Assembly (NCBI GenBank): GCA_019235415.1
Contig: JAFAKN010000538.1
Location: 1-41,083, forward strand
Length of the DNA: 41,083 nucleotides
Origin: Alphaproteobacteria bacterium
GTDB taxonomy: Bacteria; Pseudomonadota; Alphaproteobacteria; Reyranellales; Reyranellaceae
Direction: 5' to 3'
Shown here: one piece after another, positions 1 to 41,083 of the stretch
How the letters are laid out: every line of letters begins with the position of its first letter
How positions within the stretch are numbered: the stretch's first letter is position 1
Translations under genes and position numbers: made by a program
Notes under the pieces: model-generated
The model's database searches: none
What the model saw: only the letters and a program-made list of their open reading frames with translations
Told to the model about the DNA's origin: nothing

Positions 1-1
1 C

Positions 2-895
2 GTCAATGGTTGGCGCGTGGTCGGGACGACGCCGGCCCTGATCGACGTCTATCGCGCGCATCTCGCCAAGGGCCGGATGTGGAACGACAAGCTGCAGGCG
101 GTGCTGGGGGCAACAGCGGCGCGCGCGCTGCATCTCGAGATCGGCGATAGCTTCGTCGGCGCCCATGGGCTCGCCGCTGGCGGCGAGCAGCACGACCGCT
201 TTCCTTACAAGGTTGTCGGCATTCTGGCACCGACCGGCTCGGCGCTCGACCGGTTGGTGCTGACCGACTTCGCGACGGTGCATTACGTGCACGCCGAACA
301 GGCCAGGATCGAGCGCGCCGAGCGCGGCTCGAGCGACGAGGACGAAGGCACCGCTTCTGGTGACGCCGCGACGGCGCTGGTTGCCGCCTACCGCATGCCG
401 ACCGCGGCAGCGATCCTGCCGCGCCAGATCGACGCCAGCGAGACGCTGAGTGCGGCGAGCCCTAGCTTCGAGATCGCCCGCCTTGCCGGTTATGCCCGGC
501 CGCTGACCGACGCCGCCACCGCGCTCGGTCTGCTGCTGGTCGCCATTGCCGCCGCGGCCGCCGCGCTGGGCCTGATGGCGACCCTCGGCGCCCGCACCCG
601 CGACCTCGCGCTGCTGCGCGCTCTTGGCGCAAGCCGCGCCGCGCTGGCCACGGTCGCGCTCGCCGAAGCGGCCATGATCGGCGCCGCGGCGCTCGGCCTC
701 GGCGTGGCGCTCGGCTTCGGCCTGCTGGCCGTGGCGGGCCACGCATTGGCCCAGGCGACCGGCCTGCAGCTCGAGCCCAGCCTGGGCCTCGAGCAGGTCG
801 GCGGGATGATCGGCGGCACGATTTTGGTTATCCTTGCTGCCGCTGCATTTCCGGCGCTACGCGCCGCCCACACCGAGATCGAGGAGCTTCTGTGA
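2..895 (+). CDS. ABC transporter permease, FtsX/MacB type (5' end outside window)
   Basis: This is the C-terminal part of a membrane permease; the frame is open to the left edge, so the start lies outside. It begins with an extracytoplasmic (MacPCD-like) stretch containing a phrase of the type VVGILAPTGSALDR. Three hydrophobic segments follow at roughly residues 165-190, 215-240 and 260-280 of the visible part, separated by a short loop with TRDLALLRALGAS, the classic FtsX coupling-loop sequence that contacts the ATPase. The protein should sit in the inner membrane and work with an ATP-binding subunit encoded upstream. The next gene overlaps it by four bases (GTGA), so the two are co-translated. 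From memory, similar permeases next to DUF3299 proteins occur in Zur-regulated zinc-related operons (zrg-type) of gammaproteobacteria. Substrate is therefore inference only. Confidence 0.85.
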   Translation, partial: VNGWRVVGTTPALIDVYRAHLAKGRMWNDKLQAVLGATAARALHLEIGDSFVGAHGLAAGGEQHDRFPYKVVGILAPTGSALDRLVLTDFATVHYVHAEQARIERAERGSSDEDEGTASGDAATALVAAYRMPTAAAILPRQIDASETLSAASPSFEIARLAGYARPLTDAATALGLLLVAIAAAAAALGLMATLGARTRDLALLRALGASRAALATVALAEAAMIGAAALGLGVALGFGLLAVAGHALAQATGLQLEPSLGLEQVGGMIGGTILVILAAAAFPALRAAHTEIEELL

Positions 896-1392
896 TCAAG
901 ATCAAACGACCTGCTGTCCCACTCGCGCTTCTCCTGGCGTGCGCCGCCGTGACCCTGTCGATCCCAGCGCGCGCCACGGAGCCGACGACACGACCGGCGG
1001 CCGAGGCCGCGGCGCAGAAGATGCTGCCCAAGGCGCACGACGAGCTCTGGAGCAAGCTCGTCAGGTGCGACGTGAAGTACGACGAGAAAGCCGGCACCTA
1101 CGGCATTAGCCTCACGCCCGAGGTCAAGGCGCTCGACGGCCAGGTGGTGACGGTGAAGGGTTTCGTGCTGCCGATGGACGGTTCGGACCGCACCAGGCAT
1201 TTCCTGATCTCGCGCAACACGCCGGTCTGCCTGTACTGCCCGCCGGGCGAGCCCAACGAAGTGATCGAGGTTACGGCACCCGGCGGCGTCGAATGGTCGG
1301 AGAAGCTCACCACGGTGCGCGGCAAGCTCCATCTCGTCAACGACGAGGAGAAAGCCCTGTTCTTCAGGATCGAGAACGCCGAGGCGAAGTGA
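892..1392 (+). CDS. Periplasmic DUF3299 family protein
   Basis: This 166-residue protein has an N-terminal signal peptide (basic MIKIKRP, hydrophobic core, cleavage near ARA-TEP at about residue 27). The mature part carries the DUF3299 pattern: a Val-Lys-Gly-Phe strand followed by LPMD, then the Cys pair in PVCLYCPPGEPNE at about residues 111-119, and a final beta section. The CxxC-like pair in a periplasmic protein could bind metal or be redox active. It starts at GTG inside the stop of the ABC permease gene (GTGA overlap), so it is a partner of that transporter. Its 3' end overlaps the convergent thioredoxin-like gene by 29 bases. Function is unknown in the family; a zinc-related role is an inference from context. 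Confidence 0.85.
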   Translation: MIKIKRPAVPLALLLACAAVTLSIPARATEPTTRPAAEAAAQKMLPKAHDELWSKLVRCDVKYDEKAGTYGISLTPEVKALDGQVVTVKGFVLPMDGSDRTRHFLISRNTPVCLYCPPGEPNEVIEVTAPGGVEWSEKLTTVRGKLHLVNDEEKALFFRIENAEAK

Positions 1393-1765
1393 GCAGCCGC
1401 GCGCAAGCCGCTAGAAGATCGCGGCCGCGCTGAACCGTCAGTCGCCCCGACCATTTCGCGCAGGTCTCGCCACTGGGCGCGAGGCTGCGCGCGTAGGGCA
1501 AGATGCCTTCGCCGTTGCCGGCGTCGCGCAATACGACGCCCGGCGCCCCCTCGGTCCTGCTCTCGGCGATGGCGGCCAGCGCCGGCGACACCGCGCCGAG
1601 CTCGGCGCGGGCGCGCTCTTCCTGGTCGAGGATCACGATCCGCAGGCTGAGCCCCTCCTGGGTCGCAAGCTCGGCAACGGCCGGCAGCTCGAGGCGGCAC
1701 GGCGTGCAGGTCGGCGAATAGTAGACCTCCAACACGGGAGGCAGATCGGGCGGCAGCGGCGGCAT
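1364..1765 (-). CDS. Thioredoxin-like protein with CTPC motif
   Basis: This short 133-residue thioredoxin-fold protein begins almost directly with the first beta strand (VLEVYYSPTCTPCRLELP) and carries CTPC at about residues 17-20 rather than the CGPC of classical thioredoxin. A helix and a strand of the form LRIVILDQEE follow. A cis-Pro region is less clear, with GAPGVVLRDAG as the candidate. No signal peptide is visible, so it is probably cytosolic unless the true start lies upstream. It converges on the DUF3299 gene with a 29-base overlap of the 3' ends, which suggests a functional link through the Cys pair of that protein, but this is inference. The ATG at 1765 is the only good start. Confidence 0.6.
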   Translation of the reverse strand: MPPLPPDLPPVLEVYYSPTCTPCRLELPAVAELATQEGLSLRIVILDQEERARAELGAVSPALAAIAESRTEGAPGVVLRDAGNGEGILPYARSLAPSGETCAKWSGRLTVQRGRDLLAACARLLTSPRRSRS

Positions 1766-1846
1766 CGCGTCTCTATCCGCGGAGGAGCATACCGCCGCGC
1801 CCGCCGCGTTGCACGGCCGACGACAGCCGTCATTGCGATCGCCAGC

Positions 1847-2161
1847 TCATGCCGTTCTTGGCGGCTCGTCTCCTCCGCCGCGCCGCATGGCCGATCGCTT
1901 GTCGAGCAGGGCGAGTTCCCTGTCCAGCCGTTCGATCTCGATGACGTGCATCGCCTGCAGCTGCTCGAAGGTTCGCAACAATTCCCACGCCAGCTTGGCG
2001 TCGTGGCCGTGGCGCTCGAGCTCGTCGACTACCGCCCGCTGCCGCGCGATATCGGCCTCGCCCGAAGCGGCATGCCGCTTCGCCTGATCGAGGGCCATCT
2101 CCATGATGCGGCGGTTCAATTCGGCGGTTCCACGAAATCCATGAGCACCAACTTCGCCCAC
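1847..2161 (-). CDS. Small coiled-coil protein, paralogue of 3559-3903
   Basis: This 104-residue charged helical protein is probably cytosolic, with no membrane segment. The core reads like a long amphipathic helix: IARQRAVVDEL, then a Gly/His turn, then LLRTFEQLQAMH and IERLDRELALLD. The same layout (RxRxxRQRxxV, then LLxTxEQxQ, then HxxxLR) is found in the protein at 3559-3903, so the two are diverged paralogues in one cluster. I do not recognise a characterised family. An FNR/FixK-type box (2173-2186) sits only 12 bases upstream of the start, too close for class II activation of this gene unless the true start is further downstream, for example at the Met in NRRIMEMA. Confidence 0.6.
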   Translation of the reverse strand: MGEVGAHGFRGTAELNRRIMEMALDQAKRHAASGEADIARQRAVVDELERHGHDAKLAWELLRTFEQLQAMHVIEIERLDRELALLDKRSAMRRGGGDEPPRTA

Positions 2162-2172
2162 TCCAAGGACGC

Positions 2173-2186
2173 TTGACGCAGGTCAA
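2173..2186. promoter_or_regulatory. FNR/FixK/Dnr-type box TTGAC-N4-GTCAA
   Basis: The site is the exact palindrome TTGACGCAGGTCAA, matching the CRP/FNR superfamily consensus TTGAY-N4-RTCAA. Its centre is about 60 bases upstream of the ATG of the universal stress protein remnant at 2240 (plus strand). That fits a -41.5 class II position with a short leader. It is also 12 bases upstream of the minus-strand gene that starts at 2161. Confidence 0.6.
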
Positions 2187-2239
2187 GGGTTGCACCGCCC
2201 CGTCGGCCGCCATGTCCGGCAGCCAATTCGGGAGCACCC

Positions 2240-2326
2240 ATGTTCCCGCCCATTCTCATTGCTACCGACGGTTCGCTACCGTCGCGGTCGGCTGTCGGCA
2301 GGGGCCCACTGGATTTCACCCGCTGA
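2240..2326 (+). pseudogene. Universal stress protein (UspA family) N-terminal remnant
   Basis: An ATG preceded by GGAG at five bases spacing opens a 28-codon frame starting MFPPILIATDGS and continuing with SRSAV. This is the hallmark first strand and ATP-loop start of UspA-family proteins (xxILIATDGSxxSxxAV). The frame stops after DFTR, and no other plus-strand frame downstream resumes a Usp sequence, so the rest of the gene (about 110-250 codons) is gone. An FNR/FixK-type box lies at the right distance upstream, consistent with oxygen-regulated usp genes. Opposite-strand open frames here are probably fortuitous. Confidence 0.55.
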
Positions 2327-2693
2327 TGGATCGCGGCGTCGTCGAAAGTCGGGAAACGCACATGCCCTGGCTCTTGCACCATCAGGCTCGTGGGAGCCGC
2401 GTCGCCCGGTTTGGCCGACGGCACGCCCGGCGGAGCATGGGCATTGGTCTTCATGGCGTGCAGCAGCTGCTCGAGATGGGCCTGGCCTTCGCGCAATTGC
2501 GCTTCGGCTCGGATCGCGACGACCCCCCAGTCCGGATCGCAGGAAATCGAGGTAGAAGCCGACGAGATCGAGCGCTTCGCGGTCCTCATCGGGCGCCTCC
2601 TCGGTCGGGGTCGGCGTCGACATCCACGGGATAGCCGTCCATCTGCCTTCTCCCCGGTCAGGCGTTTTAGCTGGCGCGCCCATGAAGAGAGCT

Positions 2694-3347
2694 TCAAGCC
2701 ACTGGGTTGGCGGCCGCTTGCATGAGAAGGCGGCGCACCTCCTCGTCGCCGACCTGGGTGAAGTCGTCGTAATGATGGCCGATCGCGAACAAGTCGTCGG
2801 GCTCGTTCAGGCACGCGACCCGGTCCGCCGCGCGCCGCAGCTCGGTTGCCACCGACGCGGCGGCCACCGGGGCGGCGATCACCGCCCGGGTGGCGCCCTG
2901 GGTCGCCACGGCCCGCGCCGCCGCGCGCATCGTCATGCCGGTGGCGATGCCGTCGTCGACCAGGATGACCGTGCGGCCGGCAAGGTCCGGCCGCGCTCGG
3001 CCGCCGATATACGCCTGGCGACGGCGCTCGATCTCGATGATCTCGCGATCGCGCACGCGCTCGAAGTCGCGATCCCTGACGGCGAGCATGCGGATCACGG
3101 GCTCGTTGCGCAGCGCCAGCGGCGGCCTTCCTTCGACCACCGCACCCATGGCCAGCTCCGGTTGGTCGGGAACGCCGATCTTGCGGACGAGCATCAGGTC
3201 GAGCGGCGCGTGCAGGCTCTGCGCCACTTCCGCGGCCACCGGCACGCCACCGCGCGGCAGGGCCAGGACAAGGGGCCGGTCGTGCCGGTAGAGCTCCAGA
3301 GCTTTGGCCAGCAGCTTGCCGGCCTCCTGTCGATTGCGGAACCTCAT
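2694..3347 (-). CDS. Phosphoribosyltransferase family protein (PRTase, type I fold)
   Basis: This 217-residue protein carries the PRPP-binding loop VILVDDGIATG at about residues 127-137, the diagnostic signature of type I phosphoribosyltransferases (PF00156). Upstream is the glycine-rich LALPRGGVPVAAEVA (about 28-42), typical of the stand-alone PRTases found in stress and hypoxia gene clusters rather than in nucleotide salvage. There is no fused erythromycin-esterase or hydrolase domain, although such fusions exist in this subfamily. It is probably soluble, and its substrate is not known. A small 16-codon open frame with a strong ribosome site and a perfect FNR/FixK box (3473-3486) lie upstream on the same strand, so expression under low oxygen is likely. 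It ends 52 bases before the decayed gene. Confidence 0.85.
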   Translation of the reverse strand: MRFRNRQEAGKLLAKALELYRHDRPLVLALPRGGVPVAAEVAQSLHAPLDLMLVRKIGVPDQPELAMGAVVEGRPPLALRNEPVIRMLAVRDRDFERVRDREIIEIERRRQAYIGGRARPDLAGRTVILVDDGIATGMTMRAAARAVATQGATRAVIAAPVAAASVATELRRAADRVACLNEPDDLFAIGHHYDDFTQVGDEEVRRLLMQAAANPVA

Positions 3348-3368
3348 GCCCGTCGCCGCCGCAATCGC

Positions 3369-3419
3369 CTACGGTTCGAGCTTGGCGCGCTCCAAGGCTT
3401 GGTCGGCGTGACTGCTCAT
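3369..3419 (-). CDS. Short open frame (16 codons) upstream of the PRTase gene
   Basis: An ATG at 3419 follows an AAGGAGG ribosome site at seven bases spacing and opens MSSHADQALERAKLEP followed by TAG, 21 bases before the PRTase start. The ribosome site is better than that of the PRTase itself, which has no clear one. The FNR/FixK box lies 54-67 bases upstream of this ATG, so this is the first translatable codon of the transcript. It could be a leader peptide, a small protein, or the residue of a longer gene. Confidence 0.35.
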   Translation of the reverse strand: MSSHADQALERAKLEP

Positions 3420-3472
3420 CGCGGCCTCCTTCGACTGGTCGGAGCACACTAAAGGTTGGTTGCGAGCCGCCC

Positions 3473-3486
3473 TTGATCAGGATCAA
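3473..3486 (-). promoter_or_regulatory. FNR/FixK-type box TTGAT-N4-ATCAA
   Basis: TTGATCAGGATCAA is a perfect copy of the FNR/FixK consensus. With the centre at -41.5, transcription to the left would start near 3438, about 12 bases before the AAGGAGG site of the small frame at 3419 and the downstream PRTase. No plus-strand gene lies within reach, so the site serves the minus-strand cluster. Confidence 0.75.
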
Positions 3487-3558
3487 TCACGGCCTCTCGT
3501 CGGGTCGAAGCGGGAGATAGATGCCCGGTCGTCCGGACACCGTCGAGCCACGCCAAAC

Positions 3559-3903
3559 TCAAAGCTTCCTGTGCTCCCATCGCGCGCGCAACGCCCGCAG
3601 ATGCGTTTCGAGAAGCGCCTGCGTTTGCTCCAGGGTGTCCAAGAGCAAGGCTTCCGGGCTGGCTTCCCGTTGCTCCGCCGGCACGCTCGCGACGATTTCG
3701 CGTTGGCGCTCGATGCGCTTGCGTCCTTGCGCGGCGCGTCGTTCACCGTTCTCGAGGTGCTCGCGCTGATGACCCATGCGGGCCTCCTCCGCGGCGACCA
3801 GGCGAAGCAGGTTGTCGCGTTCGTCGGCGCTCCAGGTCGTATGCAGCTTGGAGAGATAGATCTCCATGTTGCCTTCGGTCACGAAGACGTTCAGCGATGT
3901 CAT
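3559..3903 (-). CDS. Small coiled-coil protein, paralogue of 1847-2161
   Basis: This protein of 114 residues starts at the ATG at 3903, chosen because a GGGGG stretch lies seven bases upstream; an earlier ATG at 3957 has no ribosome site. It begins MTSLNVFVTEG and then has a charged helical body: HQREHLENGERRAAQGRKR, IERQREIVA, LLLDTLEQTQALLE and HLRALRARW. The second half aligns by eye with the helical part of the 1847-2161 protein (RQR-x2-V, LL-x-T-x-EQ). There is no membrane segment or Cys. It is possibly part of the same oxygen-regulated cluster. Function is unknown. Confidence 0.6.
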   Translation of the reverse strand: MTSLNVFVTEGNMEIYLSKLHTTWSADERDNLLRLVAAEEARMGHQREHLENGERRAAQGRKRIERQREIVASVPAEQREASPEALLLDTLEQTQALLETHLRALRARWEHRKL

Positions 3904-4040
3904 TCGAGCCCCCGTTCCGGGCTGATCCGCACAAAGCGTACTGCGCCGCAACGACAAGCGGAAGACCTTCAGCCGAATGAGCAGGCGCTAACCGAGCGCG
4001 GGTGGCGTGCACACTGGTGATGTGTCGAGATCGGTGGCGT

Positions 4041-4298
4041 TCACAAGGGTGACGTCCACGCAGGGCGCTGGGTCGACAGGCGATCAGCGACGGCCTTCCT
4101 GGACTGGCGCAGCCGATTCCTGTTCTCGGCAGCGGCGGAGTGGTACCAGGCGTGCTCGGTGCGCAGCCAGCGCAAGGCCTCCGCCTGCTCCCAGCACGAC
4201 TGCTTGAGGTCCCGCTGATCCTGCGCCAGCCTGGCGCAGTCTTCGGACGCTGCGCGCGCCCGATCGGTCCATCCGAGGCCAGATCCAAGGTCAGTCAC
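4041..4298 (-). CDS. Small hypothetical protein, Gln/Arg/Trp-rich
   Basis: This is an 85-residue soluble protein beginning at GTG 4298, with an AGGAGAGG ribosome site about six bases upstream. The body is helical and charged (ARLAQDQRDLKQS, then WLRTEHAWYHSAAAENRNRLRQ), with four Trp in 85 residues and a basic C-terminal part. I do not recognise a family. It is the most upstream minus-strand gene of the 1.8-4.3 kb cluster; a gap of 137 bases separates it from the next gene, and I see no FNR-type box in its own upstream region. Confidence 0.45.
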   Translation of the reverse strand: MTDLGSGLGWTDRARAASEDCARLAQDQRDLKQSCWEQAEALRWLRTEHAWYHSAAAENRNRLRQSRKAVADRLSTQRPAWTSPL

Positions 4299-4436
4299 GA
4301 CCTACCTCTCCTCGACGCTGAACACGCCCTGATGACGCGATCTGCGACGGCCAAGCGGCTGCCGCTGCTCCTTCACCCATCCCGAACACTGCGAAAGTCG
4401 ATTGGTTGCACATGCAGTACCGGCTGGCGCCAATCG

Positions 4437-5204
4437 TCAAGCGGCGTAAAAGCCGCCGTCGATGACCTGGCAGGCGCCGGTCATGAACGAGGCCTTGTCC
4501 GAGCACATCCAGACCACCGCTTCGGCGATTTCCTCGGGCACGCCCAGCCGGTGCATGGGCACCCGCGTCATCAGCTGCTCGTAGCGACGAGCCATGCCGG
4601 GGTCGGTCATCGGCGTCTTGATGTAGCCCGGATTGACGCAGTTCACCCGGATCCCGTCCTGGGCGTATTCCATCGCCGCCGACTTGGTCAGGCCGACGAC
4701 GCCGTGCTTGGCCGCGACGTAGTTGGCCGCGGTCGCCAGCCCGACCAGGCCCGCGATCGACGCCGTGTTGACGATCGCCCCGCCGCCCTGGCCGAGCATG
4801 TGGGCGATCTCGTGCTTCATGCACAGGAACACGCCGCTCAGGTTGACGGCCAGCATGCCGTCGAACGCCTCGCGGCTCATTTCATGGGTGCGCTGCCCAC
4901 CCGGCCCGACATGGTAGGGCGCGATGCCAGCGTTGTTGAAGGCGCAGTCGAGGCGGCCGAAGGCGTCGAGCGTGCGTGCCACCATGGTCTGCACCGCGCC
5001 CTCGTCGGCGACGTCGACGGCAAGCGCGATCGCCTGGCCGCCGCTTGAATTGATCATCGCCACGGTCTCCGCCGCGCCGTCGGCGGTCTTGTCGGCGACC
5101 GCCACACGCGCGCCTTCGCGCACCATGGCGACCGCCGTCGCGCGGCCGATGCCCGACGCGCCGCCCGTCACCAGTGCGCTCTTGCCCTCGAGCAACCCTG
5201 CCAT
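4437..5204 (-). CDS. SDR family NAD(P)-dependent oxidoreductase
   Basis: This is a classical short-chain dehydrogenase of 255 residues. The N-terminal Rossmann motif is TGGASGIGRA (about residues 13-22), followed by ADKTAD (Asp after strand 2, which favours NAD over NADP), then NNAGIAP and the catalytic set: Ser in NTASIAG, YVAAK for Tyr-x3-Lys, and Asn in the AVNLSG helix. The C-terminal part has the NPGYIKTPM and QVIDGGF signatures of the 3-ketoacyl-ACP reductase-like SDR subgroup. The start at 5204 has GGGGAGGAAG seven bases upstream. The specific substrate cannot be told. It lies 59 bases downstream of the porin gene on the same strand and may share its transcript. Confidence 0.93.
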   Translation of the reverse strand: MAGLLEGKSALVTGGASGIGRATAVAMVREGARVAVADKTADGAAETVAMINSSGGQAIALAVDVADEGAVQTMVARTLDAFGRLDCAFNNAGIAPYHVGPGGQRTHEMSREAFDGMLAVNLSGVFLCMKHEIAHMLGQGGGAIVNTASIAGLVGLATAANYVAAKHGVVGLTKSAAMEYAQDGIRVNCVNPGYIKTPMTDPGMARRYEQLMTRVPMHRLGVPEEIAEAVVWMCSDKASFMTGACQVIDGGFYAA

Positions 5205-5263
5205 CGCTTCCTCCCCGAACGCTGTGACGCCACTCTTGGCGATCAATGTCCAGCGCGCAACCG

Positions 5264-6658
5264 TCAGTACAGTTTGACGCTGTAGTTCAGGATCACGCGC
5301 GCCTCGTTGATGGTCGTGAGCGTGTTGCTCTGGTTGACGTTGGAGGTCGCGTAACGCAACCGCAGCCAGAAGCCTGAGAGCTGCTTGATCTCCGGCCGCC
5401 AGTCGACCTCGAAGTCCCATTCGCTCTCGGTCGTCGGCGGTCCGGCCGCCGTCCCCGTCCAGCCCTGGTAAAAGAACGCCGAGGCGCCGATACCGATGAG
5501 GCCGTGCGGGGTGAACACATAGGAAGCGCCCACCACCATGGCCTGCTCGCCGGCGCGCTGGAACGACTGGATCAAGGCGTTGGTGTAGACCGGGTTGTCG
5601 CTCCACGGGTTCTGCATCGCGAAGCTCGGGCTCACCCCCGAGTAGCCGAGCGTGAGGATGCCGGTCTGGTAGCCGAGGTCCACCCGCGCGCCGACCTGGT
5701 TGGTGGCGAAGTAGCTGCCGCCGTTCAGGAGGTTGGCGCCGGTGCTGCGCTGGTCGGCGTATTGCAGGGCGAAGATCGCCCTGATGTCGTCGGTAAGCCG
5801 CGTGCCGTACTTGCCTTCGGCATAGGCGATGTTGAGCGTGTCCTGGCAATAGTACTCGACCGCGCCCAGGGAGAAGCGGCCCCAATCCATCGTGGCGCCG
5901 ACCAGGCCGACGCCGTTGTCGGCGTTGGCGCCGGCGGCGCGCGACATCGACTGGAAGACGTTGGTGTTCCTGAGCTTGATGGTCGCGAAGTAGCCGGCGC
6001 CGTAGCGCAGGCTCGGCCCGTCCTTCCAGATCTCGTCGGTGTTGCCGATCAGCGTGTAGCCGTAGAACGTGTTGGGCGTCATGCGCGTGTCGAACGGCCC
6101 GAGATAGGGCGTGTCGTAGATATGTCGGCCGGCCGTGAAGGTGAGGTTGTCGGCCAGATGAACCTTGCCGTAGAGCTCGCCGACCACGGCGTAGCCCAGC
6201 TGTCCGGGCAGCAGCAACCCGCTGCCGTCATACTGGATCGGCGCGTAGAGCGGCAGCGAGGTGTAGAGCACAGCGCCGCCGGAGATGACGTCGAACAGCC
6301 GGCCGGTCGCGAACGAGACCGCGCCGCCCGCCGCCCAGGCTTCCTGGACCTTGATCGATCCGGGCGCGTTCGTGACGGTGTCGCGATAGAAGCTGCGCGG
6401 CTGGAGGGCGATCGTCGAATCGCGCAGGAAGGCCGGCAGCTCCTGCAGCTGGCCGCGAATCTCGGGGAACAATGTCTGGGCCGGCGGCTTCTCGCGGCGG
6501 AAGGTGAGCTGGATTGCCGTCAGGTCTTCTTCGGGCGTGGCGGGGATCGGCTGTTCCTGGCGCTCGCTCTGGGCCCACGCGCTACCCGTCATAACGCTGC
6601 TAGTCATGGCGACGACAAGCGCGAGCGCGAGCCCGCGGTGCAGCCTACGGTACGCCAT
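5264..6658 (-). CDS. OprD-family outer-membrane porin
   Basis: This is a 464-residue protein with a clear signal peptide (LALALVVAMTSSVMTGSAWAQ, cut at about residue 30). The mature part has alternating beta strands rich in Tyr, Gly, Asn and aromatic residues, and a final strand ending NYSVKLY, the usual outer-membrane barrel end. N-terminal phrases such as DSTIALQPRSFYRD and GTRLTDDIRAIFALQYADQR match the substrate-specific OprD (Occ) porins, which are about 420-450 residues. It probably admits small carboxylates or amino-acid-like compounds. Its neighbours are an SDR downstream and a secreted M20 amidohydrolase upstream on the same strand, which suggests uptake and breakdown of one compound class. 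The cut site and strand count are estimates. Confidence 0.85.
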   Translation of the reverse strand: MAYRRLHRGLALALVVAMTSSVMTGSAWAQSERQEQPIPATPEEDLTAIQLTFRREKPPAQTLFPEIRGQLQELPAFLRDSTIALQPRSFYRDTVTNAPGSIKVQEAWAAGGAVSFATGRLFDVISGGAVLYTSLPLYAPIQYDGSGLLLPGQLGYAVVGELYGKVHLADNLTFTAGRHIYDTPYLGPFDTRMTPNTFYGYTLIGNTDEIWKDGPSLRYGAGYFATIKLRNTNVFQSMSRAAGANADNGVGLVGATMDWGRFSLGAVEYYCQDTLNIAYAEGKYGTRLTDDIRAIFALQYADQRSTGANLLNGGSYFATNQVGARVDLGYQTGILTLGYSGVSPSFAMQNPWSDNPVYTNALIQSFQRAGEQAMVVGASYVFTPHGLIGIGASAFFYQGWTGTAAGPPTTESEWDFEVDWRPEIKQLSGFWLRLRYATSNVNQSNTLTTINEARVILNYSVKLY

Positions 6659-6862
6659 TCCTCTGTCCCCCCGACAGATGCCGCGCGATCGTCTGTCAAG
6701 CCCGCCTCTCAGGCGACCGCACCTATGAGAAGCTTACAGTGACAGGGGGACATTGCAGAACGCTTTCATCGCTGGGAGCGCGCAACTCCAGTTGCGCTCT
6801 TCGTCGGTTGTGCCAACCAGAGCGCCACTGTACCTGCCTGCGCGAAGCCGAAGCCGCAACCG

Positions 6863-8197
6863 CTACTTCTTTTGTAGCGCATCGAGCACCACCAGGCTCA
6901 TGGCCAGGGCGCCGGCGCGGATAGTTGGCTCGGGCACCGGCGCAAACCTGGGCGAATGATTGCCCGGTAGGCTGATGTTGTTCGCCTGGGATTCGGCGAC
7001 CGCCTCGGGATCGAGCCCGCCGATGCCGAAATAGAACGACGGCACGCCTGCTTTGACGAACTCCGAATAGTCTTCGCTGGCGGTGCCGGGCGCCGAGATC
7101 TGTCGTGCCTTGTCGCCGAACGCCGCCTTCAAGACCGCGGCGCTCCTGAGGGCCAGCGTGTCGTCGTTGATCACCGCCTTTGCGCCTTCGCTCATCTTGA
7201 TCTCGGGCTCGGGGGCAGCCGCCATCATCGCCACGGCGCGGGCAGTGCGCTCGACACCCTCGATCAGCTTGGCGCGCGTGTCCTCGTCGTAGGTCCGGAT
7301 AGTGCCGCGCAAGGTCGCGGTGTCGGGAATGACGTTGCCGGCGTTGCCTGCCTCGACGGCGCCGACCGTGACGACGCCGAAGCGCGCGGCATCCTTTTCG
7401 CGGCTCACCACGCTCTGCACGTCGACGATGAAGTGGCCGGCCATCATCACCGGATCGATCGTGACGTGCGGCCGCGAGCCGTGCCCGCCCTTGCCGATGA
7501 AGGTGATGGCAAAGCCGTCGGAGGTCGAGTTGATGACGCCGGGCTTGTAGGTGACGTAGCCGAACGGGCCCGGCCCGACATGCAGGGCGAAGCCGACGTC
7601 CGGCTTGGGAAAGCGGGTGAAGATCCCGTCCTTGACCATCGCCGCCGCGCCGCCTCCGGCCTCCTCGGCCGGCTGGCCGACGAACATCAAGGTGCCGCTC
7701 CACTGGTCCTTCATCTCGATCAGCGTCTTGGCGACCGCCACCCACACCGCCATGTGGATGTCGTGGCCGCAGGCGTGCGCCACCGGCGTCTCCACGCCGC
7801 GCAGCATCTGCTTGGCGGTGCTGGCGTAGGGCAGGCCGGTCTTCTCCAGGAGCGGCAGCGCATCGAGCTCGGTGCGCACCATGACCGTCGGCCCTGCGCC
7901 GTTGCGGTAGAGCGCCACGATACCCGTCCTGCCGACGCCCTCGGTGACCTCGAAGCCCAGCCCGCGCATCTCCGCCGCGAGCTCGGCCGCCGTGCGCTTC
8001 TCCTGGAAGCTGAGCTCGGGATGGGCGTGGATGTCCTTGTACAGCGCCTCGAGGTGCGGGTACTGCGCCGTGAGGCTCTGCTCGACGGCCGCCTTGTTGG
8101 TGGCGACATCGGCCGCGCGTGCCGGTTGCCAGGCGACGGCCGGCGCCATCGCAAGCGACAAGGCGATGAGCCACAGGCGGCACGGGACGGCAGTCAT
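6863..8197 (-). CDS. Secreted M20 family amidohydrolase / metallopeptidase (M20D-like)
   Basis: This is a 444-residue protein with a signal peptide (ALSLAMAPAVAWQPARAAD, cut near residue 29). The M20 di-metal ligands are visible: HACGHDIHM with Cys and His (about 140-150), the catalytic Glu pair in GQPAEEAGGG, His in ALHVGPGPFG and a late His in GNHSPRF. The dimerisation domain carries GKGGHGSRPH. The Cys-Gly-His-Asp motif is typical of the M20D group (hippurate, N-acyl amino acid and aminobenzoyl-glutamate hydrolases). Export to the periplasm distinguishes it from the cytosolic members. It is encoded 204 bases upstream of the porin gene on the same strand. Confidence 0.92.
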   Translation of the reverse strand: MTAVPCRLWLIALSLAMAPAVAWQPARAADVATNKAAVEQSLTAQYPHLEALYKDIHAHPELSFQEKRTAAELAAEMRGLGFEVTEGVGRTGIVALYRNGAGPTVMVRTELDALPLLEKTGLPYASTAKQMLRGVETPVAHACGHDIHMAVWVAVAKTLIEMKDQWSGTLMFVGQPAEEAGGGAAAMVKDGIFTRFPKPDVGFALHVGPGPFGYVTYKPGVINSTSDGFAITFIGKGGHGSRPHVTIDPVMMAGHFIVDVQSVVSREKDAARFGVVTVGAVEAGNAGNVIPDTATLRGTIRTYDEDTRAKLIEGVERTARAVAMMAAAPEPEIKMSEGAKAVINDDTLALRSAAVLKAAFGDKARQISAPGTASEDYSEFVKAGVPSFYFGIGGLDPEAVAESQANNISLPGNHSPRFAPVPEPTIRAGALAMSLVVLDALQKK

Positions 8198-8304
8198 GCG
8201 CTTCTCCTTCTCGAGCAGACCGTGGCTCGGTTGGCCCTGCCGATCAAGCAGTGCCCGGACGCAGAAATAGTATCCGCCTATCCGACACGGCTAGCTTCCG
8301 CGGG

Positions 8305-9159
8305 ATGCGACTGGTCTGCCTTCTCGTGTGCCTTTTTTCCTGCGTCGCCGCGACCCCGGTACTGGGCGCGCCGGTCGACACCGAGCACATGTTCGGCTTC
8401 AGCGAAGGCACCGACATCGGCATACCGTTCCAGCCGGAAGTCGAGGTCGAGACGGTCGGCCGGGCCGGCAAGTCGGATGGCAGCTTTCTCGCGCTGGCCA
8501 CCACCGCCAGCCTGAAATATCCGCTGTCGCGTCAGTTCCGTATCGCGCCCGAGATCGCCGTCTCGAGCTACAATGTTTCGGGCGTCCCGGACTTTCCCGA
8601 TGCGTCCGAGTTCGTGTTCGATCGCGCCGCCCTGGAATTCCGCTGGCATCCGCTGGCCTGGGAGACCAACCCGTTCGGCCTGACGTTCGTGGCGACGCCG
8701 TTCTACGGCCCGATCGATCCGGCCACCGGCACCGGCGCCGACAATTACGGTATCGAGTTCATCGCCGCGATGGACCGCCCCCTAATCGCCGACAAGCTGT
8801 TCGCCGCAATAAACCTGCTCTACACGCTCGACCGAACGCGGCCCTGGGGCGGCAACGCGACCATCGACAGCTCGGTCCTGGGTGTCAGCACGGCGGCCTC
8901 GCTGCGCGTCCTGCCCTGGCTGTTCGTCGGCGCCGAGGTCCGTTATCTGCAGGCCTATAACGGCCTGGCTCTGGTCGGTCTCACCGACCAGGCGCTGTAC
9001 GTCGGCCCGACCTTCTACTTGACCTTGGGCCGGCATGCCTCGCTCTCGGGCGCCTTCGAGCCGCAGGCCTGGGGCTCGCTCACCGGTTACCCAACGGGCC
9101 TCGATCTGGTGGCCTTCGATCGCCAGCAATTCAAGCTGCGCCTGGCGATCGACCTGTAG
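8305..9159 (+). CDS. Outer-membrane beta-barrel protein of unknown function
   Basis: I choose the ATG at 8305 because it begins a proper signal peptide (MRLVCLLVCLFSCVAATPVLG-AP). An upstream in-frame ATG at 8251 would add 18 residues before it. The 284-residue protein then has alternating strands with repeated Gly and aromatic residues (SLKYPLSRQFRIAPEIAVS, ALEFRWHPLAWETNPFG, LFVGAEVRYLQAYNGLAL) and ends QFKLRLAIDL, as a barrel end. No catalytic motif is visible, so this is a porin-like or structural outer-membrane protein. It is divergent from the M20 gene, with a 107-base shared upstream region, and a palindromic repeat follows 36 bases after its stop. Confidence 0.7.
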   Translation: MRLVCLLVCLFSCVAATPVLGAPVDTEHMFGFSEGTDIGIPFQPEVEVETVGRAGKSDGSFLALATTASLKYPLSRQFRIAPEIAVSSYNVSGVPDFPDASEFVFDRAALEFRWHPLAWETNPFGLTFVATPFYGPIDPATGTGADNYGIEFIAAMDRPLIADKLFAAINLLYTLDRTRPWGGNATIDSSVLGVSTAASLRVLPWLFVGAEVRYLQAYNGLALVGLTDQALYVGPTFYLTLGRHASLSGAFEPQAWGSLTGYPTGLDLVAFDRQQFKLRLAIDL

Positions 9160-9195
9160 CTCTCATTGGAGCGCGGACCTCCCGGTCCGCTTTCT

Positions 9196-9266
9196 GTCAT
9201 CCCGAGGCCGCAGGCCGAGGGATCCGTCCTGCTGCCTCAAGGATCCCTCGCTGCGCTCGGGATGAC
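9196..9266. repeat. Intergenic palindromic repeat, copy 1
   Basis: The outer arms GTCATCCCGAG and CTCGGGATGAC are perfect inverted repeats; the inner arms GAGGGATCC and GGATCCCTC are also perfect. It sits between the barrel gene and the MFS gene. It belongs to the family at 23816, 25442, 26431, 27801 and 37986. Confidence 0.9.
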
Positions 9267-9295
9267 ATGGAGGTTCACAGCTCTGTCATCGGTGT

Positions 9296-10477
9296 ATGCT
9301 GCGGCCGATGAGCCGGTTCTTCACCGTCGTCGTGCTGGGCTCGACACAGACCTTGGCCTGGGCGTCGAGCTACTACCTGCCGGCCGTGCTGGCAGACCGC
9401 ATGGCGGCCGAGCTCGGGCTGTCGACCAACTGGATCTTCGGCGTGTTCTCCGGCTCGCTGGTGCTGACCGCCGTGATGGGCCCCAAGGTTGGCCGCACCA
9501 TCGACGCGCTGGGCGGCAACGGCGTGCTGGCCGGCTCCAACCTCCTGTTCGCGCTCGGGCTCGTGCTGCTGGCCCTGGCCCATTCGCTGCCGCTGTTCAT
9601 CGCCGCCTGGATCGCGCTGGCGATCGGCATGGGGCTCGGCCTCTACGATTCGGCCTTTGGCGCACTCGGCCGCCTCTATGGCAGCGACGCGCGCGGCGCC
9701 ATCACCGGCATCACCCTGATCGCGGGTTTCGCCAGCACCATTGGCTGGCCATTGACGGCCTGGGGCGCGGCCACGATTGGCTGGCGCGAGACCTGCCTCG
9801 CCTGGGCCGCAGCCCACCTGCTGCTCGGCCTGCCGGCCAACTGGTTCCTGCTGCCGCGCCCTGCGGTTGCGACCCCGGCCGAGCGGGCCGCGCTGCAAGC
9901 CGTGCGCATCCCGATCGAGCGCCGCATGGTCCTGCTGGCCTTCGCCTTCGCCGCCGCCTGGCTGGTGACCGCCGGCATGGCCGCTCACTTCCCGCGCATC
10001 CTCGAGGCGGCTGGCGCCACGCCCGCCGAGGCGATCGCCGCGGGAGCCTTGATCGGTCCGGCCCAGGTTGGCGCGCGGCTTCTCGAAATGGGACCGCTGG
10101 CCCGGCTGCATCCGCTGATCACGGCGCGGCTCGCCGCGCTCACCCATCCGCTGGGCGCGGCGCTGCTGCTGGTGACGGGGGCGGGCGGGGTGATGTCGGG
10201 CGTCTTCGCGTTGCTGCATGGTTCGGGCAACGGCATCCTCACCATCGCGCGCGGCAGCGTCCCGCTCGCGCTGTTCGGCCCCGAGAACTACGGCTATCGG
10301 CTGGGCCTTTTAGGCGCGCCCGCCCGCTTCCTGCAGGCCGCCGCGCCGTTCGCCTTCTCGCTCTTGCTCGAGCATCTGGGCGGGGACGTGCTGTTCGTCT
10401 CCGCAGCCCTCAGCCTCTCGGCCTGCGCCGCCTTCTGCCTGCTCGCCATCCCACACGCACCGGCCCGCGCCGCCTGA
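9296..10477 (+). CDS. MFS transporter
   Basis: This 393-residue integral membrane protein has about 12 hydrophobic segments and the typical MFS organisation of two bundles with a basic central loop (IPIERR at about residue 205). The motif-A region reads MGPKVGRTIDALGG between segments 2 and 3, where the usual G-x3-D-R-x-G-R is only partly kept. It starts at ATG 9296 or, twelve bases later, at ATG 9308; neither has a clear ribosome site, perhaps because the palindromic repeat ends only 29 bases upstream. Substrate is unknown. It converges with the phosphoesterase gene with 45 bases between stops. Confidence 0.85.
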   Translation: MLRPMSRFFTVVVLGSTQTLAWASSYYLPAVLADRMAAELGLSTNWIFGVFSGSLVLTAVMGPKVGRTIDALGGNGVLAGSNLLFALGLVLLALAHSLPLFIAAWIALAIGMGLGLYDSAFGALGRLYGSDARGAITGITLIAGFASTIGWPLTAWGAATIGWRETCLAWAAAHLLLGLPANWFLLPRPAVATPAERAALQAVRIPIERRMVLLAFAFAAAWLVTAGMAAHFPRILEAAGATPAEAIAAGALIGPAQVGARLLEMGPLARLHPLITARLAALTHPLGAALLLVTGAGGVMSGVFALLHGSGNGILTIARGSVPLALFGPENYGYRLGLLGAPARFLQAAAPFAFSLLLEHLGGDVLFVSAALSLSACAAFCLLAIPHAPARAA

Positions 10478-10522
10478 GTTTTTCGCCCGGCAGCGGCGCG
10501 CGCGGCGTGTGGCGTGCGCCGG

Positions 10523-12100
10523 CTACTTGCGCGTCCGGCGCGCCTTGCCCGCGGCCCGCTTGGCCGTCTTGCTCGCGGAACGTGGCGCCGTCTTGCCCGC
10601 GGCCCGCGGCGCCGTCTTGGTCGTCGCCGGCTGCGCTGGACGGCGCGGCGCCTGTTGCGCCACGGCGGCGCGCCGCTTGTGCTGCCGAGCGCGATGCTCG
10701 ACCCACGCCGCGGTGCGGTTCTGGATGTACTCGCCGACCTGCCCCGAGGTCGTGAATGGCGGCGGCTCGTGCGCGTAGCTGCCCTGCGGGTTGCGCACCG
10801 GCAGCGCGGCAACCTTCTCGGCGTGCAGCAGCTCGAGCGTCGAGGGTCGCGCGTGGTTGGGATGCTGGCCGCTCGAGCGCGGTGGCTCGAGGCCCTTCAG
10901 GACGTCGTCGTCGCGCGGCGCGGCGAGCGTCAGCACGTCGCCCAGGCTGGGCGCCGCCGCGTCGCGCTTGGTCAGGGGCTTGGTCTGGAACCGCTCGCTC
11001 AGCGTTTTCAGCACCGAGGTGTGGTCGACCACGCCCTGGGCCGGACGGAACACCGAGCCCTTCTGGATTAAGGGTGAGATCAGGAGTGCCGGGATGCGCA
11101 CGCCGAAGCGGTCGAACTTGAAGTTGAACTCGCCCACCGAATCGTCGGGCGCCACCGCGCCGTAGGGTGGCGCGACATGGTCGAAGTTGCCGCCGTGCTC
11201 GTCGTAGGTGATGAGCAGCAGCGTTTCGTTCCAGCCCGGGCCGTCGCGCAGCGCGCGATAAGTGTCGTGGATCAGCTGCTCGCCCAGCGCCACGTCATAG
11301 TTGGGATGCTGGCTGTTGCCCGACGAGCTCCAGCTCGGCTCGAGAAACGTGTAGGGCGGCAGCGTGCCCTTGGCCGCCCGTTCCTGGAAGTCGCGGAAGT
11401 GGCCGAAGTGGCTTTCCTCGGCGTGCAGCGTGTCGGGGAAGTCGTGGCGTGTGAGCGGCGGCGCGTTGTAGCCGAAGATCGCCCAGTCCTGCTGCGCGTC
11501 CGTCAGGCGGCCGAAGATGCTCGGGCAGGTGAACACCTTGACCTTGTTGTCGAGATGACCCTGCGAGGTGCCGGCCGCCGCGAAGGCGCGGTTGGGAATG
11601 GTCTGGGTCGGCGCCGAGGCGAACCAGCGGTCGCATACCGCGTAGCCCCGCGCCAGCGCCGACATGATGGGCAGCGTTTCCGGCGCGTACATGCCCATGA
11701 CCTGGGTCGCCGCCGTGTTGGGCAGCGTGTCGCCGTAGTGATGCGACAGGTCGTAATTAATCGCCGCCTGGAAGTTCACGATGAAGCCGTCGTTGGTCGG
11801 CGGCTGGTTGGGCGCCGGGTCGTCGCTGCGGAACAACTGGTAGTTGGTATTGTGGAAGCCTTCGCCGGGATCGGCACCGGGCATCAGGTAGCAATGCGCC
11901 GCATCGGGCGTGATCTTGAACACCTTGGTCTTGCGTTCCGCGGCGTCGGGATTCCATTCCTCGCCCGTCAGGCCGTCGTAGGCGTCGCCGGAAAGCGAGC
12001 GGTTGCCGGCGTCCGTGTAGAGGAAGCCGAGCATCTGGTCGAAGGTGCGGTTCTCCAGCATCAGCTGGACCACGTGGTTGATCTTGCGCAGCTGGGACAT
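10523..12100 (-). CDS. Phosphoesterase family protein (phospholipase C / acid phosphatase type) with basic tail
   Basis: The first 430 residues form a PF04185 phosphoesterase. The N-terminal metal-site motif is MLENRTFDQMLG (about residues 14-25), followed by PNRAFAAAGTSQGH and the metal-binding ITYDEHGGNFDHVAPP near 305-320. I set the start at ATG 12100 because GGAGAGGG lies five bases upstream; the earlier ATG at 12115 would place that site inside the gene. Two features are unusual. There is no signal peptide, whereas most relatives are exported. The last 60 or so residues are almost only Ala, Lys, Arg, Thr and Pro (KTAPRAAGKTAPRSASKTAK), resembling histone H1-like or nucleoid tails. The tail could bind polyanions or be an unstructured linker. 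Confidence 0.88.
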   Translation of the reverse strand: MSQLRKINHVVQLMLENRTFDQMLGFLYTDAGNRSLSGDAYDGLTGEEWNPDAAERKTKVFKITPDAAHCYLMPGADPGEGFHNTNYQLFRSDDPAPNQPPTNDGFIVNFQAAINYDLSHHYGDTLPNTAATQVMGMYAPETLPIMSALARGYAVCDRWFASAPTQTIPNRAFAAAGTSQGHLDNKVKVFTCPSIFGRLTDAQQDWAIFGYNAPPLTRHDFPDTLHAEESHFGHFRDFQERAAKGTLPPYTFLEPSWSSSGNSQHPNYDVALGEQLIHDTYRALRDGPGWNETLLLITYDEHGGNFDHVAPPYGAVAPDDSVGEFNFKFDRFGVRIPALLISPLIQKGSVFRPAQGVVDHTSVLKTLSERFQTKPLTKRDAAAPSLGDVLTLAAPRDDDVLKGLEPPRSSGQHPNHARPSTLELLHAEKVAALPVRNPQGSYAHEPPPFTTSGQVGEYIQNRTAAWVEHRARQHKRRAAVAQQAPRRPAQPATTKTAPRAAGKTAPRSASKTAKRAAGKARRTRK

Positions 12101-12370
12101 GCGAACCCTCTCCATCCGTCGCGATCAATGGGCAACGCAGAAAGCCGGAGATATCGCCGGTCGAGTCCTGGCGTCGTTCGAAGCCCCCGCTCTCGGCAGA
12201 CCGCCCACTCTCGATTGACTGGACGGCGATCTTCAGCGGCTATCCCGACGAATGGTTGCATATTTCTGTTACACAGTCAACGAAAAGTTGTAGATGAACA
12301 CAGGCGCGACGCTCGCCTTCTCGCTCTTGTATGCGCCGTCCCGCGCCGCTCGGGCGGGCCGACTGACCGG

Positions 12371-13960
12371 TCAACCCTGTGCCAAGGGGATGTCGATCGT
12401 CCAACGCACGCCGTCGAGCTGCCGCTCGTAGCGCGTCTTGGCGCTGAGCTGCGCCGGCAGGACGCGCTCCAGCATCGTCCGTCCGAAACCCGGCGAGTCG
12501 GCAGCCGTCGCCGGCAACGGCGCGCTGCACGTCTCGCGCCATTCGATCCGCAACGTGTCGGGTGCGTCCGGCGCCTCCTGTCGCGACCAGCGGATCGACA
12601 GCGTGCCTCCCGGGTCGCGCATCGCGCCATGCTTGATGGCGTTGGTGAGGAGCTCGTGCAGGGCGAGCGACAGCACCTGCACGCCCGAAGGCGGCAGGCG
12701 GGCGGAGGGGCCGCCGCTGTCGACGCGGGCGCGGTCGCCGTCGGCCAGGGTCGCCAGCTCGAGCGCCACGACTTGCTCGATCGACACCACCGATTCCTCG
12801 CCGGCGGTCAAAAGTCCCTGGGCGCGCGACAGCGCCTGCAGCCGGTCGATGAAGCTCCGGCCGTAGGCGTCGAGGCTCGGGCTGGTCTGGCGGGTGCGCT
12901 CCGAGATCGAGGCGACAACGGCGAGCAGATTGCGCGAGCGATGGTTCAGCTCGCGCACCAGGAGCGCGTTGACCTGGGCCGCGGCTTTCTCCCGTTCGAT
13001 GCCCTGCAGGGCCGCGATCGAGGCCGCGCATTGCGCAGCAGCGAGCTTGAGGTAGTCGAGATAGTCGTGGTTCACCCGCAGCCGGGCATTGGCGCCGACC
13101 AGCAACGCACCCAGCGGCTCGGCCGGCGCTTCGACCGACGTCACGGACACCGCGACCAGCTCGGCCGTGGGCTCCGCCCACGCGCCGCCGGGCAGCGGGA
13201 TGTCGCGCGGCGCCGGCACGACGATCGGGCTGGCGCCCGGCAGCAGCGCCTGGCCGAGGCCGAAGCTCTGCTCGGCGCCGACCTCGACCTCGAGGCGGAA
13301 CGGATGGTCCTCGATGCCGGCGCTCGCCGCGAGCTTGGCGATGGCGCCGTGGTGCCGCAGATAGAGCAGCGCGAAGGAGACGTCGGGGTTGCCGCCGCAC
13401 AGCGTTTCGACGAGATCGCGGCAGCACTCGGCGAGCGAGCGCTGGCTGGCCGCTGCGGCGACGGCGTCGTTGGACAGAGCCTGCAGCGTGCGCAGGCGGC
13501 GCTGGGTCAGGACGCTCGCTGTGGTCTCCGCCACCGCCGTGAGGACGCCGCGCACCGCGCCGGACGAATCGCGCAGCGGGCTGTGCGAGTAGGTGAAGTA
13601 GCACTCCTCGAGGTAGCCGTGGCGGTCGCTGGCCAGCAGCAGGTTCTCCGACCAGCTCGCCTCGCCCCTCAAGGCGTTCTCGAACTGCACGCCGACGATC
13701 GGCCAGGTCTCGGGCCACGATTCCTTGCCCGGCCGGCCGAGGCCGGCGGGATGCTTGGTGTCGCCCAGGATCGGCTGCCAGGCGTCGTTGTAGAGCATCA
13801 GGAGCTCCGGCCCCCACCACACCACCATGGGAAAGCGCGAGGCGAGGCAGGTCGCGACCGCCATCTTCAACGGATCGGGCCAGCCGGCAGGATCGCCGAG
13901 CGGCGTCTTCGACCAGTCGAAGGTCCGCATCAGCGCACCCATCTTGCCGCCCCCAGACAA
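12371..13960 (-). CDS. HWE-family sensor histidine kinase with PAS and GAF domains
   Basis: This is a soluble kinase of 529 residues as drawn. Residues 1-145 form a PAS-like domain (FPMVVWWGPELLMLYNDAWQ; ECYFTYSHSPLRD) and 160-320 a GAF-like domain. The HWE kinase module follows: phosphoacceptor His340 in RELNHRSRNLLAVV, N-box LHELLTNAIKHGA (His435, Asn440) and the W-x-E signature EWRE (Trp474, Glu476). HWE kinases are common in Rhizobiales, often sense light or redox, and signal in the general stress response. There is no LOV Cys, so the PAS is not an obvious flavin photosensor. The drawn start at 13960 is TTG. ATG codons at 13942 and 13930 would cut the GGGKMGALMR conserved in relatives. 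A CTG at 13981 has GAGGAG at ideal spacing. No response regulator is adjacent. Confidence 0.9.
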   Translation of the reverse strand: MSGGGKMGALMRTFDWSKTPLGDPAGWPDPLKMAVATCLASRFPMVVWWGPELLMLYNDAWQPILGDTKHPAGLGRPGKESWPETWPIVGVQFENALRGEASWSENLLLASDRHGYLEECYFTYSHSPLRDSSGAVRGVLTAVAETTASVLTQRRLRTLQALSNDAVAAAASQRSLAECCRDLVETLCGGNPDVSFALLYLRHHGAIAKLAASAGIEDHPFRLEVEVGAEQSFGLGQALLPGASPIVVPAPRDIPLPGGAWAEPTAELVAVSVTSVEAPAEPLGALLVGANARLRVNHDYLDYLKLAAAQCAASIAALQGIEREKAAAQVNALLVRELNHRSRNLLAVVASISERTRQTSPSLDAYGRSFIDRLQALSRAQGLLTAGEESVVSIEQVVALELATLADGDRARVDSGGPSARLPPSGVQVLSLALHELLTNAIKHGAMRDPGGTLSIRWSRQEAPDAPDTLRIEWRETCSAPLPATAADSPGFGRTMLERVLPAQLSAKTRYERQLDGVRWTIDIPLAQG

Positions 13961-14098
13961 GAAGGTGAGCGCGTTGGTCAGGTGTCTCTCCTCGTCATGC
14001 CACCGTAGTCACGCACCACGCCGCGCGCAATCGCGTTGCCAATCGTCGTGCCGTGAGTCCAGTTTCGGACCGTCGGGCCGACGTGCGCGGTGGCTGCG

Positions 14099-15439
14099 TC
14101 AGCGGGGGGCGGCCGTCATCGCGTCCTGCAGGCGCAGCGGAAGGACGACGCGGTTGCCCACGGCGTAGAGGAAACATGGGCCGGTGCCGCGACTGCGCCT
14201 CAGGTCCTCGTTGCACGCCTTGAGTGCCTCGAGCTCGGCCGTCCGCTGGTCGGCGGCCTTGGTGGCAACGTAGGTGCTCATCCCGCCGGGATGGTACGCG
14301 GCCGCCTTGAAATCGGGCGCCGAGGCGTACCCCGCGATGTCGCTGCGCTCGCGCAAGTCCGGCCACGAGCCAGGAATCTCGGCCGGATTGAAATTGCCGC
14401 GGTAGCGCGTGCGCGGCATGTCCTGGGCGATCCACGCATCGTTGGCCGGCATCGGCTGGACGTCGTTGTCGACGACCAGCAGCACGCAGGGCGTGCCGTA
14501 GTTGACCTGGCATCCTTCGAGCACGGCTTCCCTCGCGTTGTCGCTGGTCGGACGCGCCGAGGTGTTCCAGGGATAGACCGCAGCGGTCGCGCCGCTGGTT
14601 GGTGACGCAAGCGCCTTGTGCTCGGGCAGCGCGGCGTACTGCTGGACCGCCGCGAAGCGGGCGGGTTCGGACATGCCTGGCGCGGCCGATGCGAGCCGCG
14701 CATCGAGCGCCTCCTTGAGCGACGGCTCCGCGCTGCGCAGGGAATTTCGCCACGTCCAGCCGCCGGCCGCTACGGCGACGGCCACGACCCCAAGCGCGAG
14801 CCAAGGCGCCACTCGCCTTCGGCGCACGCTCGGCGTTGCGCTGGGCTTGGCTGCGGGCGCGATCGCTTCGCGTGCTGGAGCGCCGCGATCGTCGGCGGGA
14901 ACTGCGTGGCTGTCGCCGAGACGCAGATGAAACGCGCGCACCGGCCGCGGGATGTTCTTGACGAACTGATCACCCATGTCGACGTAGGCGATCGTGAGCT
15001 TGCCGTGAATATGGTCCCACACCGTGCCGCTGATGCAGATGCCGCCCGGCTCGGCCAGCGTCTCGAGGCGAGCCGCGACGTTGACGCCGTCGCCCAGAAG
15101 GTCGCCGTCGCGGACCAGCACGTCGCCGAGGTTGATGCCGATGCGGTAGCGGATCTGCCGATCTTGCGGGTTCAGCAGGTTGCGCGCCCGCACCGCCGCC
15201 TGGAAATCGACCGCCGAGCGCACCGCCTCGACCGGGCTCGCGAACTCGGCGAGCACGCTGTCGCCGCCGGTGTTGAAGATGCGCCCCTCGTGGCCGCGGA
15301 TGATCTCGTCGACGATGGCGCGCACCTCGCCGACGGCGCGGATCGTCCAGTCCTCGTCGTTGGCCGTCAGCCGGCTGAAGCCGACCACGTCGGCGACCAG
15401 GATGGTCGTCAGCTTGCGCTGCAGGTTCTGCTCTTCCAT
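14099..15439 (-). CDS. Class III adenylate/guanylate cyclase with membrane anchor and duplicated C-terminal module
   Basis: The start is at ATG 15439 (MEEQNLQRKLTTILVADVVG), giving 446 residues; an upstream open frame to 15610 is not protein-like. Residues 1-175 form a class III cyclase domain. Both metal-binding Asp are present (Asp17 in LVADVVGFSRL, Asp60 in NTGGDSVLAEF), as are the transition-state pair Asn120 and Arg124 in GDGVNVAARLE. A basic stretch (VRRRRV) precedes one membrane helix at about 211-229. The remaining 210 residues should be periplasmic. They contain two similar units, each with a Cys-x-Cys-spaced core: EGCQVNYGTPCVLLVVDNDV and KACNEDLRRSRGTGPCFLYAV. This suggests a duplicated sensory or partner-binding module with one disulfide each. 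It is probably monocistronic. Confidence 0.92.
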   Translation of the reverse strand: MEEQNLQRKLTTILVADVVGFSRLTANDEDWTIRAVGEVRAIVDEIIRGHEGRIFNTGGDSVLAEFASPVEAVRSAVDFQAAVRARNLLNPQDRQIRYRIGINLGDVLVRDGDLLGDGVNVAARLETLAEPGGICISGTVWDHIHGKLTIAYVDMGDQFVKNIPRPVRAFHLRLGDSHAVPADDRGAPAREAIAPAAKPSATPSVRRRRVAPWLALGVVAVAVAAGGWTWRNSLRSAEPSLKEALDARLASAAPGMSEPARFAAVQQYAALPEHKALASPTSGATAAVYPWNTSARPTSDNAREAVLEGCQVNYGTPCVLLVVDNDVQPMPANDAWIAQDMPRTRYRGNFNPAEIPGSWPDLRERSDIAGYASAPDFKAAAYHPGGMSTYVATKAADQRTAELEALKACNEDLRRSRGTGPCFLYAVGNRVVLPLRLQDAMTAAPR

Positions 15440-15563
15440 CCGATGCCCCGCCCGAGCTCCTCCCGCCGACGATCGTAGCAGAGTTTCCGCTGCGGCGGCC
15501 TCCCTGTTGGGCCTGATCCGCAGCAAGAGCCGCGGCGAGGAGCCCGGTTGCCCGGCAGCCGGC

Positions 15564-16310
15564 TCAGTACATGACGTCGCCGCCGTTGGGCGACAGGGTC
15601 GCGCCGACATAGAAGCCGCCGTCCGGACCGGCCAGCAGCAGCGCGGTCGCGGCGATCTCCTCCGGCCGGCCGAAGCGGCCGACCGGCAGCGCGTCGATGA
15701 AGGCCTGGCGGTCCGCTTCGGTCATGGTCGCCGTGAGGTCGGTGACGATCGGGCCCGGCGCGATGGCGTTGACGCGGATGCCTTTGGGTGTCGCTTCCCA
15801 GGCGAGCGCGCGCGTAAAACCCATGATCGCCGCCTTGGCGGCGGAGTAGGGTGCGGAGTTCACCGCGCCCTTGAGCCCGCGCTGCGAGGCGACGTTGATG
15901 ATGCAGCCGCTGCCGCGCGCCACCATCGCCGGATAGACCGCCTGCGCCATGAAGAACATGCCCTTGAGATGCACCGCCACGATGCGGTCGAACTCCGCCT
16001 CGGTGAAGTCCTCGAACGGCTTGCGGATGTTGATGCCGGCGTTGTTGAACAGGATGTCGATCGGCCCCAGGGCGCGCGCCGCCTCTTCGGCGAAAACCCG
16101 GCCCGCGGCGATGTCGGCGACGTCCACCGAGCGGTGCATCGCGCGCCGGCCCAGCGCTTGGATCTCGCCCGCGGTCTCTTGGGCCTTGGCGTCGTCGTTC
16201 AGATGGCAGAAGGCGATGTCGCAGCCCTCGGCTGCGAAGGCCAGCGCCGTGGCGCGGCCGATGCCGCGCGACCCGCCCGTGACAAGGGCGATCTTGTCGC
16301 TGAGCTTCAT
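15564..16310 (-). CDS. SDR family oxidoreductase
   Basis: This 248-residue classical SDR has TGGSRGIGRATA (about residues 11-22), a strand-2 end with HLNDD, NNAGIN, Ser in INVASQRG, YSAAK (Tyr-x3-Lys) and the C-terminal NAIAPGPIVTD. It resembles 3-oxoacyl-ACP/CoA reductases of the FabG type. Its ATG overlaps the TGA of the upstream hotdog thioesterase gene (ATGA), so the two are co-translated and probably act on the same acyl-CoA or acyl-ACP intermediates. It ends with GGDVMY rather than the usual GGxxM. Exact substrate is unknown. Confidence 0.93.
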   Translation of the reverse strand: MKLSDKIALVTGGSRGIGRATALAFAAEGCDIAFCHLNDDAKAQETAGEIQALGRRAMHRSVDVADIAAGRVFAEEAARALGPIDILFNNAGINIRKPFEDFTEAEFDRIVAVHLKGMFFMAQAVYPAMVARGSGCIINVASQRGLKGAVNSAPYSAAKAAIMGFTRALAWEATPKGIRVNAIAPGPIVTDLTATMTEADRQAFIDALPVGRFGRPEEIAATALLLAGPDGGFYVGATLSPNGGDVMY

Positions 16311-16675
16311 GCTTTGCGCTGGATCGCCACGATGGCGCGTCGATGGGTGCCTTCGCCCACCTTCTTGTCCTCGTCGTGCGCCTCGACCTTGAAGCGGAGC
16401 TTGCGACCGTCGACCTCGAGCAGCTCGGCCCGCACGGTCACCTTCTTGCCCTTGGGCGTGGCGCCGAAGTGCTTGACGTTGACCTCGAAACCCACCGTCG
16501 TGTGGCCTTCGGGCAGATGCGACTGCACGGCCTGGATGCCGGCCCGTTCCATCAGGCCGATCATCGACGGCGTCGAGAGCACGCCGTCGCCGCCCATGTG
16601 CGTGACCACCAGCTTGTCGTCGACCGTCGTGACGATCTCCGCCTCGAGTCCCGGTGTAAGGCCGGTGGTCGGCAT
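16307..16675 (-). CDS. Hotdog-fold thioesterase, FlK-like
   Basis: This 122-residue single-domain hotdog protein opens MPTTGLTPGLEAEI, then VVTHMGGDGVLSTPSMIGLMERAG with the long central helix and Glu43, followed by VNVKHFGATPKG and the final strands LRFKVEAHDEDKKVGEGTHRRAIV. The Thr-Pro-x4-LMExA arrangement matches the fluoroacetyl-CoA thioesterase (FlK)-like family, many of which act on other acyl-CoAs. It is cytosolic. It is coupled to the SDR gene through an ATGA overlap and the pair forms a two-gene operon. Confidence 0.85.
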   Translation of the reverse strand: MPTTGLTPGLEAEIVTTVDDKLVVTHMGGDGVLSTPSMIGLMERAGIQAVQSHLPEGHTTVGFEVNVKHFGATPKGKKVTVRAELLEVDGRKLRFKVEAHDEDKKVGEGTHRRAIVAIQRKA

Positions 16676-16836
16676 GTGCTCTCTCCCGCAACTGGGCCGA
16701 ACATCGAGGTCCGGCCACGCCTCTTCATGACGAAACTATAACGCAATCGCGAATTCGAGCGTAACCGGGATGACTCGACACTTTTGCAGCCGGCTTCTAC
16801 GATTGAACTCGGAAAGCTGCGAGGGCCAGTCCAACC

Positions 16837-17136
16837 GTGAATGTTTCCGCAACCACGATGCCTCCGTCTGGCGAGTCTACAAAAGACCAGGCAATGGATT
16901 CCTTGGCCAAAGCCGTCGCCGACGCGGCCGAAAGCGTCAACCAGAAACACCTTGGGGTGGCTGGAGATGCGATCGGCGAGGCGGGTCTCATCGCGCGCGC
17001 CAGTTACAACGCGGCCTACGCGCTCGCCTTCACCGTGGTCTATCCGTTCGCGTTTGTGGCGCAGTGGTTGCCGCAGGACAATCCCGTGATGCACGGCCTG
17101 CGTGACGGCGCCGCGGCAGTGCTGAAGCGGATCTGA
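16837..17136 (+). CDS. Small protein, paralogue of 20940-21254, with hydrophobic centre
   Basis: This 99-residue protein starts at GTG 16837 (GAGGG about ten bases upstream). The layout is MNVSATTMPPSG, a charged Ala-rich helix (MDSLAKAVADAAESV), a hydrophobic YNAAYALAFTVVYPFAFVAQ segment at about 57-76, then the conserved LPQDNPVMHGLRDGAAA. The same start (M-x-x-ATTMP), centre and end recur in the protein at 20940-21254, so the two are paralogues. They sit at opposite ends of the P-type ATPase block and face into it. There is one predicted membrane segment, perhaps a hairpin. I do not recognise a named family. Confidence 0.7.
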   Translation: MNVSATTMPPSGESTKDQAMDSLAKAVADAAESVNQKHLGVAGDAIGEAGLIARASYNAAYALAFTVVYPFAFVAQWLPQDNPVMHGLRDGAAAVLKRI

Positions 17137-17181
17137 CCCGTAGGGACGCCTGCGACCGGAGGTAGCCAGCCGTTCGGCGCG

Positions 17182-17565
17182 TCATGACGAGTTCGAGCGC
17201 GGCCGGGGATAGCGTCGTTCCAGATCGTCGAGCCAACGGCCGACATGCTTGAGGCCGGTGTGCACGAGCCCCTTTGGCTTGTCCTTGGCCAGGCGTGCCA
17301 GGAGCTCTGGTCCGCCCGGTGCGAGCACCGCCGTCCCGGCGAGAATGAACGGGGTGCCGGGGATGCCGGGGAGGATGACCCCGATAACGCCGACCGAGAC
17401 CATCAGCCAGCCGATGTCGCGCGGCAAGGCGGCGAAGCGCCGGATGACCTCGTCGTACGCGGCCCCCCCATCCGCCGTCGGGCCGGTCTGCGGCTCTCCT
17501 GGCGCAGCCGAATCCGCCCCTCCTTGCGAATGTCCCGGCTGCGAAGGTGGCAGCTCGCGGGCCAT
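17182..17565 (-). CDS. Small membrane protein with PGIPGTP motif
   Basis: This 127-residue protein has a 30-residue Gly/Pro/Ala-rich, probably disordered N-terminus, a short helix (DEVIRRFAALPRD) and then a hydrophobic hairpin: IGWLMVSVGVIGVILPGIPGTP and FILAGTAVLAPGGPELL. The LPG-IPG turn between two membrane segments is seen in the YbaN/DUF454 and PGPGW-type small inner-membrane proteins; the assignment to either is uncertain. The C-terminus is basic. It is the last gene of the minus-strand ATPase operon, four bases after its upstream neighbour. Confidence 0.65.
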   Translation of the reverse strand: MARELPPSQPGHSQGGADSAAPGEPQTGPTADGGAAYDEVIRRFAALPRDIGWLMVSVGVIGVILPGIPGTPFILAGTAVLAPGGPELLARLAKDKPKGLVHTGLKHVGRWLDDLERRYPRPRSNSS

Positions 17566-17569
17566 CGGG

Positions 17570-17791
17570 CTAAACGGCCGCTGGCTCTCGATAGGGGCGG
17601 ATCACGCCGCGCTGCACCAATTCTTCGAGGTGCTCCGCCATCAGGGTGGAGTCGGGACCGAGCACGTAGAACAGGTCCTGCAGCTTCTTTCGCCGCCGAT
17701 TGATCGCATAGCCGAGGTAGATGAGCACGGCAGCGGTCCCTACCGCCGCAATGACCTCGGTGAAGGACCCGAACCAACGATCGAACACCAT
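17570..17791 (-). CDS. Small membrane protein with one N-terminal TM helix
   Basis: This 73-residue protein has a single membrane segment at about 10-30 (FTEVIAAVGTAAVLIYLGYAI), directly followed by the positively charged NRRRKK, which places the C-terminus in the cytoplasm. The tail (LFYVLGPDSTLMAEHLEELVQRGVI) looks like a short helical domain, and LMAEHLEELVQRGVIRPY resembles the end of a winged-helix or SHOCT-like short domain. It lies between the 17833 gene (41 bases) and the 17182 gene (4 bases) and belongs to the same transcript. Function is unknown. Confidence 0.6.
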   Translation of the reverse strand: MVFDRWFGSFTEVIAAVGTAAVLIYLGYAINRRRKKLQDLFYVLGPDSTLMAEHLEELVQRGVIRPYREPAAV

Positions 17792-17832
17792 GCTTTCTCT
17801 CCTGGCTCTCCTGGGTTCTCGCAGTGTCCGCG

Positions 17833-18336
17833 CTAGTCGATTATCTTATTGTGTTCGCGACCGGCGATGATCTGTATCGCGCCGGCGAGACCCTCGCGTT
17901 GCAGGTTCTCACGGACCAGCCTGTCGATATCCCCTGCGTTGCGATTCGTAATGAGGAAACGCGCGAACATCCTCAAGGCTGCAAGGATCTGATCCTCGGT
18001 GTCCAGAATGCCGAGATGCAGGCGGAAGCCATGGGTGTGCTTGATCCGGGTCCGATGGCGCGGGCGCAGGTCGTGCACGGCGATGATCGGATCGCGGCCG
18101 ACCTGCAGCGGGTAGTAGCGCAACAGGGCGATCGACGTCGGCTGATCGAGAACGAAGAGCTCGTCGTCGAGGTAGAGATCGCTGATCATGTTGAGGTGCT
18201 CTTGCACCACCTTGCTCGCCATGGCGTTCCAGCCGGTGTCGATGACGAAGATGTGGAACCGCGGGTTCTTGGTCTTGCCCGTCGCCGCTGCCGTAGACTT
18301 TATGAGCTCCATCGCTTGGGCGCTCTTGGTCTTCAT
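17833..18336 (-). CDS. Soluble protein of unknown function coupled to the P-type ATPase
   Basis: The 167-residue protein begins at ATG 18336, overlapping the TGA of the ATPase gene (ATGA), so it is made in step with the pump. There is no signal peptide or membrane segment. It has alternating hydrophobic strands and helices (PRFHIFVIDTGWNAMASKVVQ, LFVLDQPTSIALLRYYPLQVG, DPIIAVHDLRP) that suggest an alpha/beta fold. His-rich bits are visible (RFHIF, RPRHR, IKHTHGFRLHLG), so metal binding is possible, though no compact site is evident. I do not recognise a family. The coupling and stoichiometry suggest an accessory, chaperone or regulatory partner of the ATPase. Confidence 0.75.
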   Translation of the reverse strand: MKTKSAQAMELIKSTAAATGKTKNPRFHIFVIDTGWNAMASKVVQEHLNMISDLYLDDELFVLDQPTSIALLRYYPLQVGRDPIIAVHDLRPRHRTRIKHTHGFRLHLGILDTEDQILAALRMFARFLITNRNAGDIDRLVRENLQREGLAGAIQIIAGREHNKIID

Positions 18337-20852
18337 GCGTATTCCCCTGCGGAAAAGCCGCTTTGGCGCAATTGCAGTTCGAGCAGATGGCGCCGCTCGG
18401 CTTCGGACGCGGCGACCTTTCGCATGGGCCGCACGCCATTGAGCAGCGCGCCGAGCGCCGCAACGTTGTTCGTCAGGACCGAGGCACCGATCCCGAAGCC
18501 GAGCGTGAACACGCCTGCGATGCACGCGATGTTGGGCGCCAGGATCAGGCCCCAGCTCAGGCGCACATTGCGCTGCAGCTCTGCCGCGACATCGAGCAGC
18601 TCGCAGAGCTTGCCGAGGCCGGGCTCCATGAACACCACGTGCGCGGTGTCGGTCGCGATCGAGGTGGCCCCGCGCAGCGAGATCGAGACGTTGGCCTTCT
18701 TCAAGGCGATGGCGTCGTTGATGCCGTCGCCGACGAAGCAGACCTTGCGGCCTTCCTGCTGCAGCTTCTCGACGTAGTCGGCCTTTTCCGTCGGCAGGAC
18801 CTGCGCGAAATAGCGGTCGATGCCGAGCGCCGCGGCGAGCTTCCGGGTCGGCGCCTCATGGTCGCCGGAAATGATCGCGATCTGCCGGATGCCGCGGGCG
18901 CGCAGCCCCTTGATGATTTCCGGCACCTCGGGGCGGATCGAGGCGCGCAGCTCCAGCGCCCCGCCAAGCTCGTCGTCGACCGCCACCATCACCATGCTGT
19001 GGCCCTCGCGATGGGCCGCTTCGAGGGCGGCCGTGACCTCCGGCGTCAGCGCGATGCCCTCCAGCTCCATGAAGCGGCGGCTGCCGACACGGATCCTGTG
19101 CCGGTCGACGCCGACCGAGATGCCGTGGCCGATGCTGTATTGCGCGTGGTCGATGGCGGGAAGGTCGAGCCGTTCCTCCTCTGCCTTCTGCAGGATGGCG
19201 CGTGCGATCGGATGATGGAATCTGTGCTCCGCAGCGGCGGCGTAGCGCAAAATGTCGATCGCGCTGTGCCCGTTGGCCGCGACGATTCTGCCGACCTCCG
19301 GGCGCTCGCGGGTCAGCGTGCCGGTCTTGTCGAACAGGACGGTGTCGACCTCGCACAAGAGGTCCAGCGCTCGGCCGTCCTTCACCAGCACGCCGCGTTG
19401 CGAGCATAGCGCCAGGGTCGAGAGCATGGCGAGCGGCGCCGCCATCCGGATGCCGGTGCCCATGTCGCTGTTGAGCACGGCGGCCGCGCCCTGCGGCCCA
19501 ATCGTGCCGAGCGCCAGCCCGCCGACCGCGAGCGTCGGGACAACCGCCTGGTCGGCCAGCTGCTCGCCTTTTTGCTGCGAGGCAAGCCTGTAGCCCGCGG
19601 TGTCGTTCAGGATCTGCGCGATCTTCGCTGTCGTGGTCGCCTCACCTGACCGCTCGACCGAGACGAAGATTTTGCCCGCCACCACGATTGTGGACGCGAA
19701 CGCTTGGTCGCCGATCCCCTTCTCGGCGGGCGTCGATTCGCCGGTCAGGGTGTGCTGGTCGATCATCGCCAACCCCTCGACGATGACGCCGTCGGCCGGC
19801 ACCATGTCGCCGGTATTCACCGCCACGATGTCGCCCTGCTTCAGCTTGGCGAGCGGGGCCTGGATCTCCTGGCCATCGATCAGCAGCCAGACGAAGCGCG
19901 GCTGCTTGCCGAACGCGCCGAGCAGCATCTTCTTCGAACGATCCTCGGTGCGCCCGACCAGGAAACGCCCGAAGGAGAGGCACCAGCACAGGATGGTGCC
20001 GGCGAAGACCTCCCCGGTTCCCAGGCAGGCCAGCACGACCACCGCATCGAGCACGTCGACGCCGAGCCGCCGCTCCTTCGTGAGCACGTTCCAGGCGCCC
20101 TTGAAAGTCGGCAGCGCGGTGTAGGCGAACAGCAGCCCGGCCGGCGGCAGCAGCGCCGGGACCGCGAACTGCGCCGCCGCGGCGAGCGGCACCGAGACCG
20201 TGCAGATCGTGAGCTCGCGATTGATCTTGTCGAGCCGGTCGGGATGGTCCGTCGCGGCCAGCGCCGTGTCGAGCATCTCGACGAGCTCGGCGAGGCTGAT
20301 CTGCCGTGGGTCGTACTCGATGTCGACCCGGGACTTGAGGGCGTCGGTGTTATAGCGGCTCACCCCCAGCGCGCTCATCAGCTCGCGCTCGATCGCCTCG
20401 CACAGCGCGCGCTTGCGGTACAGCACCGGGTTGGTGAGCCTGACGCTGCCGACCCGCTCGCGCTCGGCGCGCCATCCCGTGACACGGCCGGCATAGCGCC
20501 TGTAGCGCACCACGCCGTGACGGTTGAGCGCGGTTGCGGGCGCGGCCACGGCCATCGGGTCGTCGATAACCTTGCCGAGGGCCAGGGCCAGCTGGTTCAG
20601 TATCTGCTTCAGGCCGGACCGCGGTAAGTTGTAGCGCAGGTCCACGCAATGCTTGCGCGCCGGCGTGAATGTTGCCGATCTGATCGCCGGCAGCCGCAGC
20701 GCCGCCTGGAGGAACCGTCGACACGGCTCCCCGTCCAGCGTGGCAAACAGCGTCGCGTCCCGGATCCGGATGATTCCGGTTTCGGGGAATGTCACCCTGA
20801 TGCCGGCTGGTACCTTCACGCCGGGCCCGGCCGTCATCGCGTCGCCAAGCAT
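18333..20852 (-). CDS. P1B-like P-type ATPase lacking the CPC motif
   Basis: The 839-residue protein has all catalytic cytosolic motifs: LTGES (369-373), the phosphorylated Asp508 in FDKTGT, the P1B-type His-Pro pair (547-548) in HHPIARAI, and GDGIND (708-713). Eight-helix P1B topology fits, with the N-terminal 200 residues forming two HMA-like beta/alpha domains that lack CxxC. The key oddity is in the membrane segment that normally carries CPC or SPC. Spacing back from Pro473 and GVLVK places Met-Gly-Thr (464-466, in NSDMGTGIRMAAP) at the CPC position, so the usual thiolate ligands are absent. The transported ion is therefore not predictable, and copper is unlikely. The start at 20852 has CAGGAGAG upstream. 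It is coupled to 17833-18336 and lies in a five-gene minus-strand run with 20940-21254. Confidence 0.9.
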   Translation of the reverse strand: MLGDAMTAGPGVKVPAGIRVTFPETGIIRIRDATLFATLDGEPCRRFLQAALRLPAIRSATFTPARKHCVDLRYNLPRSGLKQILNQLALALGKVIDDPMAVAAPATALNRHGVVRYRRYAGRVTGWRAERERVGSVRLTNPVLYRKRALCEAIERELMSALGVSRYNTDALKSRVDIEYDPRQISLAELVEMLDTALAATDHPDRLDKINRELTICTVSVPLAAAAQFAVPALLPPAGLLFAYTALPTFKGAWNVLTKERRLGVDVLDAVVVLACLGTGEVFAGTILCWCLSFGRFLVGRTEDRSKKMLLGAFGKQPRFVWLLIDGQEIQAPLAKLKQGDIVAVNTGDMVPADGVIVEGLAMIDQHTLTGESTPAEKGIGDQAFASTIVVAGKIFVSVERSGEATTTAKIAQILNDTAGYRLASQQKGEQLADQAVVPTLAVGGLALGTIGPQGAAAVLNSDMGTGIRMAAPLAMLSTLALCSQRGVLVKDGRALDLLCEVDTVLFDKTGTLTRERPEVGRIVAANGHSAIDILRYAAAAEHRFHHPIARAILQKAEEERLDLPAIDHAQYSIGHGISVGVDRHRIRVGSRRFMELEGIALTPEVTAALEAAHREGHSMVMVAVDDELGGALELRASIRPEVPEIIKGLRARGIRQIAIISGDHEAPTRKLAAALGIDRYFAQVLPTEKADYVEKLQQEGRKVCFVGDGINDAIALKKANVSISLRGATSIATDTAHVVFMEPGLGKLCELLDVAAELQRNVRLSWGLILAPNIACIAGVFTLGFGIGASVLTNNVAALGALLNGVRPMRKVAASEAERRHLLELQLRQSGFSAGEYA

Positions 20853-20939
20853 CGCTTACTCTCCTGACCGCGCGCACTCGCCTGACCGCGCCGGCAACGG
20901 AACAGCCGCGCACGGTTGCCCGCGGTCGGCGTGCGGCGA

Positions 20940-21254
20940 TCAGGCGCCGTTCACCGAATCCATTGCCGCGTCGGCACCGTCGCGGAACCCGTGCATAACC
21001 GGGTTATCCCTCGGCAACAACTGCGTCACGAACACCGCCGTGTAGACGATGCCAAAGGAAAGCGCGTATGCGGTGCTGTAGGTCAAGCGCGACAGCATCC
21101 GGACGGGTCCGGAATCGGCAATCGCATCCTTCATCGCGGTCGCGTGCTGGGCGGCGCTGTTCGCCGCATCGCGCATCGCATCGGCCATGGAATCCCTCAC
21201 CTGTTCGGCCGTCGGCGCGTCGTCGACCGGCATCGTCGTTGCGGCAATACTCAT
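20940..21254 (-). CDS. Small protein, paralogue of 16837-17136
   Basis: This 104-residue protein starts at ATG 21254 (AGAGAGACC upstream). It opens MSIAATTMPVDDAP, has a charged helical region with paired Ala (DSMADAMRDAANSAAQ), the hydrophobic STAYALSFGIVYTAVFVTQ at about 60-80, and LPRDNPVMHGFRDGADAA. Start, centre and end match the protein at 16837-17136, about 40 percent identical by eye in the last half. It lies 87 bases upstream of the ATPase gene on the same strand and is likely the first gene of that operon. One membrane segment or hairpin is predicted. Function is unknown. Confidence 0.72.
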   Translation of the reverse strand: MSIAATTMPVDDAPTAEQVRDSMADAMRDAANSAAQHATAMKDAIADSGPVRMLSRLTYSTAYALSFGIVYTAVFVTQLLPRDNPVMHGFRDGADAAMDSVNGA

Positions 21255-21398
21255 CGGTGGTCTCTCTAGAACGTCTCTGTTCCGGTGAAAGCTAGGACCG
21301 GACGATGAATATATCGTGTCACTGCGGATGCAAGGTTCGGGTGGAGCGCGGAACTTCCGGCCCGCATCATGGTAATGAGCGGGGAAGGTGAAGAAGCC

Positions 21399-21833
21399 AT
21401 GCAGCAAGCCCGAGCCACCCTGACAGTGCGCGCCGAACGGCAGGGGCTGGTCGAAATCACCGGCCGGATCGCGGCGTGGCTCGCCGCGCAGAAGCTGGGC
21501 GACGGCCTCTTGACGGTCTTCATCCGCCACACCTCGGCCTCGCTGCTCATCCAGGAGAACGTCGATTCCGACGTGCAGCGCGACCTGGAAAGCTTCCTGA
21601 TGAAGCTCGTGCCAGAATCCGACACCGCCTTCCGGCATGACGCCGAGGGGCCGGACGACATGCCGGCCCACATCAAGGGCGCGCTGACCCAGACCCAGCT
21701 TGGCGTTCCCGTGGCCGGCGGACACCTGATGCTCGGCCAGTACCAGGGCATCTTCCTGTTCGAGCACCGCCGCACGCCGCGCCCGCGCGAGATCGTCCTG
21801 CATTTCATCGGCGACAAGCCGTCGCCCCCCTGA
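21399..21833 (+). CDS. yjbQ: YjbQ / UPF0047 family protein
   Basis: This protein of 144 residues uses the ATG at 21399 (GAAGGTGAAG upstream); the in-frame ATG codons at 21369 and 21375 would translate the ribosome site itself. The family motifs are HTSASLLIQENVDSDVQRDL, then HDAEGPDDMPAHIKGAL and the closing GTYQG-like GQYQGIFLFEHR, with conserved His residues forming a putative metal site. YjbQ proteins are small trimeric enzymes; E. coli YjbQ has been reported to have weak thiamine phosphate synthase activity, and the physiological role is open. It stands alone, divergent from the ATPase cluster. Confidence 0.92.
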   Translation: MQQARATLTVRAERQGLVEITGRIAAWLAAQKLGDGLLTVFIRHTSASLLIQENVDSDVQRDLESFLMKLVPESDTAFRHDAEGPDDMPAHIKGALTQTQLGVPVAGGHLMLGQYQGIFLFEHRRTPRPREIVLHFIGDKPSPP

Positions 21834-21954
21834 GCCGCGGGCCATTCGCAAATGACGCCAAAATCCCGTCATCCCGACGGGAGCCTTGCGCAGCATGGCG
21901 AAGCGGATCTTCGAAACCGGGGAACCGCCGCGGTCGCCCGCGTTTCCATGCGTC

Positions 21955-22731
<777 letters not shown>

Positions 22732-22962
22732 GGGTGAGCCGGAAGGTTTGAGCAGGAAAGACGCGATTGAACGGCGCAGGCGCCAGCCGTTCAACCCGCT
22801 TTGCAGGATGCCTCTCGCGCAGCGACGCATCGAACGGTTGCGGGGCCAGCGCCGCATGCAGACTTGCCGCGGACGTGCCTCTTGCCACATTCCCCGCACG
22901 CGGCTGGGCCTACGCTCCAGGCGACGATTGGCCCATCTGCCCTCTTCCGGGAGGTCCAAGAA

Positions 22963-23799
22963 ATGACGCCAAAGCAGTACCTCGATCGCTACACCTATCT
23001 CGCCATTAAAAGCCCGCTCGACGGCACGCCGCTGAAGTGCGGCCTCACCGGCTACGGCTCGGGTTGGCGCTTCCGCAACGGCAAATCAGGCGCCGGCGCC
23101 ACCATGCAGCAGGAATACGCGGTGTTCCGCGACGCGCTGCGCAAGGCGCATCACGGCAACGCCCATACGCCGTGCGGCCCGCAGTTCTTTTTCTCCGACC
23201 GGCCGCTCGCCCAGATCGCGCCCACCGAGGATTTCTATTCCGCCAGCCTGGTGCGCGCCTACGAAGGCAAGGGCAGCCCCGACGAGATCAGCGACGCCCT
23301 GCGCCTGGCGCTGGCCGTGGGCCGCATCGGAAAAGACCGCGACGTCAACGGCCGGCTGCCGGCGCGACTCACCGTGCAGGAGTACGCCCGCGATTTCATG
23401 ACGCTCGACTGCAACTGCCTGGTCGGCAACTTCTACGGCGCCGATCCCGACGCGGCCATCTCGGTCTATGCCGCCCCGGCGCGCCGGCGGACCAGCATCG
23501 CCGATGTCAAGCAGGGCGACGCCATCGTCACGCACTGCCCGCAGGCGCCCTACGAGCACGTCGGCCTGATCGAGGAGTGGAAGCCCAACGGCTCGTCGGT
23601 GAGCGTCAAGATCTGCGAATGGGGCTGGTACGGCGACGAAAGCGTGCACTACAAGGAGAGCACGCACACCGTCACCCAGGGCCCGATCCACTCGCTGGGC
23701 ATCGGCTGGTCGACCGCGAGCAATGCCCAGCACGGCGTCACCACCTTCCGCTACATCTTCGCCCCCCAGACCGCCAACCAGCCGTGGGGCTGGTCGTAA
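22963..23799 (+). CDS. Protein of unknown function with NlpC/P60- or CHAP-like Cys-His arrangement
   Basis: This 278-residue protein has its start at ATG 22963, preceded by GGGAGGTCCAAGAA; the longer frame to 22801 lacks protein character. There is no signal peptide. The central part reads FMTLDCNCLVGNFYG (Cys near 147-149) and later VKQGDAIVTH followed by YEHVGLIEEW (His near 204). The Asp-Cys-x-x-Leu-Val helix start followed by a Gly-Asp strand and His-Val-Gly strand is the pattern of papain-like NlpC/P60 and CHAP domains. The first 130 residues are unfamiliar. If this is right, it is a cysteine hydrolase or amidase, possibly intracellular. Family assignment is tentative. Confidence 0.6.
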   Translation: MTPKQYLDRYTYLAIKSPLDGTPLKCGLTGYGSGWRFRNGKSGAGATMQQEYAVFRDALRKAHHGNAHTPCGPQFFFSDRPLAQIAPTEDFYSASLVRAYEGKGSPDEISDALRLALAVGRIGKDRDVNGRLPARLTVQEYARDFMTLDCNCLVGNFYGADPDAAISVYAAPARRRTSIADVKQGDAIVTHCPQAPYEHVGLIEEWKPNGSSVSVKICEWGWYGDESVHYKESTHTVTQGPIHSLGIGWSTASNAQHGVTTFRYIFAPQTANQPWGWS

Positions 23800-23815
23800 C
23801 GCGGCTTCGCAATTC

Positions 23816-23914
23816 GTCATCCCGACCGGAGCAGCGCGTGGCGCTGCGAAGTGGAGGGACCCTTTCGTGCGCGGCGGAAGTAGAAGAGGTCCCTCCGCTT
23901 CGCTCCAGTCGGGA
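23816..23914. repeat. Intergenic palindromic repeat, copy 2
   Basis: The outer arms GTCATCCCGACCGGAG and CTCCAGTCGGGA are imperfect inverted repeats, and the inner arms GAGGGACC and GGTCCCTC are perfect. It lies 17 bases after the stop of the 22963 gene. It is a longer variant (99 bp) like the copy at 27801. Confidence 0.85.
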
Positions 23915-24172
23915 AGACTGCTGGAGTCGTTCGCCTCCTTGACGCAACGACTGTGCATTTTTGTCTGCGTCCTATGCGAGGGCGAGGAGTCCACCGACGT
24001 CGCTCGCTCTTGCGGCGCAGGGGCGCGGGGATCACGCTTGCCCTGCAGCTGAGAGCTGCCGCTTGCCGACCCGTGCGTCGGCGGCGCGCTTCGGGATGGG
24101 GAGCCATCCAGAGCTCCCCTCACGATCAAAACGCCCTTGGCAAAATGCGATTGGGATCAAGAGGAGGAAGCG

Positions 24173-25423
24173 ATGAAGTTCATGCTTTTCGTCCTGCCGA
24201 CCGTTCCCGGCACGCTCGAAGACCGCAAGCGCCTGCGGCCGATCGGGCGCAACAACGAGCGTTACCAGCAGATGCTCGACGAGCTGCGCACGCTCGCGCA
24301 ATTCGCCGACGACGTCGGCTTCGACGTCATGGCGACCACCGAGCATCATTTCCATTCCGAAGGCTATGAGACGTCGGTGGCGCCGCTGCTGCTCTATGCC
24401 GACCTCGCCGCCCGCACCAAACGGATAAAGTTCTCGCCGCTCGGCTTGGTGCTGCCGTCGTGGGATCCGATGCGCGCCGCCGAGGAGCTCGCCGTCCTCG
24501 ACCATCTCACCAAGGGCCGCATCTATGCCGGCTTCGCGCGCGGCTACCAGGACCGCTGGGTCAATGTGCTCGGCCAGCAGTACCATGTGACCGGCGCGCC
24601 GATGGACGGCTCGTCGATCGACAACCACAACCGCAAGGTCTACGAGGAGACGCTGAAAGTCATCAAGAAGGCCTGGACCGAGGAGTCCTTCGACTACGAC
24701 GGCGAGTACTACAAGGTCCCGTATCCCTACAAGGAAGGCATCACCCGCTGGCCGGTGCACGAATGGACGCGCACCTACGGCGCGCCGGGCGAGGTCGACG
24801 CCGAGGGCGTCATCCGCAAGATCTGCGTGGTGCCAAAACCCTACCAGCAGCCGCATCCGCCGTTGTTCCAGCCCTTCTCGGTCAGCGAATCGACCATCCG
24901 CTACACGGCGCAGTCCAACATCGTGCCGTGGATCCTGGTCTCCAACCCGCCCGACTTCGAGCGCCTGTGCCGGACCTATCGCGACGTCGCCGGCCAGAAC
25001 GGCCGCAAGCTCGGCCTGGGCGAAAGCGTCGGCGCCTTCCGCGCCGTCCATTTCGGCCGCACCGAAGCCGAAGCCGTCGAGCTCCTACGCAGCACCAACT
25101 ATGCCGGCTTCAACCACTATTTCGGCGGCTTCGGATTCTGGGAAGCGTTTCGCACCGAGGCGGACGCCGCCAAGTATCCGCTCGACCCCTACACGCCGCT
25201 GCCGGCGTCGGAATGGACCTTGGAGCGCATGCGCAAGGTCAAGTACGCGCTGGCCGGCACGCCCGACCAGGTGAAGCGCGAGATCGAGACGCTGCACCGC
25301 ATCGGCAACGAGGGCGAGCTCGAATGGTTCGGCTGGTTCTTCGACCAGGGCTTCATGTCGCTCGACGAGGAGATGCGCCAGATGGAGACCTTCGCCAAGC
25401 ACATCATCCCGGCGTTCCGGTAG
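24173..25423 (+). CDS. LLM class flavin-dependent oxidoreductase (luciferase-like monooxygenase)
   Basis: This 416-residue protein begins MKFMLFVLPT, with GAGGAGGAAG at ideal spacing before ATG 24173. The luciferase-like TIM-barrel signatures are TEHHFHSEGYETSVAPLLL (the conserved EHH at strand 2), then IKFSPLGLVLPSWDPMRAAEELAVLDHLTKGRIYAGFARG, the F420/FMN-dependent LLM core. The later part, FGGFGFWEAF and FDQGFMSLDEEMRQM, closes the family. It should use reduced FMN with a separate reductase. The substrate may be an alkyl, aromatic or sulfonated compound. It is convergent with the TauD-type gene, separated by a palindromic repeat. Both oxygenase genes plus the lactonase-fold protein suggest a peripheral degradation locus. 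Confidence 0.92.
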   Translation: MKFMLFVLPTVPGTLEDRKRLRPIGRNNERYQQMLDELRTLAQFADDVGFDVMATTEHHFHSEGYETSVAPLLLYADLAARTKRIKFSPLGLVLPSWDPMRAAEELAVLDHLTKGRIYAGFARGYQDRWVNVLGQQYHVTGAPMDGSSIDNHNRKVYEETLKVIKKAWTEESFDYDGEYYKVPYPYKEGITRWPVHEWTRTYGAPGEVDAEGVIRKICVVPKPYQQPHPPLFQPFSVSESTIRYTAQSNIVPWILVSNPPDFERLCRTYRDVAGQNGRKLGLGESVGAFRAVHFGRTEAEAVELLRSTNYAGFNHYFGGFGFWEAFRTEADAAKYPLDPYTPLPASEWTLERMRKVKYALAGTPDQVKREIETLHRIGNEGELEWFGWFFDQGFMSLDEEMRQMETFAKHIIPAFR

Positions 25424-25441
25424 CAGTCGGCCAGCCGCTTT

Positions 25442-25509
25442 GTCATCCCGAGCGCCAGCGAGGGACCTTTAAGGCGACAGGAAAGGTCCCTCGCTACGCT
25501 CGGGATGAC
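25442..25509. repeat. Intergenic palindromic repeat, copy 3
   Basis: This is a short 68-bp copy with perfect outer arms GTCATCCCGAG / CTCGGGATGAC and inner arms GAGGGACCTTT / AAAGGTCCCTC. It lies between the convergent LLM and TauD genes and could act as a bidirectional transcription end. Confidence 0.92.
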
Positions 25510-25539
25510 AGAGGTCGATGCGATGCCCTCACACCACCC

Positions 25540-26385
25540 TCACACCGGCACCGAGCCGCCCATGGTCGTGCGGTGCATCTTGCGGCGCTGCGGCAGGTCA
25601 TAATCCTGGATGGCGCGGTGCTGGACCGTGCAGTTGTCCCACATCAGAAGGTCGCCCGGCCGCCAACGATGGCGGTAGATGAACTGCGGCTTCACGATGT
25701 GATCGGCCAGCGCCGCGATCAGCGCCTCGGCCTCCTCGGCGTCGAGGCCCTCGATGGCGGCGCAGTCGTCGCGCATGACGTAGAGGCATTTGCGCCCGGT
25801 GCGCGGATGGGTGCGCACGATCGGATGGCGCACCGGCGGGTTGACCAGGATCTCCTCGGGCTTCGGCGGAAAGGCGCGCTTGCGCGCCGTGAAGTCGAAT
25901 ACCGCGCGACGGCCCAAGAGGCGCTGCTGCAGGCTTTCGGGCAGCGCGTCCCACGCCGCCGCGGCGCTGGCGAACTCGGTGTCGCCGAGCGGCAGGCCTA
26001 GAAGCTCCGGAGTCTCGATGGCGTAGAGGATGGTGCCGCGCGGCGGCCGCGCCGTGTAGCACATGTCGCTGTGCCAGTACTCGCCGGCGCGCCGGATGCC
26101 GATCGGCTTGCCGTCGTCGGTGATGTTCGACACCACGACGATCTCCGGGCAGCCGGGCACGCTCCAGCGCTGGCCGAAGATGTTGTAGGCGATCTCGCCG
26201 AAGCGCCGGGTGAAGGCGACGTGCTGCTCGGCCGTGATCCGCTGGTCGCGAAAGAAGATCACGCCATGCTCGTCGTAGGCCCGCTCGATCGTGGCGAAGG
26301 TCGCCTCGTCGATCGGCTGCGCCAGGTCGACGCCGCGGATCTCGGCGCCCAGCGCCGCGCCGGTCGGCACGATCTCGAGGTTCAT
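25540..26385 (-). CDS. TauD/TfdA family 2-oxoglutarate dioxygenase
   Basis: This is a 281-residue Fe(II)/2-oxoglutarate oxygenase. The facial triad is visible: His105 and Asp107 in EYWHSDMCY and His256 in TVQHRAI; the 2-oxoglutarate-binding Arg lies in the RRKMHRTT stretch (267-272). The N-terminal GALGAEIRGVDL and GVIFFRDQRIT are typical of the family. TauD takes taurine and TfdA takes 2,4-D, but the substrate here is unknown. ATG 26385 has GGAGG six bases upstream. Palindromic repeats lie on both sides of the gene (25442 and 26431). Confidence 0.94.
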   Translation of the reverse strand: MNLEIVPTGAALGAEIRGVDLAQPIDEATFATIERAYDEHGVIFFRDQRITAEQHVAFTRRFGEIAYNIFGQRWSVPGCPEIVVVSNITDDGKPIGIRRAGEYWHSDMCYTARPPRGTILYAIETPELLGLPLGDTEFASAAAAWDALPESLQQRLLGRRAVFDFTARKRAFPPKPEEILVNPPVRHPIVRTHPRTGRKCLYVMRDDCAAIEGLDAEEAEALIAALADHIVKPQFIYRHRWRPGDLLMWDNCTVQHRAIQDYDLPQRRKMHRTTMGGSVPV

Positions 26386-26430
26386 GATTATCCTCCGTCG
26401 TACCGAACGAAGCGCGGTGACTCCACTCCC

Positions 26431-26539
26431 GCCATCCCGAGCCGAGCGAAGCGCAGTCGAGGGACCTTTTTTGTCGTCGCCGGAAACATGAAAGGTCCCT
26501 CCACTACGCCTCGCTTGGCTCGGCTCCGATCGGGATGAC
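26431..26539. repeat. Intergenic palindromic repeat, copy 4
   Basis: The outer arms CCATCCCGAGCCGAGC and GCTCCGATCGGGATGAC are imperfect, the inner arms GAGGGACCTTTT and AAAGGTCCCTC nearly perfect. The repeat fills the gap between the lactonase and TauD genes and ends 10 bases after the stop of the lactonase gene. Confidence 0.85.
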
Positions 26540-26549
26540 GGATTGAGAA

Positions 26550-27716
26550 TCACCCCTTCAAGTCGACGATCTCGACCCAGTTCGGCTGCATGCCCATCGG
26601 AACCTGGTGCTTGGCGGTGAGCGCGCCGCTGTTGGGATCGATCGCATGCACCGTCATACCGGCCGAATCCATGCCGACCGACAAGAGGAACTTGCCGCGC
26701 GGGTCGATGTCGAAGCCGCGCGGCGTCTTCTCGGTCGGCCATTTGCCGATCGCCGTCAGCGTCCCCTTGTCGGGATCGATCTTGTAGCCGTGCAGCGTGC
26801 TGGTGGTGCGCACCGCACCGTAGAGGTAGCGTCCGTCCGGCGTGACGTGGATGTCCGAGGCGAACGCCGAATCCTTGCCGTTATGGTCACCGGTCTCGAC
26901 GAAGGCGATCTCGCGCAGCGTGCCCTTGGCCGGGTCGATGGCATAGGCGCCGATCGTCGCCGTCGTCTCGGTCAGCAGGTAGCCCCATTTGCCGTTGGGA
27001 TGGATCGTGAAGTGACGTGGGCCGGCGCCCGCCTTGGTGATCACCACGGGGGGATCGCTCGGCGTCAGCCGGCCGCTCGCCGGATCGAAGGCGAACTGCA
27101 TGACGTGGTCGGCCGAGAGCACCGGCACGTAGACGTGCCGGTTCGCGCCATCGATGAGCACGCAGTGCGCCTTGGGCTGGGTCTCGATGATCTGGGTTCC
27201 CTTGGCCTCGACGCCGCCCTTCGCGTCGATCGGGTAGCTCGCGATCTTGGCGCCGACATACGAGGCGCCGAGCAGGTGCTTCCCCGACTTGTCGACGTTG
27301 AGGTAGGCCATCTGATCTATGAGCGGCGTCGTGCCGAGCAGCGTGAGCTTGCCGCTCGCCGGATCGATCGCGAAGGCCGAGACCGGGTAAGGCTCGCCGC
27401 GCAGCTGCGCGTAGAGGAAGCGCTTGTCGGAGGACAGCGCCATCGGCAGGCTCGACGGCGACTTGTCGCTGCCCGGCACCTCCTTCTTCTCGATCGGGCT
27501 GAGCGCGCCGGTGGCGCGGTCCATGGAGAGGACATGGATGTCCCGGCTCCCGGCATTGGAGACATAGACGACCGTCTCGGGGCTCATGCTGTCGGCCATC
27601 GCTCGCTTCTCTTCCAGGGTGACAATAGGAAAGGCGCCGAGCGCAGCGATGCCGCCGAGCCCCGCTTGCAGCGCGCCCCTTCGATTGATCCGTCGCTTGA
27701 TCCGTTCTGGTGTCAT
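26550..27716 (-). CDS. Lactonase family protein, 7-bladed beta-propeller (exported)
   Basis: The 388-residue protein starts MTPERIKRRINRRGALQAGLGG, a Tat-like leader (twin Arg before a hydrophobic stretch), then becomes a repetitive propeller with recurring units such as VYVSNAGSRDIHVLSMDRATGAL, AFAIDPASGKLTLLG, AYAIDPAKGTLREI and GYKIDPDKGTLTAIG. This is the PF10282 lactonase fold, whose best-known member is 6-phosphogluconolactonase. Export makes a sugar-phosphate substrate unlikely, and an extracytoplasmic lactone or muconate-type substrate is more plausible. The Tat nature of the leader is uncertain because the motif is RRG rather than RRxFLK. Confidence 0.88.
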   Translation of the reverse strand: MTPERIKRRINRRGALQAGLGGIAALGAFPIVTLEEKRAMADSMSPETVVYVSNAGSRDIHVLSMDRATGALSPIEKKEVPGSDKSPSSLPMALSSDKRFLYAQLRGEPYPVSAFAIDPASGKLTLLGTTPLIDQMAYLNVDKSGKHLLGASYVGAKIASYPIDAKGGVEAKGTQIIETQPKAHCVLIDGANRHVYVPVLSADHVMQFAFDPASGRLTPSDPPVVITKAGAGPRHFTIHPNGKWGYLLTETTATIGAYAIDPAKGTLREIAFVETGDHNGKDSAFASDIHVTPDGRYLYGAVRTTSTLHGYKIDPDKGTLTAIGKWPTEKTPRGFDIDPRGKFLLSVGMDSAGMTVHAIDPNSGALTAKHQVPMGMQPNWVEIVDLKG

Positions 27717-27800
27717 TGTTTCCTCCCGGCGACGCGGGAGGAAGCCTAGCAGGCGGCGGAGAAAGTGTCGCGCCGCTCAACGAGCCGTGGAATCCATCCC

Positions 27801-27899
27801 GTCATCCCGACCGGAGCGCGAAAGCGCGTAGTGGAGGGACCTCTCTTCTCCGTCGAAAAGAAAGGTCCCTCGACTTCGCGTCGCTCCGCTCGGGATGAC
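27801..27899. repeat. Intergenic palindromic repeat, copy 5
   Basis: This 99-bp copy has outer arms GTCATCCCGACCGGAGCG and CGCTCCGCTCGGGATGAC and inner arms GTGGAGGGACCT and AGGTCCCTCGAC. It lies upstream of the lactonase gene and before the secreted small protein. The left half is almost identical to copy 2 (23816). Confidence 0.9.
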
Positions 27900-27990
27900 G
27901 GGACCAAGCGCCGTCATCACACTCAAAAAGGCGAAGGCCGCGCGTCGCCGCGCGGCCAATCGTCGTTTTGGGCGTGGAGCGCGCGACTCG

Positions 27991-28362
27991 TTACTGCGAG
28001 TTGTGCCGGGCCTCGCCGTGCGGCCGCAGCGGCGTCACCGGCGCCTGGGCAAGCCCCGTGGTGTCGGCAGGCACGTCGAAGCCCTTGTTCTTCAGGAGAG
28101 CTTCCATCGTCGAGATGCCTTTGTCGTACTGACCGTTCTGGCAGTCGATGGCGGCGCCGATGCGGTCGTGATTGCGCGCGCCGTCGGAATTCTCGCTGCG
28201 ACCGGTACCGGCGTAACGGTCGAAGTACGAGATCAGCTGATCGCAACGCGCTTTGGAATCGTGCGTCGGAGCGGCGTTCCCCTGCGCAAAGGCAGAGCTG
28301 GCCGTGCCCACGGCCAGGACCATCGCCAACGCGATGGATGAACGAACAACAAGGTAGTGCAT
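27991..28362 (-). CDS. Small secreted protein with signal peptide
   Basis: This is a 123-residue protein. Residues 1-26 form a signal peptide (MHYLVVRSSIALAMVLAVGTASSAFA, cut before QGN). The mature part has two Cys (DSKARCDQL and IGAAIDCQNG) that could form one disulfide, and a helix-turn-helix-like layout (ISYFDRYAG, KGISTMEALLKNKGF), followed by a Pro-rich C-terminus. I do not recognise a family. The periplasm is the likely site. The upstream region (28363-28736), shared with the MFS gene, contains a pair of 21-bp-phased repeats. Confidence 0.7.
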   Translation of the reverse strand: MHYLVVRSSIALAMVLAVGTASSAFAQGNAAPTHDSKARCDQLISYFDRYAGTGRSENSDGARNHDRIGAAIDCQNGQYDKGISTMEALLKNKGFDVPADTTGLAQAPVTPLRPHGEARHNSQ

Positions 28363-28736
28363 TTCGTAACTCGCAAGTGATTCATGATCTCAGGAGGCGC
28401 CGGATCATGTTCGGCTGGTCGAGCACATGGGGGCCGATCAGTCGCGAACAAGCGACCTGCGACAATCAGTGAGCAGTTGCAGCAATCGACTGAGCAGCTG
28501 CGGCAATTAAGTCACGCATTCGCATGTACGATGCGCGTCCATCGACCATGCAGAATCCGCGCGCACGTTTTGGACAGAATGCCGTAGCATTTCAGCGATG
28601 CAATCTTCACGTGCAGGTCATCCACGCCCGCACGCGAGCGTAGGATGAAGGCGCGACCGCCCTGTGAAAATGCCGGAGCATGATGGAGTCGCGCCCGCCG
28701 GCGATCGGCGTAGGATCGGGGTAACAAGCATTCGGG
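28363..28736. other. Divergent intergenic region, 374 bp
   Basis: No convincing gene is visible. It separates the small secreted protein (minus) from the MFS gene (plus). The notable content is the phased repeat pair at 28470-28510. A small palindrome AATGC-CGTA-GCATT is also visible around 28578. No open frame here has a good ribosome site. Confidence 0.6.
28470..28510. promoter_or_regulatory. Two direct repeats with 21-bp period
   Basis: TGAGCAGTTGCAGCAATCGA and TGAGCAGCTGCGGCAATTAA match at 16 of 20 positions and are spaced 21 bp apart, two turns of DNA. They lie about 110-150 bases upstream of the secreted protein gene and 230-270 upstream of the MFS gene. An operator for a tandem-binding regulator is plausible. 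Confidence 0.4.
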
Positions 28737-30041
28737 ATGGAACGCGGCATGACACGGGCAAGCGGCCAGGCTTACGGCTGGGTCATCGTCGGCGTGGGCG
28801 CGCTCAGCACTTGCATCGGCATGGGCTGCATGTTCTCGCTGGCGGTGTTCATGCAGCCGATCTCGGCCGAGTCCAGCTGGTCGCGCACCGCCATCTCGGC
28901 CGCCTTGACGATCGCCTTCCTCGCGATGGCCGCCGCCTCCTTCCTGTGGGGCGCGCTCAGCGATCGCTTCGGGCCGCGCCCGGTCGTGGTCGGCGGCAGC
29001 CTTTTACTGGGCCTCGGCCTGGTGCTGGCCAGCCGTGCCACCGCCGCGCTCGAGTTCCAGCTCCTGTTCGGCCTGTTCGTCGGCGCGGCGGCCGGCGCCT
29101 TCTATGCGCCGATGATGGCGCTCGCCTCGGCCTGGTTCGACAAGAACCGCAGCCTCGCCGTGGCCCTGGTGTCGGCCGGCGGCGGCATGGCGCCGGTCAC
29201 CGTGGCGCCGTTCGCCCGCTTCCTGATCGACGCCTACGACTGGCGGCCGGCGATGCTGATCGTCGGCCTCGCCGCGACGGCGCTGCTGCTGCCGGCCGCG
29301 CTGCTGACGCGGCGGGCGCCGGGCGTGCTGCCGCCCATGCCCTCGGGCGGCTCCTCCAACGCCGCGTTGCCCGCCGCGTCGACCCTGGCAGCGCCGGCGC
29401 CAGGTGTGCCCACGCCGGCGGCAACGCTTCTCGCCCCGCGGCAGCTCACGGTGGCGCAGGCGCTGCGCACGCCGCAGTTCGCCGCCCTGGCGCTGGCCCA
29501 CTTCGCCTGCTGCGCCGCGCACTCCGGTCCGATCTTTCACATGGTGAGCTACGCCATCGGCTGCGGCATCCCGGCGATGGCCGCGGTGAGCGTCTACAGC
29601 CTGGCCGGCCTGTCGGGGCTGGGCGGCCGCTTGCTGCTCGGCGTGGCGGCCGATCGGCTGGGCGCCAAGCCGGTGCTGGTGGCCGGCCTGATGGTGCAGG
29701 CGATCGGCGCCGGCGCCTGGATGTTCGCGCGCGAGCTCGGCGAGCTCTATGCGCTGTCGGTGGTGTTCGGCATGGCCTACGGCGGGGTGATGCCGCTTTA
29801 CGCCATCTTGGCCCGCGACTTTTTCGGCGCGCGCATTTTAGGGACAGTGTTCGGCGCCATCGCCGCTCTGGCCAACCTCGGCATGGCGCTGGGCCCGTGG
29901 GCCGGGGGCCTGGTGTACGACACCCAGGCGAGCTACGCGTGGCTTTACATCGGCTCGTTCGCGGTCGGGCTGGCAGCCGTCGCGGTGGCGCTTGCCTTCA
30001 AGCCCAGGGTGGCCGTGGCGCAATTCGCGGCTGTGGGGTGA
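28737..30041 (+). CDS. MFS transporter (intact parent of the fragments at 34143 and 35314)
   Basis: The protein has 434 residues and 12 hydrophobic segments, with motif A as SDRFGPRPVVVGG at about residues 80-92 and the equivalent ADRLGAKPVLVAGL in the second half. The central loop is long and Pro/Ala-rich (residues 196-240). It belongs to the oxalate/formate antiporter-like or monocarboxylate MFS group by its start (AYGWVIVGVGALSTCIGMG). Substrate is unknown. A start at ATG 28749 is possible, but 28737 keeps only four more residues. Two degenerate copies of its 3' end occur about 4-5 kb downstream, showing local duplication. Confidence 0.92.
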   Translation: MERGMTRASGQAYGWVIVGVGALSTCIGMGCMFSLAVFMQPISAESSWSRTAISAALTIAFLAMAAASFLWGALSDRFGPRPVVVGGSLLLGLGLVLASRATAALEFQLLFGLFVGAAAGAFYAPMMALASAWFDKNRSLAVALVSAGGGMAPVTVAPFARFLIDAYDWRPAMLIVGLAATALLLPAALLTRRAPGVLPPMPSGGSSNAALPAASTLAAPAPGVPTPAATLLAPRQLTVAQALRTPQFAALALAHFACCAAHSGPIFHMVSYAIGCGIPAMAAVSVYSLAGLSGLGGRLLLGVAADRLGAKPVLVAGLMVQAIGAGAWMFARELGELYALSVVFGMAYGGVMPLYAILARDFFGARILGTVFGAIAALANLGMALGPWAGGLVYDTQASYAWLYIGSFAVGLAAVAVALAFKPRVAVAQFAAVG

Positions 30042-30185
30042 GCGCCGATCAATCAAATTAATCAAGAAAATGAATCGGCGCTGCAGAGCCGCGCACGCTC
30101 GGCGGCTTGGTTTCCGCCGCCACGCGGTCGCCCGGTTCGTCCTATAGTAGGGGGCGTTCAAACATGCTGGCTTAGAGGAATAGAG

Positions 30186-30554
30186 ATGTTGAAGCTCAGT
30201 CTGCGACTTGTGCTCGTTGGGGGCATCGGCATGACCGGGGCGGCGTGCGTAGAGGACGGCTATGGCGCACCGCGCGGCTACAATCAGCCGGGATACGGCA
30301 ACCCGTACTACAACACCGGCTACTACAATCCTCCGCCTCCACCACGGTACGGCTATGCGCAGCCCGCGCCGTACTACAACTACCCCAACCAGCAGGGAAG
30401 CTGGTACAACCAAGCTGACGGCCGCCGCTATACCACGGTGACCGTTACGAACCGCGGCCAGAACGGGTATCGAGACGACGTCGTTCAGCAGCAGGTCGTC
30501 TGCGGCAGCCAGTACTACGACGGTTACCGTACCCGCACCGCACCTCAGTGCTGA
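30186..30554 (+). CDS. Small exported protein, Tyr/Asn/Gly/Pro-rich, probable lipoprotein
   Basis: The 122-residue product starts at ATG 30186 with AGAGGAATAG upstream. Residues 1-20 form a signal sequence ending in MTGAAC, a lipobox-like end with Cys21, so the protein may be lipid-anchored. The mature part is low complexity, with repeated Tyr-Tyr-Asn and Tyr-Gly pairs and a PPPPP run (GNPYYNTGYYNPPPPPRYGY). It ends with a more regular domain with two Cys (VVCGSQYYDGY and the C-terminal PQC). An envelope or biofilm-type surface role is possible. The family is not recognised. Confidence 0.7.
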   Translation: MLKLSLRLVLVGGIGMTGAACVEDGYGAPRGYNQPGYGNPYYNTGYYNPPPPPRYGYAQPAPYYNYPNQQGSWYNQADGRRYTTVTVTNRGQNGYRDDVVQQQVVCGSQYYDGYRTRTAPQC

Positions 30555-30934
30555 TCGCATCCATGCGCGTTCACATGAACCGCGCATTGCTGGCCAGTCT
30601 CTCGCCGGCATGGTGAGCCCGTACAGCTCGACGAGCTGTTTCCGGCTCGGCTTGTGAGGGTAAGGCACCCACACGTTCGTCGAGGGATGGCACTGGTCGC
30701 CGAGGCGCGCAACCCGAGTCCTTAATCCTCGAGCTTACGAGGCAGCTGAAAGAACCGAGGTGCGTAAAGCCCTCTCAGCCAATCATTGTGATGCTTACCG
30801 CATGAAGCACCAGCGGCAAGCGGTCATGGGACGCGGCGGCGCCCACGGGAGACTGAGCGCAATGGCTAGGCCTCGGGCGCTACGAGTTCACCATCTCGAC
30901 GACCCGGTAGGGTCGCGGTCCCTAGAACGCGCCT
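30555..30934. other. 380-bp stretch without a convincing gene
   Basis: The minus strand has an open frame starting at 30674 that reads KPSRKQLVELYGLTMPARDW, which looks protein-like for about 25 codons and then loses character; it may be a gene remnant. A plus-strand frame (30760-30948) is Arg-rich and looks like a shadow. GC is lower than in flanking genes. No repeat family member is seen. Confidence 0.4.
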
Positions 30935-31084
30935 TTATGACAGGTTGATCTCCCCCATGCGCCAAGGCATCGGGCCCGGTATCTCCGGGTGCCATACCAC
31001 CACCAGCATTTCCGCGAGCACAATCAGCAGGGAAATCACCACTAGCCGCAGCACCCGTCCGGTCCGTAACGATGCGCAATGCAT
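30935..31084 (-). CDS. Small membrane protein, one TM helix
   Basis: The ATG at 31084 opens 49 residues, MHCASLRTGRVLR followed by a single hydrophobic helix (LVVISLLIVLAEMLVVVW) and a short tail HPEIPGPMPWRMGEINLS. The basic residues before the helix predict an N-in topology. An earlier in-frame GTG (31159) adds a Phe/His-rich stretch without a ribosome site. The ribosome site is weak (GGGAAC), so this is moderately supported only by the well-formed membrane helix. No family is known to me. Confidence 0.35.
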   Translation of the reverse strand: MHCASLRTGRVLRLVVISLLIVLAEMLVVVWHPEIPGPMPWRMGEINLS

Positions 31085-31424
31085 GGTTTGTTCCCGACAC
31101 GCGAGGTGAAAGGGAAACGCGAGGATGCCCGTCCAGTTGCTGTTCGCTATCGCTCGCACTCGGACGGAAGCGCTCTGCTTCCGACTTATCCGGTGAAACG
31201 GCTTTCCCTAGGTGACGGACCTGGTGTGCGCCCATCAGCTTGTCGGGCGTGATTGGAAGGTCGCGCGGGCGTTGCTCCACGCACGTGGCAGAGATCGAAG
31301 GGAACGCGGTGACGAGGCAACAAGACAGGAGGGGGACGCCTCATGGCGCCGCGCTCCCTTGGCAATGCGCGGCTATTATAAGGCCAGAGCATTGCACGAG
31401 TCCGCGCCACCAGGGGGAGCCCGC
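31085..31424. other. 340-bp stretch without a convincing gene
   Basis: This is the region between the small membrane gene (minus) and the four-TM protein (plus). Open frames here are Arg/His-rich and lack ribosome sites. It presumably contains the two divergent promoters, but I cannot pick hexamers with confidence. Confidence 0.4.
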
Positions 31425-32174
31425 ATGACGATGAAGCCTCTGCCGTATGACGGCGACCGTCCCGCGATTTTCGCCGGCATCGCTCGTCGCAGCGGCGCGC
31501 GACTTCTGCACGAGGTGCGGGAAGCGCTGCCGCCGACGATTTTCTTTTTCGTCGGCTTCAACCTTATCGTGCTCACGACCAACCTTCTCGTTGCGCAGTA
31601 TCTGATCGCCGTCGGCAACCTCATGCTCGCCACCTTGGGTGCGCTCCTCGTCGGCAAGTCCGTGCTCGTCGCCAACAAGATCCCGCTTGTGAAACTCTAC
31701 GACCGGGCACCGTTGATCCAACCGATCCTGTTCAAGACGTGCTTCTATTGGGTGGTCGTGGCCTTCGTGCGCCTGCTGGAGCGTCTCGTCCACTTCGTGG
31801 CCGACGGCAATGCGCCGGCCGATTTCTTTTCCTACCTGGCCACGACCTTTTCCTGGCGCCACTTCGTCGCCGTTTCCCTGTGGCTCTTCGTCCTCTTCCT
31901 GGTCTACGTGACGGCATCGGAATTCAGCCAGCTCTTCGGTCGAGGCGAGGTGCGGCGGCTGCTGTTCACGCGTCGGCCGTCCGACCTGCAACTGAACCGG
32001 CGACAACGCGGCCGCGAATTGATGGGGCTGAGCCGGCTCGCCGACGCGCACTCGGCCGACGAGTTCCGCGATCCGACCAGCGTCGCGCACCGCGAGCTGG
32101 TCGAAATCTTGGGCCGGCTTGCGCGCCAGGGCACGGGCACCGGGACCGCCCGCGGATTGCCCGAGGGCGCGTGA
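31425..32174 (+). CDS. Multi-pass membrane protein of unknown function (about four TM)
   Basis: The 249-residue protein starts at ATG 31425 (GGGGGAG five bases upstream); the frame extends upstream but without protein character. Hydrophobic segments lie at about 36-58 (PPTIFFFVGFNLIVLTTNLLV), 62-82, 103-118 and 143-166 (FVAVSLWLFVLFLVYVT). A soluble basic and then acidic C-terminal tail of about 80 residues follows (RRLLFTRRPSDLQLNRRQRG; VAHRELVEILGRLARQ). I do not recognise a named family. The tail probably faces the cytoplasm. It is followed at 255 bases by the secreted protein at 32429. Confidence 0.75.
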   Translation: MTMKPLPYDGDRPAIFAGIARRSGARLLHEVREALPPTIFFFVGFNLIVLTTNLLVAQYLIAVGNLMLATLGALLVGKSVLVANKIPLVKLYDRAPLIQPILFKTCFYWVVVAFVRLLERLVHFVADGNAPADFFSYLATTFSWRHFVAVSLWLFVLFLVYVTASEFSQLFGRGEVRRLLFTRRPSDLQLNRRQRGRELMGLSRLADAHSADEFRDPTSVAHRELVEILGRLARQGTGTGTARGLPEGA

Positions 32175-32428
32175 AGGGGTACCGTCGCCGAGGCTCCGTC
32201 CCGGCCAGCCTTGGTCCACGGTCCTTGGCTTTGGATCGCGAAGCGCGTCACGTGCGTTTCATCGATCGTCGAAATCGGATTGCATTTTGCTGGTTTCGAT
32301 TCGGGTCGGGAGGCGCAGGGGGAGAGTCTCTTCTACTGGAGGGAGGGCGGCGGCCTGCCGACCCTCCGTTGCAACAATTTCGAGCTAGTCGTTGGAACAG
32401 CGGAGTTGCAGCCGAGAGGAGAACCATC

Positions 32429-33013
32429 ATGTTCAACAGGAGATCTCTGTTAGCCGTTGCTCTTGCCGGCACGATGCTGAGCGGCGGCCAATCTTTTGCG
32501 CAACCGGACCAGGCGACCGTCGGCATCCAGACGACGACCCGCTACTCGCTCGAAGGGCGCATCGCGGCCGTCGACGTCAATGCCCGAACCGTGACGATCA
32601 CCTCGGCCGACGGCACCCAGCGCATGCTGAGCGTGAGCCCGATGGCCGCCAACATCTCGAGCACGAAGGTCGGCGACAACGTGGCGCTCGGCGTCGAGGA
32701 TACGCGCACCTTCGTGCTCTCCAGCCCCGGTGTGCGGACACCGAACCCGGGCAGCGCGAGTGCCGCGATCGCCGTGCAGTCCGGCAAGGACGTGGAGGGT
32801 GCCAGGGCTTCCCAGTCGATCGCCAACTGGGTCGTGGTGGCCGTCAACCCGGCCGCCAACACCATCACGCTGGTCAATCCCGGCGGCGGCGAAGTGCGCA
32901 CCTACGACGTGACCACGGATATCGGCCGTCAGCAGTTGCCGCGGGTGAAGCAAGGCGACAGCCTGACCGAGATCAACAGCCGCCTCGTCGTGGCATCGAT
33001 CACGCCCAGGTAA
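32429..33013 (+). CDS. Exported protein with two similar beta-rich units
   Basis: This 194-residue protein starts at ATG 32429 (GAGAGGAGAACC upstream). Residues 1-24 are a signal peptide ending SFA-QPD. The mature part contains two related units. The first is EGRIAAVDVNARTVTITSADG with VKVGDNVALGVE-like KVGDNVALG (about residues 43-95). The second is NWVVVAVNPAANTITLVNPGG with VKQGDSLTEI (about 135-190). Each is a small beta barrel pattern (xVxVNxxAxTITLxxxxG then KxGDxV), similar to the copper-binding CusF-like or OB-type periplasmic folds. No clear metal ligands are present. It is likely periplasmic. Confidence 0.75.
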   Translation: MFNRRSLLAVALAGTMLSGGQSFAQPDQATVGIQTTTRYSLEGRIAAVDVNARTVTITSADGTQRMLSVSPMAANISSTKVGDNVALGVEDTRTFVLSSPGVRTPNPGSASAAIAVQSGKDVEGARASQSIANWVVVAVNPAANTITLVNPGGGEVRTYDVTTDIGRQQLPRVKQGDSLTEINSRLVVASITPR

Positions 33014-33157
33014 GCTTCTCCCCGGACCGGGCGCTGGTGTCGTCCCGTGCCCGGCATTTCGGGCCGGGACCGCGCATGTAGTGCAGTTCGGGCCGATAAG
33101 AATAGAACACGGAGGTCCGGAGCCAGCGCACACCGGCTACGGCGATCAGCAAGCCTT

Positions 33158-33622
33158 TCATTTGCATTCTCCCGGCTGCACACGACCATCGATGATCGGG
33201 CCCTCGTCGTCGTACCAGCGGTACACGAGGTCGAAACCCTGCTCGACGTAGTGCCGGAAGTCGCCCTTGCAGACGTTGTCCAGCGTCGCGTAGTGGATGA
33301 TTTCCGGGTAACGGGTCGGATTGTCTCGGTAGAGCTTGCGCATCTCGCCGATGGTCTTGGGATCGCCCGCCAGCAGCATGTTCACGACCAGCGCGTTGCC
33401 CTCCCGGCTCAGGTACCGCTCCTTGGTGTTGAGCACGTGGTTGGCGATCTTGATGATCGTATCGAGATTCTCGACCTGATCCTTGCTGGGCGCGGCACGG
33501 GCGGCACCGGCGACCAACATTCCGGCCACGACGATGCTTGGCAGCAACCAATGCGGCCCCTTGGCACGCCCGGCGGCGGTGTGGCGCCGGAGAAGATCCG
33601 TCAACACGGAAAGTGCACCCAT
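33158..33622 (-). CDS. Exported or membrane-anchored protein of unknown function
   Basis: The ATG at 33622 has GGGAGG at six bases spacing. The 154-residue product has a long basic N-terminus (LLRRHTAAGRAKG) before a hydrophobic LLPSIVVAGMLVAGAARA (28-45) that reads as a signal peptide or anchor with AxA. The mature part is helical: DQVENLDTIIKIANHVLNT and LLAGDPKTIGEMRKLYRDNP, and ends with YRWYDDEGPIIDGRVQPGECK. Two Cys are present (DNVCKGDF and near the end). The family is not recognised. It converges on the 32429 gene with 144 bases between stops. Confidence 0.65.
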   Translation of the reverse strand: MGALSVLTDLLRRHTAAGRAKGPHWLLPSIVVAGMLVAGAARAAPSKDQVENLDTIIKIANHVLNTKERYLSREGNALVVNMLLAGDPKTIGEMRKLYRDNPTRYPEIIHYATLDNVCKGDFRHYVEQGFDLVYRWYDDEGPIIDGRVQPGECK

Positions 33623-34142
33623 TGGAGACCTCCCTTCAACGAAATGAACCTGCGGCCGCCTTGTTAGTACCGTGCGATGCGAGCCGGCGTGGCGTACCGC
33701 ACACAGCCGGCTGAAGGCCCGGAAGGGTCCGGGGCTGTGGCCGAATGGCAACACGGAAGCCCATTGCGGATGCCGTCAAGTGGTGTGCGGTGGTGAGGCC
33801 ACGACATGGCACCGATCGTCCCTGCCGCGGGTATCGTGTAGGGGCAGCGAACGGCATGGCCCGCCTTGGTGTCGAGCTTAGCCGGCTTCTCCCGAGGCGA
33901 GAGACGCTTTGCCTCGGTACCCGCTGCCCCTACCTGACGCTGCGACCACGTCCACTGAGGGACCGCAGCGCCATTTCAGTCGCAGCGCCGGGATGCCGCG
34001 GCGCATCGGAGTCGCACGGCAGGCTATGGGCGCAGGCTTTCGGGTGGCTCATGGCGACACCGCAGGTGCCTTGTGCGCTGGGCGGCTTCGTGGCCGCCGG
34101 GTTGAATATTTGTAATTGCAAATGTCCCGGCAGCGTCCGCAT
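33623..34142. other. 520-bp stretch without a gene, contains nested inverted repeat
   Basis: No frame here has a ribosome site plus protein-like composition. The main content is the structured element at 33838-33933 (listed separately). The region ends where similarity to the MFS gene begins (34143). It looks like accessory or mobile-element debris. Confidence 0.5.
33838..33933. other. Nested inverted repeats, possible structured RNA or element end
   Basis: The outer arms GTAGGGGCAGCG (33838-33849) and CGCTGCCCCTAC (33922-33933) form a perfect 12-bp pair. Inside, CCGAGGCGAG (33892-33901) and TTTGCCTCGG (33908-33917) form a hairpin with loop AGACGC, seven Watson-Crick pairs at the base plus wobbles. 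No coding frame explains the pairing. Confidence 0.45.
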
Positions 34143-34484
34143 TGCTGATGGCAGGCCCGATGGTGCAGGCGCTGGATGTTCGCGCGAGCTCGGCCAGCTT
34201 TCAGCCGCGGTCGGTGGTGTTCGGCATCGCCTATTGCGGCGTGATGCCGCTCTACGCCATCCTGGCACGCGACTTCTTCAGCGGGCGCATCCTCGGCACG
34301 GTGTTTGGCGCCATTGCCGCGCTCGCCGACCTCGGTATGGCGCTGGGTCCCTGGGCCAGCGGCCTGGTGTACGACGCCCAGGCGAGCTGCGCGTGGCTCT
34401 TTCGCCGTCGGGCTGGCCGCCGTCGCGGTGGCGCTGGCGTTCAAGTCGCGACCGGCAGTGTCGCAGCTCGCGGCGGCTGAGTGA
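34143..34484 (+). pseudogene. MFS transporter 3' fragment with frameshifts (copy of 28737-30041)
   Basis: The plus strand reads GPMVQAL, then VVFGIAYCGVMPLYAILARDFF and LGTVFGAIAALADLGMALGPWASGLVYDAQAS, nearly identical to the last third of the intact MFS protein at 28737-30041. The frame is broken at least twice: by a deletion before PRSVVFG and by an 11-bp loss after AWLF. After that loss the true frame resumes as FAVGLAAVAVALAFK and ends at the stop at 34482-34484. It has no start region, so it is a decayed partial duplicate. Confidence 0.85.
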
Positions 34485-34658
34485 GCGCAAGTCCCTTGAG
34501 GGCCGTCGTTCGCAGGTCGCCTCCTACAGGACTTATGCAGTGTGATCGTTCGCGCGCTTGCCGATGGATTTGGTGTTTTCGGCCGTGGCGCCTTGAGTCG
34601 ATGCGACGACCGAGCGTTGCCTTCACCCCGACAGATTGGCGTGAAGCCCAGATTGGGA

Positions 34659-34701
34659 TTGTAAGGTATCACTTGACAATCTGTAAGATATCGCCTTACA
34701 A
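34659..34701 (+). promoter_or_regulatory. higBA promoter with direct and inverted operator repeats
   Basis: Direct repeats TGTAAGGTATC (34660-34670) and TGTAAGATATC (34682-34692) start 22 bp apart. An inverted pair TTGTAAGG (34659-34666) and CCTTACAA (34694-34701) encloses them. A consensus -35 TTGACA lies at 34673-34678; 17 bases later TTACAA is the possible -10, overlapping the right arm. The toxin GTG follows at 34711. Autorepression by HigA is expected. Confidence 0.65.
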
Positions 34702-34710
34702 CGCCGCCGC

Positions 34711-34989
34711 GTGATCCGGTCGTTCATAAACAAGGGTCTGGAACGCTTCTTCGGGACCGGAGACGGACGCCGGCTTAGCGTGCAGAACACCAAACGTCTC
34801 GCCAACATTTTGCGGGCGCTCGACGACGCATCACGCCCCGAGGACATGAATCTGCCTGGCTTTCGGTTTCATGCGCTCGTCGGCCGCGACAAAGGGCGCT
34901 ATGCCGTCAACGCGAGCGGAAACTGGCGAATCACGTTCGGCTGGCTGGAGGGCGATGCGATCGACGTCGACTTGGAAGATTATCATTGA
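34711..34989 (+). CDS. higB: HigB-type toxin (RelE/ParE superfamily)
   Basis: This 92-residue protein starts at GTG 34711. It has the HigB layout: MIRSFINKGLERFF, then DASRPEDMNLPGFRFHALVGRDKGRYAVNASGNWRITFGW with the conserved PGxRxHxLxGxxxGxxxVxVxGNWRxxF phrase, then DAIDVDLEDYH at the end. These toxins are ribosome-dependent mRNA endonucleases. It lies ten bases upstream of the HigA antitoxin gene in toxin-first order, as usual for hig modules. The codon usage is less GC-rich at third positions than that of the neighbours, consistent with transfer. The module sits between two decayed MFS fragments. Confidence 0.95.
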   Translation: MIRSFINKGLERFFGTGDGRRLSVQNTKRLANILRALDDASRPEDMNLPGFRFHALVGRDKGRYAVNASGNWRITFGWLEGDAIDVDLEDYH

Positions 34990-34999
34990 GGAGTGTTCG

Positions 35000-35311
35000 A
35001 TGGCCAAGAAGAACCCGAAGCGCGGCTTGCCGCCTATGCATCCCGGCGAGTTGCTGCGCGAAGAGATCGTGCCCGCGCTGGGTCGACCCAAGGCGGAGAT
35101 CGCAAGGCTGCTTGGCGTGTCGCGTCAGACGCTCTATGACATCCTCGAGGAAAGGCAGCCGGTGACGCCGACGATGGCATTGCGTATCGGTAAGCTGTGC
35201 GGCAATGGTCCCGACCTGTGGCTCAATCTGCAGAAGCGTTACGATTTGCGACGCGCTGAGCAGGAGCTCGGGGAGAGGATCAAGGCTATTCCTACGTTGA
35301 ACGCGGTGTGA
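35000..35311 (+). CDS. higA: HigA family antitoxin (XRE-type)
   Basis: The protein of 103 residues starts at ATG 35000 with TGAGGAG upstream. It begins MAKKNPKRGLPPMHPGELLREEIVPALG, the standard HigA opening (HPGExLxEExxP). The helix-turn-helix follows (AEIARLLGVSRQTLYDILE at about 33-51) and then TPTMALRIGKLCGNGPDLWLNLQKRYDL. It neutralises HigB and should bind the repeat operator at 34659-34701. The stop TGA at 35309 abuts the second MFS remnant, which begins within the next bases. Confidence 0.95.
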   Translation: MAKKNPKRGLPPMHPGELLREEIVPALGRPKAEIARLLGVSRQTLYDILEERQPVTPTMALRIGKLCGNGPDLWLNLQKRYDLRRAEQELGERIKAIPTLNAV

Positions 35312-35313
35312 TC

Positions 35314-35388
35314 CGGCTGGCCGCCGTCGCAGTGGCGCTGGCGTTCAAGCCCCGGCCAGTCGCACGGCAATTCGCTGTCGCCGACTGA
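35314..35388 (+). pseudogene. Second MFS 3' remnant (last ~24 codons)
   Basis: Directly after the HigA stop the sequence reads LAAVAVALAFKPRPVARQFAVAD then TGA. This aligns with the C-terminal LAAVAVALAFKPRVAVAQFAAVG of the intact MFS protein, and with LAAVAVALAFKSRPAVSQLAAAE in the first fragment. The HigBA module is therefore framed by two copies of the same gene end. Confidence 0.8.
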
Positions 35389-35552
35389 TCGCACAACAAC
35401 CGATCTCACACAGGCGGCTTCACGGGCGATGCCGCCCGCGGAGGTCTTGACGCGGCCCCTTGTGGTAGCGCGTGACCGGCATCGCTGCCATTGCACGAGG
35501 CGTCTTCGAGGCCCATATGCTTCACATCCATCGTGCGCGTCGAAGCGGCGCC

Positions 35553-35578
35553 AGACCGTCCAATCAGACCGTCCAATC
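35553..35578. repeat. Perfect 13-bp tandem repeat AGACCGTCCAATC x2
   Basis: Two adjacent identical 13-mers are followed by GG. The 12-mer CCGTCCAATCGG of the second copy recurs at 37572-37583, upstream of another small orphan gene. It lies 54 bases upstream of the ATG at 35632, so an operator role is possible. Confidence 0.6.
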
Positions 35579-35631
35579 GGAGAACGAGCGCGCATGACGC
35601 CGCCCGCACCTGCCTTCGCTCCCATGTCCCG

Positions 35632-35949
35632 ATGAGGGGACCGATTCGCTATCTCGGCGTGATGCGCGGGGAGGGCCACCTTGCCTGCGGCGGCGAGCCG
35701 ATCGGCCGCGCTGCGTACGAAATCGACGGTTTTCAGACGCGTGGCGGCGACGTCGTGGGCTCGGGCGAGATTCGCATGGATGCCTGGGAGCTCCACAGGG
35801 CGCTCGGCCGCAAGGAGCTGAGCCTCACAACCGACGAGGGCCGCGTGCTCGAAGTGCGGTTCTCGTCAAGGCGCAGTGACGGCCGCACGACGGCAGCACA
35901 TGCCGATATCGGTGGCGATCTCCCGCCGGTCGAGCAATGGACCCGTTGA
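35632..35949 (+). CDS. Small soluble hypothetical protein
   Basis: This 105-residue protein begins at ATG 35632 (MRGPIRYLGVMRGEGHLACGG). The ATG overlaps the stop of a 13-codon frame (35594-35635, MTPPAPAFAPMSR), which may be a leader. The body is beta-rich: RAAYEIDGFQTRGGDVVGSGEIRMD, then ALGRKELSLTTDEGRVLEVRF. A four-strand sheet is likely, with a disordered C-terminus. No membrane segment is visible. I do not recognise a family. A perfect 13-bp tandem repeat lies 54 bases upstream. Confidence 0.55.
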   Translation: MRGPIRYLGVMRGEGHLACGGEPIGRAAYEIDGFQTRGGDVVGSGEIRMDAWELHRALGRKELSLTTDEGRVLEVRFSSRRSDGRTTAAHADIGGDLPPVEQWTR

Positions 35950-36087
35950 CGCCCAGAAGTGGCAGGCGCGCGGGTTGGACTCGCTCCCGCCCGGCCTGTA
36001 CCATCGGCTCACCGTCGCCCACGAATCACCGGCTTGCGATGGCTGAGAGGTGCGTGCACTCCCGCCCGTTTCCCGCGAGGTGCACGG

Positions 36088-36177
36088 ATGCGCAGCTGGC
36101 TCACACGGCCCGTTCTGTTCCCGCTTTTCCTTGTGCTGTCGATCTTCGGCTACGCGCTGGTGCGCACGCCCGGCTGA
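36088..36177 (+). CDS. 29-residue single-TM small protein
   Basis: The ATG at 36088 has GAGGTG six bases upstream and encodes MRSWLTRPVLFPLFLVLSIF plus a nine-residue tail. A basic N-terminus is followed by one membrane helix, and the frame ends at TGA 36177, 19 bases before the next gene. The good ribosome site and spacing suggest a real small membrane protein and the first gene of the 36.1-36.6 kb run. Confidence 0.5.
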   Translation: MRSWLTRPVLFPLFLVLSIFGYALVRTPG

Positions 36178-36196
36178 CCGCGGAGGAGGTGCTCGA

Positions 36197-36394
36197 ATGC
36201 GCTCCGATATCGCCCTGACGCGCGACCAGAAGATCCGCGATGAGCTGCTGCTGCAGCGCCGGCTGAGCCGGTCACGCCGCGCGGCGTCGACTCTGCTGCC
36301 GGCCGTGCAGCGCACCGGGTTGAAGGCGAAGACCGGTCGGCCGGACCTTCGCCTCGTCGCCGGCGCCGATGCTCACCGACGGAAGAGGACGTGA
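36197..36394 (+). CDS. Small basic protein
   Basis: This 65-residue protein starts at ATG 36197 with GGAGGAGGTG at about six bases. It is strongly basic (RDQKIRDELLLQRRLSRSRRA; DAHRRKRT at the end), without Cys or a membrane segment, and is probably helical and able to bind nucleic acid. Its TGA overlaps the ATG of the next gene by one base (TGATG). The family is not recognised. Confidence 0.55.
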   Translation: MRSDIALTRDQKIRDELLLQRRLSRSRRAASTLLPAVQRTGLKAKTGRPDLRLVAGADAHRRKRT

Positions 36395-36606
36395 TGGAAA
36401 AACCGCTGACCAAGGACAACCTGTTGAGGCAGGCGGACGGACTGCGCGACCTCGCGCGCCGCGCCAGGCGCTTGGTCGAATCCCTCACCACCGAGTCCGA
36501 CCAGCGCCGGCTCGAGCGTCACATCGAGGAGCTGGAGGACAGCGCCTTGCGCCTCGAGCAGCGGGCGGTGGAGGCGAAGGCCGCCGGCGGTTCGTTTGCC
36601 GACTGA
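36394..36606 (+). CDS. Small coiled-coil hypothetical protein
   Basis: The 70-residue product starts at ATG 36394 (MEKPLTKDNLLRQADGLRDLARRARRLV) and is nearly all charged helix (LERHIEELEDSALRLEQRAVE), so a dimeric coiled coil is likely. It is translationally coupled to the upstream basic protein through TGATG. It ends 124 bases before the cold-shock gene, with a triple repeat in between. Function is unknown. Confidence 0.6.
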   Translation: MEKPLTKDNLLRQADGLRDLARRARRLVESLTTESDQRRLERHIEELEDSALRLEQRAVEAKAAGGSFAD

Positions 36607-36664
36607 TGCCATGCCTGTCCTTGCAAATCGACTCGCCCGGCGCCTCGCAAGACGCGCCGGGCCA

Positions 36665-36711
36665 GCGCAATTCCCAACACGAATCCGGGCACAATTCCCG
36701 GCACAATTCCC
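36665..36711 (+). promoter_or_regulatory. Three GCRCAATTCCC repeats upstream of the cold-shock gene
   Basis: GCGCAATTCCC (36665-36675), GCACAATTCCC (36689-36699) and GCACAATTCCC (36701-36711) have start spacings of 24 and 12 bases. The last copy ends 18 bases before the csp ATG at 36730, overlapping the expected 5' UTR. Possible roles are a DNA operator or an RNA element affecting translation. Confidence 0.5.
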
Positions 36712-36729
36712 AGTGTGAAAGGATCTCCG

Positions 36730-36939
36730 ATGCGCGGAACCGTCAAGTGGTTCAACAGCCAAAAGGGCTTTGGCTTCATCCAGCCTGACGGCGGCGGCAA
36801 GGACGCCTTCGTCCACATCAGCGCCGTCGAGCGCGCCGGCCTCGGCAGCCTCAACGAAGGCCAGAAGATCGAGTTCGAGCTCGTGACCGACCGGCGCAAC
36901 GGCAAGTCGTCCGCAGAGAATCTGCGCAGGGTCGACTGA
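36730..36939 (+). CDS. Cold-shock protein (CspA family)
   Basis: This 69-residue single cold-shock domain has both RNA-binding motifs: RNP1 KGFGFI (about 12-17) and RNP2 AFVHI (about 26-30). It starts at ATG 36730 (MRGTVKWFN), with AAAGGA about seven bases upstream; a GTG at 36715 is less likely. It binds single-stranded nucleic acid and acts as an RNA chaperone. It is preceded by three repeats of GCRCAATTCCC and followed by a hairpin that may end its transcript. Confidence 0.96.
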
Positions 36940-36945
36940 CGTTTC

Positions 36946-36967
36946 GGGCCGCCGCCGACGGCGGTCC
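36946..36967 (+). terminator. Hairpin after the cold-shock gene
   Basis: GGGCCGCCG pairs with CGGCGGTCC (one G-T pair) over the tetraloop CCGA, seven bases after the csp stop. No T-run follows (AAATCCTTTC), so this may be only a weak or factor-assisted terminator. Confidence 0.45.
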
Positions 36968-37061
36968 AAATCCTTTCAGGATAGGCGCCCGCGGTCGCAA
37001 AAGGCTTGCTCGCCCAATGCCTCGACGAGGACGCCTCGGCGAGACGGGCCCCCTTGCCTGT

Positions 37062-37466
37062 TCAATGAAGCGTCTTGTCGCCTGTCTTTGGCGCGGCAAG
37101 TCTGACGTCGGCGAGGTCTGGCGCCACGTCCTTGATGTCATCGAAGAAGACGGCGAAGTAGCGCGGCAGAAGGGCCTTCACCTCGTCGCCGATCGTCATG
37201 TCGTCGTTCTGCGGCAGCAGGGTGAGCGCCGTCGCTTGCCGGAACCACAGCACGGCCTCTTCCGGCGCATCCGGGCCGTCGCGAACGACGAGCCATCCCA
37301 GGTGCGAAGCGTCGTGCGCCCGTTGTGCCCGGGCGATCGATTTATGCCGCGGGTCGGCGAGAGAGAAGCCCAAGGTCGCGGTGTGACCCGAAGCCAGCTT
37401 GACCTCGTATTGCCGCCACGCCAGCGAACCTGGCGGACGGCGTCTGTCGCCTTCATGGCGTGGCAT
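37062..37466 (-). CDS. Hypothetical protein
   Basis: The 134-residue protein has ATG 37466 as start. Composition improves from residue 18 onward: YEVKLASGHTATLGFSLADP, HLGWLVVRDGPDAPEEAVLWF, and RYFAVFFDDIKDVAPDLADV. It looks like a soluble alpha/beta protein. The first 17 residues (MPRHEGDRRRPPGSLAW) are Arg/Pro-rich and may not be part of it. I do not recognise a family. It converges with the csp gene with 122 bases between stops. Confidence 0.5.
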   Translation of the reverse strand: MPRHEGDRRRPPGSLAWRQYEVKLASGHTATLGFSLADPRHKSIARAQRAHDASHLGWLVVRDGPDAPEEAVLWFRQATALTLLPQNDDMTIGDEVKALLPRYFAVFFDDIKDVAPDLADVRLAAPKTGDKTLH

Positions 37467-37730
37467 CGCGACGACCTTTCACGACTATCGGCGGAGATGG
37501 GCGGAGAACGAGCCGAGGGCGTCGCGTGCGTCTCGGCGGTGGCGCGGCCGGTCTACGCCTTCCCGAGAGGGCCGTCCAATCGGCAATGAAGTCAGCGGCG
37601 CCTCGAGGACCGTCGCAAGAGATCGCTCGCCGTGCGCGCGAGACACACGCCGGCTTCGCGTTGTCGTGACGAGGTGCTACCAGCGATCGTGATGCGGCAA
37701 GGGACGCTGGTAGCGGAAGGAGTCTGGAAC

Positions 37731-37979
37731 ATGACCGACAGAAGCTTCGACGACGTCCGCGATGGAGTGGGGCTAGCCGCTTATCTGATCCTGCTGGAAT
37801 TGCTGGCGCTGCTCGAGGGCATGGGCGTGGCCCCGCAGTCCATCACCACCGTCGTGTCGCGCGCCCGCCAGGTCGCCGAGCACGAGAACGATCGACAGGC
37901 CTCGCCCGTCTTCGAGGTTGCCCGGCAGCTCCTGCGCGGCCTGGAAAGCGGCCGGACGAACCCGGCTCCCGGCCGGTGA
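37731..37979 (+). CDS. Small helical hypothetical protein
   Basis: This 82-residue protein starts at ATG 37731, with GGAAGGAG nine bases upstream. It is acidic at the start (MTDRSFDDVRDGVGL), then has a hydrophobic amphipathic helix (AAYLILLELLALLEGMG), then TTVVSRARQVAEHEND and VARQLLRGLESGR. A small all-helix fold is likely. No membrane insertion is expected, since the hydrophobic stretch contains two Glu. The repeat at 37986 starts seven bases after the stop. Confidence 0.55.
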   Translation: MTDRSFDDVRDGVGLAAYLILLELLALLEGMGVAPQSITTVVSRARQVAEHENDRQASPVFEVARQLLRGLESGRTNPAPGR

Positions 37980-37985
37980 GGAGCA

Positions 37986-38087
37986 ATCATCCCGACCGGA
38001 GCTCCTCGACTTCGCTCGGGACAGGCTACGCGAGGCGTAGTGGAGGGACAGAAACGTGAAGGTCCCTCCGCGACGTGCTCGGTCCGG
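37986..38087. repeat. Intergenic palindromic repeat, copy 6 (degenerate)
   Basis: The left arm ATCATCCCGACCGGAG and the inner arms GTGGAGGGAC / GGTCCCTCCGCG match the family, but the right outer arm is degenerate (GCTCGGTCC). An extra internal CGCTCGGGA suggests two overlapped copies. It supplies the last ~20 codons and the stop of the desaturase gene. Confidence 0.75.
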
Positions 38088-39144
38088 CGGCTGAGAGACC
38101 TGCCGCCTTCGCCACGACGGCGTCCCGTATGGCGCCACAGCCGCCGGTCGATTGCCCGGTGCCCGAATCGCCGGCGTCGCGAAAGCGCACGAGCCGGCCG
38201 CGCTCCTCGTCCCACAACGTAAGAACGATCGCCGCCAAGCCGCCGCGCACGCTGAGCGGCGGCACCGCGTTGAGCGCACCGACCGCGTCGTGCGCGCTGC
38301 GTAGCCGGTAGTTGGGGACCCGCGGGTCGAGATGATGGATGTGATGGTAGCCGATGTTGCCGGTGAGCCAATGCAGGCTACGCGGCAGGCGGAGCCAGGA
38401 AGAGCCGGCGAGCGATGCCTCCACGAAGCGCCAGTCGTCGCCCGTTGCCCAGCGCGCCGTCTCGAAGCGGTGCTGCAGCGCAAACAGCCAGACTCCCAGG
38501 ATCGAGGCGACGATCATCACCGGCAGATGCACGAGGAGCACCGGTTGCCAGCCGAGCAGGAGCACGAGTCCGGCGAACAGCGATACCAGCGCGGCGTTGG
38601 TGAAGTGGACCGAACGACGCTCGGCGGCCCAGGCGCGCGGCGTGTCGAACGGCACGCGATAGAGCAGCAGGAAGATGAATGGCGGCAGCAGCAGATGGGC
38701 AATCGCCGGATGGCGGGCCAGCCGATAGATCAGGCGTCGCCGGCGCGGCAGCGCCCGGTATTCGCGCACCGTCAGGCATGCCGAGTAGATGTCCGCGCCG
38801 CCCTGGCGGCGGTCGAGGTCGTTCCAGCGCGCGTGATGCTGCGCGTGCTGGCGCGCCCAGTTTCGGTACGGCGTGAAGGTGCAGAGGCTGCACAGCCACC
38901 CGACGATGCGGTTCGCGCGGCGCGAGCTGAAGAACGAGCCGTGGCCGCAATCGTGCTGGATGACGAACACGCGCAGCAGCAACGCGCCGGTAGGAACGGC
39001 GAGCGCCAGGGCAAGCCAGGAACACCTGGGCATCAGCAGGTACATCACGGCGCATCCGACGAGGAACGGGCCGAACGCCGTGAAGAGCTGGCCGACGCTG
39101 CGCCATGGCTGAGGCCGTGCGAACGCCGCCGCGGCGCGCCGCAT
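38026..39144 (-). CDS. Fatty-acid desaturase (membrane di-iron), C-terminus read through a repeat
   Basis: This 372-residue integral membrane desaturase carries the three His boxes HDCGH (64-68), HAQHH (100-104) and HHIHH (267-271), which bind the di-iron centre. It has pairs of membrane helices at about 22-62 and 148-222. It introduces double bonds in acyl chains of membrane lipids, with electrons from ferredoxin or a similar donor. The last ~20 residues (STSRRDLHVSVPPLRLA) are encoded within the palindromic repeat at 37986-38087, so the native end was probably lost when the repeat inserted. The start is drawn at ATG 39144, which lacks a clear ribosome site. The upstream frame (VTIKIHDAAADAA) is protein-like, so the true start may be further upstream. 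Confidence 0.93.
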   Translation of the reverse strand: MRRAAAAFARPQPWRSVGQLFTAFGPFLVGCAVMYLLMPRCSWLALALAVPTGALLLRVFVIQHDCGHGSFFSSRRANRIVGWLCSLCTFTPYRNWARQHAQHHARWNDLDRRQGGADIYSACLTVREYRALPRRRRLIYRLARHPAIAHLLLPPFIFLLLYRVPFDTPRAWAAERRSVHFTNAALVSLFAGLVLLLGWQPVLLVHLPVMIVASILGVWLFALQHRFETARWATGDDWRFVEASLAGSSWLRLPRSLHWLTGNIGYHHIHHLDPRVPNYRLRSAHDAVGALNAVPPLSVRGGLAAIVLTLWDEERGRLVRFRDAGDSGTGQSTGGCGAIRDAVVAKAAGLSAAGPSTSRRDLHVSVPPLRLA

Positions 39145-39163
39145 GGCCGCGTCGGCAGCAGCG

Positions 39164-39367
39164 TCATGGATCTTGATGGTGACGTCCTTCCCGCGAGATC
39201 GGAACGAGTCGCACCTTGGCCTTCCTCGACTCCGGGCAGCCTGCCGTATCGACGGCGCGCGCTGCCTCGCGTGCGTCTATCGTACCCGCAGACATGGCCA
39301 GCCAGTCGCCGTAGGCATCCTGAAGCTCCTTGCGCAGGCGCGACCGTTTGCGATCGAGAGATTCCAC
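39164..39367 (-). CDS. Small hypothetical protein, helical
   Basis: GTG 39367 has GGAG eight bases upstream and opens about 67 residues: MESLDRKRSRLRKELQDAYGDWLAMSAG, then a turn with one Cys (AGCPESRKAK) and a basic end. The KELQ-x-AY-x-x-WL pattern recurs, from memory, in uncharacterised small alphaproteobacterial proteins. It ends 20 bases before the drawn desaturase start on the same strand and may be co-transcribed with it. Confidence 0.45.
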   Translation of the reverse strand: MESLDRKRSRLRKELQDAYGDWLAMSAGTIDAREAARAVDTAGCPESRKAKVRLVPISREGRHHQDP

Positions 39368-39415
39368 TGAGAGCACTCCAGGCTAGGCAATACGATGCGG
39401 CCGCCGCCCACGTCC

Positions 39416-39685
39416 TTACTGCGGCCGATGACGTAACCTGCGCAGCATGTCGGCCAATACGGGCTCGAGGTCGGCTTGCCGCGGCGTCGCGGGTCGGGAC
39501 AGCGAATGGAAATAGCGCTGGCCGCTCGCCGTCATCGCCGGCGCCCGCTCAGGTCCGTTGATCAAGCCGAGCTCTCGCAGGCGCCGCAGGTCCTGCTGAC
39601 TGAGAGAGGCAGGATCCGACTGGCCGTAGGCCAGTCGCCGGAGGGTGATCTGTTCTGCGGTCGTGAGTGATGCAGCGTCGGTCAG
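39416..39685 (-). CDS. Small hypothetical protein, winged-helix-like; start likely CTG
   Basis: The convincing protein part runs from residue LTDAASLTTAEQITLRRLAYG to the stop at 39416 (89 residues). It contains LSQQDLRRLRELGLI and AMTASGQRYFHSL, a pattern seen in short winged-helix domains. An ATG-started frame reaches back to 39832, but that upstream part has weaker GC3 bias. At 39685 a CTG follows AAAGGAG with six bases spacing, and a palindrome TGTCGT-N2-ACGACA lies just upstream. I therefore prefer the CTG. If ATG 39832 is right, the protein has 138 residues. Function is unknown. Confidence 0.5.
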   Translation of the reverse strand: MTDAASLTTAEQITLRRLAYGQSDPASLSQQDLRRLRELGLINGPERAPAMTASGQRYFHSLSRPATPRQADLEPVLADMLRRLRHRPQ

Positions 39686-40046
39686 GGTGATCTCCTTTGC
39701 GTTTGTCGTGTACGACAGGGATTCCCCCGGATACGCTGGCCCGATACGCTGGGACGCCCATACGCCGACCTCGGGCCCAGAGGCAGTTCGCGGAAATTCA
39801 GGGTCTTTGCGAGTGGTGCCACTGCTTGCCATCCGCAGTCGGACAGCATGCCGCGAGGTCGATCATCCTCGATCCAGTCCTTCATATGGGCTCGCGACGC
39901 GGCATCGGCAAGGAGGACGAATGCGGCAATGTCCAATGCGATCACGGCAATATGTGGCCAGCGTCGTCCTCTGGCCGGCTTTCAGTCGCGATCTACATTG
40001 AGCGCTATCGCTCCAAAGCGAATTAGATCCCAGCGCGGGCCGCGGT
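39686..40046. other. 361-bp stretch without an assigned gene
   Basis: It includes the palindrome at 39704 and the possible ATG extension (to 39832) of the gene above. A minus-strand frame from GTG 39945 reads MIALDIAAFVLLADAASRAH and then MKDWIEDDRPRGML, protein-like for about 35 codons but without a ribosome site and overlapping the other frame. It may be a gene remnant. Confidence 0.4.
39704..39717. promoter_or_regulatory. Palindrome TGTCGT-N2-ACGACA, possible operator
   Basis: The arms of six bases are perfect. It lies 19-32 bases upstream of the proposed CTG start at 39685 and just before its AAAGGAG, where a repressor could block transcription. Confidence 0.4.
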
Positions 40047-40343
40047 CTAGTTGGCGTTCGCGATCCTGTCACCCGCCGCTTGGAATTTGGCCACGGCGGT
40101 TGCCACGCCTGGCCAGTCTTCTCTGGCGCGGGCTGTCTCGGCATCGGCGTAGGCTTCGCAGTACACGTCATCCTGGGCAAATTTTCGGAGCAAGTCCGGA
40201 GAGGCGACGGAAGCGCTGCTGCCTGTCCTGGAATCGGCCCACGCCAACAGGTACAGCCGTGCTGATTGGCCGGTTGGCCTTGCACGAAATGCGGACTCGG
40301 CATTCCCCAGTTCGGCGCCACCGGCAATATCGACATCGGTCAT
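40047..40343 (-). CDS. Small soluble hypothetical protein
   Basis: ATG 40343 has TTTGGAG eight bases upstream. The 98-residue product begins MTDVDIAGGAELGNAESAFRAR and continues with QSARLYLLAWADSR, DLLRKFAQDDVYCEAYADAET and GVATAVAKFQAAGDRIANAN, a helical soluble protein with one Cys. An ATG at 40370 is in frame but without a ribosome site. The family is not recognised. Confidence 0.55.
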   Translation of the reverse strand: MTDVDIAGGAELGNAESAFRARPTGQSARLYLLAWADSRTGSSASVASPDLLRKFAQDDVYCEAYADAETARAREDWPGVATAVAKFQAAGDRIANAN

Positions 40344-40426
40344 TGTGTTGCTCCAAATTGGCCAATACATCGGCGGGACTCCGAAGCGGTCCGCGACGAG
40401 TTTACGGCTGACAAACCCACACGCCG

Positions 40427-40669
40427 CTAGTCGTCTTTTGGATCTTCTTTTGGATCTTCCGCCGACTGCTGTTGGACTTGCATCTGCTCGTGGACAACGG
40501 GTTGCGCCTTGGGCGTGGGTGCCTCTAGCGCATCGGCTTGCCGCTCCAGTTCCTCGGCATAGGCGATGATCCGCAGGCGGTCGTCCCTTTGGGTAAAGCC
40601 AGCCGCGATGTATCGGGCTCGCGCGGCCCGTTGACGTAGTTCGCGCACCTGGTCGTCACTGTGCCCCAT
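40427..40669 (-). CDS. Small helical hypothetical protein with acidic DPK repeat tail
   Basis: ATG 40669 has GAGGGAGG five bases upstream. The 80-residue protein is MGHSDDQVRELRQRAARARY, then FTQRDDRLRIIAYAEELERQADALEA, a pattern common in small alphaproteobacterial proteins, and a C-terminal disordered Gln/Pro-rich tail ending EDPKEDPKDD. The DNA of the tail is a short tandem repeat (TCTTTTGGA units). It is not a known enzyme. Confidence 0.6.
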   Translation of the reverse strand: MGHSDDQVRELRQRAARARYIAAGFTQRDDRLRIIAYAEELERQADALEAPTPKAQPVVHEQMQVQQQSAEDPKEDPKDD

Positions 40670-40758
40670 GAGCCTCCCTCGGGCGCCCGCAAACCGCAGC
40701 AATGACACAGGCAGGAGATAGTTGCGGACTGCCAAACGCGATTTCGCCTTTGTGCGCT

Positions 40759-40912
40759 TTATGGCCTTACGACGGGCTCGTGGGCATGGGCCGCTAGCCG
40801 CTTCACGGAAGCCTCTACGGCTTCCTCATCGGCATCCGCGCCGATCTCCTCAGCTAGTTCGAATGAACCGCTTGGACTGCTCCGGGTCGTCTTGCTTGGG
40901 CGTCCATGGCAT
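40759..40912 (-). pseudogene. Small hypothetical gene broken by a one-base frameshift
   Basis: The ATG at 40912 reads MPWTPKQDDPEQSKRFI and then stops within a few codons. The next frame continues LAEEIGADADEEAVEASVKRLA to a stop at 40759. Removing one T in TTCATTCGAACT (about 40861-40866) joins them into one 50-residue protein with RFIELAEEIG across the junction. Proteins starting KxDDPEQSKRFI occur in alphaproteobacteria, from memory. It may be a true mutation or a sequencing error. Confidence 0.5.
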
Positions 40913-40930
40913 GGGCTCAACATATCAAAT

Positions 40931-40965
40931 GCCCCGCCCGTCAGCGGCAACGGGCGGGGCCTTTT
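40931..40965 (+). terminator. Strong intrinsic terminator (plus strand)
   Basis: GCCCCGCCCGT and ACGGGCGGGGC form a perfect 11-bp stem with loop CAGCGGCA, followed by CTTTT on the plus strand. On the minus strand the hairpin is followed by ATTTGATATG, a much poorer T-run. No plus-strand gene ends nearby. Confidence 0.75.
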
Positions 40966-41083
40966 GACGACGCGGCCCGCGAATACCAAGCGATTGCGCT
41001 GGACATCGCCGGGGTTGGCGCGCACCAAGCCAAGTAGCGTGCGGCCGGCCGGAGTGCAGCGGGCAATGGCAAGAGGTTGTTCG

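What the first reader, a model, noticed from the sequence alone, without database searches (positions are those of the whole stretch)
16837..21254. Undescribed-looking locus: CPC-less P1B ATPase coupled to an unknown soluble protein and bracketed by two paralogous small proteins
A P1B-type pump keeps TGES, DKTGT, HP and GDGIND but reads Met-Gly-Thr where CPC/SPC/TPC normally binds the metal in the membrane. It overlaps (ATGA) a 167-residue His-containing soluble protein, is followed by two small membrane proteins, and is flanked on both sides by ~100-residue proteins sharing M-x-x-ATTMP and LP-x-DNPVMHG-x-RDGA. The combination suggests a transport system with a different ion or purpose, where the small proteins act as subunits, adaptors or a compartment component.
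Basis: partly seen in the sequence, partly recalled or inferred. Interest (0 to 1): 0.72.

Follow-up and report, generated by a model that had tools for sequence, protein, structure and literature searches.

The report
Metal-pump cluster with odd metal site
A bacterial gene cluster encodes a metal-type ion pump whose usual sulphur-based metal site is replaced by another motif, kept beside a private family of small membrane proteins and, in most relatives, beside a second pump copy that has lost its catalytic motifs; it looks like a rare, undescribed cousin of the pumps linked to bacterial iron-storage vesicles.

Summary
An 839-aa P1B-type ATPase (18333-20852, -) keeps TGES, DKTGT, HP and GDGIND, and its CPC position reads Met-Gly-Thr. 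It overlaps Sol167 by ATGA and is bracketed by two ~100-aa paralogues (46% identical). The reading is a clade trait: all 15 members found, from alpha-proteobacteria, an acidobacterium and planctomycetes, read D-[M/L/F]-GTGIR and form one branch. The small family occurs in 14 of 14 genomes with this pump (3 of the 14 gave no row to the profile) and in none of 288 other alpha-proteobacteria.

New: in 9 of 15 loci a second ATPase homologue lies near the pump; 2 more genomes hold one on another contig. None of these 11 has DKTG or GDGxND. Its modelled fold is still P1B (Z 26.9) and dN/dS is about 0.2. The window lacks it.

The pump is related to, but lacks the HN signature of, P1B6 pumps, the class (recalled) of ferrosome FezB. 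I infer a hard-cation (Fe2+ or Mn2+) pump complex held or housed by the small proteins. Substrate and compartment are untested.

The parts
20940..21254 (-). Sm104, 104-aa small protein, first gene of the row; Ala-rich N-terminal half, one hydrophobic stretch, tail LPxDNPVMHGxRDGA
   Evidence: no Pfam match
18333..20852 (-). ATPase1, 839-aa P1B-type ATPase, MGT clade
   Evidence: TIGR01525 409 bits, cut-off 346; motifs; clade
19455..19463 (-). codons ATG GGC ACC for M464-G465-T466 at the CPC position
   Evidence: HMMER alignment to CopA; letters checked
17833..18336 (-). Sol167, 167-aa soluble protein, ATGA overlap with ATPase1; modelled as weakly thioredoxin-like; no Cys
17570..17791 (-). TM73, 73-aa protein with one hydrophobic stretch (residues 12-30)
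17182..17565 (-). DUF454-family membrane protein, 127 aa; in relatives it follows the catalytically dead ATPase
   Evidence: PF04304 36.1 bits, cut-off 35.1
16837..17136 (+). Sm99, paralogue of Sm104, convergent with the row
   Evidence: 46% identity to Sm104

Best explanation
The locus encodes a multi-part pump for a hard divalent cation, most likely Fe2+ (Mn2+ second). ATPase1 uses the normal phosphorylation cycle of P1B pumps (its motifs are shown) to move the ion out of the cytosol across a membrane, through a site built from Asp, Asn and Thr side chains and backbone (invariant N461, D463, T466, N774, N795) instead of thiolates (inferred). The Sm proteins collect or stabilise the pump in a membrane patch or vesicle, as PacL does for CtpC in mycobacteria (inferred by analogy). 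In most relatives a dead twin of the pump is a further membrane subunit (inferred). Sol167, TM73 and DUF454 are accessory parts that come and go between lineages (presence and absence shown, role inferred). Whether the ion ends in an internal vesicle (ferrosome-like) or outside the cell is not decided by sequence. The pump is a relative of P1B6 pumps, not a member by the HN test.
For: Intact catalytic motifs, no CPC. dN/dS 0.20 against L001's genome. 15 members of one branch (SH-aLRT 99) share D[MLF]GTGIR. N461, D463, T466, R469, N774 and N795 invariant in 14 rows. None of the five small window proteins has Cys. Sm in 14 of 14 genomes with the pump, 19 of 22 hits beside it, and in none of 288 other class genomes. 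The same wider group (SH-aLRT 100) holds pumps with the P1B6 signature HN (signature from PMC9374683). Nramp-family (Mn/Fe importer, recalled) genes near 2 of the loci. PacL as analogue: small membrane protein that holds a P1B pump in foci (PMC9374683, abstract and passages).
Against: No metal was shown. Nramp is near 2 of 15 loci only. No Fur-type box was recognised upstream. Sm has no sequence link to PacL: no Pfam match. HN is not met, and HN also occurs in a CPC pump (L120), so it is not a clean marker. D[MLF]GTGIR is also read by L020, L067 and L021, outside the branch. The window lacks the dead twin. The fez link of the HN/DYSC pumps is inferred, not matched to a named Fez sequence.
Confidence: 0.45

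Rival explanations
1. Plasma-membrane efflux platform: the ATPase expels a toxic divalent metal from the cell and Sm is a PacL-like chaperone and scaffold. No vesicle is formed.
For: P1B pumps are usually exporters (recalled); PacL1 and CtpC form membrane foci and high-molecular-weight complexes (PMC9374683); Sm is small, Ala-rich (20-21%) and usually directly upstream of the pump (13 of 15 loci).
Against: [quoted passage not shown] I saw neither named for Sm, and its conserved part is the hydrophobic stretch and tail. The related HN/DYSC pumps look like ferrosome genes.
Confidence: 0.3
2. A ferrosome-like storage compartment: the pump fills a membrane vesicle with iron, and Sm, TM73 and DUF454 shape the vesicle.
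For: Same wider clade as the HN/DYSC pumps that sit in a fez-like row of small genes beside a Fur-family gene in phototrophic genomes of about 5 Mb. EcsC occurs both in planctomycete MGT loci and in the YGTG clusters, so the clusters share parts.
Against: None of the small genes of the window matches DUF4405 (FezC, as named in PMC10979944) or HMA_2 in Pfam; no Fur-family gene among the window genes annotated.
Confidence: 0.25
3. The substrate is not a transition metal (for example Mg2+, another cation or an organic cation) and the metal-pump likeness is inheritance only.
For: No thiol, His or Met pair in the M4 motif of most members; CPC is the usual metal-site motif. A P-type ATPase with altered motifs, ERMA, is described as a Mg2+ pump (PMC13322241, passages).
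Against: TIGR01525 heavy-metal family match; relation to HN-bearing pumps.
Confidence: 0.15
4. MGT marks a decaying or foreign P1B gene, or a contaminating contig, with no special meaning.
For: None of the 64 other sampled genomes of the genus has it; the assembly has 768 contigs and 4.55% contamination.
Against: The motif is fixed in a branch spanning phyla and dN/dS is 0.20. A foreign origin would change the host, not the feature.
Confidence: 0.05

Closest known systems
P1B6-ATPases and ferrosome FezB (six fez genes of Rhodopseudomonas palustris, RPA2333-2338)
   Same: P1B pump, same wider clade as HN-bearing pumps, no CPC, pump in a row with small membrane proteins. That FezB is a P1B6 pump is recalled; the six fez genes are from PMC12016538 (passage).
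   Different: NN or NQ instead of HN, GT instead of SC after D-x; Sm, Sol167, TM73, DUF454 instead of HMA_2-like small proteins; dead twin in most relatives
PacL1-CtpC metal-efflux platform of mycobacteria
   Same: small membrane protein encoded directly beside a P1B pump, proposed scaffold (PMC9374683, abstract and passages)
   Different: no DUF1490 match, no Cys, and CtpC keeps CPC
YGTG-type pump clusters (DUF5132, HMA_2, ATPase, EcsC, DUF445), a second cluster in the window's own genome
   Same: D-x-GTGIR at the CPC position; EcsC also in planctomycete MGT loci
   Different: own branch (SH-aLRT 95), SN in TM6 in 7 of 8, HMA_2 and DUF5132 partners, no Sm by profile in the six loci tested
ERMA (TMEM94), ER Mg2+ ATPase, compared with the dead twins of the relatives
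   Same: P-type fold with altered TGES and GDGVND motifs (PMC13322241, passages)
   Different: ERMA keeps DKQGI with an Asp needed for Mg2+ uptake; the twins have no DKTG (0 of 11) and sit near an active paralogue

Membership tests
P1B-type ATPase | heavy-metal P-type ATPase profile and TGES, DKTGT, HP, GDGIND | tested here: met
   TIGR01525 409 bits over cut-off 346; motifs
P1B-type ATPase | CPC-type motif (CPC, SPC, TPC, CPH) in M4 | tested here: not met
   MGT at the position, no such motif elsewhere
P1B6-ATPase | HN motif in TM6 (PMC9374683) | tested here: not met
   NN in 11 and NQ in 2 of the 13 MGT rows that reach it
P1B6-ATPase | falls inside the clade of HN-bearing, CPC-less pumps | tested here: not met
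   DYSC/HN is a separate branch (SH-aLRT 97); MGT lies outside it but in the same wider clade (100); quick tree with long-branch warnings
Ferrosome (fez) system | homologues of the Fez proteins | tested here: inconclusive
   no named Fez sequence could be fetched; no DUF4405 or HMA_2 match in the small window proteins
Ferrosome (fez) system | forms membrane-bounded iron granules | not testable with these tools
   needs electron microscopy
PacL (DUF1490) or DUF6110 small proteins | Pfam match of Sm99 or Sm104 | tested here: not met
   0 Pfam families for Sm99 and Sm104 up to E = 1; HMMER's filters limit such weak searches
Thioredoxin-like fold (Sol167) | structural match standing above background | tested here: inconclusive
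   best Z 7.2, within the background range named by the tool; pLDDT 70.9
Thioredoxin-like fold (Sol167) | redox CxxC | tested here: not met
   Sol167 has no Cys

The most novel reading that the evidence does not exclude
A pump family that works as a two-ATPase machine: an active MGT-type P1B pump and a conserved, catalytically dead twin form a hetero-complex with a private small scaffold family (Sm), building a metal-storing membrane compartment of a kind other than the fez ferrosome. The window carries a reduced version without the twin.
Probability: 0.2. Interest if true: 0.85.

Novelty: new variant of a known kind. Interest (0 to 1): 0.58.

Why it matters
P1B6 pumps are called poorly characterised in the one paper I saw on them (PMC9374683), yet ferrosome formation in C. 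difficile needs the transporter FezB (PMC12574912, passage). A related branch with a different ion site, its own small-protein family and, in most relatives, a motif-less ATPase twin makes three questions testable: what can replace thiolates in a metal pump, what the small proteins of such clusters do, and whether dead P-type ATPases serve as subunits. My searches found no paper on this cluster or on a dead P1B partner, but they cover only an open-licence library and list at most 20 papers each.

Tried and rejected
Rejected: that MGT is an alignment slip or a decaying gene. Rejected: that the window row is simply a fez operon; HN is absent and the partners differ. Not supported: Nramp as a regular part (2 of 15 loci; the profile was built from those two); a protein in L106 that I first took for Nramp is an amino-acid permease. 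Led nowhere: regulator boxes upstream of the Sm genes; the fold of Sol167 beyond weak thioredoxin-like matches (folds not listed there are not excluded). Paper searches for dead P-type ATPases, EcsC, DUF454 or DUF5132 beside pumps gave nothing on the point. Grant 2022, Pi 2023 and Smith 2014 are not held; what is said of them is recalled or comes from passages of other papers. Foldseek's own table was not run for the dead twin, only VIA-align on Foldseek's top chains (the best row has rmsd 12.8).

Limits: large genome samples scored only the best candidates per genome (2-3, up to 15, up to 11), so absences there are not absolute. The Sm profile was built from 14 rows of 11 of the 14 genomes it was then tested on, and the Sol167 profile from six loci. 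Three loci end inside or just after ATPase1 (L002, L004, L007). The tree is a 'quick' one with long-branch warnings, above all for the dead twins.
Full report
What is there. The window holds a compact - strand row, Sm104 - ATPase1 - Sol167 - TM73 - DUF454 (21254 down to 17182), with a second copy of the small protein, Sm99, on the + strand at its far end. ATPase1 overlaps Sol167 by ATGA. ATPase1 matches the heavy-metal P1B model TIGR01525 at 409 bits (cut-off 346) and its catalytic motifs are intact. HMMER's alignment to the solved CopA places M464-G465-T466 on CPC, and CPC, SPC, TPC, CPH and PCP occur nowhere else in it. Sm99 and Sm104 are 46% identical (E about 1e-26) and match no Pfam family.

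The MGT reading is a clade trait. One scan of genome contigs gave 12 loci with relatives at 56-81% identity (best segment): five alpha-proteobacterial, one acidobacterial and six planctomycete, all MAGs. A sample of 296 genomes from the family of L001's host added two (L105, L106). All 15 members including the window read D[MLF]GTGIR where CPC would be and form one branch (SH-aLRT 99). The motif is not exclusive: L020, L067 and L021, outside the branch, read it too. Invariant polar residues in the membrane part (14 rows; truncated L002 left out) include N461, D463, T466 and R469 in M4, S766 and N774 around M5, and N795 in M6. None of the five small window proteins has a cysteine. This speaks for a hard cation; it does not prove one.

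Rarity. An MGT-branch pump was found in 1 of 75 sampled family genomes (the own one; the 64 other members of the genus have none), in 1 of 385 class genomes (the own one), and in 1 of 294 and 1 of 247 genomes sampled around the planctomycete and acidobacterial hosts, each time the genome already known. The other matches in these samples read YGTG, DYSC or odd motifs. More distant relatives stand without the partner families (L066 at 40%, L067 at 38%) or with an Sm-like gene (46%, plasmid of Methylobacterium radiotolerans). The Acidobacteriales locus lies among alpha-proteobacterial ones in the tree, which suggests horizontal transfer.

The company it keeps. A profile of the Sm family hit 14 of 14 genomes with an MGT pump, 22 hits. 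Its rows came from 11 of those genomes; the 3 that gave none (G105, G1117, G1228) were hit at E 1e-20 to 6e-18. Of the 22 hits, 19 lie beside the pump. The exceptions: one on another contig of G102, one near the start of another contig of G106 (whose pump contig ends inside the pump gene), and one about 12 kb from the pump in G1117. In 289 class genomes only the window's own had Sm, and only its own had Sol167. By profile, of 15 loci: Sm upstream of the pump in 13; an Sm on the far side in 6 (window, L005, L006, L008, L012, L106); DUF454 in 8, plus 2 on other contigs of the same genomes; Sol167 and TM73 in 6 of the 12 whose contigs reach that place; EcsC in 4 planctomycete loci plus one on another contig; Nramp in 2 (L003, L011).

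The dead twin. In 9 of 15 loci (L003, L005, L006, L008, L009, L011, L012, L105, L106) a second ATPase homologue lies near the pump: directly downstream, or after Sol167 and TM73, in seven; divergent in L105 and about 3 kb away in L106. In two more genomes one lies on another contig (G105 full length, G102 a fragment). In L009 it is short. None of the 11 has DKTG or GDGxND. In the six full-length ones aligned, TGES and HP are also lost at their columns, while RPDY is invariant at the CPC position and the last TM helices stay recognisable; RPDY is missing in L105. In L005, L006 and L012 the pump's stop and the twin's start overlap by four bases. The twin of L005 is modelled (pLDDT 75.4, pTM 0.59) with N-terminal alpha/beta domains, long helices and the beta-rich parts expected of A, P and N domains; its best structural matches are P1B pumps (7r0g, Z 26.9, 547 residues, rmsd 12.8). 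dN/dS is 0.19 between the close pair L028 and L012, and 0.22 between L005 and L008, where synonymous sites are near saturation: a maintained gene, not a relic. The window, L001 and one of the two Rhodopila loci (L010) lack it although their contigs go on, and no full-length twin was found elsewhere in the window's genome. The window thus holds a form without the twin, and is itself no evidence for it.

Place among known pumps. The tree puts MGT pumps, dead twins, YGTG pumps and DYSC pumps in one clade (100) apart from CPC/CPH pumps and an AGAC group; the root itself is weak (14). A paper names a conserved HN motif in TM6 as a feature of P1B6 pumps (PMC9374683, passage). The DYSC rows have HN in 13 of 13 (two are identical); MGT rows have NN in 11 and NQ in 2 of the 13 that reach it; YGTG rows have SN in 7 and NN in 1. 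One CPC pump (L120) also has HN, so the motif alone is not decisive. Four DYSC pumps (L101-L104) come from genomes of 5.0-5.3 Mb with photosynthetic reaction-centre genes. As read in L101 and L102 they end a row of small genes, two of them HMA_2-like in L101 (one below the Pfam cut-off), with a Fur-family gene on the other side. R. palustris CGA009 is reported to make ferrosomes from six fez genes (PMC12016538, passage). I infer that this row is fez; I could not fetch a named Fez sequence. By the HN test the window's pump is not a P1B6 pump, but it is a relative.

How it most likely works. Shown: a P1B pump with intact catalytic motifs and a non-thiol M4 motif, under purifying selection, tied to a private small-protein family. 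Inferred: the ion (Fe2+ first, Mn2+ second), the scaffold role of Sm by analogy with PacL, the subunit role of the twin, and the accessory roles of Sol167, TM73 and DUF454. Sol167 is modelled as thioredoxin-like, but the match is weak and there is no cysteine. Open: storage vesicle or efflux.

Verdict. Real, rare, conserved and, in the open-licence papers searched, not described. It is a new variant of P1B6-like pump clusters rather than a new kind. The dead twin is the most surprising part, and it lies in the relatives.

Noticed in passing
L017 (G000:C51), 5271-12056: The window's genome has a second CPC-less pump cluster, carbonic anhydrase - DUF5132 - HMA_2 - YGTG ATPase - EcsC - DUF445, conserved in two other genomes of the genus (L018, L019).
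   Followed up: partly
L010 3189-11297: In a Rhodopila MAG the YGTG cluster (- strand) and an MGT cluster (+ strand) lie back to back, a few hundred bases apart.
   Followed up: partly
L009 11416-13179: A short dead-ATPase version (588-aa open frame) with a clear HMA_2 match and RPDY but no E1-E2 ATPase match in Pfam.
   Followed up: no
L106 8297-8635; L105 10239-10670: A 112- to 143-aa gene directly upstream of the pump in both loci, no Pfam match for the L106 one; possibly another private small family.
   Followed up: no
window 21255-21404, and the same place in L001 and L002: A promoter-like block with TGACAC and a G/C-rich spacer is shared upstream of Sm104 and its orthologues by eye; no regulator box was recognised.
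   Followed up: no
window 16307-16675 and 15567-16292: A FlK-type (fluoroacetyl-CoA-specific) thioesterase next to a short-chain dehydrogenase.
   Followed up: no
L070, L073: Genomes sampled around a planctomycete host carry DYSC/HN pumps with small neighbour genes starting MSIINKTRTY or MNIINKTKTY, a possible small-protein family of their own.
   Followed up: no
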